A DNA stretch of 64,000 bases from contig JANQPV010000044.1 of NCBI GenBank assembly GCA_028285305.1, forward strand, positions 186,001-250,000. The letters are read 5' to 3'. This stretch comes from Alphaproteobacteria bacterium. GTDB lineage: Bacteria > Pseudomonadota > Alphaproteobacteria > SMXP01. Shown one piece after another: positions 1-64,000 of this stretch. The notes beneath the pieces are model-generated. The model worked only from the letters and a program-made list of their open reading frames with translations, searched no databases and was not told the origin of the DNA. A program made the position numbers and the translations under genes. Every line of letters starts with the position of its first letter. Position 1 is the first letter of the stretch.

Positions 1-91
1 TGCAACCCCAGGTATATACTGACAGATACATGCGCCAAACGAGCGATTGTAGGCACTTGTCAATTCTACCGCATACTGATGGAGGGGTGGT

Positions 92-1078
92 ATGTCACGA
101 GTCTTATTTTTCCTTGAGCGTTTTCTTCCAATCTTGTCTTTGCTGTTTGTGGGCGCCTGTAATTCTGTGCCGCCGGATCTGCATGGATCCGGTCCGATAT
201 ATATGGCCGATGGTGAGTCCGAAATACCGGTGGACCGTGAGGGGCTCGGATTTGGCGGAAAAGAAGTTGAGCCTTTGGAGAAAGTGGATCTCGTACATGA
301 ATTGGATCCTTTGAGACTAGGAGAACTTGATTGGTGCAAGAAGTTGAACAGCAGCTTAGGGGCTGGCAACGTCGGTGAACGGCTGAATCTTTCTGATCGG
401 AATGATAGAGAACTCCTAAATTGTCGGGAGGTTTTAGGTAGAGATGATGGTAACTCTTATGTTCGGCGGATAAAGCCTGATCCGCTCTCACTCGCCTTTC
501 ACGGTTTTTATCTTGAAGGGTATGGAAACAGCGAAAAGCAAAAACTCCGGCGCAATCGAATTCAAGATCGAATCACGGCTGCATCGGATAGATCATGTGA
601 TCGGTATCACAGACGCCTTAACGCAGTCTTCAGTGATGTGAATTTTACGCTAGGATCTTTGACGACCGTGACAGGCGGATTGGGGGCTCTCTTTGCGGAT
701 ACAGTCACGTCGAACTCTCTTGCGGGTGCTGCCAGTATTTTGAGTGGAGTAAGGGCTGAATTCAATAGCGACATTTTCAGGGAGAAAGTTGCACACGCTC
801 TAACGAAGGCCATGGATGGGGCAAGAAAAACCAAAAATCAGGAAATGAAGGGGCGAAGAGACAAGGTAATCAACCAATACTCAGTAGAGGAGGCGATCAA
901 AGATGCAATCGACTACAACTCTATGTGTTCCTTGGTTGCGGGACTTGAGGCTATCGACACCGCAGTGACAATATATAACGATCCGGGTCTGAAATGGCTT
1001 GCTACAGTTTTCAAGAACTCGGAAGCTTTTGAAGACGATCAATTGATCAAGGATGTTTTCAGAAACCTCGCCAAATAG
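92..1078 (+). CDS. Hypothetical lipoprotein, 328 aa
   Basis: I do not recognise this family. The N-terminus has a charged start, a hydrophobic stretch (about residues 4-20) and a lipobox ending VGAC with Cys23, so it is probably a lipid-anchored envelope protein. The rest is mostly polar and rich in charged residues. A Gly/Ala/Ser-rich segment around residues 185-215 (TVTGGLGALFADTVTSN region) could be a hydrophobic helix pair. ATG at 92 follows GGAGG at 81-85. Codon use looks more AT-rich than in the neighbouring genes, which hints at acquisition. It stands alone, convergent with the SDR at 1203. The reading frame is intact and the start well supported; the function is unknown. Confidence 0.75.
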   Translation: MSRVLFFLERFLPILSLLFVGACNSVPPDLHGSGPIYMADGESEIPVDREGLGFGGKEVEPLEKVDLVHELDPLRLGELDWCKKLNSSLGAGNVGERLNLSDRNDRELLNCREVLGRDDGNSYVRRIKPDPLSLAFHGFYLEGYGNSEKQKLRRNRIQDRITAASDRSCDRYHRRLNAVFSDVNFTLGSLTTVTGGLGALFADTVTSNSLAGAASILSGVRAEFNSDIFREKVAHALTKAMDGARKTKNQEMKGRRDKVINQYSVEEAIKDAIDYNSMCSLVAGLEAIDTAVTIYNDPGLKWLATVFKNSEAFEDDQLIKDVFRNLAK

Positions 1079-1202
1079 ATAACGTGATGGTTGCTAATTT
1101 AACTGACAATCGCCGTTTCACGGCAGAGGTACTGTGAATGTTCATTCGTTTGCAGATTGAAGAGCCATATTGATCAATATACTAGTTCGATGTTCTAGGG
1201 CA

Positions 1203-1982
1203 CTATGCGTTCTTAATCGTCAGCCCTCCATCCACAGGAATAACTGCGCCGTTCAGATAAGACATTGCGGGCAAACAGCAATTAAAGGTCATTTGGGCGA
1301 CTTCCTCGGGGTCGGCGTAGCGGACAAGGGGAACACGGCGGCGGACGAATTTGGTTTTGTGCTCTTCCGGAATGTCTTTGGTGATGCCCGTTCGGACCGC
1401 GCCGGGGCAGATGCAATTGACCGTGATCCCTTCCTTTCCCAGATCGACGGCGAGCGACCGCGTCAATCCGACAACAGCGTGCTTGGCGGACGTGTACGGA
1501 GCGATATTGGGCGTTGCGCCCAGCGCTTCAGTTGATGCTACGTTGACGATCCGCGCGGCATCAGACTGGCGCAAATGCGGGAGAGCAGCGCGGACCATCC
1601 TCACCTGACCGGTCAACATGGCGTTATGAGCCTTGTCCCAAACCTCTTCAAAATTGTCTGCATCGATGACAGCGCCCGCGCCAAAGCCCGCATTGTTGAC
1701 AACGATGTCCAGGCGACCGAATTCCTGAACAACTTCGCCGACGACCCGTTCGATGTCGTCTCTGCTGGCCATGTCCAATTGCCAGCCACGGGCGCGCAGA
1801 CCGGCATCGGTGATCTCCTTGGTGACAGTCTCAACGCCCTCCGCATTGATGTCGGTCACAGCCACCATGGCCCCTTCATCAGCGAACAAATGAGCGGTCG
1901 CGCGGCCCATGCCGCTGGCTGCGCCTGTCACGATCACGGCACGGCCTTCGACGGATCGGCTGAGTTTGGTAAGTCTGGACAT
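1203..1982 (-). CDS. SDR family oxidoreductase (FabG-like), 259 aa
   Basis: Classical short-chain dehydrogenase/reductase, a cytosolic NAD(P)-dependent oxidoreductase acting on an alcohol/ketone pair; substrate unknown. The cofactor loop TGAASGMG lies near residues 20-27 and the structural NNAG near 97. The catalytic Ser is in NVASTEA and the YxxxK pair in YTSAK near residues 163-167. The C-terminal PVDGG segment is typical of FabG-like enzymes. The ATG at 1982 follows a GGGAG ribosome-binding site. The SDR at 2004-2759 lies just upstream on the same strand, 21 bp away, so the two are probably co-transcribed. Length is normal for the family. Confidence 0.9.
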   Translation of the reverse strand: MSRLTKLSRSVEGRAVIVTGAASGMGRATAHLFADEGAMVAVTDINAEGVETVTKEITDAGLRARGWQLDMASRDDIERVVGEVVQEFGRLDIVVNNAGFGAGAVIDADNFEEVWDKAHNAMLTGQVRMVRAALPHLRQSDAARIVNVASTEALGATPNIAPYTSAKHAVVGLTRSLAVDLGKEGITVNCICPGAVRTGITKDIPEEHKTKFVRRRVPLVRYADPEEVAQMTFNCCLPAMSYLNGAVIPVDGGLTIKNA

Positions 1983-2003
1983 GTCATTTTCTCCCTGAGA
2001 CGA

Positions 2004-2759
2004 TTATTTCGAGCCGCCGTCGATTTTTAGGATGGCCCCGGTGGTGAAGCCAGCATGGTCCGAGGCGAGATAAAGGGCAGCGCCCACAATCTCGTCCGGC
2101 GCGCCGCCTCGCTGCATAGCGATGCTTTCGGCCGCCCGTTTGTTGAAAGCGTCCATGTCCCATGCCTTCGAGATGTCCGTTAGAAATGGTCCTGGCATGA
2201 TGCAATTCACACGCACTTTGGGGCCGTAGGCATCCGCGAAGGCCTCGGTCATGGCATTTACCCCAGCCTTGGCGGCCGCATATGTGATGACGTCTTTCCG
2301 GGGACGGATGGCGGCCGTGCTCGACACGTTTATGATAGATCCGCCATTGCCATCGATCATGCGTTGGCCAATCTCGGCACACAGACGGAATGTTCCTTTC
2401 AAGTTCACATCGAGTACTTTGTCGTAAAGGGCTTCGGGGATTTCGTTCGGGGATCCGTAGAGAGGCGACATACCTGCATTGTTGATGAGCACATCTACCC
2501 GGCCGAACTTCTCATAGACGGCATCAATTAGAGCGTCACACTGATCCCAGTGGCCCACATGACAGGCATATGGAAAAGCATCGCGTCCCAGGGCTTCAAT
2601 TTCTTTTGCGGTCTCTTCACACGACTCTATTTTGCGGCTGGTGATGCAAACGTCTGCGCCGGCTGCGGCGAAGCCAAGAGCCATCTCCCGGCCGAGACCA
2701 CGGCTGCCGCCTGTAATCACGACTTTCTTTCCCGACATGTCGATGGTGTGTTTGCTCAC
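2004..2759 (-). CDS. SDR family oxidoreductase, 251 aa
   Basis: Classical SDR of FabG/gluconate-dehydrogenase type. The N-terminal cofactor motif TGGSRGLG is at about residues 17-24, NNAG near 92, and the catalytic Ser in INVSST. The active-site pair is YAAAK, followed by KAGVNAMTEAFA as in other family members. The end is TGAILKIDGG. The start is GTG at 2759, supported by GGGAGGAAACAGAC immediately upstream. It heads a two-gene unit with the SDR at 1203 and diverges from the serine hydrolase at 2909. Substrate cannot be read from the sequence. Confidence 0.9.
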   Translation of the reverse strand: MSKHTIDMSGKKVVITGGSRGLGREMALGFAAAGADVCITSRKIESCEETAKEIEALGRDAFPYACHVGHWDQCDALIDAVYEKFGRVDVLINNAGMSPLYGSPNEIPEALYDKVLDVNLKGTFRLCAEIGQRMIDGNGGSIINVSSTAAIRPRKDVITYAAAKAGVNAMTEAFADAYGPKVRVNCIMPGPFLTDISKAWDMDAFNKRAAESIAMQRGGAPDEIVGAALYLASDHAGFTTGAILKIDGGSK

Positions 2760-2908
2760 GTCTGTTTCCTCCCGGCTTCATTTGACCTATCGTACTCGGC
2801 GGCGACAAGATTTGGGTTGTTCCGCCTCTGAACGGGGCTATACACCGTATGCAGGAATAAACAAACCGTCCAGTTTCCCCTGTACTGGCGTCCAATGAGG
2901 AAGATGTA

Positions 2909-4192
2909 ATGTTCAAAACAGTTGGTGTTGGAATCGGTGCGTTCGTGGTCGGGGCGTTGGTTGCCGTTTTCGCTTACCGGGAGGTGGTCCCGTTTCCCAA
3001 TGACGTGGTCGAACGTGGAAAGGCGTTTGAGCCGGAGAATGCCGCTTGGTTCTATCAAAATGCGAGCGAAGTCTTCCCCACACGAACTGTGTCCCGAGCC
3101 GAAGGCGGAAGGGCTTTGGTGGACAACCTCGGACGGCTCGATGGCTTCACTTACGACTATGATGGCTCTTCCAAGACGCTTGACCAATTGATGACAGACA
3201 CGACGATGATGGGGCTAGCGATTCTATACAGAGGCGAGCTCGTATTCGAAGACTATGCCCTGGGAGCAGGTCCCGGGACACGCTTCACGACGTTTTCGGC
3301 CGTGAAATCCATTACCTCGACCCTCGTCGGAGCAGCTGTGCACGACGGCCTGATTGGAAGCGTGGATGATCGTTTGGATGCGTACATTTCGGACTTGAAG
3401 GGCACAGCCTATGAAGGCGTCACTATCAAGCAGGCGTTGCAAATGTCTTCCGGTGTTCGTTTTGATTACGAAGGTACAGGCGGCCCTGGCAACGATACCC
3501 TCGCGCTTTTAAGGGATGCCGTCATTGTCGGAAAGCGGCGGGCCAATGAGATGTCCGTGTCTTATCCCCGTGCAGAGGATCCTGGTACGACATTCAACTA
3601 CAATACGGCAGAAACACAAATCCTGCTTTGGCTGGTTCGTGAAGTCACTGGCAACAATGCCAGCGCATATTTGGAAGAAAAGATCTGGCGCCCTCTTGGT
3701 ATGGATCATGATGCGGGTTGGATCATCGATCGGGCTGGTCCCGAAGGCGTCGAGATCGGCGGAGCCATGTTCAACGCTTCGCTAAGGGATTTAGCGCGCA
3801 TCGGGCTGTTGATGGAGCAAGATGGCGTTTGGGACGAGGTACGGATCTTGCCGGAGGGCTGGGTTGAGGCAGCAACTGTTTCAACAGAGGGCTATTTGGC
3901 TCCGGGAGCTGTCCACGATCCGTCAACCGGGCGCGGCTATGGATATCAATGGTGGACCTTCGATGGTGGCGCCTTCATAGCCGATGGAGCATATGGTCAG
4001 ACCATTTATGTTGATCCGTCTTCGGACCTTGTCGTTGCGAGGACGAGTGTTTGGGAAGCTGCATGGGACAAAAATAAAGACTTAGAGAGCCTTGCGGCGT
4101 TCAAAGCGATTGGTGCGTTTTTGAGAAACGCTGCCCAGCCTGAGGTGGACGCTGCTGACGAAGGTTTGATGGTCGATGCGGCAGCTGAGTAA
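2909..4192 (+). CDS. Membrane-anchored serine hydrolase, beta-lactamase/6-aminohexanoate-dimer hydrolase type
   Basis: Member of the class C beta-lactamase-like serine hydrolases, which act as esterases, amidases or D-peptidases. An N-terminal hydrophobic segment (residues 5-23) probably anchors it, with the catalytic domain outside the inner membrane. The nucleophile motif SxxK is at Ser130-Lys133 (SAVKS). A Tyr/Asn motif follows in FNYNTAETQ, and RGYGYQWW near residue 345 matches the GYGYxWW signature of the nylon-oligomer-hydrolase-like branch. Length (427 aa) is usual. ATG at 2909 follows GAGGAAG. The SDR at 4214 starts 21 bp downstream and may be co-transcribed. The physiological substrate is unknown. 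Confidence 0.85.
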   Translation: MFKTVGVGIGAFVVGALVAVFAYREVVPFPNDVVERGKAFEPENAAWFYQNASEVFPTRTVSRAEGGRALVDNLGRLDGFTYDYDGSSKTLDQLMTDTTMMGLAILYRGELVFEDYALGAGPGTRFTTFSAVKSITSTLVGAAVHDGLIGSVDDRLDAYISDLKGTAYEGVTIKQALQMSSGVRFDYEGTGGPGNDTLALLRDAVIVGKRRANEMSVSYPRAEDPGTTFNYNTAETQILLWLVREVTGNNASAYLEEKIWRPLGMDHDAGWIIDRAGPEGVEIGGAMFNASLRDLARIGLLMEQDGVWDEVRILPEGWVEAATVSTEGYLAPGAVHDPSTGRGYGYQWWTFDGGAFIADGAYGQTIYVDPSSDLVVARTSVWEAAWDKNKDLESLAAFKAIGAFLRNAAQPEVDAADEGLMVDAAAE

Positions 4193-4213
4193 AATGACTT
4201 CAGGGAGCTGAAG

Positions 4214-5035
4214 ATGAAACTCAATAAGCAGGTGGCGCTTGTCACCGGAGCCGGACAAGGGATCGGCCGCCAGATCGCTCTAAAGCTCGCCGGAGAAGGG
4301 GCCTTTGTGGTGGCCAATGATTTGGATGAAGAGCAGTTGACGACAACTTGCCAGCGGATCGCGGGGGCGGGCGGTTTGGTGAAACCCCTCGTGGGGAGTG
4401 TCACGGACGAAGACTTCGGGGACAAAGCAGTCGCTTTCGCGGTGGAAGCATTCGGGGATCTCCATATCATCGTCAACAATGCCGGCTACATTTGGAACTC
4501 CTCCATTACCAACCATACGGATGACCAATGGGCGGCTATGGTGGATGTCCACCTTACCGCACCGTTCCGTCTTCTGAGGGCCGCGGGCGCTTACTTTAGA
4601 GCGGAAGCCAAGAAACTGGCGGGACGCTCACTGCCAAGCCGGAGAGTTGTCAACATTTCATCTGTCTCTGGCGTTTACGGGTCTCCGACACAAGTCAGTT
4701 ATGCCGCCGCCAAGGCGGGAGTCGTAGGAATGACAAAGACCCTGGCCAAAGAGTGGGGCCGGTACAATGTGAATGTGAATGCGGTCGCCTTTGGTCATAT
4801 TGATACAAGGCTCACAATGCCGTTCAAAGATGAGGTGCCGGAGATCGAAGTCGCCGGACGTAAACACAAAGTCGGTTTGAGTGAAGAGCAGTTGACCATG
4901 ATGAAAGCGAGTACTCCGCTTGGCCGTCACGGGACGGTGGAAGATGCAGCGGGTGCCGTTTTCCTGTTGTGCAGCCCGGAGGCCAGCTACATTACCGGTC
5001 AGGTGTTGATCTGTGATGGGGGATTAGGGGGCTAA
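4214..5035 (+). CDS. SDR family oxidoreductase, 273 aa
   Basis: Classical SDR with cofactor loop TGAGQGIG (residues 11-18), NNAG near 93, VNISSVSG carrying the catalytic Ser, and YAAAK as the Tyr-Lys pair. Slightly longer than the norm because of a polar insert around residues 122-140 (EAKKLAGRSLPSRR region) before the Ser strand, as in fungal/bacterial 3-oxoacyl-ACP-reductase-like proteins that act on multi-ring or acyl-CoA substrates. Ends TGQVLICDGG. ATG at 4214 is preceded by AGGGAGCTGAAG. The stop overlaps the glcF stop by 4 bp tail to tail. Substrate unknown. Confidence 0.88.
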   Translation: MKLNKQVALVTGAGQGIGRQIALKLAGEGAFVVANDLDEEQLTTTCQRIAGAGGLVKPLVGSVTDEDFGDKAVAFAVEAFGDLHIIVNNAGYIWNSSITNHTDDQWAAMVDVHLTAPFRLLRAAGAYFRAEAKKLAGRSLPSRRVVNISSVSGVYGSPTQVSYAAAKAGVVGMTKTLAKEWGRYNVNVNAVAFGHIDTRLTMPFKDEVPEIEVAGRKHKVGLSEEQLTMMKASTPLGRHGTVEDAAGAVFLLCSPEASYITGQVLICDGGLGG

Positions 5036-6336
5036 GTGGTGCTTAGCTCTATGGGCGCTGGTCCCCCCGTTGCCCAATCGAGCAGCTCCACGGTGTGGAC
5101 GACCGGCGCTTGTGTTCCTTCTGCGAGCTGAGTGAGACACCCAATGTTGCCGGTGGCGACAACATCCGGTTTTACTGATTCTATTGATGTGAGTTTGTTC
5201 GTGCGCAGTTTTTGCGCCATGTCCGACTGCAGAATATTGTAGGTCCCCGCAGAGCCGCAGCACAGGTGAGCGTCCGGTATATCATGAACAGCAAATCCCG
5301 CTTTCCTGAGCAGTTGAATGGGAAGAGAATGCACCTTCTGACCGTGTTGCAGGGAGCAGGCCGACTGATAGGCAACGCGAAGATTGGGCAACTTGTCTGC
5401 TGGCGGCGCTAGGTCAAGTTCTGCGGCGAACTCGCTTATGTCCACTGCAAGACTCGAAACAAAGTCTGCGTCGGCGGCGACTTGGTCATCGCCCCGCAGC
5501 ATGAAGCTGTAGTCCTTAACTGTTGTTCCGCAGCCGGACGCATTGACAATAACGGCGTTGAGTTCTCCGGCATTGTGCACTTCCATGACTGCGTTGACAT
5601 GATCTCGTGCGGCCTGATGGGCCAGGTCTGTTTTGCCCATATGATGGGTGAGTGAGCCACAACAGGTATCGCCTGCAATGACCACTTCGCACCCGTGGCG
5701 CGTCAAGAAGCGGATGGTTGCCTCATTGATCTGAGGGCGAAGCACTTGTTGAACGCAGCCCGGAATGAGTGCGATCCTGTGTTTGCGTTCACCTTCGGCT
5801 GGAAATGTCGTGCCTTTTTTGAGTGGTGCGAACGCGGCGGTCTCGCGCGGGATCAAGTTTACGGCCGCTCTCAGTGGTGCTGGGAGGACTTGTCTAAACA
5901 TCCGTATAAAGGGCCGCATTAGCCCACCAGCTTTCATCAGCCAGGCGAATTTCTCAGGGACCGGGAGTGCCCAGGTCAGTAACCTGCGGATAAGACGATC
6001 GAACCATGGCCGCTCGAAGTTGGCCTCGATATGGGCCCGGCCGTGATCTATCAGATGCATGTAATTCACGCTGGACGGGCAAGTTGTCATGCAACTGAGG
6101 CAAGAAAGGCAGCGGTCGAGGTGGCGCACAGTCTTAGGGGAGGGTGCACCGCCCGTCTCCAGCATCTCCTTAATCAGATAGATCCGGCCGCGCGGGCCGT
6201 CCAATTCATCCCCGGTTTCCAAATAGGTGGGACAGGTGGCTGTGCAAAATCCGCAATGGACGCATGACCGTAGAATCTGTTCGGAGGACCGAATGTCTTG
6301 GTCTTGTCTTTGTGCGAAGGAGAAATTGGTTTGCAT
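5032..6336 (-). CDS. glcF: Glycolate oxidase iron-sulfur subunit GlcF
   Basis: Iron-sulfur subunit of glycolate dehydrogenase, which passes electrons from glycolate (oxidised to glyoxylate) toward quinone at the inner membrane. Two 4Fe-4S motifs are visible: C25-x2-C28-x2-C31-x3-C35-P and C76-x2-C79-x2-C82-x3-C86-P. Two CCG-type cysteine-rich domains follow, with CCGSL and CCGSAGTYN. Length (434 aa) fits GlcF. It is the last gene of glcD-glcE-glcF, 7 bp after glcE. Its 3' end overlaps the convergent SDR by 4 bp. Confidence 0.95.
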   Translation of the reverse strand: MQTNFSFAQRQDQDIRSSEQILRSCVHCGFCTATCPTYLETGDELDGPRGRIYLIKEMLETGGAPSPKTVRHLDRCLSCLSCMTTCPSSVNYMHLIDHGRAHIEANFERPWFDRLIRRLLTWALPVPEKFAWLMKAGGLMRPFIRMFRQVLPAPLRAAVNLIPRETAAFAPLKKGTTFPAEGERKHRIALIPGCVQQVLRPQINEATIRFLTRHGCEVVIAGDTCCGSLTHHMGKTDLAHQAARDHVNAVMEVHNAGELNAVIVNASGCGTTVKDYSFMLRGDDQVAADADFVSSLAVDISEFAAELDLAPPADKLPNLRVAYQSACSLQHGQKVHSLPIQLLRKAGFAVHDIPDAHLCCGSAGTYNILQSDMAQKLRTNKLTSIESVKPDVVATGNIGCLTQLAEGTQAPVVHTVELLDWATGGPAPIELSTT

Positions 6337-6343
6337 TTGCTGT

Positions 6344-7591
6344 CTATATGTCCGGATACATTCGGCCCGGATTGAGGATGCGCTTGGGATCGAAGTTCTC
6401 TTTAAGGCGCCTATTGAGTGTGTGGACGCCAGCGAAAAGTGGGCTGAACGATTGGCGCGGTGTCCTCTCCTTACTTCCGGGCCTTACCAACACAGCCGAT
6501 CCTCCGCCGATTTCCTCCATCGCAGAAAAGAGTCTCTCACGGACCATCTCCGCATCCGTTGGCAAGCGCAGCCAAAGGAGACCGCCCGCCCAGTCGACAA
6601 GCGGGTCGTCTTCTATGGACTCGCGACCAAGCGTCTCAAGCAGATGGACCCATTTGCTTGGCGGCACGGATACCCGCCAAAGGTCGCAATCGCCTGGTCC
6701 TGGCTGAGGGCTGCAGATCTCCGCCCAAAGAGACGTCGACGCGCCGTCTTCAATTTCAATGACATTTCCCGAGAGCGCCAGGTCTTGCTTCAGAAAGTCG
6801 GCCCGGCTCTTAACGGAAACAGCGGTTCCTTCGATACGTATGATGGTTGCCGATTGGTCTAGGACTGAAATTTCGGGCACAGAGGAATTTGCGGTCAGTC
6901 TCTCCAGAAGGTAAGCGCCGCCGCTTATGGCATAGGGTGTGGACGTCCACTGGGTGAGCGCCTTTTGTGCCGTTTTTTGGTCCAACCCGGCGACAACCAG
7001 AGACACGGATGTTTCGGGGGCTGGAAGGACTTTGACCGTCACCTCCGTCATCACCGCTAGAGTTCCGTAGGACCCCGCAAGAAGCTTGCACATGTCATAG
7101 CCGGTGACATTCTTGACCACCCGGCCCCCGGCCTTGAAGGGTTCGCCGCGCCCGCTGATGCCTTTGACGCCCAAAAAGTGGTCGCGGGGAGCGCCTGCAA
7201 CGAATCGTCTTGGGCCTGATAGGTTTGTGGCGAGGAGGCCGCCAATGGTGCCTGGGTTCGGGTTGCCCGAGATCACGAGTCCCATATCGGGAGGTTCGAA
7301 TGCCAGTTGCTGTTGTTCGGAACTCAACGCCGAATGGATCTCGCTCAGCGGGGTTCCGGCCCTAGCGGTTAAGACCAGTTCATTCGGTTCGTAGTCGACG
7401 ATACCAGAGAGTTTTTCCAGGGAGAGGCGTCTATGTTCGGTGTTCACGTTCCCAATGGCGCGTTTTGTTCCGAGCCCCTCAATCGAAAGGGGAGTGTCTT
7501 CTGCAACGGATCGACGGATACAGTCTTCCAAGTCCTTTTCGTCGCGTGCAATTGAGATGTTATCGGAGTCAGAATCGGGGAAGGTCTGCAT
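6344..7591 (-). CDS. glcE: Glycolate oxidase FAD-binding subunit GlcE
   Basis: Second flavin-binding subunit of the GlcDEF complex, shorter than GlcD and typical of GlcE at 415 aa. It has an FAD_binding_4 (PCMH-type) domain. The visible core is the Gly-rich NPNPGTIGGLLATNLSGP segment around residues 110-128 and the KAGGRVVKNVTGYDMCKLL segment around residues 156-175, a hallmark of GlcE/GlcD. The start at 7591 lies inside the end of glcD, a 23-bp overlap, implying translational coupling. The C-terminal FDPKRILNPGRMYP is the conserved tail of this flavoprotein family. Confidence 0.93.
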   Translation of the reverse strand: MQTFPDSDSDNISIARDEKDLEDCIRRSVAEDTPLSIEGLGTKRAIGNVNTEHRRLSLEKLSGIVDYEPNELVLTARAGTPLSEIHSALSSEQQQLAFEPPDMGLVISGNPNPGTIGGLLATNLSGPRRFVAGAPRDHFLGVKGISGRGEPFKAGGRVVKNVTGYDMCKLLAGSYGTLAVMTEVTVKVLPAPETSVSLVVAGLDQKTAQKALTQWTSTPYAISGGAYLLERLTANSSVPEISVLDQSATIIRIEGTAVSVKSRADFLKQDLALSGNVIEIEDGASTSLWAEICSPQPGPGDCDLWRVSVPPSKWVHLLETLGRESIEDDPLVDWAGGLLWLRLPTDAEMVRERLFSAMEEIGGGSAVLVRPGSKERTPRQSFSPLFAGVHTLNRRLKENFDPKRILNPGRMYPDI

Positions 7592-9068
7592 GGGGCAGTT
7601 TTCCCTGATGAACGTGAAGGCGTCCCAATTCCGCGCAGCGATGGAGTGTGGGAAACATTTTTCCCGGGTTCAAGAGTCCTTCTGGGTCGAAGGCGCATTT
7701 CACTCGCTGCTGGTGAGCCAGATCGGTTTCGGTGAACATGTGCGGCATGAGGTCTCGCTTCTCAACACCCACACCATGCTCTCCAGTCAGCACACCACCT
7801 ACTTCCACACACAGTTTCAGTATGTCGGCGCCGAATTCTTCTGCGGTTTCAAGTTGTCCCGGCACGTTCGCATCGTAAAGGATGAGAGGATGCAAGTTGC
7901 CGTCGCCAGCATGGAAGACGTTGGCAACGCGCAGGCCATAATGCTCCGACATCTCGGCCATCCGTTTCAAAACCGGGGCGAGCTGAGCGCGCGGGATCGT
8001 GCCGTCCATGCAGTAATAGTCCGGTGAGATTCGGCCCACGGCAGGAAAGGCGGCTTTGCGGCCAGCCCAAAACGCCAGTCTTTCTTCTTCGTTTTCACTG
8101 ACGCGGGTGGAGGTTGCGCCCCGTGTCCGGGCAATCTCGGTAATCTTCGTGCACAGATCGTCCACCTCCGCTGCCGGTCCATCGAGTTCAACAATAAGCA
8201 ATGCTTCAACGTCCCGAGGATAGCCGGCGCAGACAAAGTCCTCGGCGGCATGGATGGCGGGGCGGTCCATCATCTCCATCCCAGCAGGGATAATGCCTGC
8301 GGCGATGATATCGGCGACACAGTCGCCCGCAGCGTCAGCCGAACCAAAGCCGATGAGAGCTGCTCGTGCTGTTTCGGGTTTGCGCAAGATCCGGACCGTG
8401 ACTTCTGTAACGACGCCCAACAAGCCTTCGGAACCGACCATGACGCCGAGGAGATCGTAGCCCGCCGCATCCAAGTGTTTGCCGCCGATTCGCATCACGT
8501 CCCCATTGATCAGCACGACCTCCAATCCCAATATATTGTTCGTGGTCAACCCATACTTTAGACAATGTACGCCGCCAGAATTCTCGGCAACATTGCCGCC
8601 GATTGTGCAGGCGATCTGGCTGGAGGGGTCGGGTGCGTAATAGTAGCCGGCATGATCGACGGCCTTTGAAATGCCAAGGTTTGTGACACCTGGTTGGGTT
8701 ACGACGCACTTGTTGTCAAAATCGATCTCAACAATCTTATTGAATTTCGCCATGCCTAACAGAATGCCGTCCGCCAAGGGCAGGGCGCCGCCGGACAGAG
8801 ACGTCCCGGCACCGCGCGGCACCACCTTTATGTTGTGGTCGGAGCAATATCTCAGAACTGCGCTTACTTCCGACGTGCTCGAAGGCAGACACACAAGGAA
8901 CGGTGGTTGGCGATAGGCCGTCAGTCCATCGCTGTCATAGACGAGACGACCATGTTCTTCGTCAATGACGCTTTCGGGGTCGGCGATCAGCGATCTTAAG
9001 TCGCGTGCGATTTCCGCCCGCCGAGCGATGAGTGTCTCGTCAACGTCCGGCATTTTGAGTTGGGACAT
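7569..9068 (-). CDS. glcD: Glycolate oxidase catalytic flavoprotein GlcD
   Basis: FAD-linked oxidase of the GlcD/D-lactate dehydrogenase family, catalysing glycolate oxidation. The FAD domain shows PRGAGTSLSGGA near residues 92-103 and the IGGNVAENSGGVHCLKYG block near 160. The C-terminal domain contains the metal/substrate segment VANVFHAGDGNLHP and GGVLTGEHGVGVEKR. The protein ends with FDPEGLLNPGKMFP and a short extra tail. 499 aa is normal. It is the first glc gene and follows the CAP-domain gene by 11 bp, so both may share a promoter upstream of 9628. No GlcC-like regulator is adjacent. Confidence 0.95.
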   Translation of the reverse strand: MSQLKMPDVDETLIARRAEIARDLRSLIADPESVIDEEHGRLVYDSDGLTAYRQPPFLVCLPSSTSEVSAVLRYCSDHNIKVVPRGAGTSLSGGALPLADGILLGMAKFNKIVEIDFDNKCVVTQPGVTNLGISKAVDHAGYYYAPDPSSQIACTIGGNVAENSGGVHCLKYGLTTNNILGLEVVLINGDVMRIGGKHLDAAGYDLLGVMVGSEGLLGVVTEVTVRILRKPETARAALIGFGSADAAGDCVADIIAAGIIPAGMEMMDRPAIHAAEDFVCAGYPRDVEALLIVELDGPAAEVDDLCTKITEIARTRGATSTRVSENEEERLAFWAGRKAAFPAVGRISPDYYCMDGTIPRAQLAPVLKRMAEMSEHYGLRVANVFHAGDGNLHPLILYDANVPGQLETAEEFGADILKLCVEVGGVLTGEHGVGVEKRDLMPHMFTETDLAHQQRVKCAFDPEGLLNPGKMFPTLHRCAELGRLHVHQGKLPHADLPRF

Positions 9069-9079
9069 GGACTTCCTAC

Positions 9080-9628
9080 CTACTGGGAAACAGCGAACAC
9101 TTGCGTCACGTAAATCCAGTCTCCCGCTCGCACGACCGCTACACCCGTATGTGTTTTCTCGCGGTCTAGAATGTTCTTTCGATGGCCCCGGCTTTTCATC
9201 CAGCCCTCAACGACTGACGGAGCATCCAATTCGGGGGAGAGAGTTCGGTCGCCCACATACCGCTGAAAGATGTTTTCAGCCCCGGCCCCGTAAAAATCCG
9301 GGTACTCATCACGAATACGGTCAAAAAAGTCGCGTCTCCCGTCTCCATAATGGCTCAGTTTTCTCTTCTCGGCCATCCACTTCGTGTGCTTCTCTGCCGC
9401 CTCGTTCAGTCCCGCATCACACTTAAGGGGTTTGCGTCCGGCTTCCGCGCGCTCGGCGTTTATGAGATCAAATACCGCCGCTGCCAACGCTTGGGTATCC
9501 CCTCTTTCTTGCGAAACCTCGCACTTTTGAGGAAATGTGCTAGCCAATGCCGTAGAGGGGAGTGACCACAGCATACAAAATGCTGTCGTGATCGAGGCAA
9601 CTGTCTTAAGCCAGCGTCGTGATGTCAT
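9080..9628 (-). CDS. Secreted CAP-domain (SCP-like) protein
   Basis: Small exported protein (182 aa) of the CAP/SCP superfamily. A signal peptide spans roughly residues 1-29, ending STALA. CAP signatures include the N-terminal DLINAERAEAG helix, His81 in the AAEKHTKWMA helix, Glu118 in GAENIF and His149 in GHRKNIL, the positions of the CAP cavity residues. Bacterial CAP proteins are usually periplasmic or secreted and poorly characterised, with calcium or lipid binding suggested for some. It sits 11 bp ahead of glcD on the same strand. A role in glycolate metabolism would be inference from position only. Confidence 0.85.
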   Translation of the reverse strand: MTSRRWLKTVASITTAFCMLWSLPSTALASTFPQKCEVSQERGDTQALAAAVFDLINAERAEAGRKPLKCDAGLNEAAEKHTKWMAEKRKLSHYGDGRRDFFDRIRDEYPDFYGAGAENIFQRYVGDRTLSPELDAPSVVEGWMKSRGHRKNILDREKTHTGVAVVRAGDWIYVTQVFAVSQ

Positions 9629-9763
9629 CTTGTTCCTCTTCTAAGATTCTCATTTAGCATGGTTACAGGGTATGGCGGAGGCACGTTCTGACATTTCTGT
9701 GACACAAGCCACCGCGGATTGACCTATTTTTGCTTTTACGTTTAGGAGACAGAAACTTACGCC

Positions 9764-11110
9764 ATGAAACGCTTATCCGTCATCGGGGCGACTTACCGCA
9801 GCGCGGATGCACCGCTCTTAGGAGAGCTTACTCTGGCTTCCGATGCAATCTCGGATCATCTGCGACAATTGGCAGATCGCTTTCACGCCAGAGGCGCTAT
9901 GTATGTGGCGACCTGCAACCGGGTCGAACTTGTGCTGGACGGGGCTCCGCAAGGTGATCCTATGCAGATGCGCCACCAAGCCTTTACCTATTTGGCCGGA
10001 CGGTCAGCACCTGAGTCCCTCCTCAAAGAAACGCTCAAGATTTGGGGGGGCGAAGGGGCTGCAGAACATCTGTTTCTGGTGGCTGCAGGTATGGACTCGG
10101 CCCAACTGGGAGAACGAGAAATCTATCTTCAGTTCAAAAAGTCGCTACGTGCCGCCCGCGCGGCAGGTACATGCAGCCCGTTGATCGAGCGCGTGGTGGT
10201 CGAAGCCTTGCGTACCGCGCGCAGCGTTCACGCCGAGATTGTGTCGAATGACAGGGGCAATGTGCGCTCGCTTGCCCATATTGCTTCGGAAAAGGCGTTG
10301 GCTCGTGCGAGTGTTGGTGATGAAGGACGCCCACGCATCGCGTTGGTTGGCGTGTCCCCCATGACGCGAACCTGTTTTGACCAGTTAATTGCTCAGCCTG
10401 TGGATCTTGTCGTTGCGAATCGCACGCCTGATTCTGCGTTGGCGCTCATTGAAAATACGGATGCCCAATGGCAGTCGCTTGAGGACTTTCGGAAAGACCC
10501 AGGCCGGCTGGATGCGGTGATATCGGCCATCTCAGTGCCTGAGCCTGTTCTTGGAAGAGCCGAGTTGTGCCGAATTGCAGAGGACGGGCACCGTCCATTG
10601 TTCATCGACATGGGTGTGCCGCCTAATGTAGATCCGGACGGAGCTGAGGAGCTCAAGTTTGAGCGGATCGGCATGCAGGATATCATCGATGAGGCACAGT
10701 CGTCGCGCGCAAACCGGCAATTGGAGCTTGCCTCCTCCCGCCGAATTCTGGATGAGGGCGTGGAGAGGCTGCGGCTCGATTTTGGAGAACGTTTGGCGGG
10801 GCCGGTGATCGCAGGCATTAACGATCAGTATAAAGATACCTTGGATCGCTCTGTGGAATGGTTGTTACGGCGCGAGCTTTCGCATCTGTCCGACGAGGAC
10901 AAATCCAAAATAAAGGCTTGGTCGCAGGACGTTGCAAAACGCTGTGCCCACATTCCGATCAAAGGCGCGAAAGCGCTTGCAGCGGATCAGCAAGTCGAAA
11001 GTCTTGAGACCTTTTTTCATGCATCCGATGATGATCTGGTCGCTTCGCTTTCCGGGGCGCTAGGAGATCTGGATGACTTAGAGCTCGAAATATCGGAGGC
11101 GGCTGAATGA
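9764..11110 (+). CDS. hemA: Glutamyl-tRNA reductase HemA (C5 pathway), divergent
   Basis: Reduces Glu-tRNA(Glu) to glutamate-1-semialdehyde with NADPH, the first committed step of C5 heme synthesis. The catalytic Cys51 is in ATCNRVELV, and the second conserved block is AAGMDSAQLGE (residues 107-117). The nucleotide-binding loop near residues 193-200 reads LVGVSPM rather than the usual GxGxM(G/A), though ANRT follows as expected. The C-terminal dimerisation part is present (to 448 aa). It is first in the hemA-hemL-HK-RR-hemC-hemE operon and overlaps hemL by ATGA. AGGAG at about 9744-9748 lies some 15 bases ahead of ATG 9764, farther than usual; a TTGACC -35-like hexamer is at 9719. Annotated as GluTR because the whole length aligns in outline and hemL is adjacent. 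Confidence 0.88.
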   Translation: MKRLSVIGATYRSADAPLLGELTLASDAISDHLRQLADRFHARGAMYVATCNRVELVLDGAPQGDPMQMRHQAFTYLAGRSAPESLLKETLKIWGGEGAAEHLFLVAAGMDSAQLGEREIYLQFKKSLRAARAAGTCSPLIERVVVEALRTARSVHAEIVSNDRGNVRSLAHIASEKALARASVGDEGRPRIALVGVSPMTRTCFDQLIAQPVDLVVANRTPDSALALIENTDAQWQSLEDFRKDPGRLDAVISAISVPEPVLGRAELCRIAEDGHRPLFIDMGVPPNVDPDGAEELKFERIGMQDIIDEAQSSRANRQLELASSRRILDEGVERLRLDFGERLAGPVIAGINDQYKDTLDRSVEWLLRRELSHLSDEDKSKIKAWSQDVAKRCAHIPIKGAKALAADQQVESLETFFHASDDDLVASLSGALGDLDDLELEISEAAE

Positions 11111-12414
11111 CCGAAGTTTCCCAATCTACTGATTATGCCGGGCAGCGATCGCAGGAGCTCTATGGCCGCGCGCAACGCGTTATCCCTGCCGGCGTCAGTT
11201 CCCCGGTGCGGGCATTCCGCGCTGTGGGGGGGACACCGATCTATTTGGAAAGCGGCCGGGGTTCAACCATCACTGATGCGGACGGACGATCTTATCTCGA
11301 TTTTGTCATGTCCTGGGGGCCGCTTATTCTAGGACATGCCCATCCGGAGGTGATCGAGCGCGTGCGCGCGGCGGCTGCGGACGGACTGACATTTGGAACG
11401 CCGTGTGCACCCGAAGTGGAACTGGCAGAACGCATTGTCGACCTGTATCCGGGGTTGGAGCAAGTGCGGTTTGTTTCTTCCGGGACCGAAGCGACGATGA
11501 GTGCCCTGCGTGTTGCCCGCGCCGCGACCGGCCGCGACCGCATTGTTAAGTTTTCGGGCTGCTATCATGGTCATTCGGATCAATTACTTGTTGCGGCGGG
11601 TTCCGGGCTTGTGACCTTTGGTGAGCCTTCGTCAGCGGGTGTGCCGGACGCTTTTACATCTCAAACGGCAGTTTTGCCGCTTGATGACGATGCAGCGCTG
11701 GAAGCTCTGTTCAATGAATGCGGCCGAGACATCGCTGCTGTGATTATCGAGCCGATACCGGCAAACAACGGACTCCTTATTCAGCGTACTGCGTTTCTTC
11801 AGAGGTTGCGGGAGATCACCCGTCAGCACGGCAGTCTGTTGATTTTTGACGAAGTGATTACAGGCTTTCGCGTGGCACCGGGCGGGGCAGCGGACCTGCT
11901 CGGCGTTACCCCGGATTTGGCGGCGTTCGGCAAGGTGATCGGGGGAGGGATGCCGGTGGGTGCTTTTGGCGGTTCCGCCGAGGTCATGAGCGTTCTGGCG
12001 CCGCTCGGGCCAGCTTACCAGGCAGGCACATTGTCCGGCAATCCGGTTGCGATGACGGCCGGGCTGGCCACCCTTGATGTGATGGAGCGAGAGCACGCTT
12101 GGAAACAGTTGGAAGCGCTAGGGTCTGATCTCGAGCAAAGGCTCTCTCCGATCGCGGCAGAGATGGGAGGATCATTGGTTCGGCAAGGCTCGTTGTTCTG
12201 GCTCAACTTGGCGCCAGGAGAAGCGCCGCGGACAGCTGAGGCAATTCCCGATACAATTGCGGAGCCCTATAAGGCAATCTTCCAGTCTTTGCTTCAGCAG
12301 GGCGTCTATTTGGCACCTTCCGCCTACGAAGTAGGCTTTCTGTCGTTGGCGCACGAAACGGCGGACATCGAGCGACTGGCGCAGTCTCTCAACGCCGCGC
12401 GAGACTCCATTTGA
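11107..12414 (+). CDS. hemL: Glutamate-1-semialdehyde 2,1-aminomutase HemL
   Basis: PLP enzyme converting glutamate-1-semialdehyde to 5-aminolevulinate, the partner of HemA in the C5 pathway. Visible motifs: PAGVSSPVRAF near the N-terminus, FVSSGTEATMSALR, CYHGHSDQLL, LIFDEVITGFRV with the PLP-pyridine Asp, and FGKVIGGGMPVGAFGG carrying the Schiff-base Lys (around residue 277). The protein ends normally at 435 aa. Its ATG overlaps the hemA stop by 4 bp, so the two steps are translationally coupled. The gene for the histidine kinase starts 25 bp downstream. Confidence 0.96.
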   Translation: MTEVSQSTDYAGQRSQELYGRAQRVIPAGVSSPVRAFRAVGGTPIYLESGRGSTITDADGRSYLDFVMSWGPLILGHAHPEVIERVRAAAADGLTFGTPCAPEVELAERIVDLYPGLEQVRFVSSGTEATMSALRVARAATGRDRIVKFSGCYHGHSDQLLVAAGSGLVTFGEPSSAGVPDAFTSQTAVLPLDDDAALEALFNECGRDIAAVIIEPIPANNGLLIQRTAFLQRLREITRQHGSLLIFDEVITGFRVAPGGAADLLGVTPDLAAFGKVIGGGMPVGAFGGSAEVMSVLAPLGPAYQAGTLSGNPVAMTAGLATLDVMEREHAWKQLEALGSDLEQRLSPIAAEMGGSLVRQGSLFWLNLAPGEAPRTAEAIPDTIAEPYKAIFQSLLQQGVYLAPSAYEVGFLSLAHETADIERLAQSLNAARDSI

Positions 12415-12439
12415 GCACAATGAGGAACAAACAGGTTCG

Positions 12440-13531
12440 ATGAGCTCGGTGAGCACCAGATGGCTGCAAATCGCAATGGCAGCCCTGATTACGATCTCCA
12501 TCGTTCAGACGGTATGGTGGTACCTGGACCAATCAAGCTATTCCGCAAATGTGGTGGCCGACAGACGGGCGAGCTTCGAGCGGGACGAGCGTGCGGCGAG
12601 CCGGTTGTTGGAACGGGGGGAGGCTTGGCCCGACGTTCAAGCGATTTATCCACACCTGGAATTGGTCGATGGGACTGTCCGTGTACTTGATTCACTGATC
12701 GAAGACATTGAACGGGCGAGACAGCAGCGCGTTATCATGTATGGGTCAGAATGGACCTTTTTCGTCCTTGTGCTGATGGGTGGACTTGCTGTGATATGGA
12801 AGGCGCTTCGGGATCAGGCGAGACTTCGATATCACCAGGAGAACTTTTTGACTTTGGTCTCTCATGAATTCAAGACGCCGATTGCGAGTATGATGCTCAA
12901 CATCGAGAATATGCAGCGTCATCCTCCGTCCGGCGACAGCTTACTCGGCAAGCTCGATCGCCTGAAAAGCGACTTAAACCGTATGCGAACGATGGTGTCG
13001 AATATCCTGGAGTCGGCCCGGCTGCAAGAAGGCTCGTTGGAGTTGAGAGATGAGTCGACCAACGTCAGAGATATCTTCAACAATGCGCTTGGACGGCTTC
13101 ACAGTGAGGGAAGAGATATTGGTCTGCATATAGAGGATGAGTTGCCGGATAAGCTGATCATCCAAGCGGACGCCATCGCGTGCGAGTCCGTGGTCCGCAA
13201 TGTCCTTGATAATGCCTTTGAGGCCGTGAGACAGGTGCGCGACCCGACAATCAAGATCTCAGCAAAGAGTGAGCCCGGATCCGTGACGGTTACCATTGCT
13301 GACAATGGAATCGGATTTACGTCCGATCAGACAAAGAGCCTATTTGAAAAGTTCTACCGGACGGATGAAACCTATTCAGGGGATCGCAAAGGGACGGGGC
13401 TGGGCTTGTTCATCGTTCGCCAGGTGATGGCGATGGAACGGGGCTCGGTTCGGGCACACAGTGATGGGCCCAATCAGGGCGCTGCGTTTTCGCTGACATG
13501 GAGAACGCCGCCTTCGGACGGGTCGCATTAA
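12440..13531 (+). CDS. Sensor histidine kinase embedded in heme operon
   Basis: Inner-membrane sensor kinase, 363 aa. TM1 spans about residues 8-28 and TM2 about 105-121, flanking a small periplasmic segment of about 75 residues that is mostly charged helix with no recognised ligand domain. HisKA follows with the phospho-acceptor His142 in LVSHEFKTPIASM. The HATPase_c domain has the N box NVLDNAFEAV, DNGIGF (G1) and GTGLGLFIV (G2). It lies between hemL and hemC, and the cognate response regulator starts 8 bp downstream. Position suggests it senses something linked to tetrapyrrole synthesis or envelope state; the signal is unknown. Confidence 0.9.
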   Translation: MSSVSTRWLQIAMAALITISIVQTVWWYLDQSSYSANVVADRRASFERDERAASRLLERGEAWPDVQAIYPHLELVDGTVRVLDSLIEDIERARQQRVIMYGSEWTFFVLVLMGGLAVIWKALRDQARLRYHQENFLTLVSHEFKTPIASMMLNIENMQRHPPSGDSLLGKLDRLKSDLNRMRTMVSNILESARLQEGSLELRDESTNVRDIFNNALGRLHSEGRDIGLHIEDELPDKLIIQADAIACESVVRNVLDNAFEAVRQVRDPTIKISAKSEPGSVTVTIADNGIGFTSDQTKSLFEKFYRTDETYSGDRKGTGLGLFIVRQVMAMERGSVRAHSDGPNQGAAFSLTWRTPPSDGSH

Positions 13532-13539
13532 GGACGGGC

Positions 13540-14265
13540 ATGGCGGAACAACAGAGAATTCTGGTCGTTGAGGACGACCGCAATTTGGCAGCCGGTCTGG
13601 AAGACGCTTTTGCAGGAGAAGGCTTCCTGACGGACGTCTGTCATAATGGAAGCGATGCCCTCGAACGGATCGTTGAAAACGAATTTGATCTGATTGTCTT
13701 GGATGTCATGCTGCCGGGCATGAGCGGAATGGAAGTATGCCAAGGTGCGCGAAAGGCGGGTGTGGAGACACCCGTCTTGTTCCTGACGGTAAAAGGTTCT
13801 CCACAGGATCGCATCGACGGGATGATGTCAGGTGCAGACGACTATTTGACGAAACCCTTCCAGCTTGAGGAGCTTTTGCTTCGTGCGCGGGCGATATTAC
13901 GTCGATGGGAATGGCGGGGGAACGAGACTCAATCGGTGTCCAATATTGTTTTCGGCGGGAATGAAGTGGATGTCTTGCGATACGAAGCTACATCATGGGA
14001 TGGACGGCGCCATTCCTTGACGGAGAAAGAGATCGAAATATTGAAGGTCTTGGCGGATCAAGAGGGGAACGTGATTTCACGAGACGACTTGCTTGAAACG
14101 GTTTGGGGGGACGAGGTTTTTCCGTCAACCCGAACGGTTGATAATTTCATTTTGCGGCTCCGGAAGCGATTTGAACCCAACCCGCAATCTCCTGTTCACT
14201 TTCATTCTGTTCGGGGCGTGGGCTATCGCCTGACATTTACCCCGCAGCCAAATGAGGACGCATGA
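13540..14265 (+). CDS. OmpR-family response regulator in heme operon
   Basis: DNA-binding response regulator of 241 aa. The receiver domain has acidic E11-D12-D13, phospho-acceptor Asp55 in LIVLDVMLPG, Thr83 and Lys105 in YLTKPF. The C-terminal winged helix (Trans_reg_C) occupies about residues 140-235, ending in RGVGYRLTF. ATG 13540 is preferred to an upstream in-frame start at 13498 because the latter would overlap the kinase and add residues before the receiver core; AGGACGG precedes 13540. The stop overlaps hemC by ATGA. It probably works with the upstream kinase; its own operon is an obvious candidate target, by inference. Confidence 0.92.
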   Translation: MAEQQRILVVEDDRNLAAGLEDAFAGEGFLTDVCHNGSDALERIVENEFDLIVLDVMLPGMSGMEVCQGARKAGVETPVLFLTVKGSPQDRIDGMMSGADDYLTKPFQLEELLLRARAILRRWEWRGNETQSVSNIVFGGNEVDVLRYEATSWDGRRHSLTEKEIEILKVLADQEGNVISRDDLLETVWGDEVFPSTRTVDNFILRLRKRFEPNPQSPVHFHSVRGVGYRLTFTPQPNEDA

Positions 14266-15221
14266 TCATGGCAAGCTCTTCGCTTACTCTCGGCACAAGA
14301 GGGTCAGATCTCGCTCTTTGGCAAGCAAACCATGTGTCGGGCCTCTTGAGAGATCAGTATTCTGATCTTGATATTCGGATTCATGTGATCGAAACCGAAG
14401 GGGATCAAATTCCGGACGCCCCGCTCTGGTCAGCAGGCGGCAAATCCTTCTTCACCAAAGAAATAGATCGGGCGCTTTTGGAACATGAGATCGATTTAGC
14501 GGTCCATAGTCTGAAGGATTTGGAAACGCAGAATCCGCCGGGGATAGTTATCGCTGCCGTTCCGGAGCGCGCAAATGTCAGCGATGCGCTCCTCTCCCGA
14601 TCTGGAAAATCGATCGCAGATCTGCCGCTCGGCTCTGTCGTAGGGACCGGCAGTTTGCGGCGGCGGGCGTTCTTGTTGAATCTCAGACCTGATCTTACCG
14701 TTAAGAGCCTACGAGGCAACGTGCCGACACGCGTTCAGAAACTGGACTCCGGTGAATATGACGCGATCGTTCTTGCAACGGCAGGGCTCGTGCGTTTGGG
14801 GCTTAAGGATAAGATATCTTCGGAACTGCCCACTGACGTCTTTCTGCCCGCAGTTTCGCAGGGTGCGTTGGGAATTTGTTGCCGTGCTGACGATGCGGGG
14901 ACGCGGTCCCTGTTGGAAAAGTTAAATGACGTTAGTGCTGCAAGTGCGACAACCGCCGAGCGGGCGCTCTTGCGCGAAATTGAAGGGGGTTGCCATGCCC
15001 CCTTGGGTGCCCGCGGTCTGATAGAGGACAATATTCTCACGCTGGAAGGGAAGCTTTGTTCCATAAGCGGAGAGACGGTTCTGACAGTTTCTGAATCCGG
15101 TTTTCTCAATCAGGCAGACGACATCGGTCGTAGAGCAGGCCAACGCCTATTGGAAGAGGGAGGGCGTGACTTGCTCACCCAAATAGAACGCGAAGTGGAA
15201 GACCTCAAACATGAGCAGTAA
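14262..15221 (+). CDS. hemC: Hydroxymethylbilane synthase HemC
   Basis: Porphobilinogen deaminase: condenses four porphobilinogens to hydroxymethylbilane in the cytosol. Visible motifs: LGTRGSDLALWQ at the N-terminus, TEGDQI, KSFFTKEIDRALLEHEIDLAVHSLKD (residues about 60-86), GTGSLRRRA, RGNVPTRVQK, and EGGCHAPLGA with the dipyrromethane-cofactor Cys (about residue 244). 319 aa is normal. It overlaps the response-regulator stop by 4 bp (alternative ATG at 14268) and hemE by 11 bp. hemD, often next to hemC, is absent from the window. Confidence 0.96.
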   Translation: MIMASSSLTLGTRGSDLALWQANHVSGLLRDQYSDLDIRIHVIETEGDQIPDAPLWSAGGKSFFTKEIDRALLEHEIDLAVHSLKDLETQNPPGIVIAAVPERANVSDALLSRSGKSIADLPLGSVVGTGSLRRRAFLLNLRPDLTVKSLRGNVPTRVQKLDSGEYDAIVLATAGLVRLGLKDKISSELPTDVFLPAVSQGALGICCRADDAGTRSLLEKLNDVSAASATTAERALLREIEGGCHAPLGARGLIEDNILTLEGKLCSISGETVLTVSESGFLNQADDIGRRAGQRLLEEGGRDLLTQIEREVEDLKHEQ

Positions 15222-16239
15222 ACCTGTTTTTCTCTCGGCATGTGCCCAGGAGCCCGTTTCCCATACGCCGATCTGGATTATGCGGCAAGCAGGCCGGTAC
15301 CTGCCGGAGTACCGGGCTGTTCGCAAGGACGTGGATTTCCTCACTTTGACAAAATCACCGGATCTCGCGGCTGAAGTGACGCTCCAGCCCATTCGCCGGT
15401 TCGGGATGGATGCAGCAATTTTGTTCAGCGATATTATGACGCCCCTCGGCGGAATGGGCATTGACGTTCAGTTTAAGCCTGCGCCGTACATTGATGAGCC
15501 CATTCAGTCCGCGAAACAAGTGGAGGAACTCCGCGCTCTGACCCCGCTGGAAGATGTACCGTATACGATCGAATCCGTGCGCCTCGTACGAGCGGATCTC
15601 GCCGCGGACAAGGCGCTCATTGGGTTTGCAGGGGCGCCCTTTACGCTCTTTTGCTATGCGGTAACGGGAAAGCCGGATCAGAACTTCCCGACGGCCCGTG
15701 CCTTTATGTACGAGGAGCCGGCGACGGCGAAAGCTCTTTTGTTGAAGCTCGGCGATGCCATGGGCGCCTATCTGTCGGCCCAGGCGGAGGCGGGCGCCGA
15801 TGCGCTGATGATCTTCGAATCCTGGGGCGGGCTCTTATCACCTGATCTCTATAGGGAATATGCTTTGCCGGCTGTTGACCGCGTCCTGGAGGCTATACGT
15901 CCCCGGAAGGTGCCGCTCATCTTCTTTGCCAATCAAGGGGCGGCCTATCTACCCGTTCTGCGGGACTTGCCGGTTGATGTGATTGCGGTCGATTGGCGGC
16001 AGCCGCTTTCCGTTGCGGCGGAGCTCGTGGGGGCGAACAAGACCATGCAAGGCAATCTCGACCCGGCAGCGCTCTTTGGTTCGCCAGAAGAGTTGCGGTT
16101 GCGGGCTCAAGCGGTTCTTGACGATGCCAGAGGTTTGCCGGGGCACGTCTTCAATTTGGGCCACGGTATTTGGCCCCAAACGGACCCGGATGCCGTCGCC
16201 CGGCTTGTGGACTTCGTCCACGAACAAACGGCGCGATGA
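15211..16239 (+). CDS. hemE: Uroporphyrinogen decarboxylase HemE
   Basis: Converts uroporphyrinogen III to coproporphyrinogen III by four decarboxylations. Signatures are PIWIMRQAGRYLPEYR (residues 14-29, binding the substrate carboxylates), FSDIMTPLGGMG, GFAGAPFTLFCY, FESWGGLLSPDLY and GNLDPAALFG near the C-terminus, then FNLGHGIWPQTDPD. Length 342 aa is standard. The ATG at 15211 lies within the end of hemC (11 bp overlap) and the stop overlaps the GNAT gene by ATGA, so it is tightly coupled on both sides. Confidence 0.97.
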   Translation: MSSKPVFLSACAQEPVSHTPIWIMRQAGRYLPEYRAVRKDVDFLTLTKSPDLAAEVTLQPIRRFGMDAAILFSDIMTPLGGMGIDVQFKPAPYIDEPIQSAKQVEELRALTPLEDVPYTIESVRLVRADLAADKALIGFAGAPFTLFCYAVTGKPDQNFPTARAFMYEEPATAKALLLKLGDAMGAYLSAQAEAGADALMIFESWGGLLSPDLYREYALPAVDRVLEAIRPRKVPLIFFANQGAAYLPVLRDLPVDVIAVDWRQPLSVAAELVGANKTMQGNLDPAALFGSPEELRLRAQAVLDDARGLPGHVFNLGHGIWPQTDPDAVARLVDFVHEQTAR

Positions 16240-16718
16240 AGGTTGAGCGGCTTGACGGTGAAGATTGGGAGCGTTCGAAGAACATTCGCTTAAGAGCTTT
16301 GCGGGACGCCCCAGACGCCTTTTCGGCAACATTTGCAGTCGAGAGCCAGTTTCCCGAGGAAAAGTGGCGCGAACGCCTGTCAAACTCTGAGACCGCCACG
16401 TTTGTGGCTGTTGACGGCGGAGACGATGTCGGGGCCGTTGTTGGCGGCCCTTATGATGATGCGGCGGGCCTTTTTGCCATGTGGGTGGCGCCGGCGGCGC
16501 GGCACCAAGGGATTGCGATGGTTCTCATCGAAAATGTTATTCAGTGGGCGAGGGAAAAGGGGTGCTCCCGGATGCGTTTGGATGTTGGCGAACACAATGG
16601 TCCGGCGCGGAGGCTCTATGAAAGAATGGGATTTGTGCCGACGGGTATGGTGTCTACCCTGCCGCCGCCAAGAGAGCATGTGAGGGAGGTGCAGCTGGAG
16701 CTGGCGTTGGGAGGTTAG
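16236..16718 (+). CDS. GNAT family N-acetyltransferase
   Basis: 160-residue GCN5-related acetyltransferase. The acetyl-CoA pyrophosphate-binding motif V-A-P-A-A-R-H-Q-G-I-A is near residues 86-96, matching the R/Q-x-x-G-x-A pattern, and the C-terminal RRLYERMGFVPTG is the usual GNAT beta-7 region. ATG 16236 shares ATGA with the hemE stop; a longer reading from 16170 would overlap hemE and is rejected. The acceptor is unknown (protein N-terminus, amino acid or small amine). It closes the heme operon, possibly by simple co-transcription. Confidence 0.88.
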   Translation: MKVERLDGEDWERSKNIRLRALRDAPDAFSATFAVESQFPEEKWRERLSNSETATFVAVDGGDDVGAVVGGPYDDAAGLFAMWVAPAARHQGIAMVLIENVIQWAREKGCSRMRLDVGEHNGPARRLYERMGFVPTGMVSTLPPPREHVREVQLELALGG

Positions 16719-16796
16719 TTGATGCTTGGTTTTGATCCTCGTAACGGGGCGCGAAGTTGACAGAGTATGTTACTTGACTCTGCGATCAAATTTCGC

Positions 16797-16898
16797 GTCA
16801 TCCTCGGGCTTGTCCGGAGGATCCGGTACTTCATGCACCATCCAGTGAATTTAGGGAGTTTCATGAGTTTGCTGGATCTCCGCCTTCGCGGGGATGAC
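16797..16898. repeat. Intergenic repeat with GTCATCC/GGATGAC ends
   Basis: A 102-bp element between the GNAT gene and the convergent SDR. The left end GTCATCCTCGGG (16797-16808) and right end CGCGGGGATGAC (16887-16898) are inverted repeats matching at 10 of 12 positions. Inside, GTCCGGAGGATCC and GGATCTCCGCC form further partial palindromes. A second fragment, GTCATCCTCGGGCT, recurs at about 16930-16943. The pattern resembles dispersed non-coding palindromic repeats common in Alphaproteobacteria. It could also serve as a bidirectional terminator. Confidence 0.7.
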
Positions 16899-16995
16899 AT
16901 AGGACCGTAAAGCCTGCCATCTCTCTGGCGTCATCCTCGGGCTCCAACACAAGGGTCGACAAATGAGATTGTTGTGTGACGTTGGGGTGTGGCCG

Positions 16996-17766
16996 CTAAG
17001 TCGGCAGCCCCACGGTCATACCGCCGTCGACCACCATCTCGGCTCCTGTTACGTAAATGCTTTCGTCAGAGGCCAGATAAACCGCCATGTTACCAATGTC
17101 GCGGGCGGGGTCGCCCATATAGCCGATGGGCAGCGTGGATTCGATCCCTGCACGCATGGCGGCTTCGTCCGGCGCGGCGGCAAAGAGCGGGTCAAGGATG
17201 GGTGTTTCGATGACGCCTGGATGAATGGAGTTGCAGCGTATCCCGTTCGGGGCGTTTTCAACTGCGACGGTTTTGGTCAAGAGCCGAACTGCGCCTTTGC
17301 TCGAGGTGTAAGCAGCGCCGCCGATCTGGCCGCGCAGGCCTGTCACGGAGGATAAGTTGATGATGGACCCTGACGGCCCGCCTGGATTGGCTTTCATGGC
17401 GCGCAGGCCGTGCTTACACCCCAGGAACACGCCGACGACATTGACATTTATGACTTTTTGAAACTCTTCCAAGTCCGTTTCGTCAACAGGACAGGAGGTG
17501 AAAATGCCCGCATTGTTAACCAATACATCAAGCCGTCCGTGTTCGGACGTGGTCGCCGCAATGATGTTCTCCCACTCGGCTTCGCTTGCCACATCATGCT
17601 TTTTGAACTGTGCGCCGAGTTTTTCAGCGACCGCGTTCCCGCGGGTTTCATCAATGTCCGTGATAATCACTTTGGCGTCTTCTTCGGCGAAGCGCTGCGC
17701 CATGCCTTCGCCGAGGCCAGAGGCGCCGCCGGTAACAATCGCGATTTTACTTTCAAGTCTGGCCAT
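16996..17766 (-). CDS. SDR family oxidoreductase, 256 aa
   Basis: Classical SDR: TGGASGLG cofactor loop at residues 12-19, NNAG at about 87, INLSSVTG with the catalytic Ser and YTSSK as the Tyr-Lys pair; ends VTGAEMVVDGGMTVG. Strikingly similar in layout and wording to the SDR at 27853-28650 (both have FLGCKHGL or FLGTKHCL, INLSSVxGL and VxxxEVVVDGGMT-like blocks), suggesting paralogues. It lies 19 bp upstream of hemF on the same strand, but the catalytic role is probably unrelated to heme. Substrate unknown. Confidence 0.9.
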   Translation of the reverse strand: MARLESKIAIVTGGASGLGEGMAQRFAEEDAKVIITDIDETRGNAVAEKLGAQFKKHDVASEAEWENIIAATTSEHGRLDVLVNNAGIFTSCPVDETDLEEFQKVINVNVVGVFLGCKHGLRAMKANPGGPSGSIINLSSVTGLRGQIGGAAYTSSKGAVRLLTKTVAVENAPNGIRCNSIHPGVIETPILDPLFAAAPDEAAMRAGIESTLPIGYMGDPARDIGNMAVYLASDESIYVTGAEMVVDGGMTVGLPT

Positions 17767-17785
17767 TAGTTCCTCCCCAACCAGA

Positions 17786-18640
17786 TTACCACTTCACGAT
17801 GGGCGGCATGCTCATCAAAAAGGCTTCCGGGTCGGCGCCGGTGGCAAAGCCGAACTTGGTGCCACGATCATAGACGAGATTGAACTCCACATAGCGGCCT
17901 CGCTTGAAGAGGAGCTTTTCTCTGTCTTCGTCCGTAAACGATGTATCGATGCGGCGTTCGACGATTTTCGGATAGACGTCCAGATAGGCCTCGCCCACTG
18001 CCCTGACAAACGCAAAATCGGCTTCCTGATCGCCGCTGTTGAGATTATCGAAAAAGATTCCGCCGACGCCGCGTGGTTCGCCGCGGTGGGGCAAATAGAA
18101 GTAGCGATCGCAATAGTCTTTGTACTCTGCATAAGCGTCAGGCCGATAGGAGTCACATGCCCCTTTCATGGCGTCATGGAAAAGGGCGGTATCTTCATCG
18201 TAGGGAAAAGTGGGCGTGAGATCTGCTCCGCCGCCGAACCATGATTTGCTTGTCTGGAGGAAGCGGACATTCATATGGACGGCAGGGACAAAGGGGTTGG
18301 CCATGTGCGATACAAGGGAGATTCCGCACGCGCGAAATTGACCCTGGCTTTCCGCGGCACCTGGAATTTCTTCGCGAAACTGATGGGAAAATGTGCCGTG
18401 GACGTCGCTGAAATTCACGCCGACTTTTTCAAAGACGCTTCCCGTCATAAGACGGCGTTCTCCACTGCCGTTCAAACGCTTACCGGTTTCGTCCTCCGGC
18501 TCGTCCTTTTTCCAAGGAACACGTTCAAAACGCGCGGAGGATTCGAACTCTTCGAAGCGAGCGCAAATCCGGTTCTGTAGGTCCGTAAAAAAGGCCGCGG
18601 CCCGGTTCTCAATGGTGTTTTCTTCAGTTGCTGTCTGCAT
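17786..18640 (-). CDS. hemF: Oxygen-dependent coproporphyrinogen III oxidase HemF
   Basis: Aerobic oxidative decarboxylation of coproporphyrinogen III to protoporphyrinogen IX. Diagnostic motifs: SLVSHMANPFVPAVHMNVRF (around residues 110-130), SWFGGGADLTPTFPYDED, HRGEPRGVGGIFFD, and RRGEFARY-type RGRYVEFNLVYDRGTKFG near the C-terminus. ATG 18640 is chosen over an in-frame TTG at 18652 because AGAGGA sits just upstream. It follows hemJ on the same strand by 8 bp, so hemJ-hemF form an operon. 284 aa is typical. Use of HemF implies aerobic heme synthesis. Confidence 0.96.
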   Translation of the reverse strand: MQTATEENTIENRAAAFFTDLQNRICARFEEFESSARFERVPWKKDEPEDETGKRLNGSGERRLMTGSVFEKVGVNFSDVHGTFSHQFREEIPGAAESQGQFRACGISLVSHMANPFVPAVHMNVRFLQTSKSWFGGGADLTPTFPYDEDTALFHDAMKGACDSYRPDAYAEYKDYCDRYFYLPHRGEPRGVGGIFFDNLNSGDQEADFAFVRAVGEAYLDVYPKIVERRIDTSFTDEDREKLLFKRGRYVEFNLVYDRGTKFGFATGADPEAFLMSMPPIVKW

Positions 18641-18648
18641 GTGTCCTC

Positions 18649-19086
18649 TCAAAACGGCTTAACGATGACCATAATCACAATTAAAATCATGGCCAATGTG
18701 GGAACTTCATTCATGAACCTAAAAAAGCGGGATGAGTATACGTTCTCGTCGCCCGCGAATTTGCGCCGCCAGCGGCCATACATCATGTGAGCGCCGAAGA
18801 TGATGGCGACACCCAGGAGTTTTGCATGCATCCAGCCTTCTGACAGCCAGGGGACGGCCATCCAGAACCCGGTGAACAGGGATACCACCATTGCCGGTGT
18901 CATGATGGCGTAGTAAAGGCGGCGCTCCATCAGCTTAAAGGTTTCGGATTGTTCGGACCCTTTCGGGGCGTCCACGTGATAGACAAATAAGCGCGGAAGA
19001 TACAGAATGCCCGCCATCCACGAGATCACCGCAATCACGTGCAGCGCTTTAATCCAGGTGTAGAAATCACCCCCCGGTGTAATCAT
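18649..19086 (-). CDS. hemJ: Protoporphyrinogen oxidase HemJ (UPF0093/CopD-like)
   Basis: Small membrane protein of 145 aa that oxidises protoporphyrinogen IX to protoporphyrin IX, the enzyme used by most Alphaproteobacteria and cyanobacteria. Conserved WIKALHVIAVISWMAGILYLPRLFVYH contains the first helix and its essential His; four hydrophobic helices follow, with PWLSEGWMHAKLLGV and the RRKFAGDENVYSSRFFRFMNEVPT loop characteristic of HemJ. ATG 19086 is chosen; an upstream in-frame start at 19164 adds a non-conserved 26-residue extension. It heads the hemJ-hemF unit and diverges from hemH. Confidence 0.95.
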   Translation of the reverse strand: MITPGGDFYTWIKALHVIAVISWMAGILYLPRLFVYHVDAPKGSEQSETFKLMERRLYYAIMTPAMVVSLFTGFWMAVPWLSEGWMHAKLLGVAIIFGAHMMYGRWRRKFAGDENVYSSRFFRFMNEVPTLAMILIVIMVIVKPF

Positions 19087-19162
19087 AAACCGTCTTTCCG
19101 CCGGTTGCGTAGTGGCCTGTAACGAGTCTAGAAAATCGCGGGCCCCCTCGCAAGCGGGCGCC

Positions 19163-19204
19163 ATGTCACATCAACTATGTCACATCAACCATGTCTCATG
19201 AACA
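19163..19204. promoter_or_regulatory. 14-bp tandem repeats in hemJ/hemH divergent region
   Basis: Three head-to-tail 14-bp units lie just upstream of hemH: ATGTCACATCAACT (19163-19176), ATGTCACATCAACC (19177-19190) and a diverged ATGTCTCATGAACA (19191-19204). The first two differ at one base. They sit between the divergently transcribed hemJ and hemH starts, where a DNA-binding regulator could act on both. Whether they are an operator or a chance duplication is not known. Confidence 0.5.
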
Positions 19205-19216
19205 CGGGATCAAGAG

Positions 19217-20203
19217 ATGAGTTCAAACGGGGAAAAACTCGGTATCTTGCTGGTGAACCTAGGCTCGCCGGCGGCGCCGCGCTATGGCGAGGTTCGCGCC
19301 TACCTTAAGGAGTTCCTCAGTGACCGGAGGGTTATTCAACTCAATCCAATCCTTTGGCAACCCATTCTCAATCTCTTTATCCTTTCATTTCGCCCCCTCA
19401 AAACCGCACGGCTCTATGAAAAGATCTGGAATAAGCGGACTGACGAATCGCCCTTGATTTTTCATTCCCGCGAGACGGCGGAGGCTCTGCGGAAGGTTTC
19501 GTCGGCCCACATGGTTGAATGGGCGATGCGTTACGGCAGCCCCGCCATCGTACCGACCATTGAACGCATGGAATCAGCTGGTTGTGAAAAAATCGTCCTT
19601 TTGCCGCTTTATCCTCAATTCAGTCATACAACGACCAGCTCCATTCAAGATGTGGTCAAGGCTTTCAATAAGGGCCGCAAAAAGAAACCAGCGCCCATCT
19701 TGATCGAGTCCTACCATGACGATGGACGCTATATTGAAGCCCTTGCGCGCTCTGTGGAAGATCATGTGGGCGGTTTAGATTTTACGCCTGAGAAAATCAT
19801 CGTCACTTTTCACGGGATCCCTCAGTCCTATGACCGTGAGGGGGATCCTTACGTCGAACAGTGTAAGGGAACTTTTGCTTTGCTGGCTGAGAAGCTTCCC
19901 TTCGATCAAGATGATATTCTGCTTACGTATCAGTCCCGGTTTGGTCCGCAAAAGTGGATGGAGCCGTATGTGGACGAAACGCTGGAACGTCTTGCCAAAG
20001 AAGGGGTGAAGAATGTGCTCTTGATTGCGCCCGGGTTTGCAGCCGATTGCATCGAGACCTTGGAAGAACTCGATATTGAGGGCAAAGAATGCTTCCTTGA
20101 AAGTGGCGGTGAACGGTTCAGCCGCGTGCCCTGTCTCAATGCGTCACCTGGCGCTGTCGAACTTTACCGGGATCTGTGTGCAGACGCGGCGTTGGTGTCC
20201 TAG
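19217..20203 (+). CDS. hemH: Ferrochelatase HemH
   Basis: Inserts ferrous iron into protoporphyrin IX, the last step of heme b synthesis. Motifs: GILLVNLGSPAAP at the N-terminus, LPLYPQFSHTTTSS, the catalytic His region in VTFHGIPQSYDREGDPY (around residues 197-212), TYQSRFGPQKWMEPY and the GFAADCIETLEELDIE block with the conserved Glu. 328 aa is usual for proteobacterial ferrochelatases. ATG 19217 follows a loose GGGATCAAGAG. Its stop overlaps the aldolase stop by 4 bp on the opposite strand. Confidence 0.97.
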   Translation: MSSNGEKLGILLVNLGSPAAPRYGEVRAYLKEFLSDRRVIQLNPILWQPILNLFILSFRPLKTARLYEKIWNKRTDESPLIFHSRETAEALRKVSSAHMVEWAMRYGSPAIVPTIERMESAGCEKIVLLPLYPQFSHTTTSSIQDVVKAFNKGRKKKPAPILIESYHDDGRYIEALARSVEDHVGGLDFTPEKIIVTFHGIPQSYDREGDPYVEQCKGTFALLAEKLPFDQDDILLTYQSRFGPQKWMEPYVDETLERLAKEGVKNVLLIAPGFAADCIETLEELDIEGKECFLESGGERFSRVPCLNASPGAVELYRDLCADAALVS

Positions 20204-21258
20204 CCGGCGATCGAGCGGCCCGCCGATTGCAGATCCTCAAATGCCTCGCCTAACCGTTGGACCATATTTTCCTCGGCCTTGCGGAGCCACTTACGAGGGT
20301 CGTAAAACTTCTTGTACGGCGTATCATCGTCGGGGTCGATTTGATATTTGAACGCCCGCGGATTTTCATCCACATAGTGGCCGATGGCTTCGGCTTGGGC
20401 GAATTGCGTGTCCGTGTCGATGTTCATCTTAAAGACACCGTATCGCAGCGCCTCTTCGATCTTGGATTTCTCCGACCCCGAGCCGCCATGAAAAACGAGG
20501 TCAAGGGGGTTTTCTCCGGTTTGATAGCGTTCTTGCACCAAGGCTTGAGAGTTCTTCAAGATCTCTGGTCGCAATTGAACGTTCCCCGGCTTGTAGACGC
20601 CGTGGACATTGCCGAAAGATGCGGCAAGAGAGTAATGACCGATCGGTGAGAGCACGTTGTGGGCTTTCAGAACGTCTTCCGGCTGAGTATAGAGCTTGTC
20701 ATTGTCGACCTCGTCTGAGCCGACCCCGTCTTCTTCCCCGCCGGTCACGCCCAGTTCGATTTCGATGCTCATATCGAGGGGGACCATCCGCTTCAGCACA
20801 CGCGCACATTCGCCAATATTGTCGTCCAGATCCTCTTCTGACAGATCGAGCATGTGGGTGGAGTAGAGGGGTTTGCCGTAGTCTTTGTGGTGAGCTTCGC
20901 CGTGATCAATGAGGGCTTCGACCCAGGGAACAAGCTTTCTATTGGCATGATCTGTGTGAAGAACGACACACACTCCGTAATGCTCGGCCAGAAGATGGAC
21001 ATGTTTGGCCAGTGAAACGGCTCCCAGAACTTTGGCCTGGAAGCTGTCGGGAAAGCCTTTGCCGGCGAAGAATTCGGCACCGCCGTTTGAGGCTTGGATA
21101 ATAACGTCTGACTTGTTCTTGGCAGCGGCTTCAAGAACAGCGTTGGCCGTGTTGGTCCCCACCACGTTGACGGCGGGAAGTGCATATTTGCCTTCCTTGC
21201 ACGACTGGACCAAAGCCAAATAGTCTTTGCCTGAAACGACTCCGGGTTTCACAGACAT
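20200..21258 (-). CDS. fbaA: Class II fructose-bisphosphate aldolase
   Basis: Zinc-dependent aldolase cleaving or forming fructose-1,6-bisphosphate in glycolysis, gluconeogenesis or the Calvin cycle. The first zinc-ligand block is VVLHTDHANRK (about residues 105-115), with HSTHMLDLSEE-type loop YSTHMLDLSEEDLD, the GVTGGEEDGV glutamate block, LVFHGGSGSE and MNIDTDTQFA typical of the FbaA (class IIA) branch. 352 aa fits. It is a single gene, convergent with hemH. ATG 21258 is preceded by AAGGAGAT. Confidence 0.96.
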   Translation of the reverse strand: MSVKPGVVSGKDYLALVQSCKEGKYALPAVNVVGTNTANAVLEAAAKNKSDVIIQASNGGAEFFAGKGFPDSFQAKVLGAVSLAKHVHLLAEHYGVCVVLHTDHANRKLVPWVEALIDHGEAHHKDYGKPLYSTHMLDLSEEDLDDNIGECARVLKRMVPLDMSIEIELGVTGGEEDGVGSDEVDNDKLYTQPEDVLKAHNVLSPIGHYSLAASFGNVHGVYKPGNVQLRPEILKNSQALVQERYQTGENPLDLVFHGGSGSEKSKIEEALRYGVFKMNIDTDTQFAQAEAIGHYVDENPRAFKYQIDPDDDTPYKKFYDPRKWLRKAEENMVQRLGEAFEDLQSAGRSIAG

Positions 21259-21461
21259 GGATATCTCCTTGAACGGGCAGTGCTATGCGGGTTGATGTCG
21301 TTTGCGCACCCTGTGCGTGATGGTCGAAGTATAGTTAAAAACAGGAAGCACTTTCTTAACGGGGCGCGCAAGGTTTCCCTTGCGGAGGCCGCGTTTTGAT
21401 GAACGCTCGCCTGGCCGACCGAGAGCAGGTAAGCTTCCCCCAAACAAATGGAGGACAGGTG

Positions 21462-21980
21462 ATGGCAGACGAATTTACTTACGATGATGTCAAATCCTAT
21501 ACGCTTGACCCTGCCGACGAGCAGGACCTGATTGAGGCGCAGAACGAGTGTACGTTCATGTGGTCCACGAAGGACGGGTGGCCGGTTGGTGTCATTATGT
21601 CCTATGTGTTTGAGGATGGTTGCTTTTGGCTCAGTGTTTCGTCGCTGCGCGTGCGTGTGAAGGCGGTTGAGCGAGAGCCGCGGACTTCGATTTCGATTAC
21701 CAGTAAGGGCAGTTCTATCAAATCCGCATGGAGTTTGACCTACAAAGGTACGTGCGAGGTGCTCAAAGACCAAAAGACCATCGATTGGTTCCTGCCAGCC
21801 CTTGCCGAGCGCCTCGTGCCGGATGATCCGGAGGGCCAGCGCATGTTTGTGAAGCTTAATAACACTGAAAACCGACGTGTACTGAAGTTCACGCCCGTAA
21901 AGACCATCGGATTTGATGGGCGAAAGATGCAAGCGGCCACCCGCAAAGCCGTTGGCAAAGACGTCATTGGAAAATCTTAG
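21462..21980 (+). CDS. Pyridoxamine 5'-phosphate oxidase family protein
   Basis: 172-residue single-domain split-barrel flavin- or F420-binding protein. The NECTFMWSTKDGWPVGVIMSYVFEDGCFW segment (residues about 28-56) is the typical first strands of the PPOX fold, and a nucleotide-phosphate-contacting basic stretch follows in SSLRVRVKAVEREPRTSI. ATG 21462 is chosen because GGAGGACAGGTG precedes it; the longer reading from 21396 adds a non-conserved leader. It lies 45 bp ahead of the acyl-CoA ligase, likely in one operon. Substrate unknown. Confidence 0.85.
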   Translation: MADEFTYDDVKSYTLDPADEQDLIEAQNECTFMWSTKDGWPVGVIMSYVFEDGCFWLSVSSLRVRVKAVEREPRTSISITSKGSSIKSAWSLTYKGTCEVLKDQKTIDWFLPALAERLVPDDPEGQRMFVKLNNTENRRVLKFTPVKTIGFDGRKMQAATRKAVGKDVIGKS

Positions 21981-22025
21981 TAAATTAGGTGAAGCGCACC
22001 ATAATTTTGGGAGGGATAAACACAT

Positions 22026-23564
22026 ATGAAGTATTACGATTGGAGTGCGTATCACGCAGACGTGCGACCTGAAACGGTTGCGATTGTCGACCTTCACACG
22101 GGCCGTGAACTCACCTACGGGATGCTTGATGAGCGAGCGATTTGTTTGGCGTCCTGGCTGCAGCAGAAAGAGGTTTCGAAAGGGGACAGGGTCGCCATTC
22201 TTGCGCCCAATGGGCCGGAGATTTTCGAACTGGAGTTTGCGGGCGGAAAAATTGGTAGTGTGACCTTGCCTCTCAATTGGCGCCTGACCGTTCCTGAGCT
22301 TGAATACATCCTGAAAGACAGCACGCCCAAAGTGCTTATCTATGATGTGAAATTCGAACAGCAGGCGCGAGATCTGAAGGACCGTTGCGGCATTCCCACC
22401 CTCCTGCAAATTGATGCGGATGACGCGTCCAGTGAATACGAGCAGGCCCTGGCGTCCGTAAACGCGGACCTCAAGACTGAAGACTTGGAGCTCGAGGACC
22501 TGGCGATGATCATGTACACCTCGGGAACAACGGGTCATCCCAAAGGGGCAATGATCACCCATCAGATGAATTTCATCAACTGCGTGAACCTAGGTATCCC
22601 GTCTCAGATCTCTCCCGAAGCCGTGCAGTTGGTCGTGTTGCCCCTCTTTCATACGGGCGGTCTCAACTGTTATGCCAATCCGATTCTGCATGCGGGTGGG
22701 CGGGTCTTGCTCATGCGGGACTTTGATCCGGGCGAAGCCTTGCGGGTTATCGGTGACCCGGCTTTGGGGGTGACGCATTTTTTTGCTGTCCCGGCGCCGT
22801 ACCAATTCATGATGCAACACCCCGACTTCGCGAAGACGGATCTCAGCCGTCTCAAGCAAGCAGGAGTTGGCGGTGCGCCGTGTGCGGAGGTCATTCTCAA
22901 GACGTGGCTGGAGCGAGGCGTTCCTCTTATCCAAGGGTGGGGCATGACGGAAACAAGCCCGGGCGGTACCGGTCTCGATGCGGCCGATGCCATGCGCAAA
23001 CTCGGATCGGCCGGAAAACCGCTCCTCCACACGGAGATCAAGATTGTCGACGATGAGGGCAACGTGCTGCCGCGTGGGAGCGTGGGCGAATTGCTCATTC
23101 GGGGTCCGAACATTACACCCGGCTATTGGAACAAGCCGGAGGCCACGGAAAAATCATTTGACGGCGATTGGCTCAAAACAGGCGATGCGGCGCGGCTCGA
23201 CGAACAGGGGTTTGTATACATCGTTGACCGCTGGAAGGACATGTACATTTCGGGCGGAGAGAACGTCTATCCGGCTGAGGTGGAGAATGTGATCTACCAG
23301 CTTCCTCAAGTGGCGGAGGCTGCAATCATCGGTGTGCCGAGTGATCGCTGGGGGGAAACGGGCAAGGCCGTGATTGTGGTCAAGCCAGGGGAAAGTCTGG
23401 GTGAGGACGAGGTGATTTCCCATTGTCTGGCGAACCTGGCGAAATTCAAGGTGCCCCAGTCGGTTGAGTTTATCGAAGCGCTGCCACGCAACGCCACCGG
23501 CAAAGTGCTCAAGCGGGAGCTGCGCGAGCAGTTTGTGGGGTCAGGCCAGCCGGCGATCAGTTGA
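22026..23564 (+). CDS. AMP-binding acyl-CoA synthetase
   Basis: ANL-superfamily acid-CoA ligase (512 aa) forming an acyl-adenylate then acyl-CoA. The P-loop-like motif YTSGTTGHPKGAM is near residues 164-176, the aromatic/substrate motif GWGMTETSPGG near 306-316, the hinge/adenylate motif LKTGDAARLDEQGFVYIVDR near 395-414 and the C-terminal catalytic Lys in PRNATGKVLKREL. ATG 22026 follows GGGAGGGATAAACACAT. The family covers long-chain, medium-chain and aromatic acids; the substrate cannot be fixed here. Neighbouring SDR, epimerase and hydratase genes point to acid catabolism. Confidence 0.93.
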   Translation: MKYYDWSAYHADVRPETVAIVDLHTGRELTYGMLDERAICLASWLQQKEVSKGDRVAILAPNGPEIFELEFAGGKIGSVTLPLNWRLTVPELEYILKDSTPKVLIYDVKFEQQARDLKDRCGIPTLLQIDADDASSEYEQALASVNADLKTEDLELEDLAMIMYTSGTTGHPKGAMITHQMNFINCVNLGIPSQISPEAVQLVVLPLFHTGGLNCYANPILHAGGRVLLMRDFDPGEALRVIGDPALGVTHFFAVPAPYQFMMQHPDFAKTDLSRLKQAGVGGAPCAEVILKTWLERGVPLIQGWGMTETSPGGTGLDAADAMRKLGSAGKPLLHTEIKIVDDEGNVLPRGSVGELLIRGPNITPGYWNKPEATEKSFDGDWLKTGDAARLDEQGFVYIVDRWKDMYISGGENVYPAEVENVIYQLPQVAEAAIIGVPSDRWGETGKAVIVVKPGESLGEDEVISHCLANLAKFKVPQSVEFIEALPRNATGKVLKRELREQFVGSGQPAIS

Positions 23565-23593
23565 TTTCCCTTATTCATGGATGTAGCGAGATT

Positions 23594-23635
23594 CCTTCTC
23601 CCCGCGTGCGGGGAGAAGGTTAGGATGAGGGGCAC
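23594..23635. repeat. Palindromic intergenic repeat, CTCCCCGC type
   Basis: Perfect 12-bp inverted arms CCTTCTCCCCGC (23594-23605) and GCGGGGAGAAGG (23608-23619) separated by GT, followed by GGTTAGGATGAGGGG (to about 23635). This matches the widespread alphaproteobacterial intergenic sequence of the form ctccccgc..gcggggag + ggttagg(g/a)tgagggg. It lies between the convergent acyl-CoA ligase and YjbR genes and would also form a strong hairpin able to end transcription. Confidence 0.75.
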
Positions 23636-23649
23636 CTTCGAACCAGAAC

Positions 23650-24054
23650 CTAGCCACCTCTCCCCGCCTGTTCTTCGTCCCACGCCTTCAGGAACCGCTT
23701 GGGCGCTTGGGCGCGCCAAACTTTGATGAGATTGTTCTCCGCCCACTCAAGATCCAACTTTTCTGGACGGACAAGGATCAAAGGGTGGTTCTTATAGTGG
23801 TCGGTGAAAAAGAACGTGTCGGGATCAACGTCCACCAACACATCGCGTTCCTCGAACGGAACCTTGAAGACCGGGGCGTCTTCGTGGGGGCTCCACCAGA
23901 CCCAATTCTTGCCATGGGCCTTAAGACACGGCTCTCCCCACGAGGTTGTCAGTTCGACCCGCGGCAAATCCAAGGCCAACGCCATGTCGCGCAAGCTTTC
24001 CCAGTTGGCCCTTGTCTTTGTCCCGGCCTTGGGCTTGCGCGAATTCCCGGCCAT
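23650..24054 (-). CDS. MmcQ/YjbR family protein
   Basis: 134-residue protein of the MmcQ/YjbR (DUF419) family, named for a DNA-binding-like fold but without a settled function. It shows the typical pattern LRDMALALDLPRVELTTSWGEPCLKAHGKNWVWWSP, followed by FKVPFEERDVLVDVDPDTFFFTDHYKNHPLILVRPEKLD, then WxxAPKRFLKAWDE near the end. It shares one base with the start region of the epimerase gene just upstream (24054), so the two are translationally close. No link to a pathway is evident. Confidence 0.85.
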   Translation of the reverse strand: MAGNSRKPKAGTKTRANWESLRDMALALDLPRVELTTSWGEPCLKAHGKNWVWWSPHEDAPVFKVPFEERDVLVDVDPDTFFFTDHYKNHPLILVRPEKLDLEWAENNLIKVWRAQAPKRFLKAWDEEQAGRGG

Positions 24055-24473
24055 TAGTGTCCCGCTTTCGGGCTTTCCATGAGTTCGATCAAAACGCCGT
24101 TGGAGTCCTTGGGATGTACGAAAATGATGAGCGTGCCGTGAGCACCGATCCGGGGTTCATTCAGAACCTTGGCGCCTTTTTCCTCCATGGCGGCTTTGGC
24201 CACATGGATGTCTTCCACTTCGAAACAGACGTGGTGTTGGCCCCCTTTCGGGTTCCGTTCGAGAAACTTCTTAATGGGAGAGTCGTCACCCAATGGCTCG
24301 ATCAGCTCGATCTGGCTGTTGGGTAGATTCACAAAACAATACCGCACGCCTTGTTCCGGCATTTCGCCGGGCTCCGTGATGTCCGTGCAGCCATAAAGGT
24401 CGCGGTAGTTCTGGGCGGCTTCTTCTATGGATGGCACGGCCACGCCGACATGGTTTAACGGACCAACTTGCAT
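24054..24473 (-). CDS. mce: Methylmalonyl-CoA epimerase-like VOC protein
   Basis: 139-residue vicinal-oxygen-chelate protein. The N-terminal NHVGVAVPSIEEAAQNYRDLYG and the QHHVCFEVEDIHVAKAAMEEKGAKVL and VFVHPKDSNGVLIELME-type segments match methylmalonyl-CoA epimerase, including His in NHVG, His in HHVCFEV and Glu in LIELME as metal ligands. ATG 24473 is chosen: GGGAGTCCC lies upstream, and the longer reading from 24491 lacks support. If correct, it acts in propionyl-CoA to succinyl-CoA conversion. It overlaps the YjbR gene by one base. Confidence 0.8.
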   Translation of the reverse strand: MQVGPLNHVGVAVPSIEEAAQNYRDLYGCTDITEPGEMPEQGVRYCFVNLPNSQIELIEPLGDDSPIKKFLERNPKGGQHHVCFEVEDIHVAKAAMEEKGAKVLNEPRIGAHGTLIIFVHPKDSNGVLIELMESPKAGH

Positions 24474-24564
24474 TCTGGGACTCCCTATCAACTTGCAAAG
24501 ATGCTTAGATCAAGCAGAAGGGGCAGAAAACGTCAACACCGGCCCAAAAAACGGGAGGAAACCT

Positions 24565-25017
24565 ATGAGTATGGACGATTTGACCATCCATGAGCGCTTA
24601 TCGATTCAGATGGAGTATGTGGTGCCGCTCATCCGCGATCTGCAGCGGATTCTCGGCGAAGACGTGGTGAATAAGGCCTTAGAGGAGCGTATTCGTCTGC
24701 AGACGGAAGAGGCCAAAGCGGAACCTGTCCAAGAGATCGACACTCAAACCTGGGCAGACGGGTTCGAAATCTACAGTGCGGGGGATGCGCTGGACTTCGA
24801 GATGCAAGAGCTCAACGAGAGCCAAGTGGACGTGAACGTGACGCGCTGCGCCTATGCGGAGATGATGGACAGGCTGGGTGCGCGAGATTTAGGCCCTCAG
24901 CTCATTTGCAACTTGGACTTTCCGATGGCGGAGCGTGCCGGCATGACGCTGACCCGCACGCAAACCCGCATGCAGGGCGCTTCTCATTGCGATTTCCGGT
25001 ACAAGAAAAAGGTCTAA
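24565..25017 (+). CDS. ATC-hydrolase family protein, 150 aa
   Basis: Small cytosolic protein resembling the family of L-2-amino-thiazoline-4-carboxylic acid hydrolase. The conserved tail is visible: TRCAYAEMMDRLGARDLGPQLICNLDFPMAERAG followed by LTRTQTRMQGASHCDFRY, including Cys and Asp/His positions shared with that family. The N-terminal half is helical and not conserved enough to place. ATG 24565 follows GGGAGGAAACCT. Only 3 bp separate it from the SDR at 25021, so they are an operon. The family name rests on one characterised enzyme, so the true substrate is open. Confidence 0.78.
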   Translation: MSMDDLTIHERLSIQMEYVVPLIRDLQRILGEDVVNKALEERIRLQTEEAKAEPVQEIDTQTWADGFEIYSAGDALDFEMQELNESQVDVNVTRCAYAEMMDRLGARDLGPQLICNLDFPMAERAGMTLTRTQTRMQGASHCDFRYKKKV

Positions 25018-25020
25018 ATA

Positions 25021-25845
25021 ATGAGCACGATCGTGGTGACGGGCGGCACAACGGGGGTCGGTGCCGCCGTGTTGGACCTCCTAAAGAATCAGGGTCACGA
25101 CCTGTGGAACCTTGATGTGGTAGCTCCTCCTTCGTCTGACGGAAATGCCTTCGTCTCGTGCGATCTGTCCGATCAAAACAGTATTGATGCAGCCGCGGGC
25201 GAGCTGCCGTCCAGCATCGACCGCCTCATCAATGTGGCGGGGATTGCAGCGGCGAAGGAACCGGCCAAAGTGGTTGCGGTCAATTTTCTCGGTCTTCGTC
25301 ATTTGACCGAAGCGCTTTCCCAAAGAATGCCCCAAGGGGGCGGCATTTCCTGCGTCTCCTCGATTGCCGGGCGCGATTGGAAACGGCGGTTCGAACGGAT
25401 TCAGCCGCTCTTGGAAACCCGGACAATGGCGGAAGGGATCTCCTGGTGCCGGGACAACGCCGTCGGGTATGAGCGAGACCCGTACACATTCTCGAAACGA
25501 TGTGTGACGGCGTTCACATTGCTGTGGGCCCAGACCGCCATTTCAAAAGGGTTGCAAATCAACTGTATCAGCCCCGGAGGGATCGAGACGCAATTGTCAC
25601 CGACCTTTCGAAAGCTGATGGGCTCCGATCACAGCGATTGGGTGGATGAACAAACGGGTGGCTCCGCCAGTCCGAAAGATATCGCAGAGGTGCTGGTCAT
25701 GCTCGCGACGCAGCCGTGTTTTTGGCTCAACGGGGCCGATATTCCCGTCGATCGCGGTTATACGGCGGGAATGGAAAGCGGGTGGATTGACTTTGAGCAA
25801 TCCCCTGCGATGCAAAAGATCAAAGCGAAGCGGGGGACAGGCTGA
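25021..25845 (+). CDS. SDR family oxidoreductase, 3-alpha-HSD-like, 274 aa
   Basis: SDR with cofactor loop TGGTTGVG (residues 7-14) and NVAG in place of the usual NNAG near 70. Ser lies in SCVSSIAG, followed by a long insert (about 40 residues, including the RRFERIQPLLETRTMAEG segment) before the YTFSK active-site pair. This layout recalls bacterial 3-alpha-hydroxysteroid dehydrogenase/carbonyl reductases and coniferyl-alcohol-dehydrogenase-like SDRs rather than FabG. Ends GADIPVDRGYTAG. It is coupled to the ATC-hydrolase-family gene. Steroid or aromatic alcohol substrates are only a guess. Confidence 0.85.
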   Translation: MSTIVVTGGTTGVGAAVLDLLKNQGHDLWNLDVVAPPSSDGNAFVSCDLSDQNSIDAAAGELPSSIDRLINVAGIAAAKEPAKVVAVNFLGLRHLTEALSQRMPQGGGISCVSSIAGRDWKRRFERIQPLLETRTMAEGISWCRDNAVGYERDPYTFSKRCVTAFTLLWAQTAISKGLQINCISPGGIETQLSPTFRKLMGSDHSDWVDEQTGGSASPKDIAEVLVMLATQPCFWLNGADIPVDRGYTAGMESGWIDFEQSPAMQKIKAKRGTG

Positions 25846-25886
25846 TTGCGTGAGTGCTGCGTTGGTCTCGGAGACTGAGACTCTGC

Positions 25887-25988
25887 ATTATTGCGAGAAG
25901 GCAAGGCCCGACGAAGCAATCCAAAGGGCGTTAGACGAGTGGTCTTTGTTCTGGATTGCCGCGGCCGCTATCGCGGCCTCGCAATGAC
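25887..25988. repeat. Intergenic repeat with ATTGCGAG/CTCGCAAT ends
   Basis: 102-bp element whose left end ATTATTGCGAG (25887-25897) and right end CTCGCAATGAC (25978-25988) are inverted repeats with 9 of 11 matches. The interior has GAAGCAATCCA and CTGGATTGC, a second inverted pair, and the GC-rich palindrome GCCGCGGCCGC. Its right end overlaps the last codons of the Rieske gene (stop at 25968-25970), so part of the coding end derives from the repeat. It resembles the very common attgcgag..aagcaatcca elements of Alphaproteobacteria. Confidence 0.75.
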
Positions 25989-26756
25989 GCGCCCATCTTT
26001 CACACCGATGTTCGGGGCTTTGGGCAACTTGCACGTGTGATCCGAAAGCGCCGCGCCGGTGCGTACATCGAACTTATAATCATGCCACGGACAAGAAATC
26101 ACACCATCGGCAATGGGGCTGTCGCCGAGGGGACCCAAGAGATGGGGACAGACGGTTGTGTGTGCGAAGAGTTCGCCGTCCAAGTCTACCAACCGGTACT
26201 CTCGTCCGGCGAATTCAAATGTGAAGGGTAATATGCCGCGTACATCTGCCTCGATGCCAAGATCCACACGATCGGATGTCTCGCGGGGTGCGCGACGGGC
26301 ATCAAGCTGCCGCTGGCGCTCCACCATCATAGCAACGTCTTCGTCATAGAGGGTCGAATAGAGATCCGTGTACGTCTTTCCGACTCGATCTTGTTTCTCC
26401 GGTGGAACACCGGGTACGAAGAAGTCGACAACAATATCCGTTCGAAAGGGTTCTTCGGCAAAGGCATGAGTCCAAATCTCGGTACCGGCGGATCTGCCTT
26501 CTAGGGTGCTTGTGATCCAGCGCCGCGCTTGCCGATCGAGCCGCAATTCGATGATGGATTTGTTGCTCTCGTCGCCGGTTGAGGCAAACTCGGCGCGCCA
26601 ACCCCAATCGCCCGCATCCAGACATTTTATCCAGGCAAAGCTGGACGAGTGCAGGTAAGGCAGGTGCTCCCAATCGAGGGCGTTTTCATAGAGCCGTTCA
26701 AGGCTCACCGGGAGTTGGCGGCGGTAGGACGCCACATGTGGAATAGCGCGTGTCAT
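25968..26756 (-). CDS. Rieske non-heme iron protein with reversed domain order
   Basis: 262-residue protein with two modules in unusual order. The first (about 1-165) carries E24-x3-D28-x2-H31-x4-H36, the exact pattern of the mononuclear-iron site of Rieske oxygenases, and a later acidic pair D138/D140 in LYDEDVAMMVERQ that could give the third ligand. The second (about 172-262) is a Rieske domain with C203-x-H205 and C222-x2-H225 for a 2Fe-2S cluster. In ordinary Rieske oxygenases the Rieske domain comes first. Predicted role: oxygenase or O-demethylase needing an external reductase, substrate unknown. The stop lies inside an intergenic repeat. It diverges from the VOC gene at 26939. Confidence 0.85.
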   Translation of the reverse strand: MTRAIPHVASYRRQLPVSLERLYENALDWEHLPYLHSSSFAWIKCLDAGDWGWRAEFASTGDESNKSIIELRLDRQARRWITSTLEGRSAGTEIWTHAFAEEPFRTDIVVDFFVPGVPPEKQDRVGKTYTDLYSTLYDEDVAMMVERQRQLDARRAPRETSDRVDLGIEADVRGILPFTFEFAGREYRLVDLDGELFAHTTVCPHLLGPLGDSPIADGVISCPWHDYKFDVRTGAALSDHTCKLPKAPNIGVKDGRVIARPR

Positions 26757-26795
26757 GGGAAAATATGCTACAAAATCGATGGAGCCGAGAAAAGA

Positions 26796-26925
26796 CTAGA
26801 GCGTTTGCAGGTGAAAGCCGGTCCCCGACCCGATCGGGGATGGAATCCGGTTCACAGTCCGGAAACGCGCAAAATAAGGAATCTGAGGCCGTTTTGTCTT
26901 TCTGTCAAAACCAAAACGGCTCTAA
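26796..26925. repeat. TAGAGC...GCTCTA mosaic intergenic element
   Basis: About 130 bp between the divergent Rieske and VOC genes. It begins CTAGAGCGTTT (26796-26806) and ends AAAACGGCTCTAAG (26913-26926), so the ends are inverted copies. Inside are GGAATCCGGTTCAC and AAACGCGCAAAATAAGGAATCTGA, wording typical of a widespread Rhizobiales-type intergenic repeat (gagcgtttt...aatccggttc...aaacgcg). It also holds TCCCCGA-CCCGA-TCGGGGA, and GCCGTTTTG (26888-26896) paired with CAAAACGGC (26912-26920). It forms the whole upstream region of the VOC gene. Confidence 0.65.
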
Positions 26926-26938
26926 GTGGGAGGACCTG

Positions 26939-27709
26939 ATGGCCATTCATATCAGACAGATCGCATTTGTTGCCCATGAACTTGCACCGACGATGCAGGC
27001 AATTACGGACGTACTTGGTGTGGAAATCTGCTTTCGCGATAAAGGCGTTGCCGTTTTCGGACTGGAGAACGCACTTGTGCCGGTTGGAACCCAATTCATT
27101 GAGGTGGTTGCGCCCACGCAAGAAGGCACTGCGGGTGGCCGCTATTTGGAGCGCAGGAAAGGCGATGGCGGCTATATGGTCATTTGCCAATGTGATCGGG
27201 ACGGTGAACAAGCCGAAGTCCGGCAGCGGGCCGCCGATGCTGGCATTCGTATTGCCTGGGAGCGCGAACACGAAAGCGGGAACTTCATGCAGCTTCATCC
27301 GCGTGATACCGGTGGCTCCTTCTTTGAGATCGATTGGGATGAGAACAAACAACCGGCGGGTCATTGGGAGCCGGCGGGCGGCAGCGGCTGGGAGACGTAT
27401 ATGAAGACGGACCGGGTGAACGGCATATCGGCCGCGGAACTTCAATCGCCCGACCCAGAGGCGCTTGCAAAGCGTTGGGCCGGTGTGGTCGGCGGCGAGC
27501 TCCGCATGAACGGAAAGTACTATGAATTGCCGATGGCGAACGGCGTGATTCGTTTCGGAGAGCTGATGGATGACCGTGGTGAGGGTCTGTCGGCGATCGA
27601 CATCACCACCACAGACAAGGAGGCCGTCAAATCGGCAGCGGCGAAATGCGGTGTGCCCGTCGAAGGTGATACAGTTATGTTGTGTGGTGTAAGGATTAAT
27701 CTGGTATAG
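26939..27709 (+). CDS. VOC/glyoxalase-family protein, 256 aa
   Basis: Two-module vicinal-oxygen-chelate protein. The N-terminal half begins IRQIAFVAHELAPTMQAITDVLG and has FIEVVAP with the expected Glu; the second starts near residue 158 (VNGISAAELQSPDPEALAKRWAGVVGG) and has IRFGELMDDRGEGLSAIDI. The arrangement resembles glyoxalase-like proteins of unknown substrate. ATG 26939 is chosen because TGGGAGGACCTG lies just upstream; an open frame extending to 26750 runs through the intergenic repeat and is not credible. It is divergent from the Rieske gene, which may mean a shared pathway. Confidence 0.8.
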   Translation: MAIHIRQIAFVAHELAPTMQAITDVLGVEICFRDKGVAVFGLENALVPVGTQFIEVVAPTQEGTAGGRYLERRKGDGGYMVICQCDRDGEQAEVRQRAADAGIRIAWEREHESGNFMQLHPRDTGGSFFEIDWDENKQPAGHWEPAGGSGWETYMKTDRVNGISAAELQSPDPEALAKRWAGVVGGELRMNGKYYELPMANGVIRFGELMDDRGEGLSAIDITTTDKEAVKSAAAKCGVPVEGDTVMLCGVRINLV

Positions 27710-27710
27710 C

Positions 27711-27828
27711 GTCGTTCCCGGACGACCGAGGCGGGGGGCGAGCCAAGATCTCGCAATTTAATCTGGGCGTAAGCTGTTTGAGATCCCGTGTCTGCGTCGC
27801 GTCATTGCATGCCGCGAAGCGCACGGGA
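27711..27828. repeat. Degenerate repeat and hairpin between convergent genes
   Basis: The short region between the VOC and SDR stops starts GTCGTTCCCGG (27711), wording seen in GTCATTCCCGG-type intergenic repeats, and contains TCCCGTG (27784-27790) paired with CACGGGA (27822-27828). GTCATTGCATGCCGC sits in the loop. It looks like overlapping remnants of two repeat families and may end transcription from both sides. The elements are degenerate, so the limits are approximate. Confidence 0.45.
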
Positions 27829-27852
27829 AGAGCGAAGATACTCTTCGCTCGC

Positions 27853-28650
27853 CTACTGGGCCGTCATACCGCCGTCGACAACAACTTCCGATCCCGTCAT
27901 AAATTTCGACTCCGACGAGGCCAAAAACAAAGCTGCGTTCGCGATGTCGAGCGGTTCGCCGAAATGGCCGACAGGGTGGGCGACGCTAACGGCAGCGCGC
28001 GCTTCGTTGGCGCCGGTGTCGGCTCGGTCCGCGAATTCGTTCACGAGCTGGGTTCCCATGGGTGTGTCGATGACGCCCGGATGGATGGAATTGATGCGGA
28101 CGGGCATGCCGGTTGCTGCGCACTCGAGCGCCGTGGATTTAGTCAGGAGACGGACCGCACCTTTGGAGGCATTGTAAGCCGACATGTAAGGGGCGCCCGT
28201 TAATCCCGCAACGGAGGATAGGTTAATGATCGAGCCTCCGCCCGCCCATTTGGTGCCGCGCTCGGCGATTGCGGGAAGACAGTGTTTGGTTCCCAGAAAG
28301 ACGCCGTCCACATTAATCGCCATCACGCGCCTGAAGTCCTCGAGGGTCGTCTCCGTGATGGGCTTGCTCAAGAAGATACCTGCATTGTTGACGAGAATAT
28401 CGAGGCCGCCGAGTTCATCCTGAGCGGCCTTAACCGCCGCATCCCAGTCCTTCTCCGATGTGACGTCATGATGAACGAAGTGGGCATTGCCGCCGTCCTT
28501 GCGGATCTCACCGGTGACGTCGGAGGTGTCTTCCAAAATATCCGTAAGCAGAACGCTGGCGCCTTCTTCGGCCAAGCGTTTGGCAACGCGTGCTCCGATC
28601 CCTCGTGAAGCACCGGTGACAAGCGCCACCCGTCCGTCAATTCGTCCCAT
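27853..28650 (-). CDS. SDR family oxidoreductase, 265 aa
   Basis: Classical SDR with TGASRGIG at residues 13-20, NNAG near 90, INLSSVAG with the catalytic Ser, and YNASK as the Tyr-Lys pair; ends MTGSEVVVDGGMTAQ. It closely parallels the SDR at 16996-17766 in the FLGTKH, RLLTK and SIHPGVIDTP blocks, suggesting recent duplication or shared substrate class (cyclohexanol/secondary-alcohol dehydrogenase-like). Single gene, convergent with the VOC gene. ATG 28650. Confidence 0.9.
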   Translation of the reverse strand: MGRIDGRVALVTGASRGIGARVAKRLAEEGASVLLTDILEDTSDVTGEIRKDGGNAHFVHHDVTSEKDWDAAVKAAQDELGGLDILVNNAGIFLSKPITETTLEDFRRVMAINVDGVFLGTKHCLPAIAERGTKWAGGGSIINLSSVAGLTGAPYMSAYNASKGAVRLLTKSTALECAATGMPVRINSIHPGVIDTPMGTQLVNEFADRADTGANEARAAVSVAHPVGHFGEPLDIANAALFLASSESKFMTGSEVVVDGGMTAQ

Positions 28651-28828
28651 CCCACATTTCCTTGTGCTTGAATGTCAATTCGACAGCATGGAGTTTAGGA
28701 GCCAACAATGCAAGATCTCGCGAGACACTTGGTGCCATTCTCATGAGCCGAATTACTGGGCTCTCCGCGAAGTATCAACCGCGCCAACGCAAGCGACCCT
28801 TCCGAGGTTCAACAGGTTTGGCTACAGC

Positions 28829-30208
28829 TTATCCGGTATACTCTACAATCTGAAAGCTGGATTGTTCAGCGCCCCTGATTTCTATCGCGCAATTGCCCCA
28901 ATGATCCGGAAGTTTCCATGTCAATCCCAGCTCGAAGGGAATTGCAGCTGTATGGTAATCGCAGCCTACAAATATGGTCTCCAACTTGCCGTTCACGGAC
29001 CGAAATCCGAATTCTCTTCGTAGCGGGCGATGATGCCATTTACCGTTGATGATGAGTCCCGAGGCACCGAACGGTTGTGGATTTTGGGTCATGCCGACGA
29101 GCGCTTGATAGATCTCCTGAACGTCTTTGTCGTTTTTCGCAACTCCGATGTCCTTCATATCTTCATATGTTTGGAGAGCATCTCGCAGAGCGCCGTGACC
29201 TGCTTCGATCTTGAACTTGAAGGGCAGAAGAGACTTTAGCTGCTGTTTCTTCGTTCCCGCCATCTGTTTCCACACCAATCGATTGAGAGCGTTTCTCATG
29301 GCGTTGAGCGCTTTGATGCCTTCTCCGTTGGCCAAAAAGTATCGTGCGTAAGCCAAATGATAGAACGTGTTCTCATAAGAATTCAGGTCTAATTCTTTGC
29401 GCAGCGCGTCGAGTTCTGCTTTCGCCTTCGCAAGCTCGCCGTCTTCGAGATAGTCAGCGCTTTGATTGTACCGGTCGAGAAATTTGTTTCGGGCGACGGC
29501 GCCCTCCAAAACATACGTAATCACCTGTTCAAAATTTTGAATATCAGGTCGAGTTGCGCCCTCCGGTGCGGGTTCATACTTCCATCGGACGACATCTCTG
29601 AGTGCGGCTTGCTCAAATTCTTCGCCGCCAAACGAATCGATTACCGAAGGACTAGACACGCTGCCGTCCGAATGGATCGTAAAGCGCAAATGGACCCAAC
29701 CGTCTGCAAACTTTCTGGCCGCTCGTGCTGGAAACCGGACGGGGCGTTTTATCGGCTGAATGCTGCGCGGTTCGAAAAGCTCTGATTCTCCGGGCTCGAA
29801 TATTGTAACTTCACCCAATTCATAACCGAGGACACGTTGAACACCCCTAATGACATCGCGCGGCGTTCCCTCGGGGGAGGGTTCATACCTCCATGCTTTT
29901 ACGTTTCTGACCGCAATTCGTTCAAAGACAGAACCGCCACGGGAGTTTATGACCTCCACATTTGAAACGGAGCCGTCGGGCTCAACATTGAAGCTGAGGT
30001 GGACCCAACCACCTTGATCGTTTTTGATCGCCTGACGCGGATATGTTGTTTTTTGATTCAGCGGTTTGACCCCTTGGGGAGGCTCTGGCTCCTTCACAAC
30101 TTGTTCGTACACGATGCGGTTGGCATTTTCCGACGGATCGTTTGCCTCTGCTGGGAAGAACGTGAAGCTCACGAGCGCGATCAAAGCGAACGCAATTGAA
30201 TTCTTCAT
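28829..30208 (-). CDS. Periplasmic protein with tandem TonB C-terminal domains
   Basis: 459-residue exported protein. A signal peptide covers about residues 1-22 (ending PAEA). Two TonB_C-like domains follow at about residues 55-132 and 155-235; each has the PRxA-GWVHLxFxVxxDGSVSxxxVIxSxGG-F-xAxRxVxxWxYEPxPEG pattern. The remaining 220 residues are helical at first (KAELDALRKELDL) and end in a beta-rich tail with Cys residues. No Pro-rich linker or N-terminal anchor besides the signal peptide is seen, so it is not a standard TonB. ATG 30208 is preferred over 30238 as it begins the signal peptide. No exbB/exbD nearby. Confidence 0.8.
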   Translation of the reverse strand: MKNSIAFALIALVSFTFFPAEANDPSENANRIVYEQVVKEPEPPQGVKPLNQKTTYPRQAIKNDQGGWVHLSFNVEPDGSVSNVEVINSRGGSVFERIAVRNVKAWRYEPSPEGTPRDVIRGVQRVLGYELGEVTIFEPGESELFEPRSIQPIKRPVRFPARAARKFADGWVHLRFTIHSDGSVSSPSVIDSFGGEEFEQAALRDVVRWKYEPAPEGATRPDIQNFEQVITYVLEGAVARNKFLDRYNQSADYLEDGELAKAKAELDALRKELDLNSYENTFYHLAYARYFLANGEGIKALNAMRNALNRLVWKQMAGTKKQQLKSLLPFKFKIEAGHGALRDALQTYEDMKDIGVAKNDKDVQEIYQALVGMTQNPQPFGASGLIINGKWHHRPLRREFGFRSVNGKLETIFVGCDYHTAAIPFELGLTWKLPDHWGNCAIEIRGAEQSSFQIVEYTG

Positions 30209-30329
30209 GACTCTTTTCCCTCCCGATATCCTCTCCAATGAGTGTAGAACCGATTAAGTCCGCGGTCTAGTTCGGGTTGCATTGTTGGATGATTCAACCT
30301 AGGTCGCGTGTGTTTGAGGAGGAAGATTC

Positions 30330-31172
30330 GTGAGCTACAGATACAATCTCATTAAAACGCAGTTGGAAGGCGGTGTTCTCACCGCTACCATTAACAATCC
30401 ACCCATCAACCTTATGACCCTCGAGCTGTTCGCGGAGCTCGGTGCGCTATCGACAGAGGTTGAGCAAGACGAGGCGGTGAAGGTCTTGGTGATGAAGAGC
30501 GCCAATCCAGATTTTTTCATTGCCCATTTCGATGTGGAGGCCATTCTTGGATTTCCCACTGATGAGCCAGCGCGGCGCTCGGATACGCTCAACGACTATC
30601 ACGCCATGTGCGAGCGATTTCGCACGATGCCCAAAGCGACGATCGCGCAAATCGAAGGCCGGGTTGGAGGAGGGGGGAGCGAACTTGTTTCCTCGATGGA
30701 TATGCGGTTCGGCGTCCTGGGAAAGACCAAAATCAATCAGATGGAAGTTGCCGCCGGTATCTTGCCGGGCGGGAGCGGCACTCAGCGCTTGCCCAGATTG
30801 GTGGGACGTGGGCGCGCCCTAGAAATTATTCTGGGAAGCGATGATCTGGATGCGGAGACAGCGGAAAAGTGGGGCTACCTCAACCGGGCGTTTGCCGCTG
30901 ACGACATTGGTCCCTTTGTTGACGGGCTCGCCAAGCGGATTGCTTCGTTTCCGGCGGAGGCGATTGCCCTCGCCAAAGACGCCGTCGACAGCGCGGAAAA
31001 AGACATCGAAGAGGGCCTTAAAGACGAGGCGTACAACTTTCAGCGTACGCTGCGTACAGATGGGGCACAGACGAATATGCGAAAGTTCTTGGAGTTGGGT
31101 GGTCAGACTCCGGAAGGTGAGATGCGCATGAGCGATCTCGCTAAAGAAGTGGGCGAAGCGACGAAGGTTTAG
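30330..31172 (+). CDS. Enoyl-CoA hydratase/isomerase family protein
   Basis: Crotonase-fold protein, 280 aa. The oxyanion-hole motif lies in HFDVEAILG and EGRVGGGGSELVSSMDMRFG (residues about 107-127), and the second active-site segment AAGILPGGSGTQRLPRLVGRGRALE (residues about 143-167) has one Glu of the hydratase pair less clearly conserved. It fits the broad hydratase/isomerase group, but the exact reaction is open. The start is GTG at 30330, supported by GAGGAGGAAGATTC. It is convergent with dxs, 2 bp apart at the stops, and is probably monocistronic. Confidence 0.88.
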   Translation: MSYRYNLIKTQLEGGVLTATINNPPINLMTLELFAELGALSTEVEQDEAVKVLVMKSANPDFFIAHFDVEAILGFPTDEPARRSDTLNDYHAMCERFRTMPKATIAQIEGRVGGGGSELVSSMDMRFGVLGKTKINQMEVAAGILPGGSGTQRLPRLVGRGRALEIILGSDDLDAETAEKWGYLNRAFAADDIGPFVDGLAKRIASFPAEAIALAKDAVDSAEKDIEEGLKDEAYNFQRTLRTDGAQTNMRKFLELGGQTPEGEMRMSDLAKEVGEATKV

Positions 31173-31174
31173 AG

Positions 31175-33058
31175 TTATTCTGCGCTCGCGGCCGCTGCTG
31201 CGTGGATGCGCTCTGCGTTTTCGACGCCAAGTGCTTGTAGCGCGCGATCGACAATGCTGGGTGCGGCCAGACCGGCGAGGGCGACTTGATCTTCCGGTTT
31301 GCCGTGATCAATAAAGAAATCGGGCAGATACATGGGACAGATGCGTGCGATGGCTTCCTGGTTGCCACTTTGCGTGAGGCTCTGAAACACCATGGTGGAA
31401 AAACCGCCAACGGCTGCTTCTTCGATTGTGATCAACACTTCGTGCTCAAGGGCCAAGCGGCGGACCAGATCATCGTCGATGGGCTTGGCAAATCTGGCGT
31501 CGGCCACCGTCGTTGAGAAGCCGAGGGCGCCTAACTTGTCTGCTGCCGCGAGCGAGTCAGCGAGACGCGTACCGTAAGACAGAATCGCGATGCGCGATCC
31601 TTCCCGCAAAATGCGGCCCTTGCCGATTTCGACGGGCGTACCGCGCTCAGGCAACGCAACCCCCGTTCCTTCGCCGCGGGGATACCGGATGGCGCTCGGG
31701 CGATCGTCAATCTGACACGCGGTTGCCACCATGTGGAAAAGTTCGGCTTCGTCCGAAGGCCCCATCAAGACAAAGTTCGGAAGGCAGCCGAGATATGTGA
31801 TGTCGTAGGACCCTTGATGGGTGACCCCATCAGCGCCCACCATTCCGGCACGGTCGATGGCGAACCTGACCGGCAGGCTTTGGATGGCGATGTCGTGGAC
31901 GATCTGGTCGTACGCGCGTTGCAGGAAGGTGGAGTAAATGGCAGCAAAAGGCCTGAATCCTTCGCACGCAAGACCGCCGCAAAATGTCACCGCATGTTGC
32001 TCTGAAATTCCCACGTCGTAGCATCGGTCCGGAAAGGCTGCGCCGAACTTGTCGAGGCCCGTTCCGGACGGCATGGCCGCGGTCACGGCGACGATCTTGT
32101 CGTCCGTCTCGGCCTCTTTCATCAGGGCGGCCGCGAAAACGTTTTGGTAATTAGGCGCCTTCGGTGTTCCCTTCGATTGTTTTCCGTCGATCACATTGAA
32201 TTTGGAAACGCCATGATACTTGTCGGCCGCTGCTTCGGCGGGGGCATAGCCTTTGCCTTTTTCGGTAATGACATGCAACAGAACGGGACCGTCATTGCAT
32301 TCTTTGCAAGAGCCAAGGACGGATACCAATTCCGTCACGTCGTGGCCGTCGACAGGGCCCACATATTTGATCCCGAGATCCTCGAACAAGGTTGGATAAT
32401 TGTGGAAGTTCGGCATGCCGTGATCGGCGATGGCCGACTTTCTGGTTTCGGCATCGGGCATGGCCGCCCGTAACTGCGTTAGATATTCGCTCAAAGCGCC
32501 GCTGGGGGGCGCGATCGACATGTTGTTGTCGTTGAGAATAATCAGCATGGGACGCTTTTGTGCGCCTGCATTGTTCATGGCCTCGTACGCCATGCCGGCC
32601 GTCATTGCACCGTCGCCAATGACAGCGACCACTTTGTTATCGGCGCCGTTATAGTCCCTGGCGGCTGCAAATCCGAGCGCAGCCGAGATAGAAGTCGAAC
32701 TATGGGCGGCGCCAAACGGGTCGTACTCACTTTCTTGGCGGGACGTGAATCCGGAGAGGCCGTCTTTCTGGCGAATCGTGCCCATGCGTTCGCGCCGGCC
32801 CGTCAATACTTTGTGTGGATAGCATTGGTGGCTGACGTCCCAGATTATCTTGTCGCGCGGCGTTTCGAAGACGTGATGCAGAGCGACGGTCAATTCCACC
32901 ACGCCTAATCCGGCGCCCAGATGCCCGCCGGTCTTCGATATGTGATCGATCACATCCGATCTAACTTCATCAGCGAGCTGACATAACTCATCGTTCCCCA
33001 GTTTCCGAATGTCTTCGGTGGACGAGATGGAATCGAGTACCGGTTTTTCTATTGTCAT
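31175..33058 (-). CDS. dxs: 1-deoxy-D-xylulose-5-phosphate synthase Dxs
   Basis: Thiamine-diphosphate enzyme joining pyruvate and glyceraldehyde-3-phosphate, the first step of the MEP isoprenoid route. Motifs: [54 protein letters not shown] (ThDP/Mg region), [13 protein letters not shown] and [19 protein letters not shown] with the catalytic Glu/His context, and the transketolase C-domain at the end. ATG 33058 (after GGGGGAG) is preferred; a GTG at 33109 would add 17 non-conserved residues. About 627 aa, typical. Last gene of ispG-ispA-dxs. Confidence 0.97.
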
Positions 33059-33113
33059 TTTCTTGTTGGCTCCCCCCGCCCGGCTCGATGCCCCCGATGG
33101 CAGGATCACTCGG

Positions 33114-33998
33114 TTAACTTCTTCTATTAACTACAAATCGGGCAACATTTTCAAGATTTCCCGCCCGACCGTTAAAAATTGTGAGCGCTTCGCAGGCGTG
33201 ACCGATGAGCTCGTTCGCTTTTTGCCGTGCGCCTTCAATGCCCATAAGCTTGACGAACGTTGCCTTTTCCATGTCTTGGTCTTGACCGACGGGCTTACCT
33301 AAATCAGCTTCTGTGCCCTCGACATCCAGTAAATCATCGGCGATTTGAAACGCCAGTCCCAGACTCTCAGCGTAGGATCTGAGGGCGCTCAACTCTTTTT
33401 CGCTGCCTTCTCCGAGATAGGCGCCCGCCGTGCACGAGAATTCGAACAAGGCTCCTGTTTTGAGCCGCTGTAATTGAGTAATCTCCCCAATTCCCAAAGG
33501 GGTATTCTCCGACAAAATGTCGATCATCTGTCCACCGACCATACCCTGGTCGCCGGACGCGACCGCTAGAGATGATATGAGGCGCGTTCGAACCGCCGGA
33601 GAAACCTCCATCTCATCTGATGCCAAGACCTCGAACGCCTTCGTCAAAAGGCCGTCGCCTGCCAAGATTGCCGTTGCTTCGTCGAACTCTTTGTGCGCGG
33701 AAGGTCTGCCGCGTCTCAAATCGCTGTCGTCCATCGCGGGCAGATCGTCGTGGATGAGGCTGTAACAATGGATCATTTCGACAGCTGCTGCTGTGCGTGC
33801 CGCCGCGAGGGAAGGCACATCGAAAAGCTCTGAAGAGGATAGAACAAGAAAAGGGCGCAGGCGTTTGCCGCCCGCCAAAGCCGAATAACGCATGGCATCA
33901 ACGACACGGCCACGAGGGCTTTCTTCCTGCGGAAGAAGGGCATCCAGCAACCCCGTAATCTGGTCGCCTGATTCGCGCAGAGAAGCTTCGAATTCCAT
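33114..33998 (-). CDS. ispA: Polyprenyl (farnesyl) diphosphate synthase IspA
   Basis: Trans-prenyltransferase of the FPP/GGPP synthase family (294 aa), making the C15 (or C20) diphosphate that feeds squalene and quinone synthesis. The first Asp-rich motif is [17 protein letters not shown] (around residue 85) and the second [12 protein letters not shown], with [10 protein letters not shown] between. FARM residues fit an IspA-type FPP synthase. The ATG at 33998 shares a base with the ispG stop (TGATG), so translation is coupled, and dxs starts 55 bp further on. Placement beside hopanoid genes matches a precursor role. Confidence 0.93.
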
Positions 33999-35128
33999 CA
34001 GGCGGCGTGTGACGTTTGTTCCGCGGCCCGCTCAGCTTCTAGCTCAACGGCCTTCTTCTCCACCAGCTCGACGATATGGTCGACCAATTTGTCGTTGTCG
34101 AGTTTGTGGTCGGCAACACCGGAAATATAAACCATGCCCGAGCCCGAGCCGCCGCCCGTGAAGCCCAGGTCTGTTTCTCTTGCCTCGCCCGGCCCGTTTA
34201 CGACACACCCGATTATGGACAACGTCATCGGCGTTGCGATGTGTGCAAGACGCTCTTCAAGAATCTCAACCGTTTTGATCACCTCGAAACCTTGACGGGC
34301 GCATGACGGACAAGAGATGATATTGACGCCGCGGTGGCGAAGATTGAGGGCTTTGAGGATATCGAACCCTACTTTGATCTCTTCGACAGGATCGGCGGAC
34401 AACGACACGCGAATGGTGTCACCGATGCCGGCCCACAAGAGGGATCCCAATCCGATTGATGATTTGATGGTTCCCGACATTAAGCCGCCCGCTTCGGTAA
34501 TGCCCAGGTGGAGCGGGTAATCACAAGCTTCGGCCAGTCCGTGATAAGCGGCAACCGCTAGGAATACATCTGATGCTTTGCAGCTAATCTTCGTTTCAAA
34601 GAAATCATTGTCTTCGAGGATCTTGATGTGATTGAGGCCGCTTTCAATCATGGCCTCTGGGCAAGGCTCCCCATACCGCTCGAGCAATTCCTTTTCCAAC
34701 GACCCAGCGTTCACACCGATTCGAATTGAGCAATTGTGGTCCTTGGCCGCTTTCACGACTTCGCGAACGCGATCCGCGGAGCCGATGTTGCCGGGATTAA
34801 TCCGTAGGCACGCTGCCCCGGCTTCGGCCGCTTCGATTGCGCGCTTGTAATGAAAGTGAATATCCGCAACCAACGGAACTGAGACTTGTTTGACAATGTC
34901 TTTGAAGGCCGCTGTCGACTCTTCATCGGGGCAAGAGACCCGAACAACATCCGCTCCCGCGTCTTCCAGGGCTCTGATCTGTGCGACGGTTGCCTTTACA
35001 TCCGTCGTCAGGGTGTTCGTCATTGATTGAACCGCTATCGGCGCGTCGCCTCCAATGGGGACAGGGCCCACATGGATCTGCCGGCATTTGCGGCGCACTA
35101 TTTCGCGATACGGTCGAACACTACTCAT
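33998..35128 (-). CDS. ispG: 4-hydroxy-3-methylbut-2-enyl diphosphate synthase IspG
   Basis: GcpE family, 376 aa. Converts MEcPP to HMBPP with a 4Fe-4S cluster. N-terminal [78 protein letters not shown] and the cluster motif [11 protein letters not shown] then [19 protein letters not shown] are all present. ATG 35128 is chosen over 35185 because the family starts there and GGAGGC precedes it. First gene of the unit ispG-ispA-dxs; it shares one base with ispA. Confidence 0.97.
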
Positions 35129-35611
35129 GAAGCCTCCTGTTGCGATGGGCTGAGCGTATGTAGCGTTCTTCGCCGCGAATCGCAATCTTCAGAAAAGTAT
35201 ACCCGCCACTAACGCAACATAATGACGTGATTTGGAACCCCTGCCGCTTTCGTTGGCGGCTTCGCCGATTGGCTCTCAATAGTGGCGTTTTTGCAACCCT
35301 GCACATCGCTCTCCAATGTGCCGACAAATTCCCGGATTATCTCAAGGGTTGTTTCCCTGGGGCAAAAACATATAAGTGTTGATTTGAGCGTCGCTTTTCG
35401 CGGCGTAACCGGAATTATGAGATTCGAGCATTGCCCTTGTCCGGAGTATTTGCTCAGGTTTCAGCGCGTTTCTTAAGGGGGACCATTTGGTCGGGGATTC
35501 GCGACGTGGGGCCAGGAAAAGGCAACGGCAGGTATTTCGGGCGTAGTCCAAACTCAGTTTAGGCGCGCTCGTTGAAAATCGTGTATTGGCAGGTGAAAAG
35601 GGGTTCACGCC
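35129..35611. other. 483-bp divergent ispG/ispH intergenic region
   Basis: No convincing gene was found here: short frames in either strand lack ribosome-binding sites and family features. It must hold the promoters of ispG-ispA-dxs (leftward) and ispH-hpnH (rightward). A GC-rich stretch (35240-35275) has small inverted repeats such as GCCGC...GCGGC, and CGTCGCTTTTCGCGGCG near 35388 can fold weakly. No tRNA-like T-arm was seen. GGTGAAAAGGGG before ATG 35612 is the likely ispH ribosome site. Confidence 0.5.
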
Positions 35612-36583
35612 ATGACTGTTGAGACGAACGCGCTCACCATCCTACTTGCTGAGCCACGCGGGTTTTGCGCTGGTGTGGAAAGAGCCATCGATATCGTCGA
35701 GCGAGCTCTTGTTAAATACGGGGCGCCCATCTATGTGCGTCACGAAATTGTGCACAACAAACATGTTGTGGAAAATCTAAAGGCACGCGGTGCAATTTTT
35801 GTCGAAGAAGTCGACGAGATCCCTGTTGGTGCGGTGACGATTTTCAGCGCCCACGGTGTGGCACGCAAAGTCGAATCAAATTCTTCGGACAGAGACCTTC
35901 AAGTGATCGACGCGACTTGCCCATTGGTGACTAAAGTTCACAAAGAAGGTCAGCGCTATGCCAAAAAAGACTACGACGTCGTTTTGATTGGCCATCTTGG
36001 TCATCCCGAGGTGGAGGGCACGCTAGGGCAGATTCCCGGTCCGGTTCATGTCGTCTCCGAGCCGGAGGATGTCGCCTCGCTTAAAGTTCGCGATGACGAT
36101 CAAGTGGCGTTCGTGACGCAAACGACGCTGAGTGTGAATGATACGCGCGAAGTCATTGAAGCGCTCAAAGAACGATTTCCCAATATTGTTGGCCCGGATG
36201 TCCGCGATATCTGTTACGCCACACAAAACCGCCAGACGGCAGTTCTTGAAATGGTTGAAAAAGTAAACTTGCTGTTGGTTGTTGGGGCTCAGAACAGCTC
36301 CAATTCGAATCGATTGCGCGAGATTGGCGAAAACCGAGGCGTGCCGAGTTACTTGATCGGCGACTCGTCTGATATGAGTGATGCCTGGTTGGAGGGCGTA
36401 TCTACGGTTGGGATCACGGCTGGTGCGTCGGCGCCTGAAAGTCTTGTGCGGGACGTGATCGAATGGCTGGAGGCGCGATTCGATGTTTCCGTTAAGTCAA
36501 TGGACGGTGTCGAAGAGAATATCGTCTTCAAGCTTCCGCGCGAACTGCAAGACACTCAGCCCCCAGAATTGCGGGCGGTATAG
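35612..36583 (+). CDS. ispH: 4-hydroxy-3-methylbut-2-enyl diphosphate reductase IspH
   Basis: LytB family enzyme (323 aa) giving IPP and DMAPP, the final MEP step. Cluster cysteines lie in [10 protein letters not shown] (Cys20 region), [11 protein letters not shown] (about Cys109) and [12 protein letters not shown] (about Cys205); the substrate His/Ser residues are in [11 protein letters not shown] and [13 protein letters not shown] 35612. It precedes hpnH by 59 bp on the same strand, so the last precursor step is tied to hopanoid side-chain extension. The linkage ispH-hpnH occurs in other hopanoid producers as I recall. Confidence 0.96.
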
Positions 36584-36642
36584 GCAATCAACTCTATAAG
36601 CGTGCGGATTGAATTCAGCTCGGGAAAACGAAGGAGCAAAAA

Positions 36643-37791
36643 GTGGGTGTACCTCTTAGACAGGCCCTGAAAGTTGGCGCCTATGTGCTGACACAAACTT
36701 TGAAGGGCAATAAGCGATATCCGCTTGTGCTCATGCTTGAGCCCCTTTTTAGGTGCAATCTTGCATGTGCCGGATGTGGTAAGATCGATTACCCTGATGC
36801 CATCCTCAACAAAAGACTATCACCGCAAGAATGTTTCGATGCAGTTGATGAGTGCGGAGCCCCTATCGTCGCCATCCCAGGGGGCGAGCCGCTCATCCAC
36901 AAGGAAATTGGGGAAATCGTTGAAGGGATCGTCGCCCGAAAGAAATTCGTTTCTCTGTGTACCAACGCTTTACTGCTGGAAAAGAAGCTCCACCTGTTTA
37001 GGCCGTCTCCTTACCTTTTCTTTTCGGTGCATCTAGACGGTCTCAAAGAAGAGCACGATAAAGCCGTATGTCAGGACGGTGTTTTCGACAAAGCTGTTTC
37101 GGCCATTAAAGCCGCTCAGGAAAAAGGGTTCCAAGTCAACGTCAATGCAACAATCTTCGATGGAACCCCCTCCGACCGGGTGGCGGATTTCCTAGATTAT
37201 TGCGAAGAGATTGGGGTTGGAGGCATTTCGATTTCGCCCGGTTATGCCTATGAGCGCGCACCCAACCAAGAACACTTCTTGACGCGGAAGAAAACCAAAG
37301 AGCTGTTTCGCCGCATTCTTGCTCGCGGAAAGAACCGCAAATGGCCCATCAGTCATTCCGCCCTCTATCTTGATTTCCTCGCCGGAAATCAAACATACGA
37401 GTGCACGCCTTGGGGTAATCCCACGCGCAATGTTTTTGGTTGGCAACGTCCATGTTATCTGCTGGGCGAGGGATATGTCAGCTCGTTCAAAGAATTGATG
37501 GAAACGACGAACTGGGACGACTATGGTACCGGCAACTATGAGAAGTGTGCGGACTGTATGGCGCATTGCGGCTATGAACCGACTGCCGTTGTAGATGCCG
37601 TCAAGAATCCCTTCAAGGCGTTTTGGGTGAGTCTTCGTGGCCCCAAGACCGACGGCGAGATGGCGCCAGAAATCTCTATGGCCGATCAACGTCCAGCCAA
37701 GTATATGCATGAAGAGCTCGTCAAAGCGCAACTAATCGAAATCCACGCGCCGGAGGAAAAGCGGCAAGAACTCGAGAGCACAGCGGCGTAG
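36643..37791 (+). CDS. hpnH: Hopanoid biosynthesis radical SAM protein HpnH
   Basis: Radical SAM enzyme (382 aa) that joins an adenosyl group to diploptene to make adenosylhopane. Cluster motif RCNLACAGCGKIDYP gives Cx3Cx2C near residues 42-49; SAM/Gly-rich IPGGEPLIHKEI follows, and the C-terminal auxiliary part has conserved Cys in CADCMAHCGYEPTAV and SWAY-type regions of HpnH. Starts with GTG at 36643, supported by AAGGAG. It runs opposite to hpnG and overlaps it by 60 bp at the 3' end, so mRNAs are complementary there. Confidence 0.96.
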   Translation: MGVPLRQALKVGAYVLTQTLKGNKRYPLVLMLEPLFRCNLACAGCGKIDYPDAILNKRLSPQECFDAVDECGAPIVAIPGGEPLIHKEIGEIVEGIVARKKFVSLCTNALLLEKKLHLFRPSPYLFFSVHLDGLKEEHDKAVCQDGVFDKAVSAIKAAQEKGFQVNVNATIFDGTPSDRVADFLDYCEEIGVGGISISPGYAYERAPNQEHFLTRKKTKELFRRILARGKNRKWPISHSALYLDFLAGNQTYECTPWGNPTRNVFGWQRPCYLLGEGYVSSFKELMETTNWDDYGTGNYEKCADCMAHCGYEPTAVVDAVKNPFKAFWVSLRGPKTDGEMAPEISMADQRPAKYMHEELVKAQLIEIHAPEEKRQELESTAA

Positions 37792-38436
37792 AGCAGCCGT
37801 TGCTTTTGCGCTGTGCTGGCCCAATCTAATAAGCGCCGGCAAGTCAGATGGGTGAGTTGCCAATCGTGCCATAACGGCGAGCGGTTTGACGCTGCCGTCA
37901 GCAGCCACACTGTTCAATGCGCTTTGCGGGATGACTTGTTCGGATGAATCGGCGATTGCGCGAATAGCAAAGAACGGAATTTTCTCTTCATTTGCGACAC
38001 GGGCGACTTCGTGTGTTTCCATGTCTACGCAATGCGCGCGCGACGTTTGTTGCAATTGCGATTTGGCGGATAGCGTATCGATGATTCGGTCACTGCCAAC
38101 CATGCGTACGGCTTTGATCTCCAACTCAATCTGTTTCGAGGCGTGCTGTGCGGCAGAACACCAGGATTCGCTTGCCGACCATTCCGCGCCATGCGGACCG
38201 GTTACCTCATTCGCATACAAAAGACTTCCCGGGATTAAGTCGTCGGTGAGGGCGCCGGATATGCCGAAGCTGATCAGTGCTCTTGCGCCCTGGGACGCGA
38301 GACGTTTGCTGCAGTCGTAGGCTCTTTCCGCTGAGGCCCCGGAGATACGGATGAGGCGTGATTCGATAACACCGCCCAAGCATTGCGCTTCCGACTTTAG
38401 TCCGCAAACGAATGCTATTTCCGGGGTCTCAGGCAT
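37732..38436 (-). CDS. hpnG: Hopanoid-associated phosphorylase HpnG
   Basis: Nucleoside-phosphorylase-fold protein (234 aa) that removes adenine from adenosylhopane to give (phospho)ribosylhopane. Signature HCVDMETHEVARVA with the catalytic Glu-type residue and FFAIRAIADSSEQVIP match the MTA/SAH nucleosidase-phosphorylase fold and the HpnG subfamily. ATG 38436 overlaps the hpnE stop by 8 bp; hpnF (shc), which usually separates hpnE and hpnG, is absent. Its 3' end overlaps the convergent hpnH by 60 bp. Function assigned by family and context. Confidence 0.9.
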   Translation of the reverse strand: MPETPEIAFVCGLKSEAQCLGGVIESRLIRISGASAERAYDCSKRLASQGARALISFGISGALTDDLIPGSLLYANEVTGPHGAEWSASESWCSAAQHASKQIELEIKAVRMVGSDRIIDTLSAKSQLQQTSRAHCVDMETHEVARVANEEKIPFFAIRAIADSSEQVIPQSALNSVAADGSVKPLAVMARLATHPSDLPALIRLGQHSAKATAALRRCALEFLPLFLRRVDFD

Positions 38437-39694
38437 AAATTGTGTGGGCTTTTACCGCGTCAACGGCCTTATGGCCGGACCGGATTGCGCCTTCAATGGT
38501 GGCCGGTAAGCCGGTATCGGTCCAATCGCCGGCCAAAAACAAGTTGGTAAGTTCCGTCTGCGTTTTTTTTCGTTTGGAGACGCCTTCGATGGATTGATCG
38601 AATGTGGCGCGCTTTTCTCTAATAATCCGTCCTGACTCGTAAGAGGTTTGGCTGAGATCGAGGGCGAGGCGTACTTCGGACCAAAGACTTTCGAGGAGCT
38701 CGTCTTGGGGGATGTCTGCGAATTCGGATGCGGCACTGATTGTTAGGCTGATGATGTCTTCCCGCAGGAACGCCCATTGCGCTTTGGCGTTGACGAGACC
38801 TAAGAGGAACGAGCCTTCAATCGGCTTTGTCGGTTCAGATACCCGATAGTGGGCATTGACAATTACTTCGCCTTCATCGGGAAGGGAGAACCGGGGCAGG
38901 ATCTGAGAGAGGCGCGAAGGTGGGAGCGCCATCACAACGGCTTCACCGATGCGCACGCGCTCCGTTCCTTCATCAAATTCAAGCCCGGTGACGCGTCCCT
39001 CGTCGATCTTCACGCTTTTGAGACGCTGATTGAAACGAATCGGATAGCCTGCGTCTGACAGCATCTGCACTGCCGGTTCGACGAGACTTGGTCCCAGTCC
39101 CTCTTTTGCCAGCATGGGCCGGCACGCGGCGGCGCCTTTTACAAAGGTCTCCCAGAACACCCGGCCGAGTAAATGCGCTGCGCCGATCTCTGGTTTGCTG
39201 TTAAGGACGGCGATGGTCATCGGCTCCCAAAACCGTTCATAGAGAGGGTGATCGCGGGAAACGAGGTCCGACACGGTTTTGTTCTTTCCCGCAAACAAGA
39301 CCGGCAGCATGCTCAGGTAGTCCGTAAGGGATGTATTTGGAATCCGAGTTGCAGACGAAAACGCCCAGAGGGGGACAGGCCCCTCATTGAACTTGACGCT
39401 CCAGCGTTCACCGGTCGCCATGTCATAAAACGGAAAGATCGCTTGCTCAGAAACGTCGAACGGATCTTCGGCGCCAATTTCCTCGACATAGGTGAGAGCG
39501 GATTTGTTGCCGCTTAATAGGAGATGATTTCCGTTGTCAATCAGGTGATCCAGCGTTTTGTCGTAGAACGAACGGCACCTGCCACCGGCCTGGCCGGCGC
39601 TTTCATAAAGGGCAACTTCGAACCCGTCTTTGCATAATCGCACGGCCGCGGCTAAGCCTGCCAGCCCGGCGCCTATGATATGAGCTTTGGGCAT
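38429..39694 (-). CDS. hpnE: Squalene-associated FAD-dependent desaturase HpnE
   Basis: Amine-oxidase-fold flavoprotein (421 aa) that reduces hydroxysqualene to squalene in the HpnCDE pathway. The Rossmann motif AHIIGAGLAGLAAAVRLCKDG is at the N-terminus, followed by RCRSFYD; the C-terminal FAD-contacting part has LFLAGDWTDTGLPATIEGAIRSG. It starts 1 bp after the hpnD stop and overlaps hpnG by 8 bp, so it is translationally linked to both. Length fits the family. Confidence 0.94.
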   Translation of the reverse strand: MPKAHIIGAGLAGLAAAVRLCKDGFEVALYESAGQAGGRCRSFYDKTLDHLIDNGNHLLLSGNKSALTYVEEIGAEDPFDVSEQAIFPFYDMATGERWSVKFNEGPVPLWAFSSATRIPNTSLTDYLSMLPVLFAGKNKTVSDLVSRDHPLYERFWEPMTIAVLNSKPEIGAAHLLGRVFWETFVKGAAACRPMLAKEGLGPSLVEPAVQMLSDAGYPIRFNQRLKSVKIDEGRVTGLEFDEGTERVRIGEAVVMALPPSRLSQILPRFSLPDEGEVIVNAHYRVSEPTKPIEGSFLLGLVNAKAQWAFLREDIISLTISAASEFADIPQDELLESLWSEVRLALDLSQTSYESGRIIREKRATFDQSIEGVSKRKKTQTELTNLFLAGDWTDTGLPATIEGAIRSGHKAVDAVKAHTIYA

Positions 39695-39695
39695 C

Positions 39696-40634
39696 TTAGG
39701 TGGTTTTGTCCTGAAGTGGCGGTGCCAGCATGTACCGCGCTGCGGACATCAGTTTTTGTAGTTTGGTCAGCTTGACGGGACGGGTTGGATCCCAATCGGC
39801 GTCACGCAAGGCGCGCCAGTAGCGTTCATACACGCCCATCATCAACAGCGCCGGCCGGGCGAGACGCCAGTCAAAGTATTGAAGACACTCTCGGGCCTCT
39901 TGAAAGTAGGTCCGTGCCTGTTCCCCAAGTTCCGCGCAGGCCGACTTAGTATTCGGGTGTTGAAGCACTTCGGCTGGGACCACCGTTTTAATACCGTGCC
40001 TGACCAGGATTTCGCGGGGCAGATAGAGACGATCAATTTCCGCATCCTCCGCCACATCACGTAAAATGTTCGTGGTCTGAAGCGCATTTGCCAGTGCTAT
40101 CGCAAAGCGGTCCTCGTGTTCGCCGCCGCCAGCCCTGAAAATCCTCATGGAGAGCATGCCGACTGCGCCAGCGACGCGCCGGCAGTAGGCCAGATAGTCT
40201 TCCATAGACGGGCCTTGAATTGGGCCGCTTGCATCCATCTCCATGCCCTCAAGCAAAAGGGTAAACTCCTCTTTAGGGAGATTGAATCGCACAATTGCTT
40301 CTGCCAACGCTATCCCGGTGAGTTTTGAGGGGTTGCCCTGGTAGATTTGATCGATTTCAACATACCACTCCTTTAAGGCATCAATCTTTTCGTCTCGGGT
40401 GCCTTCTTCGTCGGCGATGTCGTCGATTTCCCGGCAATAAGCATAGACGGCGAACATAGCTTCCCGGCGCTCTTTCGACAAAATGCGCATGCCCGGTCCA
40501 AATGAGGTTCCTGATGCCTCAACGACACTTCGGGCATGGGCGCGGGCTTCGTCGATGCGGCTGAGCGGCTGTGCTTTCGGCTCGGGTGCGCTGACGGGGG
40601 AATGCTGAACTGCGTCGCTCACGGGCGGTGTCAT
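39696..40634 (-). CDS. hpnD: Presqualene diphosphate synthase HpnD
   Basis: Squalene/phytoene-synthase-fold enzyme (312 aa) condensing two FPP to presqualene diphosphate. The first Asp-rich motif is CREIDDIADEEGTRDEK near residues 70-86 and the second LRDVAEDAEIDRLYLP; the LLEGMEMDASGP segment between is also characteristic. It overlaps hpnC by 4 bp and leads hpnE by 1 bp, giving the standard hpnC-hpnD-hpnE order. Feeds hydroxysqualene formation by HpnC. Confidence 0.94.
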   Translation of the reverse strand: MTPPVSDAVQHSPVSAPEPKAQPLSRIDEARAHARSVVEASGTSFGPGMRILSKERREAMFAVYAYCREIDDIADEEGTRDEKIDALKEWYVEIDQIYQGNPSKLTGIALAEAIVRFNLPKEEFTLLLEGMEMDASGPIQGPSMEDYLAYCRRVAGAVGMLSMRIFRAGGGEHEDRFAIALANALQTTNILRDVAEDAEIDRLYLPREILVRHGIKTVVPAEVLQHPNTKSACAELGEQARTYFQEARECLQYFDWRLARPALLMMGVYERYWRALRDADWDPTRPVKLTKLQKLMSAARYMLAPPLQDKTT

Positions 40635-41542
40635 CCTAACTTGAAGGCGCCGCCAAGGATGCCCCCCATGCCGGCGAGCGCGAAGTCCATTTTGGACAAG
40701 GATACCCGTTCAGCGAGGGGATCTTGTCGGCGCAGTTTTGCCGACAGTCTTTTGGCTAACTTGACGATAACGGAAGATTCCATGGCCAGGCGCCGGCTGT
40801 TGAGTGCATTGGGGAGTTGGTTGGCCGTGAAGAGCAATGCATCGACGCCGTCCAGCATCTGGTTCACCGTCTGGCGCATCCCCGGTGAAAATGCGTTTCT
40901 TTTCAAGTCTTCCGTATGCGTGCTGTTCATCTCCATCCAATCTTGCGGGATGTAACAGCGTCTAATTTCCCGTAAATCTTCACCGCAGTCTTGCAAATGA
41001 TTCAGAATCTGTAAGGCTGTACACAGAGCATCCGAGTGCTTATATTTCTGGGGATCTTCGCCGTGTAAGTCGAGGAGGAATTGTCCAACCGGATTGGCGG
41101 AGTATTTGCAATATCCCAGCAAATCATCCCAAGACGTGTACGTGGATTTTATTGCGTCCTGGCGAAAGGCGATCAAGAGATCAATTGCGCGCTGTTGAGA
41201 TACGCCCACTTCGGCAAGGCTTTCTCTGAGAGTGTGCGCCTTTTGATATTCTTCGCCGTAGCCCGGCTTGCCCTTGAGAGCATTTTCAAAGTCATTGAGA
41301 CGCTCAATTTTCTCTTCGCCGGAAAGCTGTTCGTTGTCGGCGATGTCATCGGCGGCTCGCGCAAATGCGTAATAGGCCATCACATGGCTGCGGAGATGGG
41401 CGGGCAACAAGAAAGACCCAACGGGGAAATTCTCGTCGTTATGTCCTTTGCCCGATGGTGTTTCGGCATCGCTGCGCGGTGCGTTGAGTGCTTTTTCAAA
41501 TGCTGCTATCTCACTGCGCCGAGCCGGTTGTTGGGTGGTCAT
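40631..41542 (-). CDS. hpnC: Squalene synthase HpnC
   Basis: Trans-isoprenyl-diphosphate-synthase-fold enzyme (303 aa) converting presqualene diphosphate to hydroxysqualene. Motifs: FARAADDIADNEQLSGEEK near residues 54-72, DLHGEDP (residues 158-164), LQILNHLQDCGEDLREIRRCYIP near 171-193. The Asp-rich motifs are intact. First gene of hpnC-hpnD-hpnE-hpnG, divergent from hpnB across about 110 bp, with an inverted repeat between the starts (41558-41594). Confidence 0.94.
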   Translation of the reverse strand: MTTQQPARRSEIAAFEKALNAPRSDAETPSGKGHNDENFPVGSFLLPAHLRSHVMAYYAFARAADDIADNEQLSGEEKIERLNDFENALKGKPGYGEEYQKAHTLRESLAEVGVSQQRAIDLLIAFRQDAIKSTYTSWDDLLGYCKYSANPVGQFLLDLHGEDPQKYKHSDALCTALQILNHLQDCGEDLREIRRCYIPQDWMEMNSTHTEDLKRNAFSPGMRQTVNQMLDGVDALLFTANQLPNALNSRRLAMESSVIVKLAKRLSAKLRRQDPLAERVSLSKMDFALAGMGGILGGAFKLG

Positions 41543-41557
41543 AACTCATTCCCGTTG

Positions 41558-41594
41558 GTGTTCTGCGACGTTACTGATGCCATGCGGAGAACAC
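41558..41594. promoter_or_regulatory. Inverted repeat in hpnC/hpnB divergent promoter
   Basis: GTGTTCTGCG (41558-41567) and CGGAGAACAC (41585-41594) are inverted copies with 9 of 10 matches, separated by 17 bp, between the starts of hpnC and hpnB. Such a spaced palindrome in a divergent promoter is a plausible binding site for a dimeric regulator or a stem-loop. No regulator gene is adjacent. Confidence 0.45.
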
Positions 41595-41654
41595 AAGGTC
41601 AGCCGCCAGTCGTCGTTTTGGGGCTTATACCAAGTCTCGGTGGAGATGGAAATC

Positions 41655-42845
41655 ATGACGATTTTGTCCGCGATTGCCTGGTTGAGTTTTGCCGCATGGG
41701 TCTATCTCGCCTTCTTTCACGGGGGGTTTTGGCGGGCGAACCAAGTCTTACCAGGGGGGCGAGGGGGGCTCAGCTCCGCGCCACGGGTCGTGGCTTGCAT
41801 TCCCGCCCGGGATGAAGCCGAAACAATCGGCGCTGTTGTCACGTCCCATCTGCGCTCGACATTTCCCGGTGGCTACCATGTTGTCTTGGTGGATGATCAT
41901 AGTTCGGATGGCACAGGAGACATCGCGCGTCAGGTGGAAGAAGACGCGGGGTCTGCCAACCCGGTTTCGCTCAGAATTGTATCGGCGCCAAAGCTCGAGA
42001 TGGGATGGACCGGAAAGCTGTGGGCTCTGCGGCAGGCGGTTGAAAAGGCGCAACAATATTGGCCGGACGCGGACTACTATCTCTTCACGGACGCCGATAT
42101 TGTTTATGAACCCGACGCCCTTGAGAGGCTGGTCGCACATGCGCGGCAAGGCGGATATGCACTGACGTCAGTTATGGCCAAGTTGGATGCGCGCGGTGTC
42201 TGGGCCAGTGTGTTGATTCCAGCCTTTGTCTATTTCTTTCAAAAACTCTATCCGTTCGCTCGCGTCAACGACGGTGGCAACCCGACCGCTGGGGCGGCTG
42301 GGGGTTGTGCGCTCGTTCATGTCCAAAGTCTTCTTGATGCGGGGGGATTGGAAACAATCAAAGGCGAGCTCATTGATGATTGTGCGCTTGCGCGCTCGAT
42401 CAAAGGAACACCGCCGCGACGACGGATCTGGTTGGGCTTTGATTCGGGTGTCCGGAGTTTGCGGGACAATCGTTCCTTAGCGTCGGTTTGGAACATGGTC
42501 GCGCGGACCGCGTACACGCAGCTCAACTATTCCATCTTATTGCTTGTCGGAACCGTCTTTGGAATGACGTTGATTTATCTCGTCCCGCCCGTTTCGATCG
42601 CTGCTTTTCCGCTCCATCAGAACGAGGAAGTTCTCTTGGCGGGTTGCTTGGGCTATTTTCTGATGGCGCTCACCTTTATCCCCACTTTAAAAGGGTATGA
42701 CAAGCCTGCCCTCTTTGCTTTCCTTCTACCCCTGGCTGCCTTGGCTTATACGGCAATGACCATTCACTCGGCCATTCGCCATTGGCGGGGGCGGGGAGGG
42801 ATGTGGAAAGGACGGTCTTATTCTGGGCCCTCTACGATTCCTTAG
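41655..42845 (+). CDS. hpnB: Hopanoid-associated glycosyltransferase HpnB
   Basis: Membrane-linked GT-A family 2 glycosyltransferase, 396 aa. N-terminal hydrophobic segment, then VACIPARDEAETIGAVVTSH and VVLVDDHSSDGT (nucleotide-sugar site), the DxD motif in FTDADIVYEPD, and several C-terminal TM helices (about residues 285-380) as in HpnB. ATG 41655 lies 9 bases after GGTGGAG; ATG 41646 is a close alternative and a longer frame from 41448 would overlap hpnC. Thought to act in hopanoid head-group assembly, but its reaction is not settled. It overlaps hpnA by 14 bp, convergent. Confidence 0.9.
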   Translation: MTILSAIAWLSFAAWVYLAFFHGGFWRANQVLPGGRGGLSSAPRVVACIPARDEAETIGAVVTSHLRSTFPGGYHVVLVDDHSSDGTGDIARQVEEDAGSANPVSLRIVSAPKLEMGWTGKLWALRQAVEKAQQYWPDADYYLFTDADIVYEPDALERLVAHARQGGYALTSVMAKLDARGVWASVLIPAFVYFFQKLYPFARVNDGGNPTAGAAGGCALVHVQSLLDAGGLETIKGELIDDCALARSIKGTPPRRRIWLGFDSGVRSLRDNRSLASVWNMVARTAYTQLNYSILLLVGTVFGMTLIYLVPPVSIAAFPLHQNEEVLLAGCLGYFLMALTFIPTLKGYDKPALFAFLLPLAALAYTAMTIHSAIRHWRGRGGMWKGRSYSGPSTIP

Positions 42846-43833
42846 TTGGTATCAGATCGTTTTGTTCGAACCAGTTGATCTGATCACGGAGCGAGTCTTT
42901 CAGGGGACGGTATCTAAAGCCGAGTTCGTTGCTTGCCTTTGTGTTATCGAAATCGATGGGATACCCAGCCAACCGAACGCCTGTAAGCGGCGCGGTTGGC
43001 GGTTTGCGCGAAAAGGTGTCTGCGATCCACTCGTCGACAAGGGCGACCGTATGGGCCAGCCAAAAGGGGACCCGGGTTTGAGGCATCGAACGCGCACTGA
43101 CATCCGATAGACTTTCGAGGAATTGCGAAAGCCACATATTGTCTCCGCACGCGAAATACCGCTCTCCGCTGGTGCCTTGGTCTCGTGCGGCGATGTGAGC
43201 GGCCGCAAGATCGCGGACATCGACAAAGTTCATCCGGGTTTCCAGAAACGCAGGGGTCTTTCCGGACAGATAGTCGAGTATCATACGGGTCGGGCCGGTG
43301 AGATTGTGGTCGCCGGGGCCAATGGGAAGTGTGGGGATCACAATCACGGCATCCAGCCCTGAACCAACGCCTTGGCGAACCGCAGCTTCGGCGAGCCATT
43401 TGGAGCGTGGATAGGGCCCAAGCAGATCTGAGAGGGGGGGCTGCACGGTTTCATCAACTTTGTGGAGACGCCGCGATGTCGCCGTGCCAACCGAAATTGT
43501 GAGGCTTGATGTGTGCACTAATCGCTGGACACCTGCATTAAGGGCGCCTTGAACAATGTTCTTTGTGCCCTGATGGTTGACGTTCTCAAAGACATGCTTG
43601 TTTCTTGCCCAGAGAAAGGCGTTGGCAGCGACGTGGAAGACTGCATCGATGTTCTGCGTGACCTTGGAGACTATCGCCTGGTCCGTGATCGATCCTTGTA
43701 CAAACTCGATGGCGCCGGGAAGGTCTTGGGGTTGCTGAATATCGAGAACCCGTACCGTCTCGCCGCGCTCGACGAGCTGCTTGACAATCTGATGTCCAAT
43801 GAAGCCGCTGCCGCCCGTCACCAAATTTCGCAT
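42832..43833 (-). CDS. hpnA: Hopanoid-associated sugar epimerase HpnA
   Basis: NAD-dependent epimerase/dehydratase (extended SDR) of 333 aa. The N-terminal LVTGGSGFIGHQIVKQL binds the cofactor; HVAANAFLW and TSSLTISVGT carry the active-site Ser/Thr, and YPRSKWLAE holds the catalytic Tyr-Lys pair. This fits the HpnA family, with an undefined role in hopanoid synthesis. It follows the paraoxonase-like gene by 2 bp, closing the hpnM-sulfotransferase-PON-hpnA unit, and is convergent with hpnB. Confidence 0.92.
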   Translation of the reverse strand: MRNLVTGGSGFIGHQIVKQLVERGETVRVLDIQQPQDLPGAIEFVQGSITDQAIVSKVTQNIDAVFHVAANAFLWARNKHVFENVNHQGTKNIVQGALNAGVQRLVHTSSLTISVGTATSRRLHKVDETVQPPLSDLLGPYPRSKWLAEAAVRQGVGSGLDAVIVIPTLPIGPGDHNLTGPTRMILDYLSGKTPAFLETRMNFVDVRDLAAAHIAARDQGTSGERYFACGDNMWLSQFLESLSDVSARSMPQTRVPFWLAHTVALVDEWIADTFSRKPPTAPLTGVRLAGYPIDFDNTKASNELGFRYRPLKDSLRDQINWFEQNDLIPTKES

Positions 43834-43835
43834 GG

Positions 43836-45002
43836 CTAGCGTTGCTCTCTCATGTCACAGACGAGCACACCAGCATCGGCGACTGAGCCTGCGATGAGAT
43901 GGCCCGCGCCCATGATCGCAGAGGTGGCGGCGGAAAACATGTGCCCTGTTCGATCGGAAAAGAGTATGCGTGATTGGGCGCGTGCTGGGTCGATTTCAGC
44001 GATGAGGCTCGGTGCAGTTGAAACGCCGAATTGGCGATACCTGTAGAGGCCCAAGCGCATCAGGTTCGGGTGAAGAGCGGCCAGCAGTCGGCCCTCCGGA
44101 AGCTGTGTCAAGTTATCAGGGTGTCCGGGTACCTCGAATGATGATCCGCGTGTTCGTTCCGACGCAAAGCCCTCTATTCCGTCGATCTCCAGAATTTCGC
44201 GCCCCCGGGTCGCGGCAATGAAGGCTCGATCTGATTCGGACGTCACTGCTATTCCGTTCGCGAAATAGATATCACTGACGATCTCGGTAATGGAGGCCAG
44301 CTGATCGTTGTCGTTCTGTGGACGGCGCACCAAAAAGACGCTTCCGGACTTTGAACCCCGAAGCTGCTCCATGGTTTTCGAAAAGCCTCTGCAGGCAGTT
44401 CCATCCGAAGAAACAAGCAACTGGTTCTCATTCAGAAACGATACATCGTTCGCATTGCAGAAGCGTTCAGCCCCCATTCGCAGAAGATGGACGGCACGGC
44501 TGCCCTCTAAGCGAAATATGTCCAAAACGACCCGCTTTTCCCATCTCGATGCGGATGTGTTGCCCCGCCGGTAGGACCTTGTGATGCTCGCAACAAGGGT
44601 ACCGTTGGCCGATGCATACACATCGATGCCGTGGGGGCGAAAGTCTTCTTCATGTTCAAACCCGGAAGTGAGTCGCTCTACGCGAATACGGTCCGGTGCG
44701 CGCGGCAGCTCTGCCAGACTTAGACGATACAAGCCGCCATGAGGCAGTCTTTCAGCTTTCGCTCTTGCAGCCTTCTCCGTTGCCCATCTGTCGTAAACGG
44801 ACAAAATGGCGTGCTCACCTTTTGGATCAAGCGCGAGGTCCTCAATGCCGCGAAGAACTCCCGCATTTTCACTATCGACAAGCTCGATCACTTTGCATTG
44901 CTCGTCAGTAAACACGGTGGATTCTGTCGCCGTCTTGTCGCAGGCCGACAGGAGCGAAACAAAGGCGATGCAGATGGCCCGGCTAATGTGTTGGAGCGGC
45001 AC
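43836..45002 (-). CDS. Paraoxonase-family lipoprotein in hopanoid operon
   Basis: 388-residue six-bladed propeller-like protein. A signal peptide ends at lipobox LSAC with Cys21, so it is probably anchored on the periplasmic side. Residues equivalent to the PON1 calcium and active-site set are all visible: E54-D55 (GIEDL), H124 (RPHGID), N185-D186 (NANDVSF), N249 (FANGIAV) and D296-N297 (HPDNLT). PON enzymes are calcium-dependent lactonases/aryl esterases. GTG start at 45002. It lies 2 bp from hpnA and 12 bp from the sulfotransferase. Lactonase activity is inferred, and the substrate unknown. Confidence 0.82.
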   Translation of the reverse strand: MPLQHISRAICIAFVSLLSACDKTATESTVFTDEQCKVIELVDSENAGVLRGIEDLALDPKGEHAILSVYDRWATEKAARAKAERLPHGGLYRLSLAELPRAPDRIRVERLTSGFEHEEDFRPHGIDVYASANGTLVASITRSYRRGNTSASRWEKRVVLDIFRLEGSRAVHLLRMGAERFCNANDVSFLNENQLLVSSDGTACRGFSKTMEQLRGSKSGSVFLVRRPQNDNDQLASITEIVSDIYFANGIAVTSESDRAFIAATRGREILEIDGIEGFASERTRGSSFEVPGHPDNLTQLPEGRLLAALHPNLMRLGLYRYRQFGVSTAPSLIAEIDPARAQSRILFSDRTGHMFSAATSAIMGAGHLIAGSVADAGVLVCDMREQR

Positions 45003-45014
45003 CGCGTTGGCCCT

Positions 45015-46112
45015 TTAAGCCGCCGGCTGGCTGCCTGGCCTTCGATAGTCCCATTGTTCTAGAAAGCGGCCCCAATTGGCCTCCACCAGCGAAGCGGCAT
45101 CGTCTGTATACGTGTAAGAGTTCTTTTTGTAGCTCTGAACGGACTTCAGATAAGCCTCGAATGTGGGTTTTGCAGTAGCGTATCCGTCTATTCCCAGGTC
45201 CTGATAGATCTTTGCGATCTGCGCAATCGGATCGCGTTCCAATTCCTCGTACCTGATATCTACGTATACTTCGCTCGGCCAGTCCTTCGTCTCCTCCTCC
45301 AGCCGGGTCATCATGCGATCATAGGTGCGTAGAATGATCGCGTCGACGTCGACGTGGTCATAAGGCTGTAAGGCAAACTGTGCGAATAGCTTCGTGTAGA
45401 AATTCCGCATGGATTCGAAGACCTCATAGGGATTTCTATTGATATGGATGAATTTGGCGGAAGGGATCAGCTCGCGGAGCATTTTAGCGCGCGCCGTGTA
45501 AACCGGATTTTTGATCAGCATCTGCTTTCCGCCCTGGTAATAGGCGAGCTTCTTGAGCAAGTAGAGAAATCGCTCTTGCCAAGCGGTGATGTCATCATGC
45601 GAGCATCCGTCAAAGAAAACGCCGGCATTCAAAAACTTGTCGATCTCTTTGGGAAAATAAAGCCCATGATAGTAGGAGAGCCACGTCATGTTCGCCAAGG
45701 CGATTTCGTCTTCCTGCGGAGAATCGGGAAGAACCGGAATATTGTCGATATATCTCGTCTCCGGTAAAGCTTTTTCGAGCATCGGCCGGAACCACCGGCC
45801 AATTTGGAGGATGTCCCAGGGGATGCCCGTCGCGACGGGTGGAACGAAGCCAAAATCGGCTTTGCTGAGAATGTTGTACAGATGCGTTGTGCCGCTGCGC
45901 CAGTGGCCGAGGACAAAAATGGGAGGCGGGTCGAGCTGTTGGCGCTGGATGAGGTTGTCGAATCGGAGGCGCTCAAGTGTTGTAAAGGGCAGCCGGCCGA
46001 GAATGGATCCAAAGATCAAGGCAATTTCGGGCCACTTCTTCACAGGAACGCCGTTGCTTTGGTTTAAGACGCGACAGAAAGTAGCAATGTCGCTCCCGCT
46101 GAGAGGGTGCAT
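45015..46112 (-). CDS. Sulfotransferase family protein in hopanoid operon
   Basis: 365-residue protein with PAPS-dependent sulfotransferase motifs: the 5'-phosphosulfate loop GHWRSGTTH (about residues 69-77), the PQEDEIAL block (about 132-139) common in this bacterial branch, and the 3'-phosphate-binding Arg226 and Ser234 in FIHINRNPYEVFES. The fold resembles the Sulfotransfer_3 group. ATG 46112 follows GGAAG; a TTG at 46127 is a weaker option. It sits between hpnM and the PON-like gene in the minus operon, so a sulfated hopanoid or lipid is an attractive but unproven product. Confidence 0.85.
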   Translation of the reverse strand: MHPLSGSDIATFCRVLNQSNGVPVKKWPEIALIFGSILGRLPFTTLERLRFDNLIQRQQLDPPPIFVLGHWRSGTTHLYNILSKADFGFVPPVATGIPWDILQIGRWFRPMLEKALPETRYIDNIPVLPDSPQEDEIALANMTWLSYYHGLYFPKEIDKFLNAGVFFDGCSHDDITAWQERFLYLLKKLAYYQGGKQMLIKNPVYTARAKMLRELIPSAKFIHINRNPYEVFESMRNFYTKLFAQFALQPYDHVDVDAIILRTYDRMMTRLEEETKDWPSEVYVDIRYEELERDPIAQIAKIYQDLGIDGYATAKPTFEAYLKSVQSYKKNSYTYTDDAASLVEANWGRFLEQWDYRRPGSQPAA

Positions 46113-46220
46113 CGATCTGACTTCCAAATTTCCGAGACGGGTAAGGTTACGCCCTTGCCATAGCGCTGATTCCAGTTCTGTTCCAGCCTGTTTCCGCTGC
46201 GTTGAGCAAACAAGCCGTGA

Positions 46221-46910
46221 CTAACTGTCGTCGGATTTTATGGGAACCGTTCCGGGGATGGGTTCTGCACCGGGCATAGAGAGATGGCCGATTTTTTCGT
46301 CGATGGACGCAAGCAGGGCTTCGAACCCGTCGACCGTATAGATTCTGGCAAATTCGCCGCGGCGTCTGGCCACTTCGCTTACGCCATCATAGAAAATGTC
46401 GATAATCCCCAATGAGTTATCCCTGTTTCCTACGAGATAGTTCAAATTTACCGTGTCTTTGGAGGGGTTCACGAGCCTGGTTTTCACAATGAACGTGTCC
46501 GCCTGGGGGGCATCTTCGACGGACGCGATTTCAAAACTCTGCCCGCTGTAACCGTTGAACTGATCTGCATAGCTGGCGATCAAAAAGCGGGTGATCGCTG
46601 CCTCATATTGATCCTTTTGTGGGGCCGTCCATTGCTGCCATTTCGCAATGCCGATGGTTTTGGCCGCAATAACCCGCAAATCGAAGGTTTTTTCGACAAC
46701 CGGTCCGATTTTGTCCGAACGACCATCGAATCCCAGCGCTTCGGCCTCTTTCATGATCTCAAGAAGACCGGTATGGAGTTGCGTGACCAGAGCTGAGAGC
46801 TTGCTCTCTTGAGCCGGCTCAGCTGATTGCGCCGGAACGGCGACGGTTACGACCGCAAAAAAGGACGCGATCGCGAGACCGGCGACACAATTACGCATTA
46901 CTCTTGTCAT
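46221..46910 (-). CDS. hpnM: MlaC/Ttg2-like periplasmic protein HpnM
   Basis: Exported protein (229 aa) of the MlaC (toluene-tolerance Ttg2D) family, a periplasmic lipid shuttle. The signal peptide spans about residues 1-29 (ending AQSA). VVEKTFDLRVIAAKTIGIAKWQ and ITRFLIASYADQFNGYSGQSF are hallmark blocks. It starts the hpnM-sulfotransferase-PON-hpnA operon and diverges from hpnN, matching the pairing of HpnM and HpnN in hopanoid transport to the outer membrane. A palindrome lies between the two starts. Confidence 0.92.
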   Translation of the reverse strand: MTRVMRNCVAGLAIASFFAVVTVAVPAQSAEPAQESKLSALVTQLHTGLLEIMKEAEALGFDGRSDKIGPVVEKTFDLRVIAAKTIGIAKWQQWTAPQKDQYEAAITRFLIASYADQFNGYSGQSFEIASVEDAPQADTFIVKTRLVNPSKDTVNLNYLVGNRDNSLGIIDIFYDGVSEVARRRGEFARIYTVDGFEALLASIDEKIGHLSMPGAEPIPGTVPIKSDDS

Positions 46911-46985
46911 TCAATCACCTGTGATCATAAAGGGTCATTATATTTTTAAACCGTCGCACCAATCTACAAAAATAAATTTAGTGTT

Positions 46986-47000
46986 CCGTTAACCTAACGG
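46986..47000. promoter_or_regulatory. Palindrome in hpnM/hpnN divergent promoter
   Basis: CCGTTA-ACC-TAACGG is a perfect 6-bp inverted repeat with a 3-bp centre, within an AT-rich stretch (46930-46985) that also has TATATT at about 46939. Position between the divergent hpnM and hpnN starts suggests an operator. No matching copy was noticed at the hpnC/hpnB promoter. Confidence 0.4.
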
Positions 47001-47037
47001 ATTGGCTTTTCCGCTATCTGCAAACTATGGCTGCTTC

Positions 47038-49656
47038 ATGACGCGTAAAAATAACGTCTTTGTGAGCTTGCTCCATTGGGGCATCAATCTGTTCGTCCGT
47101 TTACCATTGATCAGTCTCTTGATCATTTCCGTCATCACGGCGGTGCTTGGTTACTATTTTTGGGATAATTTCAGAATCAACTCCGAGCGAGAGGGTCTCA
47201 TCAGCGACCAGGCAGAATACCGAAAGGACTGGGAGGAGTTTCAGTCGGCATTTCCCGTATACAAGCGCTCTATGATTCTGCTGATCCGGGCCGACGATGA
47301 TCGCACCGCCAGCGACGCCGCCCAAAAACTGTACGACGAGCTCGTGACGTCGGGCGAATTCAAATCGATCTTTAGTCCGACTGCGGAGCCGTTCTTCCGT
47401 GACCACTCGTTTCTCTATATGGATCTGGAGCGGCTGGATCGAACCCTCATTGACCTGAGCGAGGCGCAGCCTCAATTCGCGGCGCTTGCGCAGGACCCGT
47501 CCGTTCGTGGACTATTTGGGCTCGTCGAGCGTGGAGTGGAAAACTATGAGAGGTCTCCCTCGAACGCTGAGTCTCTCGTCAATCTCTTGAACGAAATCTC
47601 GGATGTGGGTGCTGCCGCTCTTGCTGGAGATCCCGGGGAGCTCGACCTCGAGGACACGTTTACATCGGAATCCGGACCCGGTTATCAGATTATCACTCTG
47701 CAAATCAATGAAGACTACAGCCAGGTTCTCTCCGCAGGCGATACGATTCGGAAGATCCGCGATACCGCAGACGGATTGGGCCTGACCGAAGAAAACGGCA
47801 TTCAATTGCAGATGACGGGCTCGGTGCCCCTGTCCTTTGAAGAAATGCAAATTGTAAGGGACAGTATCGGTGTGGCCGGTATTACATCTCTTATTCTGTT
47901 GACGATCATATTAGGAGTAGGTGTTCGCTCACTGCGGATCATCCTCTCGATCATTGTGACATTGTTCGTTGGACTCGTATGGACCATGGCCTGGGCCATG
48001 TGGTCTGTCGGAGAACTCAACACGATTTCAATAAGTTTTGCGGTCTTGTTCGTTGGACTCGGTGTGGACTTTGCGATCCATCTTGCCTTGCGCTTCCAGG
48101 AAGTGGCCGAAGGAGGCGGCTACGAAACGGATCGGATCGATTTTGCGATTACCCATGTGGCCCGAGCGATTTCTCTTGCAGCCTTCACGTCTGCGATCGG
48201 GTTTTTGTCGTTTGTTCCAACCGAATATAAAGGGATCGGCGATCTCGGCATCATCGCCGGCGGCGGCATGGCAGCTGCTCTTATTGCGAGCCTCACGGTT
48301 TTGCCGGCTCTTTTGTCGCTGATGGGAGTGCCGAGGAGCCGAGGAGCTGGTGATGCGTTCGTGCGGTCGTCGGAAAGTGTCTTTAATGGGGTATCGAGGC
48401 ACGCCTACGCGCTGTCGATTGCCGCCGTTGCCTTTGCGATTGTTGCCGGCTATATCTCTCGCGATGCCACGTTTGATTTCAGTACACTGACGATAAAGCC
48501 CAAGGAATCCGAAGCCTTAGAAGCGCTTTCTTTTCTGCAAGAAGAAGGTGTTGCGACCGATTATGCGATTTACTTGCTCGCTCCCGATTTAGAGTCTGTG
48601 CCGGATATGAAGGAGGAATTGTTGGCGTTGGACTCTGTTCGATCCGTTGAAACGCCTCAGTCCTTGGTGCCCACGGATCAAGATCTTAAACTGGCGATGA
48701 TCGGGGAGGTGGCGAGCACATACCTGCCGGTCCTGAATGCTGAGCCGAACGAGACGCCGGTCACAACCGACGTTCGACTTGAGGCGATCGCGAGCCTTGA
48801 GGCCACCTTGCGGGATCTTGAGGTGGGGGATGCAAAGCTGCAGGAAGCGGGTGAGCGCCTGCAAAAAATACTTGAGCGTGTCCTCGCCCGTGAGCTGCCG
48901 CTCGTCGACGACTTTTCTGAGCGATTGACCACGAATATCCAGGGGCCGATTGATTTTGTCAGGACGGCGTTGTTCGTGAATCGCGTTACCTTCGAAGAGC
49001 TACCGGACATCGTAAAAGTTCGGCTCGTTTCCCCTGACGGGCAGGCGCGGCTTACAGCCCTTCCCGAAAACGACATCACTGACTTTGATGTGATGAAGGA
49101 GTTTGTCGAAGAGGTTAGAGCTGTTTATCCCCGTTCTACAGGCCGGCCGGTCTTAGAAGCCGGCGTCGGTGAAATTGTCGTTACGTCTTTTCAGACGGCT
49201 ATGACTTTGGCTCTAGCGTCTATTGCGATTATACTTTTGATCTTTGTGCGAAATATCATTGATGTTGTTTTGATCTTAACCCCTTTGTTGCTGGCGGCGG
49301 CTTTGTCCGTGGCAACCGGAGTCCTGATTAACTTGCCGTTCAATCAGGCTAACATCATCGTCTTGCCGCTTATTATGGGCTTGGGGGTCGACAATGGAAT
49401 CCACATATTGATGCGGTTCCGGGAAGACCAGTCCATGTCCAATCTGTTGCGATCAAGCACGCCGCGAGCTATTCTTCTCAGTACGTTGACCACTATTGCA
49501 GCATTCGGAGCTTTATCCACGTCTCTCCATCCGGGCATTCAAAGTATGGGAATCTTGCTCACTATCTCGATGTTTTATCTTTTGATATGTACAATGATTG
49601 TTCTGCCTGCGTTACTTTATACGAGAGTGCGATTGACGAAGGGTGCTCCCGCTTAA
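47038..49656 (+). CDS. hpnN: Hopanoid-associated RND exporter HpnN
   Basis: Inner-membrane RND-superfamily protein (872 aa) that moves hopanoids toward the outer membrane. TM1 is near residues 15-40; a periplasmic domain is followed by five TM helices, then a second copy of the layout. The intramembrane motif GLGVDFAIHLALRF is near residue 342 and its repeat GLGVDNGIHILMRF near 783. ATG 47038 is chosen; a TTG at 47002 would add 12 residues. It pairs with the divergent hpnM. The downstream small membrane protein is convergent. Confidence 0.94.
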   Translation: MTRKNNVFVSLLHWGINLFVRLPLISLLIISVITAVLGYYFWDNFRINSEREGLISDQAEYRKDWEEFQSAFPVYKRSMILLIRADDDRTASDAAQKLYDELVTSGEFKSIFSPTAEPFFRDHSFLYMDLERLDRTLIDLSEAQPQFAALAQDPSVRGLFGLVERGVENYERSPSNAESLVNLLNEISDVGAAALAGDPGELDLEDTFTSESGPGYQIITLQINEDYSQVLSAGDTIRKIRDTADGLGLTEENGIQLQMTGSVPLSFEEMQIVRDSIGVAGITSLILLTIILGVGVRSLRIILSIIVTLFVGLVWTMAWAMWSVGELNTISISFAVLFVGLGVDFAIHLALRFQEVAEGGGYETDRIDFAITHVARAISLAAFTSAIGFLSFVPTEYKGIGDLGIIAGGGMAAALIASLTVLPALLSLMGVPRSRGAGDAFVRSSESVFNGVSRHAYALSIAAVAFAIVAGYISRDATFDFSTLTIKPKESEALEALSFLQEEGVATDYAIYLLAPDLESVPDMKEELLALDSVRSVETPQSLVPTDQDLKLAMIGEVASTYLPVLNAEPNETPVTTDVRLEAIASLEATLRDLEVGDAKLQEAGERLQKILERVLARELPLVDDFSERLTTNIQGPIDFVRTALFVNRVTFEELPDIVKVRLVSPDGQARLTALPENDITDFDVMKEFVEEVRAVYPRSTGRPVLEAGVGEIVVTSFQTAMTLALASIAIILLIFVRNIIDVVLILTPLLLAAALSVATGVLINLPFNQANIIVLPLIMGLGVDNGIHILMRFREDQSMSNLLRSSTPRAILLSTLTTIAAFGALSTSLHPGIQSMGILLTISMFYLLICTMIVLPALLYTRVRLTKGAPA

Positions 49657-50069
49657 TTTTTGTGAGCCGGTGTGGCGAATAGATTGATGATCAAGACAGC
49701 GACCGTCACGGTAATGATCCCCGCTCCGTGCACGTAGGGAAGATAGCCCATGATAACTGCGTCCAGGTCGAAGCGCTGAAAATATTCCACGACCTGTGCG
49801 CCATGTTCGCCTTCCTGCAGCGGGAAGGCTGCGGCTTCTAGCGTCAGCACTTGGAGATAGTTGTAGGTATCCATGAGAGCGGAGTAATTCATGACCATGA
49901 AAATATAGTAGGCGGCCAATGCAACGATACGCTCGAGAATGAAGAGCCGCCTTTGAATGACTATGAGTCCACCGATTATCCCCAAATGGATCCAAATGAA
50001 GAAATCCCATAAGCCATCGACCTTCTCGAAATTGGATGCGGCCAAATCCAGAATTTCATAGAGTGTCAT
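49653..50069 (-). CDS. Small integral membrane protein, 138 aa
   Basis: Unrecognised membrane protein. Hydrophobic segments are at about residues 18-36 (FFIWIHLGIIGGLIVIQ), 40-62 (RIVALAAYYIFMVMNYSALM) and 110-132 (IITVTVAVLIINLFA), with a His in the first helix. ATG 50069 is chosen since GGGGAACGGAC precedes it; a longer frame from 50249 runs into the cupin promoter. Its stop overlaps the hpnN stop by 4 bp on the other strand. Short tail ATPAHKN. Function unknown; link with hopanoid export is only positional. Confidence 0.75.
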   Translation of the reverse strand: MTLYEILDLAASNFEKVDGLWDFFIWIHLGIIGGLIVIQRRLFILERIVALAAYYIFMVMNYSALMDTYNYLQVLTLEAAAFPLQEGEHGAQVVEYFQRFDLDAVIMGYLPYVHGAGIITVTVAVLIINLFATPAHKN

Positions 50070-50129
50070 GTCCGTTCCCCGTTTGACTGTTTCAGGCCCC
50101 GATAGCACGCGCACGGCCGGGAGGTAAGA

Positions 50130-50609
50130 TTGACAAGTTATTTTCTTCCGAAGCTGTTTAAACTCTTGATGTTTGTCCTTTTGGTGTCGATGCCGGGGTT
50201 CTCCACTTCGTTGGTTGCTGAGGAAACCGATTTCGTGACGATTCCCCAAGAAACCATAGAGTTTCAGTGGGTTCCGGGTATTCCCGGTCTCGCAGCGGCG
50301 GTGTTGATTGGCGATCCAAATACTGGAGGGTCTTACGTCATGCGCGTGCGCTTTTCAGACGGCATGATGTCGCCGCCCCATACACACGATCGAGACCGCA
50401 CGGTCACCGTGATATCGGGTACTTGGTACTTTGGGACGGATGCGAGCGGTCTGTGTGAAAATGCGGTTCCTTTGGAAGCCGGCAGTGTTGCCATCCATCC
50501 CGCAGGCAAAGTGCACTATGACGGGTCCTGCGGCGGCGAGGTTGTCGTGCAGGTCGCAGGCAACGGTCCCGTCAAAACGCAGTTCCTTGCAGACCAAAAC
50601 GCCGATTAG
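50130..50609 (+). CDS. Exported cupin-domain protein (TTG start)
   Basis: 159-residue protein with an N-terminal signal peptide (about residues 1-30, ending SLVAE) and a single cupin barrel: the metal-site pattern PPHTHDRDRTVTVISG is near residues 88-103 and the second motif GSVAIHPAGKVHY near 126-138. It likely binds a metal or small ligand in the periplasm; enzymatic role unknown. The start is TTG at 50130, supported by the strong GGGAGG at about 50118-50123. An internal ATG at 50169 would spoil the signal peptide. Stop overlaps the ligase gene by 4 bp, convergent. Confidence 0.78.
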   Translation: MTSYFLPKLFKLLMFVLLVSMPGFSTSLVAEETDFVTIPQETIEFQWVPGIPGLAAAVLIGDPNTGGSYVMRVRFSDGMMSPPHTHDRDRTVTVISGTWYFGTDASGLCENAVPLEAGSVAIHPAGKVHYDGSCGGEVVVQVAGNGPVKTQFLADQNAD

Positions 50610-51328
50610 CGGCGCGCGAGAAGAGCTCGGAGTTCAGCCAGTACAGGCATGGCCTTGAGCGCTCCCTCAGGCAGGCGATCCCACTCGATCCCTTTTGGTG
50701 GCGGCGGAGGTGCGGAAACCTCGATGATCCTTTCCGGCGTGACAATGTAGCTCAACGGCAAGTCGTTAACGGCTTGTGGCAAACCCTTTAGCAATTGCAC
50801 TTCGTGGACGGTGGTGGCTACGGGCACGGGCTGATGGCCGAGCTCCGCTAGAATTGCATATTCCATATCGCTGTAGCCTTCCCCTTTGCCTGCCCGGTAG
50901 CCACTCCTCGTCACGGCAACGGAACCGCATACGATGGCATCCAGTTGGGGAAGATCGGTAAGCGGTATTTCCTCCGTATACGGGCCGCACTGCGACATGG
51001 TACTTGCCGCTCTAATGTCTCCTGGATCCAATCGGGAGGGATCCAACTTCATGAAACCGCCTGCGAGGCGCGGGGTTGGAACGAAGACGGTGATCCCACG
51101 GCGCAGCGCCTCGGCACGCACCGGTCTTTGAGACGAGTCGGGGTTGACTTTGATGCGTTTGGCGTTTGCAAAGACCGGGATCTCGAAGAGTTTGAGAGCG
51201 GCCTCTGAGGATCCTTTGAAGTTTGGAATGCGGCCGTGGGGAGGGAACGGGAAGGCCGCAAGTTTTTCGGTCTTTAACCGATCCCATACAAATTGCCGTG
51301 CCTGTTGCTTTGAAGAGAAGTCTTCCAC
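50606..51328 (-). CDS. 5-formyltetrahydrofolate cyclo-ligase-family protein (MTHFSD-like)
   Basis: 240-residue protein of the 5-FCL-like family. RRGITVFVPTPRLAGG, DAIVCGSVAVTRSGYRAGKGEGYSDMEYAIL and TTVHEVQLLK correspond to the cyclo-ligase fold, with the Gly-rich nucleotide loop KGEGYSD. It resembles eukaryotic MTHFSD rather than bacterial YgfA, so activity on folates is unsure. A Pro-rich stretch (APPPPPKGIEW) lies near the C-terminus. GTG start at 51328. The stop overlaps the cupin stop by 4 bp. The flavin reductase on the same strand is just upstream. Confidence 0.8.
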   Translation of the reverse strand: MEDFSSKQQARQFVWDRLKTEKLAAFPFPPHGRIPNFKGSSEAALKLFEIPVFANAKRIKVNPDSSQRPVRAEALRRGITVFVPTPRLAGGFMKLDPSRLDPGDIRAASTMSQCGPYTEEIPLTDLPQLDAIVCGSVAVTRSGYRAGKGEGYSDMEYAILAELGHQPVPVATTVHEVQLLKGLPQAVNDLPLSYIVTPERIIEVSAPPPPPKGIEWDRLPEGALKAMPVLAELRALLARR

Positions 51329-51346
51329 GTCGCAACGCTCTTCGAT

Positions 51347-51859
51347 CTATTCGCGATCGGTCAGGCGCCCAAATGCCCCGCTGCAGTAAAGAAGCGGTTC
51401 GCCCTTGGTGTGATGGTACTGGGCCACCCGTCCGACGATAATGAGGTGATCGCCTCCGGCGTGCTGGGCTTCTGCAATGCAGTCGAATCGGGCCAGCGCA
51501 CCAGGCAGCGTGGGCACGTCGTGGGGGCCGGCGAACGTTTCTACGCCTTCAAATTTGTTCGGCGATTGTTTGGAGAAGTGAAGCGCGAGGGTGTCTTGGT
51601 TTTGTGCTAAAACGTGTATGGAAAAGTGGCTAGCTCGCTTGAAATGTTCGTAACCGTCGCTTTTGTCGCCCAGGCACCATAGGACTAAAGGGGGATCGAG
51701 AGACAATGAGGCGAAGGAACTGACCGTAATACCAACGGGCCGTCCGTCGTCGGTTCGTGTCGTGATGACGGTCACGCCGGTTGCGAATTGGCCGAGGGCC
51801 GCCCGGTACCGATGGCCGTCTTCTTCCGGAGTAAGTGACGGCGGCAGATTCTCGTTCAT
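51347..51859 (-). CDS. Flavin reductase family protein (HpaC-like)
   Basis: 170-residue FMN/FAD-binding split-barrel flavin:NADH reductase. The conserved pattern ALGQFATGVTVITTRTDDGRPVGITVSSFASLSLDPPLVLWCL (residues about 20-62) is the FMN-binding region, then FSIHVLAQNQDTLALHFS and the GDHLIIVGRV strand. It usually serves two-component monooxygenases; no oxygenase component lies beside it here. ATG 51859. It is followed by the MTHFSD-like gene on the same strand, 18 bp apart. Confidence 0.9.
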   Translation of the reverse strand: MNENLPPSLTPEEDGHRYRAALGQFATGVTVITTRTDDGRPVGITVSSFASLSLDPPLVLWCLGDKSDGYEHFKRASHFSIHVLAQNQDTLALHFSKQSPNKFEGVETFAGPHDVPTLPGALARFDCIAEAQHAGGDHLIIVGRVAQYHHTKGEPLLYCSGAFGRLTDRE

Positions 51860-51983
51860 AGGGCCTTCCTCTTTTTTGGGTTCGTTCGCCGTGCCAGAAG
51901 GTACCGCAAGTGCGAATTCTCAGGTACACTAGAATCACGTCCCGAGCGTGTGAAGCGCTTTCTCCCTCTTAGATGGTTCCTAT

Positions 51984-52724
51984 ATGTCAGCGACTTCGGA
52001 AGATTACGCCAGGATCTATGAGATTATTTCCGTCCCTGTCTCAGAGAAGTACGATTGCGGTAAGTATTGTGCGCCTCTGAACGGTGGTGAGCCGGTGTGC
52101 TGTACAACAGCCCACGCCATTCCCATCGTCGACAAGAGTGAGTGGAAGCTTCTGAAATGCCGGACTGATCTGTGGCGCGCGTTCGATCCCGGTGAGGATC
52201 GGGTGGCCCAGGAGATCGTCAGCGATCTCTCCAGTCATAGCAAGGCCATCGAGTGCAAAGGCGCGCCCTTTTGCGAACGCGACAATCGCACGCTTGCCTG
52301 CCGCGCCTTTCCCTTTTTCCCTTACTTTACGCGCCAAAAGGAATTGGCTGGACTGTCTTACTATTGGACGTTCGAAGATCGCTGCTGGGTGCTTTCGAAC
52401 CTTAAGATTGTTGAGGCTCAATTTGTGCACGATCTAATCGACGCGTATGAATATCTATTTGCAAAGGATGAGGATGAGCTCGATGCCTTTGTTGCTCAGT
52501 CGGTGAGCATGCGGAGAGTTTTCTCTCGTTGGAGGCGAAACATCCCTGTTTTCGGGAAGGATGGTCAGGTGTGGAAGGTCCGGCCCAAGACCGACGGTGA
52601 ACTCGTCAAAGCAAGTTTGGACGACTTCAAACCACTGCCGCCGTTTACTTCCAAAACCGCGTACTTTCGTGCCGTGAAAGAAGAGCGGGGAGATCCCAAC
52701 CGAGCTGAGTTTTTGAGAGTTTGA
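51984..52724 (+). CDS. Cysteine-rich putative metal-binding protein, 246 aa
   Basis: Not confidently placed. Cysteines cluster in the N-terminal half: YDCGKYC (residues about 20-24), VCCTTAH (about 34-40), ECKGAPFCERDNRTLACRAFPF (about 91-112) and DRCWVL (about 133-138). Their spacing recalls YkgJ-type or other zinc/iron-chelating proteins, and ACRAFPFFPY is typical of that broad group. The C-terminal half is basic and mixed. No signal peptide, so cytosolic. ATG 51984 alone; no operon partner. Iron-sulfur or zinc binding is an inference. Confidence 0.7.
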   Translation: MSATSEDYARIYEIISVPVSEKYDCGKYCAPLNGGEPVCCTTAHAIPIVDKSEWKLLKCRTDLWRAFDPGEDRVAQEIVSDLSSHSKAIECKGAPFCERDNRTLACRAFPFFPYFTRQKELAGLSYYWTFEDRCWVLSNLKIVEAQFVHDLIDAYEYLFAKDEDELDAFVAQSVSMRRVFSRWRRNIPVFGKDGQVWKVRPKTDGELVKASLDDFKPLPPFTSKTAYFRAVKEERGDPNRAEFLRV

Positions 52725-52800
52725 CTGTCTCTCGCGGTTTACACCGCTCTTGTGGTGTTCAATACTTGGACCTCAACAACGTCAGTAGGAGAAGCGCGTC

Positions 52801-53238
52801 ATGGAACAGCGGCTGAGTATCATCACGTTAGGTGTCCGGGATCTGAGCGTGGCGAAAGCCTTCTATGAAAAGCTCGGATGGCGGGCATCACCGGCCAGTG
52901 TGGATGGCCAGATGGCGGTCTTTCAGTTGGGCGGTATCGCTCTCATGTTGTTTGGTCTGAAGCATTTGGCGGACGACGCAAACTCCAAAGGCCGTTTGCC
53001 GGAGCTTGGCGATTTTGGCGGCATTGCCATTGCCCACAATGCCCGGTCGAAAGAACAGGTGGATGCCGTTCTGGAACAAGCAGTTGCCGCGGGCGCGACA
53101 TTGCTCAAGCCGGCGGAAGACGTCTTTTGGGGCGGATATTCCGGCTACTTTGCGGATCCGGACGGACATCCTTGGGAAGTGGCCTGGAACCCGCATTGGG
53201 ATTTGGATGATACGGGTGCGCTGACACTCCCCAATTAG
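52801..53238 (+). CDS. VOC-family (glyoxalase/bleomycin resistance-like) protein
   Basis: 145-residue vicinal-oxygen-chelate protein with paired beta-alpha-beta-beta-beta modules: LGVRDLSVAKAFYEKLGW at the start and AVAAGATLLKPAEDVFWGGYSGYFADPDGHPWEVAWNP at the end, including the conserved Glu in WEVAWNP. Similar proteins are often annotated as glyoxalases or antibiotic-binding; the function here is unknown. ATG 52801. Convergent with the amidase, 10 bp apart at the stops. Confidence 0.88.
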   Translation: MEQRLSIITLGVRDLSVAKAFYEKLGWRASPASVDGQMAVFQLGGIALMLFGLKHLADDANSKGRLPELGDFGGIAIAHNARSKEQVDAVLEQAVAAGATLLKPAEDVFWGGYSGYFADPDGHPWEVAWNPHWDLDDTGALTLPN

Positions 53239-53247
53239 TTTCCGGGG

Positions 53248-54777
53248 CTAGACTTTAGCAAATTCAGTGTGGGCACAAATCGCGGGCCACTTGTCGGCCC
53301 AAGGTTTCGCCATTTCCAGTTCGTAGGCAAGGCTTAACAGAACCGCTTCTTGTCCGTAACGGGCGGCGAATTGGCTTCCGACGGGCAATCCGTCTTTGGT
53401 CCAATGAAGGGGCACAGACATGGCCGGTGTGCCAGCCACATTATGCTGCGGCGTGTACGAGACGTAGTCCACGACCCGATCATAAAGCTCGCCGAACGGG
53501 GCAACGGGCCCTTGTTCACCGAGGGGCGGCGGCGGTGTAAACAGCGTTGGGGTGAGGGCCACATCGTATTTTTGGAGAAACTGGTCGACGCCTCTTTCTA
53601 CGCCTTTAAAGTACTGGACGGCCTGTTCTAAGGCGTCGCCCGGTTTGGAGTTGAAGTGCTCCGCCAGTCCAAGCGTCCAAGACTCAAAGACACTGTCGTC
53701 GGGCATTTTGCCATAGCGTTTACGATAGTCAGCGACGGTTTTCGCCGGCCCCGACGCCCACAAGATGAGAAAGTGCTCGGTGAACTCCTCGCCGTCCACT
53801 TCAAACATTTCGTCATCCACGTCGTGTCCTAGATCCTCGCAAAGATCTGCAGCGTCTTCTACAGCGCGGCGAACCTCTTTGTGCGGCCGATCTTGGAATA
53901 CGTTTCTCGCCGAAACGGCAATGCGAAGGCGTTTAGCGTCGGGTTCCGACACAAATCCGACCGGTTCGAGCCGGGCCGCCCGGCCCTTGGCCTCGGTCAG
54001 GGATAGGAGCATCGCGCTGTCCCTGACCGAGCGGCTCACGCAATGGCCAACCGATATGTCGACCGCCCGTCCGCCTTTCCGAGATGCAAGGTTTCGATCG
54101 CGACTTGGTTTTAGTCCGAACACGCCGCAACAGGACGCGGGAATGCGTATGGAACCGCCTCCGTCGCTTGCATGGGCGAGAGGAACCATGCCGGCGGCAA
54201 CTGCGGCCCCCGCGCCGCCGCTTGAGCCGCCGGCGGAGTGGCCTCTGTTCCACGGGTTGCGGGTGGGTCCGTTGAGGAGCGATTCCGTTGTGGCCAACAA
54301 ACCAAACTCCGGCGAAGCGGAGGTGCCCAGCACATTGAAACCGGCTTGTCTTGTGCGCCGAATGTAGGGGAACTCCACTCTTCCCATATTGTTCGCGAAG
54401 TGGCGGGAGCCGAGCGTTTGGGGAAGGCCCGGATATTCTTGCAATTCCTTGATGAGGTAGGGAACGCCGGCAAAAGGCCCGCGCCCAAGACCACCAGACC
54501 TGGCGCGTTTGATCGCTGCATCGAATGTTTCGGTCACCAGGGCATTGATGAAGGGTTCCGATGCTTCGATGCGAGCGACCGTTGCACGGGTTAATTCGAG
54601 AGCAGATATTTGTCGTTTTCGAATCAGTTCCGCCTGTCCCAAGCCATCGAGGAGGGCAAGCTCATCGGCTTTGGCGAAGGACGGCAGAGGCGCAAATTGA
54701 GACGCAGCAACCGCGCTTGCGGTGAGCGCAGCCCCTTTGACGAATGAACGCCGGTTAACCTGGCTTTGCGGTTTCAT
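53248..54777 (-). CDS. Tat-exported amidase (amidase signature family)
   Basis: 509-residue amidase. The N-terminus has a twin-arginine signal NRRSFVKGAALTA with a hydrophobic core, so the enzyme is folded before export. The amidase signature Ser-rich loop GHSAGGSSGGAGAAVAAG is near residues 190-207, and the catalytic Lys of the Ser-Ser-Lys triad lies in PYLIKELQE. ATG 54777 is chosen because it begins the Tat signal and GAGGGAAGC precedes it; a longer frame from 54855 does not. It probably hydrolyses an amide outside the cytosol. Divergent from the SDR at 54917. Confidence 0.9.
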   Translation of the reverse strand: MKPQSQVNRRSFVKGAALTASAVAASQFAPLPSFAKADELALLDGLGQAELIRKRQISALELTRATVARIEASEPFINALVTETFDAAIKRARSGGLGRGPFAGVPYLIKELQEYPGLPQTLGSRHFANNMGRVEFPYIRRTRQAGFNVLGTSASPEFGLLATTESLLNGPTRNPWNRGHSAGGSSGGAGAAVAAGMVPLAHASDGGGSIRIPASCCGVFGLKPSRDRNLASRKGGRAVDISVGHCVSRSVRDSAMLLSLTEAKGRAARLEPVGFVSEPDAKRLRIAVSARNVFQDRPHKEVRRAVEDAADLCEDLGHDVDDEMFEVDGEEFTEHFLILWASGPAKTVADYRKRYGKMPDDSVFESWTLGLAEHFNSKPGDALEQAVQYFKGVERGVDQFLQKYDVALTPTLFTPPPPLGEQGPVAPFGELYDRVVDYVSYTPQHNVAGTPAMSVPLHWTKDGLPVGSQFAARYGQEAVLLSLAYELEMAKPWADKWPAICAHTEFAKV

Positions 54778-54916
54778 GGGCTTCCCTCTTTTTTTGGCTC
54801 TTCGTTGACATGGTCTAGACTGCGTATGCAAGTCACTCATACCATAGTTCAGCATGGGATAAATGTTGGGCGCAATAGCTCAAAGAACTGAGCAAAGATA
54901 TGGAGGTGTGAACACT

Positions 54917-55777
54917 ATGGACAGCTTCAAAGGCAAAGTGGCCTTTGTCACTGGGGCTGCTAGCGGCATAGGTCTGGGCATCTGTAAGGCCGCGCTGGCA
55001 GAAGGCATGAAGGTTATGATGGCCGATATCGAGGCACCGGTTCTCGACGCAGCGGCTTCGGACTTGAGCACATCCGGTGATGTGGGAACGGTGGTTTGCG
55101 ACGTTTCGGATCCAATCGCTGTTCGTCGCTCTGCGGAGGCGACCATTGAGAGATTCGGCAAGGTCCATTTGCTTTGCAACAACGCAGGTGTGAGCAGTGG
55201 CGGCCTTATAGACGGAGCCGAGCCGGGCGACTGGGACTGGGTGATCGGCGTCAATTATTTGGGGGTCATTTATGGCTGCCAGGCCTTTGTTCCTCATATC
55301 AAGCGGCATGGGGACGGTGGGCATATCGTCAATACGTCGTCGATGGCAGGTCTGCTTGGCGGGATGGCCGGATGGGGGCCCTACAATTCCAGCAAGTTTG
55401 CCGTGGTCGGATTAACTGAAGTGTTACGGCAAGAGGGAAAGGAAAGCGGCTTTGGCGCATCTGTCCTTTGCCCCGGCGGGGTGGCCACAAACATATTCGA
55501 CTCGCCGCGCAATCGGCCCGAGCGGTTCGGTGCGCAAGTCTCGGACGTTGCTCATGACCTAGATCTTTCTGAGATCGAAAAGGGGCTCGATCCGGACGTG
55601 GTCGGACGACTTGTCATCGAAGGCGTGCGGGAGAACAAGTTGTATATATTCACAGACCCAAGGTTCAAGAAGACTCTCGTCCGGCGGCATGAGCGGATGA
55701 TGGCGGATCTGGATTGGTCGGCGCGGTCAGAGGCATTGACGTCGGTCGGGGCGCCTGGAGCGGTGCAGGGAGGGTAG
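54917..55777 (+). CDS. SDR family oxidoreductase, 286 aa
   Basis: Classical SDR with TGAASGIG (residues 12-19), NNAG near 88, VNTSSMAG with the catalytic Ser and YNSSK as the active-site pair. The C-terminal portion is longer than in FabG, ending with RHERMMADLDWSARSEAL, as in SDRs acting on long-chain or bulky substrates. ATG 54917 follows GGAGGTGTGAACACT; the longer reading from 54863 is not credible. TTGACA at 54805-54810 is a possible -35. It lies next to acyl-CoA genes, convergent with the ligase. Confidence 0.9.
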   Translation: MDSFKGKVAFVTGAASGIGLGICKAALAEGMKVMMADIEAPVLDAAASDLSTSGDVGTVVCDVSDPIAVRRSAEATIERFGKVHLLCNNAGVSSGGLIDGAEPGDWDWVIGVNYLGVIYGCQAFVPHIKRHGDGGHIVNTSSMAGLLGGMAGWGPYNSSKFAVVGLTEVLRQEGKESGFGASVLCPGGVATNIFDSPRNRPERFGAQVSDVAHDLDLSEIEKGLDPDVVGRLVIEGVRENKLYIFTDPRFKKTLVRRHERMMADLDWSARSEALTSVGAPGAVQGG

Positions 55778-55806
55778 TGCCTCCAGAAAACTTTCACATT
55801 CGTTGC

Positions 55807-55922
55807 CCACGTCATTCCCCCGCGGAGAGATCGAAGATCCCGAACGGCGGGGGTCCATTCTGCGTGCCCGTTGGGTTGATTTCATAGATTTCCGGTCACG
55901 CGCCTCGCGCGGCCGGGGAAAT
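55807..55922. repeat. Intergenic repeat with CCCCCG/CGGGGG palindromes
   Basis: Between the convergent SDR and acyl-CoA ligase. CCCACGTCATTCCCCCG is followed by CGGGGGTCCATTCTG about 30 bp on (arms at about 55817 and 55848), and ATTTCCGG (55888-55895) pairs with CCGGGGAAAT (55913-55922). Wording (gtcattccc...gggaat-type) matches dispersed alphaproteobacterial repeats. It may also end transcription from both sides. Confidence 0.55.
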
Positions 55923-55959
55923 GGATGTGAACAACCGATAGCCAAAGCTCGGCGAGATT

Positions 55960-57543
55960 CTAATTCACCATCCGCTCTTTGCCTTCCCAATAGGGTGCGC
56001 GCAGATCTTTTTTGAGGATCTTGCCCGAAGGATTGCGGGGCAGCGCCTCGATGAAGTCGACAGATTTCGGAGCTTTGAAGGCGGCGATGCGTTCCCTTGA
56101 GAATCCGATGATGTCGTCTTCACTGACGTCGTGGCCTTCTTTGAGAACAACTACGGCTTTGACCTCTTCGCCCCAGCGTTCGCTGGGTACACCGATCACC
56201 GCGACATCGGCAACGGAATCATGGCCGAAGATGGCGCTTTCAACCTCGGCTGGATACACATTTTCCCCGCCAGAGACAATCATATCTTTTACGCGGTCGT
56301 GCACATAGACATAACCGTCCCTATCCATGAAGCCGGCGTCGCCGGACCGGAGCCAACCGTCTTCAGGAATTGTCTTGGCGCTCGCCTCGGGCATATTCCA
56401 GTAGCCTTTCATGGCCATGGGGCCCTTTACGCAAATCTCGCCGATTTCGCCTGGGGCGAGGGTGTTGGAGTTTTCATCCATGATGCAGATTTCAACGCCC
56501 GGCATCGGCACGCCGGCCGATCGCATCTTTTCATTGCCCTCCACGCTATGATCCTCCGGGGGCAAATAAACGACCGTACCGGTCATCTCAGTCATGCCGT
56601 AAAGCTGCACGAACCCGCATTTGAAGACCTCTATCGCTTCTCGCAGGAGATCGAGCGGGATAGGGGAGGCGCCGTATAGAATGTACTTAATCGTACTGTA
56701 GTCGGTCTCGCGGGACCGCGGATTCTGAAGAACGAATTGCATGGCGGCGGGCACCATGAAGATCTTTGTGATGCCGAAATCCCGGATCGAATCAAGCACG
56801 CCGTCCGGTGTGAACTCGGATAGAACGATGTTCTTGGCGCCCTGGTAGAGACCCTGATGCCCCCAGCCTGTACCGCCGATATGAAACACGGGCATGGCCA
56901 CCAGAGTCACGTCGTTTGCGGACCACATGTTCCACTCGCCGGCCGCATTGTCTTTGTCCGCCTCAAAGCCCGCCATGAAGCCTTGATTGGTGATCATCGC
57001 GCCTTTTGGACGGCCGGTAGTACCGCTTGTGTACATCTGAACCGCGACTTCGTCCCGCCCGATCGAAAGCTTGGGATCCGAATCACTTTGGTTGTCCCGC
57101 CATTGTTCGTAGAGCTGCCAATCCTCGTGGGCGCCATCCATCGCGACGATCTTGCGCGCGAACGTCAGCTTGTCCTTGATTTGATCAACGAGGGAATAGA
57201 ACTCCGATCCGATGAACAGGATTTCCGCCTCGGCATCGTTAAAGATGTATTCCACTTCAGGAGGAGCCAGGCGCCAGTTGACGCCCACCATCACGGCATT
57301 GGCTTTGGCGCAGCCGTACAGGAGCTCGAAATAGTGGTCCGAATTCTTGCCCAAGAAACCGATGCGCGTTTGAGGTTTGATGCCCTCGGAAATGAGGCCG
57401 TTTGCTACTTTGCTCGTGTGCGCCTCAAAGTCCGCGTAATTTGTAACCCGATCCTCGAAGACCAGCGCGACGTCATTCGGCCTCGTCGTTCCATGATAGC
57501 GCGGCACATCGGCCATTACTTTGATGTCTGGAATGTGGGTCAC
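55960..57543 (-). CDS. Long-chain acyl-CoA synthetase-like protein (FadD family)
   Basis: 527-residue ANL ligase. The adenylation motif YTSGTTGRPKGAM is near residues 171-183, LYGMTEMTG near 312-320, and LRSGDAGFMDRDGYVYVHDRVKDM near 413-436 with the hinge; the catalytic Lys lies in LPRNPSGKILKKDLR near the end. GTG start at 57543, supported by AGGAGG. Substrate probably a fatty or other carboxylic acid. Divergent from the acyl-CoA dehydrogenase, in a region with SDR and CoA-transferase genes. Confidence 0.93.
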   Translation of the reverse strand: MTHIPDIKVMADVPRYHGTTRPNDVALVFEDRVTNYADFEAHTSKVANGLISEGIKPQTRIGFLGKNSDHYFELLYGCAKANAVMVGVNWRLAPPEVEYIFNDAEAEILFIGSEFYSLVDQIKDKLTFARKIVAMDGAHEDWQLYEQWRDNQSDSDPKLSIGRDEVAVQMYTSGTTGRPKGAMITNQGFMAGFEADKDNAAGEWNMWSANDVTLVAMPVFHIGGTGWGHQGLYQGAKNIVLSEFTPDGVLDSIRDFGITKIFMVPAAMQFVLQNPRSRETDYSTIKYILYGASPIPLDLLREAIEVFKCGFVQLYGMTEMTGTVVYLPPEDHSVEGNEKMRSAGVPMPGVEICIMDENSNTLAPGEIGEICVKGPMAMKGYWNMPEASAKTIPEDGWLRSGDAGFMDRDGYVYVHDRVKDMIVSGGENVYPAEVESAIFGHDSVADVAVIGVPSERWGEEVKAVVVLKEGHDVSEDDIIGFSRERIAAFKAPKSVDFIEALPRNPSGKILKKDLRAPYWEGKERMVN

Positions 57544-57686
57544 TGGTTAATCCTCCTCAAGTATATCCTTTAAAGTACCGTCAGCGAATTTGTGCGTAAC
57601 ATGCCGATCAAAGTACATTATTCGGTTTTCAAGGGTTTGTGCTTCCGGTGGGGCCGGTGCGTTGTGCAAGTGTGACAATGCGTCAG

Positions 57687-57784
57687 AAAACCGTCAAGTA
57701 AGCCGGTCCGTACGACAGACTACAATTGCATCACGCTCGTCAACTGGATAACGTGCGTCGACTTCAAACAGGACTGACGGTTTT
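57687..57784. promoter_or_regulatory. Inverted repeat and T-run ahead of acyl-CoA dehydrogenase
   Basis: AAAACCGTCA (57687-57696) is the perfect reverse complement of TGACGGTTTT (57775-57784), 78 bp apart. The second arm runs into TTTTTTTT (57781-57788) just before the AGGAGGGC ribosome-binding site of the dehydrogenase at 57800. In RNA the pair could form a long stem in the 5' leader; an operator pair is equally possible. Evidence is only the repeat itself. Confidence 0.35.
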
Positions 57785-57799
57785 TTTTAGGAGGGCATC

Positions 57800-59002
57800 A
57801 TGGATATTTCACTGAGCGCAGAGGATGAAGCGTTTCGCCAAGAGGTCGTCGCCTTCCTAAAGGATAACTTGACGACGGAAATGCTCGAATCCGGCAAGAA
57901 AGAAGCCGGCGTCTTTACCGATGCGCCGATCAATCTGAAATGGCAGAAGATCCTCTATGAAAAGGGCTGGGTCGCGCCGATGTGGCCAAAAGAGTATGGC
58001 GGGGCCGGTTGGACACCTATGCAAAACTATCTCTTTGCCACTGAAAGTGCGAAGGCGCGGGCGCCGAAACTCAGCGCGCTGGGTTTGCGCATGGTGGGAC
58101 CGTGCATCATCGGTCATGGTACGGAAGAGCAAAAGAACTACTACTTGCCTCGGATTTTGTCAGGCGAGGACTATTGGTGTCAGGGGTATTCGGAGCCGGG
58201 ATCCGGTTCCGATCTTGCGTCTCTTCAGTGCAAGGCGGAAAGCGATGGGGATGATTACATCGTCAACGGTACGAAGCTTTGGACCACCCACGCGCACTTT
58301 GCCAATATGATCTTCTGTTTGGTGCGCACGGACCCCGTTGCCAAACCACAGGCAGGCATCAGTTTTCTTTTGATCGATATGAAAACGCCGGGCATCACTG
58401 TGGAGCCCATCATCACCATGTCGGGGGACCATGAGGTGAACCAAGTGTTCTTTGATGATGTCCGAGTTCCCAAGAAAAACTGTTTGGGTGCGGAGAATGA
58501 CGGCTGGACGGTCGCCAAATATTTGCTCGAGTTCGAGCGCGGCGGAGCCGCCGCGGGCCCCATGAGTGTCGGGCTTGGGAACGTCCGGGACATTGCATCC
58601 GTCGAGCAATCTGGTGATGGTGGCTCGCTCATCGAAGACGACGCATTCACGAGCGAATTGGCGCATCTCGAAATTGGACTGACCGCCATTGAGTTTACTG
58701 AACACCGGATCATGGCGGAAATCAGCAAGACGGGCCGGCCGGGACCCGAGTCCTCCATCCTGAAAACATGGGCGTCCAACACGTCCCAGGATATCTCGGA
58801 ACTGGCGGTGAAGGCCATCGGCCATTATGCGCGGCCGTTTCAACCTGAAGCGCGGGTGGTGGGTGCAAACGTTCCGCCCATCGGGCCGGACCACGGTTTA
58901 ACCGCCGTGCCACGTTATCTCAACAACCGGGCGGCCACTGTTTATGGCGGGTCGGACGAGATACAGAAAAACATCATCGCAAAGGTGGTCCTGGGACTTT
59001 AG
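57800..59002 (+). CDS. Acyl-CoA dehydrogenase
   Basis: FAD flavoprotein of 400 aa that introduces an alpha-beta double bond into an acyl-CoA. Motifs: the N-terminal helical domain, QGYSEPGSGSDLASLQ (FAD/substrate contact), then the beta domain, and the C-terminal VYGGSDEIQKNIIAKVVLGL. The PPIGPDHGLTAVPRYLNN segment is typical of long-chain or bulky-substrate members. ATG 57800 follows AGGAGGGCATC. Divergent from the acyl-CoA ligase, implying a shared catabolic role. Exact chain length unknown. Confidence 0.92.
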   Translation: MDISLSAEDEAFRQEVVAFLKDNLTTEMLESGKKEAGVFTDAPINLKWQKILYEKGWVAPMWPKEYGGAGWTPMQNYLFATESAKARAPKLSALGLRMVGPCIIGHGTEEQKNYYLPRILSGEDYWCQGYSEPGSGSDLASLQCKAESDGDDYIVNGTKLWTTHAHFANMIFCLVRTDPVAKPQAGISFLLIDMKTPGITVEPIITMSGDHEVNQVFFDDVRVPKKNCLGAENDGWTVAKYLLEFERGGAAAGPMSVGLGNVRDIASVEQSGDGGSLIEDDAFTSELAHLEIGLTAIEFTEHRIMAEISKTGRPGPESSILKTWASNTSQDISELAVKAIGHYARPFQPEARVVGANVPPIGPDHGLTAVPRYLNNRAATVYGGSDEIQKNIIAKVVLGL

Positions 59003-59281
59003 GTCTCGGCGATACAAGCGGAACCTGGTTCTCGTCGGTTTTGTTCCGCCGCGTGAGAATATCTCTGGCATTGCACGTCAAAGTGTGTATATTCCTGCTT
59101 CCACGCGAACAAGGAGTGGATTTCTCTATGATGCGACCATACTGAACGCGGGCTTTGAAAGAAGGCTCGCTTAAATAACCACCGACCGCCAGCGTTGATG
59201 CAGGGGCGATGGTTACCTTCTTTCTCAAGCACAGATTTAGTTCAGTCATCGTGACATGCCGATTGGCCGTCACCTGAATAA

Positions 59282-61156
59282 ATGGATCGTATCATGTCGG
59301 ACACGTCAGCTGATGCGTTAGAGGGCCGCTTCGTCGACCCCGCAAAGCCCAGCGAAAACACAATCAATTCCCAACATTCGGATGAGAGCAAGGGGACATC
59401 TGCGTCTTTTCTTGAAGTCTTGGGCTTTGTGCTTTCCTATTGGCGGCGGCGCCCAAGACAAGTCAGTCTCGTCTTTTTGTTGATGGCGCTTGCGACTATC
59501 GCGGACGCCTTGCTTCCTGCGGCGGCCGGTAAAATCGTTGATGTTTTGGCGTTGGGGCCGGATGCGCCTGGCGCCGCGGACAACGCGCAGTCGGCCGTTT
59601 ACGTCTTTGTTTTTCTCGCGATCGGGTTCTACGCCCTTCGTTTGCTCTCGATCGCTGTATGGAATCCATTCGCCGCCCACAACATGGAAGAGCTGGTGTC
59701 CGAGGCGTTTGCCAAAGCGCAGTCTTTTTCGTCCGATTGGCATGCGAACAATTTTGCCGGAGCGACTGTCCGCAAGATTTCCCGTGGCATGTGGGCCTAT
59801 GACATGATGAGCGATATTTTGCTCATCGGTATATTCCCACCTGCGATGATCATCCTTGCGGTGACATTTCAGATGGCACTGCGCTGGCCCCTTGTCGGAG
59901 GATTTATATTCGTTGCGGCGATTATCTTCACCGTGTCCAGTGCGGTGTTGGCCTTGCGCTATGTTGCCCCAGCAAATCGTGTGTCGAACGACGCCGATTC
60001 GGAAATTGGCGCTGCGCTAGCGGACGCCATTTCCTGTAACGCAATCGTTAAATCGTTTGGTGCAGAAGACCGGGAGGAAAGCCGGTTTCGAACCGTTGCT
60101 CGGTCCTGGCGCAAATCCGCTGTTGTGGCTTGGGGGCGGTTCGTCACAATGTGGGCTGTTCAATTTGCACTTTTGTTCCTCATGCAGACGGGGATGGTCG
60201 TGCTCTCGGTTTGGCAGTGGTCCAACGGTGCCGCTTCCGCCGGGGATGTGGCGTTCGTTTTGACCAGTTTCTTTGTCATGAGCGGATATCTGCGGATTCT
60301 CGGGGATAGCTTGCAACAGTTGCAACGCTCGGTGAATGAAATGGATGACGTTGTCGGCTTCGCCCAGGTCGCTCCGGAAGTGCGCGACCTGGAGAGCGCG
60401 GTTTCGTTCGCTCCGAAACGAGGTGAAATCGTCTTTGACGACGTGACTTTTCGATACCGCAATCAATCCGAGGCGACGTATGAAGACTTTTCGCTGCTGA
60501 TTAAGGCAGGTGAGCGGGTGGCGCTCGTTGGTCCGTCAGGCAGTGGCAAAAGCACGTTTGTCCGCTTGGTGCAGCGGCTCTATGACGTTTCATCCGGTGC
60601 TATCCGTATTGATGGACAGGACGTACGCAACGTGGTCCAGACCAGCTTGCGCCGCGCAATTTCGGTGGTGCCCCAGGACCCCGCTCTCTTCCATAGGACG
60701 CTTGCGGAGAATATCGCCTATGGTCGACCGAATGCTTCGAGGGCTGAGATCGAGATCGCGGCTGAGCGGGCGCGGGCGAGCGAATTTATTGCGGCCTTGC
60801 CCGAGGGTCTCGACACGCTTGTTGGCGAGCGCGGGGTGAAACTGTCAGGCGGGGAGCGTCAACGGGTGGCGCTCGCGCGTGCCTTTCTCATGGATGCGCC
60901 CATTCTCGTGCTCGATGAAGCGACGTCCAGTTTGGACTCCGAAACCGAAGCTCAAATCCAAGCAGCGATGGACGAGCTCACCGAGGGGCGCACGTCGATC
61001 ATCATCGCTCACCGGCTTTCAACGATCCGAAATGCCGACCGGATCTTGGTGTTTGACCGTGGTCGGATCGTCGAGGACGGGCGTCACGAAGATCTTCTCG
61101 CGCGGGAAGATGGGCACTATCGGCGGCTCCATACAATTCAGATGGGCGGGTCCTAA
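59282..61156 (+). CDS. ABC exporter (fused permease-ATPase, MsbA-like)
   Basis: Half-transporter of 624 aa acting as a homodimer in the inner membrane. A polar N-terminal extension (about 45 residues) precedes six TM helices (about 60-350). The nucleotide-binding domain has Walker A GPSGSGKS (about residues 417-424), the signature LSGGERQ near 521 and Walker B ILVLDEATSSLD. It could export lipid, peptide or drug; the substrate is not predictable. ATG 59282, with an alternative at 59294. About 280 bp of uncharacterised DNA lies upstream. Confidence 0.93.
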   Translation: MDRIMSDTSADALEGRFVDPAKPSENTINSQHSDESKGTSASFLEVLGFVLSYWRRRPRQVSLVFLLMALATIADALLPAAAGKIVDVLALGPDAPGAADNAQSAVYVFVFLAIGFYALRLLSIAVWNPFAAHNMEELVSEAFAKAQSFSSDWHANNFAGATVRKISRGMWAYDMMSDILLIGIFPPAMIILAVTFQMALRWPLVGGFIFVAAIIFTVSSAVLALRYVAPANRVSNDADSEIGAALADAISCNAIVKSFGAEDREESRFRTVARSWRKSAVVAWGRFVTMWAVQFALLFLMQTGMVVLSVWQWSNGAASAGDVAFVLTSFFVMSGYLRILGDSLQQLQRSVNEMDDVVGFAQVAPEVRDLESAVSFAPKRGEIVFDDVTFRYRNQSEATYEDFSLLIKAGERVALVGPSGSGKSTFVRLVQRLYDVSSGAIRIDGQDVRNVVQTSLRRAISVVPQDPALFHRTLAENIAYGRPNASRAEIEIAAERARASEFIAALPEGLDTLVGERGVKLSGGERQRVALARAFLMDAPILVLDEATSSLDSETEAQIQAAMDELTEGRTSIIIAHRLSTIRNADRILVFDRGRIVEDGRHEDLLAREDGHYRRLHTIQMGGS

Positions 61157-61167
61157 GATAGTCAGTC

Positions 61168-61259
61168 GTCATTGCGAAGCCGCGTGCGCGGCTGACGCAA
61201 TCCAGGGCGACAGGTGCGAAACATTTGACTCTGGATCGTGTCGCTGCGCTCGCGATGAC
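61168..61259. repeat. Intergenic repeat with GTCATTGCGA/TCGCGATGAC ends
   Basis: 92-bp element between the convergent ABC exporter and CoA-transferase. Left end GTCATTGCGA (61168-61177) and right end TCGCGATGAC (61250-61259) are inverted repeats with 9 of 10 matches; inside are GACGCAATCCAG and CTCTGGATCGTG as a second pair. Same family as the element at 25887-25988 by its GCGA...CAATCCAG wording. Confidence 0.75.
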
Positions 61260-61266
61260 GCGTTCT

Positions 61267-62454
61267 CTATGCCACCACACCGCTTTCGCGCAACGCTGCG
61301 ATGTCGGCTGGCGAGTGTCCGCACTCCGTCAAGATCTCATCGGTTTGTTCGCCAAGCATCGGCGCGTGACGCCGGTTTTCAGCCGGTGTCTCGCTGAAAA
61401 TGGGCGCGTGCCGAGGCTCTTGAATGCGGCCTGCGACCGGGTGGTCATACTGAATGATTGAACCGTTATGTTTGACTTGCGGGTCGTTTGGCACCTCGTC
61501 CCGAGAGTTGAAAACGCCTGCTGGCGCCCCCTCGGTCGCGAGGGCATCGACTAAATCCCGCACGGGTCGCTTCTGATACTCTGCTTCCAGAATTTCCTTC
61601 AGCGCCATGGCATTTTGGAACCGGTCGACGGCTGTAGCAAAACGCGGATCGTCGATAATGTCCGCCCGACCAATGCCGCGCGCGACAGCCCTGAACTCAT
61701 CATCCGTAACGGCGCCAACCATCATAAAGCCGTCGCGGCCTTTTTGCATTTGATAGAAGTCCCCGAAATTGGGGCCGGGAGGCTCATCATTGTCCAACAA
61801 CAGATTGTTCCACATGCCGTCCGGCCAGATAAACTCGAGGGCCGCGTCGAGCATGCAAAGATCGATGTGCTGTCCGGGGGCGTTGTTTTTCGCTTTCGCA
61901 AAGAGCGCTGCCGTGATGGCTTGGCTCGCTTGAGCGGCGGTAAGCTTGTCGCAGACAAGGTTCCGAACCACCTGCGGCTCGCCAGTTGCCGGGTCCGCCT
62001 GAGTGGCTGCAAAGCCAGCATGAAGCTGAATCACATTGTCATAAACGCGCCTGTCTGCGTACGGACCGTCCTGGCCGAAGCCGGATATGGAGATGTAGAT
62101 AAGGTCGGGATTGACTTGTTTCAGATCTTCGTAGCTCAGGCCCAATCGCTGGATAGCGCCGGGCCGAAAGTTCTGTATGAAGACGTCGGTATCCTTCACC
62201 AGTTCTTTAACAAGGTCGCGGCCTTTTTCGGATTTGACATCGACCGCGATGGATCTTTTGTTGCGGTTGACGGCGGCATAAAAGGAACAGACCTCTTTGT
62301 ACTTGGGGCCCAAGTGCCGCATGGTGTCGCCGACAATAGGTGGTTCCACTTTGATCACTTCTGCGCCCTGATCCGCGAGGTACTTCGTCGCCATGGGCGC
62401 GGTGATCATGGTTGCGAGTTCAACAATCTTTACGCCAGCAAGCGGTCCGGGCAT
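61267..62454 (-). CDS. Family III CoA-transferase (CaiB/BaiF)
   Basis: 395-residue CoA-transferase that moves CoA between acids through an Asp-anhydride mechanism. GVKIVELATMITAPMATKYLADQGAEVIKVEPP is at the N-terminus; NRNKRSIAVDVKSEKGRDL and IQNFRPGAIQRLGLSYEDL follow, and DLCMLDAALEFIWPDG contains the catalytic Asp (near residue 203). ATG 62454 follows GGAGGATTTC. It is likely a partner in acyl-CoA metabolism with the dehydrogenase and ligase nearby. Confidence 0.93.
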   Translation of the reverse strand: MPGPLAGVKIVELATMITAPMATKYLADQGAEVIKVEPPIVGDTMRHLGPKYKEVCSFYAAVNRNKRSIAVDVKSEKGRDLVKELVKDTDVFIQNFRPGAIQRLGLSYEDLKQVNPDLIYISISGFGQDGPYADRRVYDNVIQLHAGFAATQADPATGEPQVVRNLVCDKLTAAQASQAITAALFAKAKNNAPGQHIDLCMLDAALEFIWPDGMWNNLLLDNDEPPGPNFGDFYQMQKGRDGFMMVGAVTDDEFRAVARGIGRADIIDDPRFATAVDRFQNAMALKEILEAEYQKRPVRDLVDALATEGAPAGVFNSRDEVPNDPQVKHNGSIIQYDHPVAGRIQEPRHAPIFSETPAENRRHAPMLGEQTDEILTECGHSPADIAALRESGVVA

Positions 62455-62605
62455 GAAATCCTCCAGTAAAAAAATTCACATCTGACCGTTTTGTAGGGGA
62501 TTGCAGCCGGAGTTAAAAGTGTTTGTGCGGCGAATTGAACGGAACCGCGGTTTCATTAGCTGTGGTACACCTCACTGCAGAGCACTTGGCCAAAATCTTC
62601 ATGCT

Positions 62606-63178
62606 ATGGAAACGTCGGCAGATCGAAACACCCTCCTTATCCAACGCATCTTGCGTGTGAATCACGCGGGAGAGCATGGTGCAGTGTCGATTTATTCGGC
62701 GCAGATCGCGCGAGCGCAAAAAGCGAATCCCGAATTGATTCCGTGGCTCACAGAGACCCTGGAGCACGAGAAGACGCATCGGGCGATGTTCCTGGAGGCC
62801 ATGCCCTCAAGGGCGGCGAAACCTTGCCGAGCGCTGCAGGTCTGGTCCATTGGTGGAATGATACTTGGTTCTGTGACTGCTTTGTTCGGCCGTGCCGGAG
62901 TTATGATTTGCACCGCCGCGGTTGAACGAACCGTTCACAAACATCTAGTGGAGCAAATCGGTTTCTTGGTCCGCCACGATCCGGAACTGGCGGACATCAT
63001 TCGATCCATCCAAGTGGAAGAGGATCAGCATCTGCAATATGCGGCGCAGCGGCTTGACCCTAACAGCGGTCTTGCCAAACTGGTTGGTCCTATCGTGGCG
63101 GTCGCGACTGAGCTGTTGATTTTGATTTCTACCCGAGGCGACTCGCGAAAGTTGAAGATGGATCTCGAGCAGGTTTGA
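62606..63178 (+). CDS. coq7: Demethoxyubiquinone hydroxylase Coq7
   Basis: Di-iron monooxygenase (190 aa) that hydroxylates demethoxyubiquinone in ubiquinone synthesis. RVNHAGEHGAVSIY, the TLEHEKTHRAMF ExxH block and the VEEDQHLQYA block provide metal ligands; ILGSVTALFGRAGVMICTAAVER is the conserved helix between repeats. ATG 62606 is preferred; a longer frame from 62501 has no conserved residues. It belongs to aerobic ubiquinone production, consistent with the isoprenoid genes in the window. Convergent with the PPOX gene. Confidence 0.95.
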   Translation: METSADRNTLLIQRILRVNHAGEHGAVSIYSAQIARAQKANPELIPWLTETLEHEKTHRAMFLEAMPSRAAKPCRALQVWSIGGMILGSVTALFGRAGVMICTAAVERTVHKHLVEQIGFLVRHDPELADIIRSIQVEEDQHLQYAAQRLDPNSGLAKLVGPIVAVATELLILISTRGDSRKLKMDLEQV

Positions 63179-63184
63179 GGCCGA

Positions 63185-63625
63185 TCAGCCGAGACTTCCC
63201 ATCTTCGCATAATCCGTCGTCAACCAGCGCTCCGGCTTCATTCGTACAAGGATTTGCCCTTTGAGCTCCGGGTCTTGCTCGATATATGCATCCCCCATTT
63301 CGTCGCCCAGATATCTCCGGGAAAGGGGGCGGGCGTGTTTCTCGAGATCGGGTTGTTCAATAGCGGAGACAGGCCCTTCAACAGATACATATTTGTAGGG
63401 TGGAGTTTCTGTCTGAACGCACAGGCAGAAGCGCTTTGCCTCCATCAGCAGTTTTCCCTTTCTGGAGTTCTCGCCGGTCAGGATCCAAGGCTCACCGCCT
63501 TCATCGTACCAGTACCATATAGGAGCGGTCAGAGTGCCGTTGTTTCCCTCCGCTACGCTGAAGACGGCGACATGTAGATCTGCGAGGAATGCTTCGCGCT
63601 CTTCTTTGGACATAATGAGTGACAT
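63185..63625 (-). CDS. Pyridoxamine 5'-phosphate oxidase family protein
   Basis: 146-residue split-barrel protein. The segment FLADLHVAVFSVAEGNNGTLTAPIWYWYDEGGEPWILTG is the usual N-terminal strands of PPOX-type proteins, many of which bind FMN or F420. KRFCLCVQTETPPYKYVSVEGPV and LGDEMGDAYIEQ follow. ATG 63625. It follows the enoyl-CoA hydratase at the window edge on the same strand, 9 bp apart, so may share its operon. Substrate unknown. Confidence 0.85.
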   Translation of the reverse strand: MSLIMSKEEREAFLADLHVAVFSVAEGNNGTLTAPIWYWYDEGGEPWILTGENSRKGKLLMEAKRFCLCVQTETPPYKYVSVEGPVSAIEQPDLEKHARPLSRRYLGDEMGDAYIEQDPELKGQILVRMKPERWLTTDYAKMGSLG

Positions 63626-63634
63626 TTGCTTCTC

Positions 63635-64000
63635 CTAGTCTTTGTCGTGACCAACACGGTAGTCCCCAAACTCCTTGTCGCGCACGTTGAGTGCGTGGGT
63701 GACGCCTTGTTTGAAGGACTCCATATAGGACTTGAACGACTTGGTTGTGAAACCCAGGGCCTGGATCTCCGTGCCGCTTCTCATGGCGGCGCGCGCGCCC
63801 ATAACTTCCATTGCGCGGTGGACGGACCGTTTATTGAGTTGCTGAAGATCGGTTGGGATCTTTGCAATGCGTTCGGCCTTGTCCAGAACATAGTCTTCAA
63901 GTTCGCCGGGTGGAAGCGCGCGGTTGGCGAAGCCCCATTCGGCGGCCTCTTTTCCGGAGATGGAATCGCCGGTCAGCATCAATTCCATGGCCCGGCGCAT
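63635..64000 (-). CDS. Enoyl-CoA hydratase/isomerase, C-terminal part (cut by window edge)
   Basis: Only the last 121 residues are inside the window; the gene continues beyond 64000. The visible part has RRAMELMLTGDSISGKEAAEWGFANRALPPGELEDYVLDKAERIAKIP, a standard C-terminal half of crotonase-fold hydratases, and ends in DKEFGDYRVGHDKD. Catalytic loops are outside the window. Probably acts in acyl-CoA degradation; co-directional with the PPOX gene. Confidence 0.85.
   Translation of the reverse strand: MRRAMELMLTGDSISGKEAAEWGFANRALPPGELEDYVLDKAERIAKIPTDLQQLNKRSVHRAMEVMGARAAMRSGTEIQALGFTTKSFKSYMESFKQGVTHALNVRDKEFGDYRVGHDKD

Follow-up and report, generated by a model that had tools for sequence, protein, structure and literature searches.

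A Rieske oxygenase-like protein family with its catalytic domain ahead of a ferredoxin-type Rieske domain

Can a Rieske oxygenase be built with its two domains in reversed order? The question is raised by a gene in the window studied here (i.e., the whole 64-kb stretch of DNA that was analysed). A sequence-only reading described an iron-binding motif placed before a C-terminal Rieske centre, and proposed that the protein is a compact, possibly circularly permuted oxygenase. All the residues named in that reading, those of the iron motif, D138 and D140, and the Rieske ligands C203, H205, C222 and H225, are present in the open reading frame, whose parts are collected in Table 1. In a Pfam scan of the query, the Rieske profile PF00355 matches residues 176–239 with an E-value of 5.6e-10, above the Pfam cut-off, and the N-terminal half shows sub-threshold matches only, to VanA_C and Ring_hydroxyl_A.

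Table 1. Location of the gene and of the parts of its product (positions in the window)
Feature	Position	Strand	Basis or remarks
Catalytic-domain-first Rieske oxygenase-like protein, whole gene	25968..26756	minus	262 aa, ATG start
N-terminal helix-grip (SRPBCC/START-type) catalytic domain, residues 1-158	26283..26756	minus	AlphaFold2 model, dicamba monooxygenase superposition, VanA_C, hhalign
Iron motif E24-N25-x2-D28-x2-H31-x4-H36 (two His ligands and bridging Asp, predicted)	26649..26687	minus	invariant 42/42; SxtT spacing
D138-E139-D140 on helix 119-153; D140 best candidate for third iron ligand	26337..26345	minus	invariant 42/42; hhalign; 3gke offset
C-terminal ferredoxin-type Rieske [2Fe-2S] domain, residues ~164-262	25971..26267	minus	PF00355, Foldseek, tree
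Rieske ligands C203-x-H205-x16-C222-x2-H225	26082..26150	minus	invariant in 41/41 complete members

Distribution, conservation and domain order

A search through public genomes of bacteria and archaea yielded 37 loci. In 36 of them, 35 complete and one cut by a contig end, the relative matches the query beyond the Rieske domain; in the other one (L037) the match is confined to the Rieske part. Nearly all of these 36 relatives are found in gammaproteobacterial MAGs. The extra members came from a sample of the window's phylum and another of its class, where two of 398 and five of 385 genomes, respectively, carry the gene, the window's own genome included in both counts; the family is thus genuine, although sparsely represented. 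In total it comprises 42 members with the query, of which 41 are complete and one is partial. The Binatia and Saprospiraceae matches (L003 and L016), both located on MAG contigs, could be the result of transfer or contamination. No relative was found in the viral contigs searched, and the plasmids searched gave matches to the Rieske domain only, none of which covers 80% of the query. Likewise, no stand-alone N-terminal domain lacking a Rieske domain was detected in the 385 genomes of the class (E 1e-6).

Residues E24, N25, D28, H31, H36, D138, E139 and D140 are invariant in the alignment of the 42 members, as are W29, L32 and P33, and the four Rieske ligands C203, H205, C222 and H225 are invariant in the 41 complete ones. 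Since the mean column identity is just 47% (33-row alignment), the strict conservation of the ligands (42/42 and 41/41) argues that the motif did not arise by chance, and the initial doubt that it might not be conserved in homologues is dispelled. In two members (L020:10001-10915 and L027:3365-4240), the catalytic domain is enlarged by an insertion of approximately 30–45 residues, located behind approximately residue 59 of the query.

All 41 complete members have the iron motif ahead of the Rieske motif, so that the order first noticed in a single chain is a property of the family. As a control, the conventional oxygenases of the same genome with a checkable reading frame were inspected (28 rows, 26 distinct genes); in every row the Rieske motif comes first and the H-x4-H motif lies more than 80 residues downstream, and the query is the sole reversed-order protein seen among the Rieske oxygenases checked in its genome. 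With 34 Rieske matches in 5.4 Mb, this genome looks rich in oxygenases.

The sequence definition of Rieske oxygenases includes the catalytic motif D-x2-H-x3,4-H-xn-D (PMC5209329), which in this family corresponds to D28-x2-H31-x4-H36 ... D140, present in 42 of 42 members. The Rieske motif C-x-H-xn-C-x2-H expected of an alpha subunit is found on the same chain in 41 of 41; in contrast, the expected Rieske-first order is reversed in all of them. Nor is the Rieske domain a small stand-alone protein, as a Rieske-type ferredoxin would be: in the 41 complete members it follows the catalytic domain in one fused chain. Given that both sequence motifs of the definition are present and the domain order is not the one expected, the protein, which presumably functions as Rieske oxygenases do, should be named a reversed-order variant and not an ordinary member of the group. 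We found no description of a back-to-front Rieske oxygenase in the searchable literature; a search for permuted, C-terminal-Rieske or reversed-order oxygenases returned nothing relevant, which, given its open-access scope, is weak evidence of absence.

The N-terminal domain and its putative iron site

Comparison of 18 N-terminal domains of the family with Pfam profiles, using an E-value limit of 1, showed matches to VanA_C for 17 of them (best E 8.6e-7), to Ring_hydroxyl_A for seven and to KshA_C for five. In agreement with this, the alignment of the family with ten conventional oxygenases of the same genome by hhalign extends over 132 columns with an E-value of 1.2e-5 and a moderate probability of 81%, and it pairs the D-E-D residues of the family with the D-E-D residues of the conventional enzymes. 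A PDB profile search with the N-terminal domain alone gave no meaningful match, the best one being a ribosomal protein (E 0.47); therefore, the homology of this domain to known oxygenases rests on the Pfam profiles and on the oxygenases of the same genome. Together these comparisons identify it as a homologue of the catalytic domains of known oxygenases, with support that is moderate and not overwhelming.

In SxtT, the corresponding residues are N158, D161, H164 and H169, followed by D280, and Asp161, together with one other residue, links the Rieske cluster to the iron where two subunits meet (PMC7293229). The N-x2-D-x2-H-x4-H spacing of the family is equal to that of SxtT (compared with PMC7293229).

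The single-chain AlphaFold2 model, obtained with the family alignment, has a mean pLDDT of 93.1 and a pTM of 0.81. Its N-terminal domain consists of seven strands of at least three residues and a long C-terminal helix (residues 119–153) that carries D138–D140, and the linker into the Rieske domain is a stretch of lower confidence (block 151–160, pLDDT 76). The best Foldseek matches were Rieske ferredoxins for the C-terminal half and START/PR-10-type proteins for the N-terminal half. With VIA-align, the top matches of the model were PR-10/Bet v 1 and polyketide-cyclase proteins, with Z values of up to 16.0, and dicamba monooxygenase (3gke/3gb4) gave a Z of 14.0–14.5 over approximately 150 aligned residues. 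In the match to 3gke, residues 2–155 of the model correspond to 131–309 of the chain. If the pairing within the match is read from its two ends, H31 and H36 would fall on chain positions 160 and 165 (offset of 129, at the start) and D140 on position 294 (offset of 154, at the end); these three positions are the iron ligands of dicamba monooxygenase. The third iron ligand had been suggested to be D138 or D140; although D138 is also invariant, the hhalign pairing and the 3gke offset point to D140 as the best candidate to complete the site with H31 and H36.

Since the Z values of the PR-10 and polyketide-cyclase proteins are as high as those of the oxygenase or higher, the fold by itself would not tell an oxygenase from a START protein, and the assignment of the iron site comes from sequence conservation and profile homology, which do appear to separate them. 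A START-like N-terminal half lacking an iron site had been named as the finding that would speak against an oxygenase; the fold is indeed of the START/helix-grip type, but the predicted iron site is kept without variation, as in true Rieske oxygenase catalytic domains, and for this reason the objection does not hold.

Origin of the Rieske domain

A maximum-likelihood tree of 52 Rieske domains (16 from the family, 10 from Rieske ferredoxins or ferredoxin-like domains and 26 from conventional oxygenases) separates the family plus the ferredoxins from the conventional oxygenases with support of 95/92, evidence that is good but not final, because most of the ferredoxins were chosen for matching the query and all the oxygenases come from one genome. 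The family forms a single group (100/98), and a smaller tree agreed with the ferredoxin grouping. The nearest neighbour of the family in the tree is the Rieske domain of a Thermus plasmid protein (L089:901-1758; 94/91), which is annotated as NifU family and carries a C-terminal Rieske motif. The second half of the Rieske motif reads C-x-W-H in the 41 complete members, versus C-x-Y/F-H in 27 of the 28 rows of conventional enzymes from the same genome; the C-x-H-R-G pattern, present in most conventional enzymes, is also missing from the family, and the best NCBIfam and PDB matches of the query are mostly ferredoxins. The domain is thus of the ferredoxin kind and not of the oxygenase-alpha kind.

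These results bear on how the protein came about. A true circular permutation would mean that both halves derive from one conventional Rieske oxygenase with the order switched, and the homology of the N-terminal domain to oxygenase catalytic domains, as well as the bridging Asp, which suggests the same domain pairing, would agree with this; but the grouping with ferredoxins against oxygenase domains in both trees, the C-x-W-H and missing C-x-H-R-G signatures and the ferredoxin-like best matches make it improbable. Therefore, a fusion between an oxygenase catalytic domain and a Rieske ferredoxin fits better than the permutation of a single ancestral oxygenase, and it is probably the simplest history. 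Of the original proposal, a compact, oxygenase-like chain with reversed order, a conserved 2-His-1-carboxylate motif and a bridging Asp has stood, whereas the circular permutation is probably wrong.

Another explanation concerns the N-terminal domain, which might be a START/SRPBCC ligand-binding domain devoid of catalysis, the fusion being an electron carrier or a sensor. The helix-grip fold, with its higher Z to PR-10/Bet v 1 proteins and polyketide cyclases, and the fact that no reductase gene was recognised beside the family gene in the loci examined are in line with this idea. It is nevertheless given little credit, in view of the complete E-N-x2-D-x2-H-x4-H ... D set found in 42 of 42 members and of the profile searches, which point to oxygenase catalytic domains; moreover, the invariant bridging Asp would be superfluous in a ligand-binding domain standing alone.

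Proposed function and gene neighbourhood

In 25 of the 42 loci an enoyl-CoA hydratase gene is located at most 4 kb from the gene, mostly immediately tail to tail, a count that includes many related lineages and so does not represent independent cases. In G380, a class-mate of the window's genome, the gene comes on the same strand after genes for enoyl-CoA hydratase, alkyl-sulfatase-like, two acyl-CoA dehydrogenase-like and nitronate-monooxygenase-like proteins, and neighbouring genes are shared with a gammaproteobacterial MAG, a resemblance from which the window's genome was judged to be probably of gammaproteobacterial origin as well. In two other genomes (G406 and G524) its immediate upstream neighbour is a carboxyltransferase gene, with a gap of 3–5 bases. 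In the window, the neighbours encode a glyoxalase-like protein, two short-chain dehydrogenases, an ATC-hydrolase-like protein and an AMP-binding enzyme. Acyl-CoA-linked metabolism is thus the recurring theme of these neighbourhoods.

Other features of the loci were also recorded. The gene comes after that of a class I tRNA synthetase, probably for isoleucine, in many of the gammaproteobacterial loci; in L007, L012, L018, L023, L028, L032, L036 and similar loci this upstream synthetase carries DUF5915 and the enoyl-CoA hydratase gene is tail to tail, and genes for an alpha-L-rhamnosidase and a luciferase-like monooxygenase are recurrent as well. The protein encoded at positions 24427-25017 of the window, adjoining a short-chain dehydrogenase gene, matches L-2-amino-thiazoline-4-carboxylic acid hydrolase (PF14196). 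Scans of the 64-kb window for tRNAs and Rfam families found nothing.

From the evidence presented above, we consider the protein, with a probability of roughly three in four, to be a Rieske-type non-heme iron oxygenase of reversed order, made of a VanA/KshA/dicamba-type catalytic domain and a ferredoxin-type Rieske domain and acting in an acyl-CoA-linked pathway; its most likely function would be that of an O2-dependent monooxygenase. According to this model, Fe(II) would be held by H31, H36 and D140; N25 would belong to the second shell, and the bridging aspartate would be D28. The Rieske domain, placed behind a short linker, would be reduced by a reductase whose gene lies elsewhere, and the electrons would pass from the [2Fe-2S] centre through D28 to the iron, either of a neighbouring subunit of an oligomer or of the same chain. 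The iron would then activate O2 and hydroxylate, or oxidatively demethylate, a small hydrophobic substrate. Among the observations that count against an oxygenase, besides the fold matches and the moderate hhalign probability, are the lack of a recognised reductase gene next door in the loci examined, already mentioned, and the Trp that precedes the second Rieske His in place of the conventional Tyr/Phe.

In characterised Rieske oxygenases the two metal sites are approximately 44–45 Å apart within one chain, and in CntA the cluster and the iron are approximately 12 Å apart across subunits (PMC7293229, PMC7948474). This use of the neighbouring subunit argues against a variant of the oxygenase model in which the Rieske domain docks on its own catalytic domain, transferring electrons within one chain and not in a trimer; on the other hand, the short linker varies and is modelled with lower confidence, and a ferredoxin origin need not bring the conventional trimer geometry, so that this variant is regarded as possible but not the one to be expected. 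Somewhat more speculative is the idea of an independently assembled lineage, whose catalytic domain lost, or never had, a Rieske domain of its own and gained a C-terminal ferredoxin, giving rise to a minimal enzyme of 260 residues, perhaps monomeric and with transfer within the chain. As for the substrate, the window holds at 31175-43833, starting approximately 4.4 kb from the gene, an isoprenoid/hopanoid-type cluster (DXS, polyprenyl synthase, GcpE, LytB, a DUF3463 radical SAM protein, PNP-like and amine-oxidase-like proteins, and a squalene/phytoene synthase, SQS_PSY). This proximity could suggest that the protein modifies hopanoids or squalene-derived lipids; yet it is very unlikely, since homologues elsewhere adjoin genes for tRNA synthetase, enoyl-CoA hydratase, carboxyltransferase and acyl-CoA dehydrogenases, and no hopanoid genes were identified at those loci.

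The reversed-order oxygenase proposed here resembles the alpha-only Rieske monooxygenases VanA (vanillate O-demethylase), KshA, DdmC (dicamba monooxygenase) and SxtT in having a helix-grip catalytic domain, the N-x2-D-x2-H-x4-H motif with a distal Asp, and a Rieske domain on the same chain. It differs from them in the order of the domains, in its length (approximately 260 residues, with a catalytic domain of about 155, versus approximately 330–400) and in the ferredoxin type of its Rieske domain. This last domain is similar by profile, fold and tree to Rieske ferredoxins such as AndAb, MocE and those of naphthalene, biphenyl and carbazole dioxygenases, which unlike it are separate small proteins. 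The fold of the N-terminal domain is shared with START/SRPBCC proteins (PR-10/Bet v 1, polyketide cyclases); these have no Rieske domain and are not known to carry a 2-His-1-Asp iron motif of this kind.

Definitions based on domain order would miss or mis-annotate this family. As a very compact chain with both predicted metal sites, the protein would be relevant for enzyme engineering. In descriptions of Rieske oxygenases, the Rieske domain comes first in the chain and electrons pass from one subunit of a trimer to another; a conserved family with the reversed order and a Rieske domain apparently derived from a ferredoxin offers a natural way to test which features of this design are essential.
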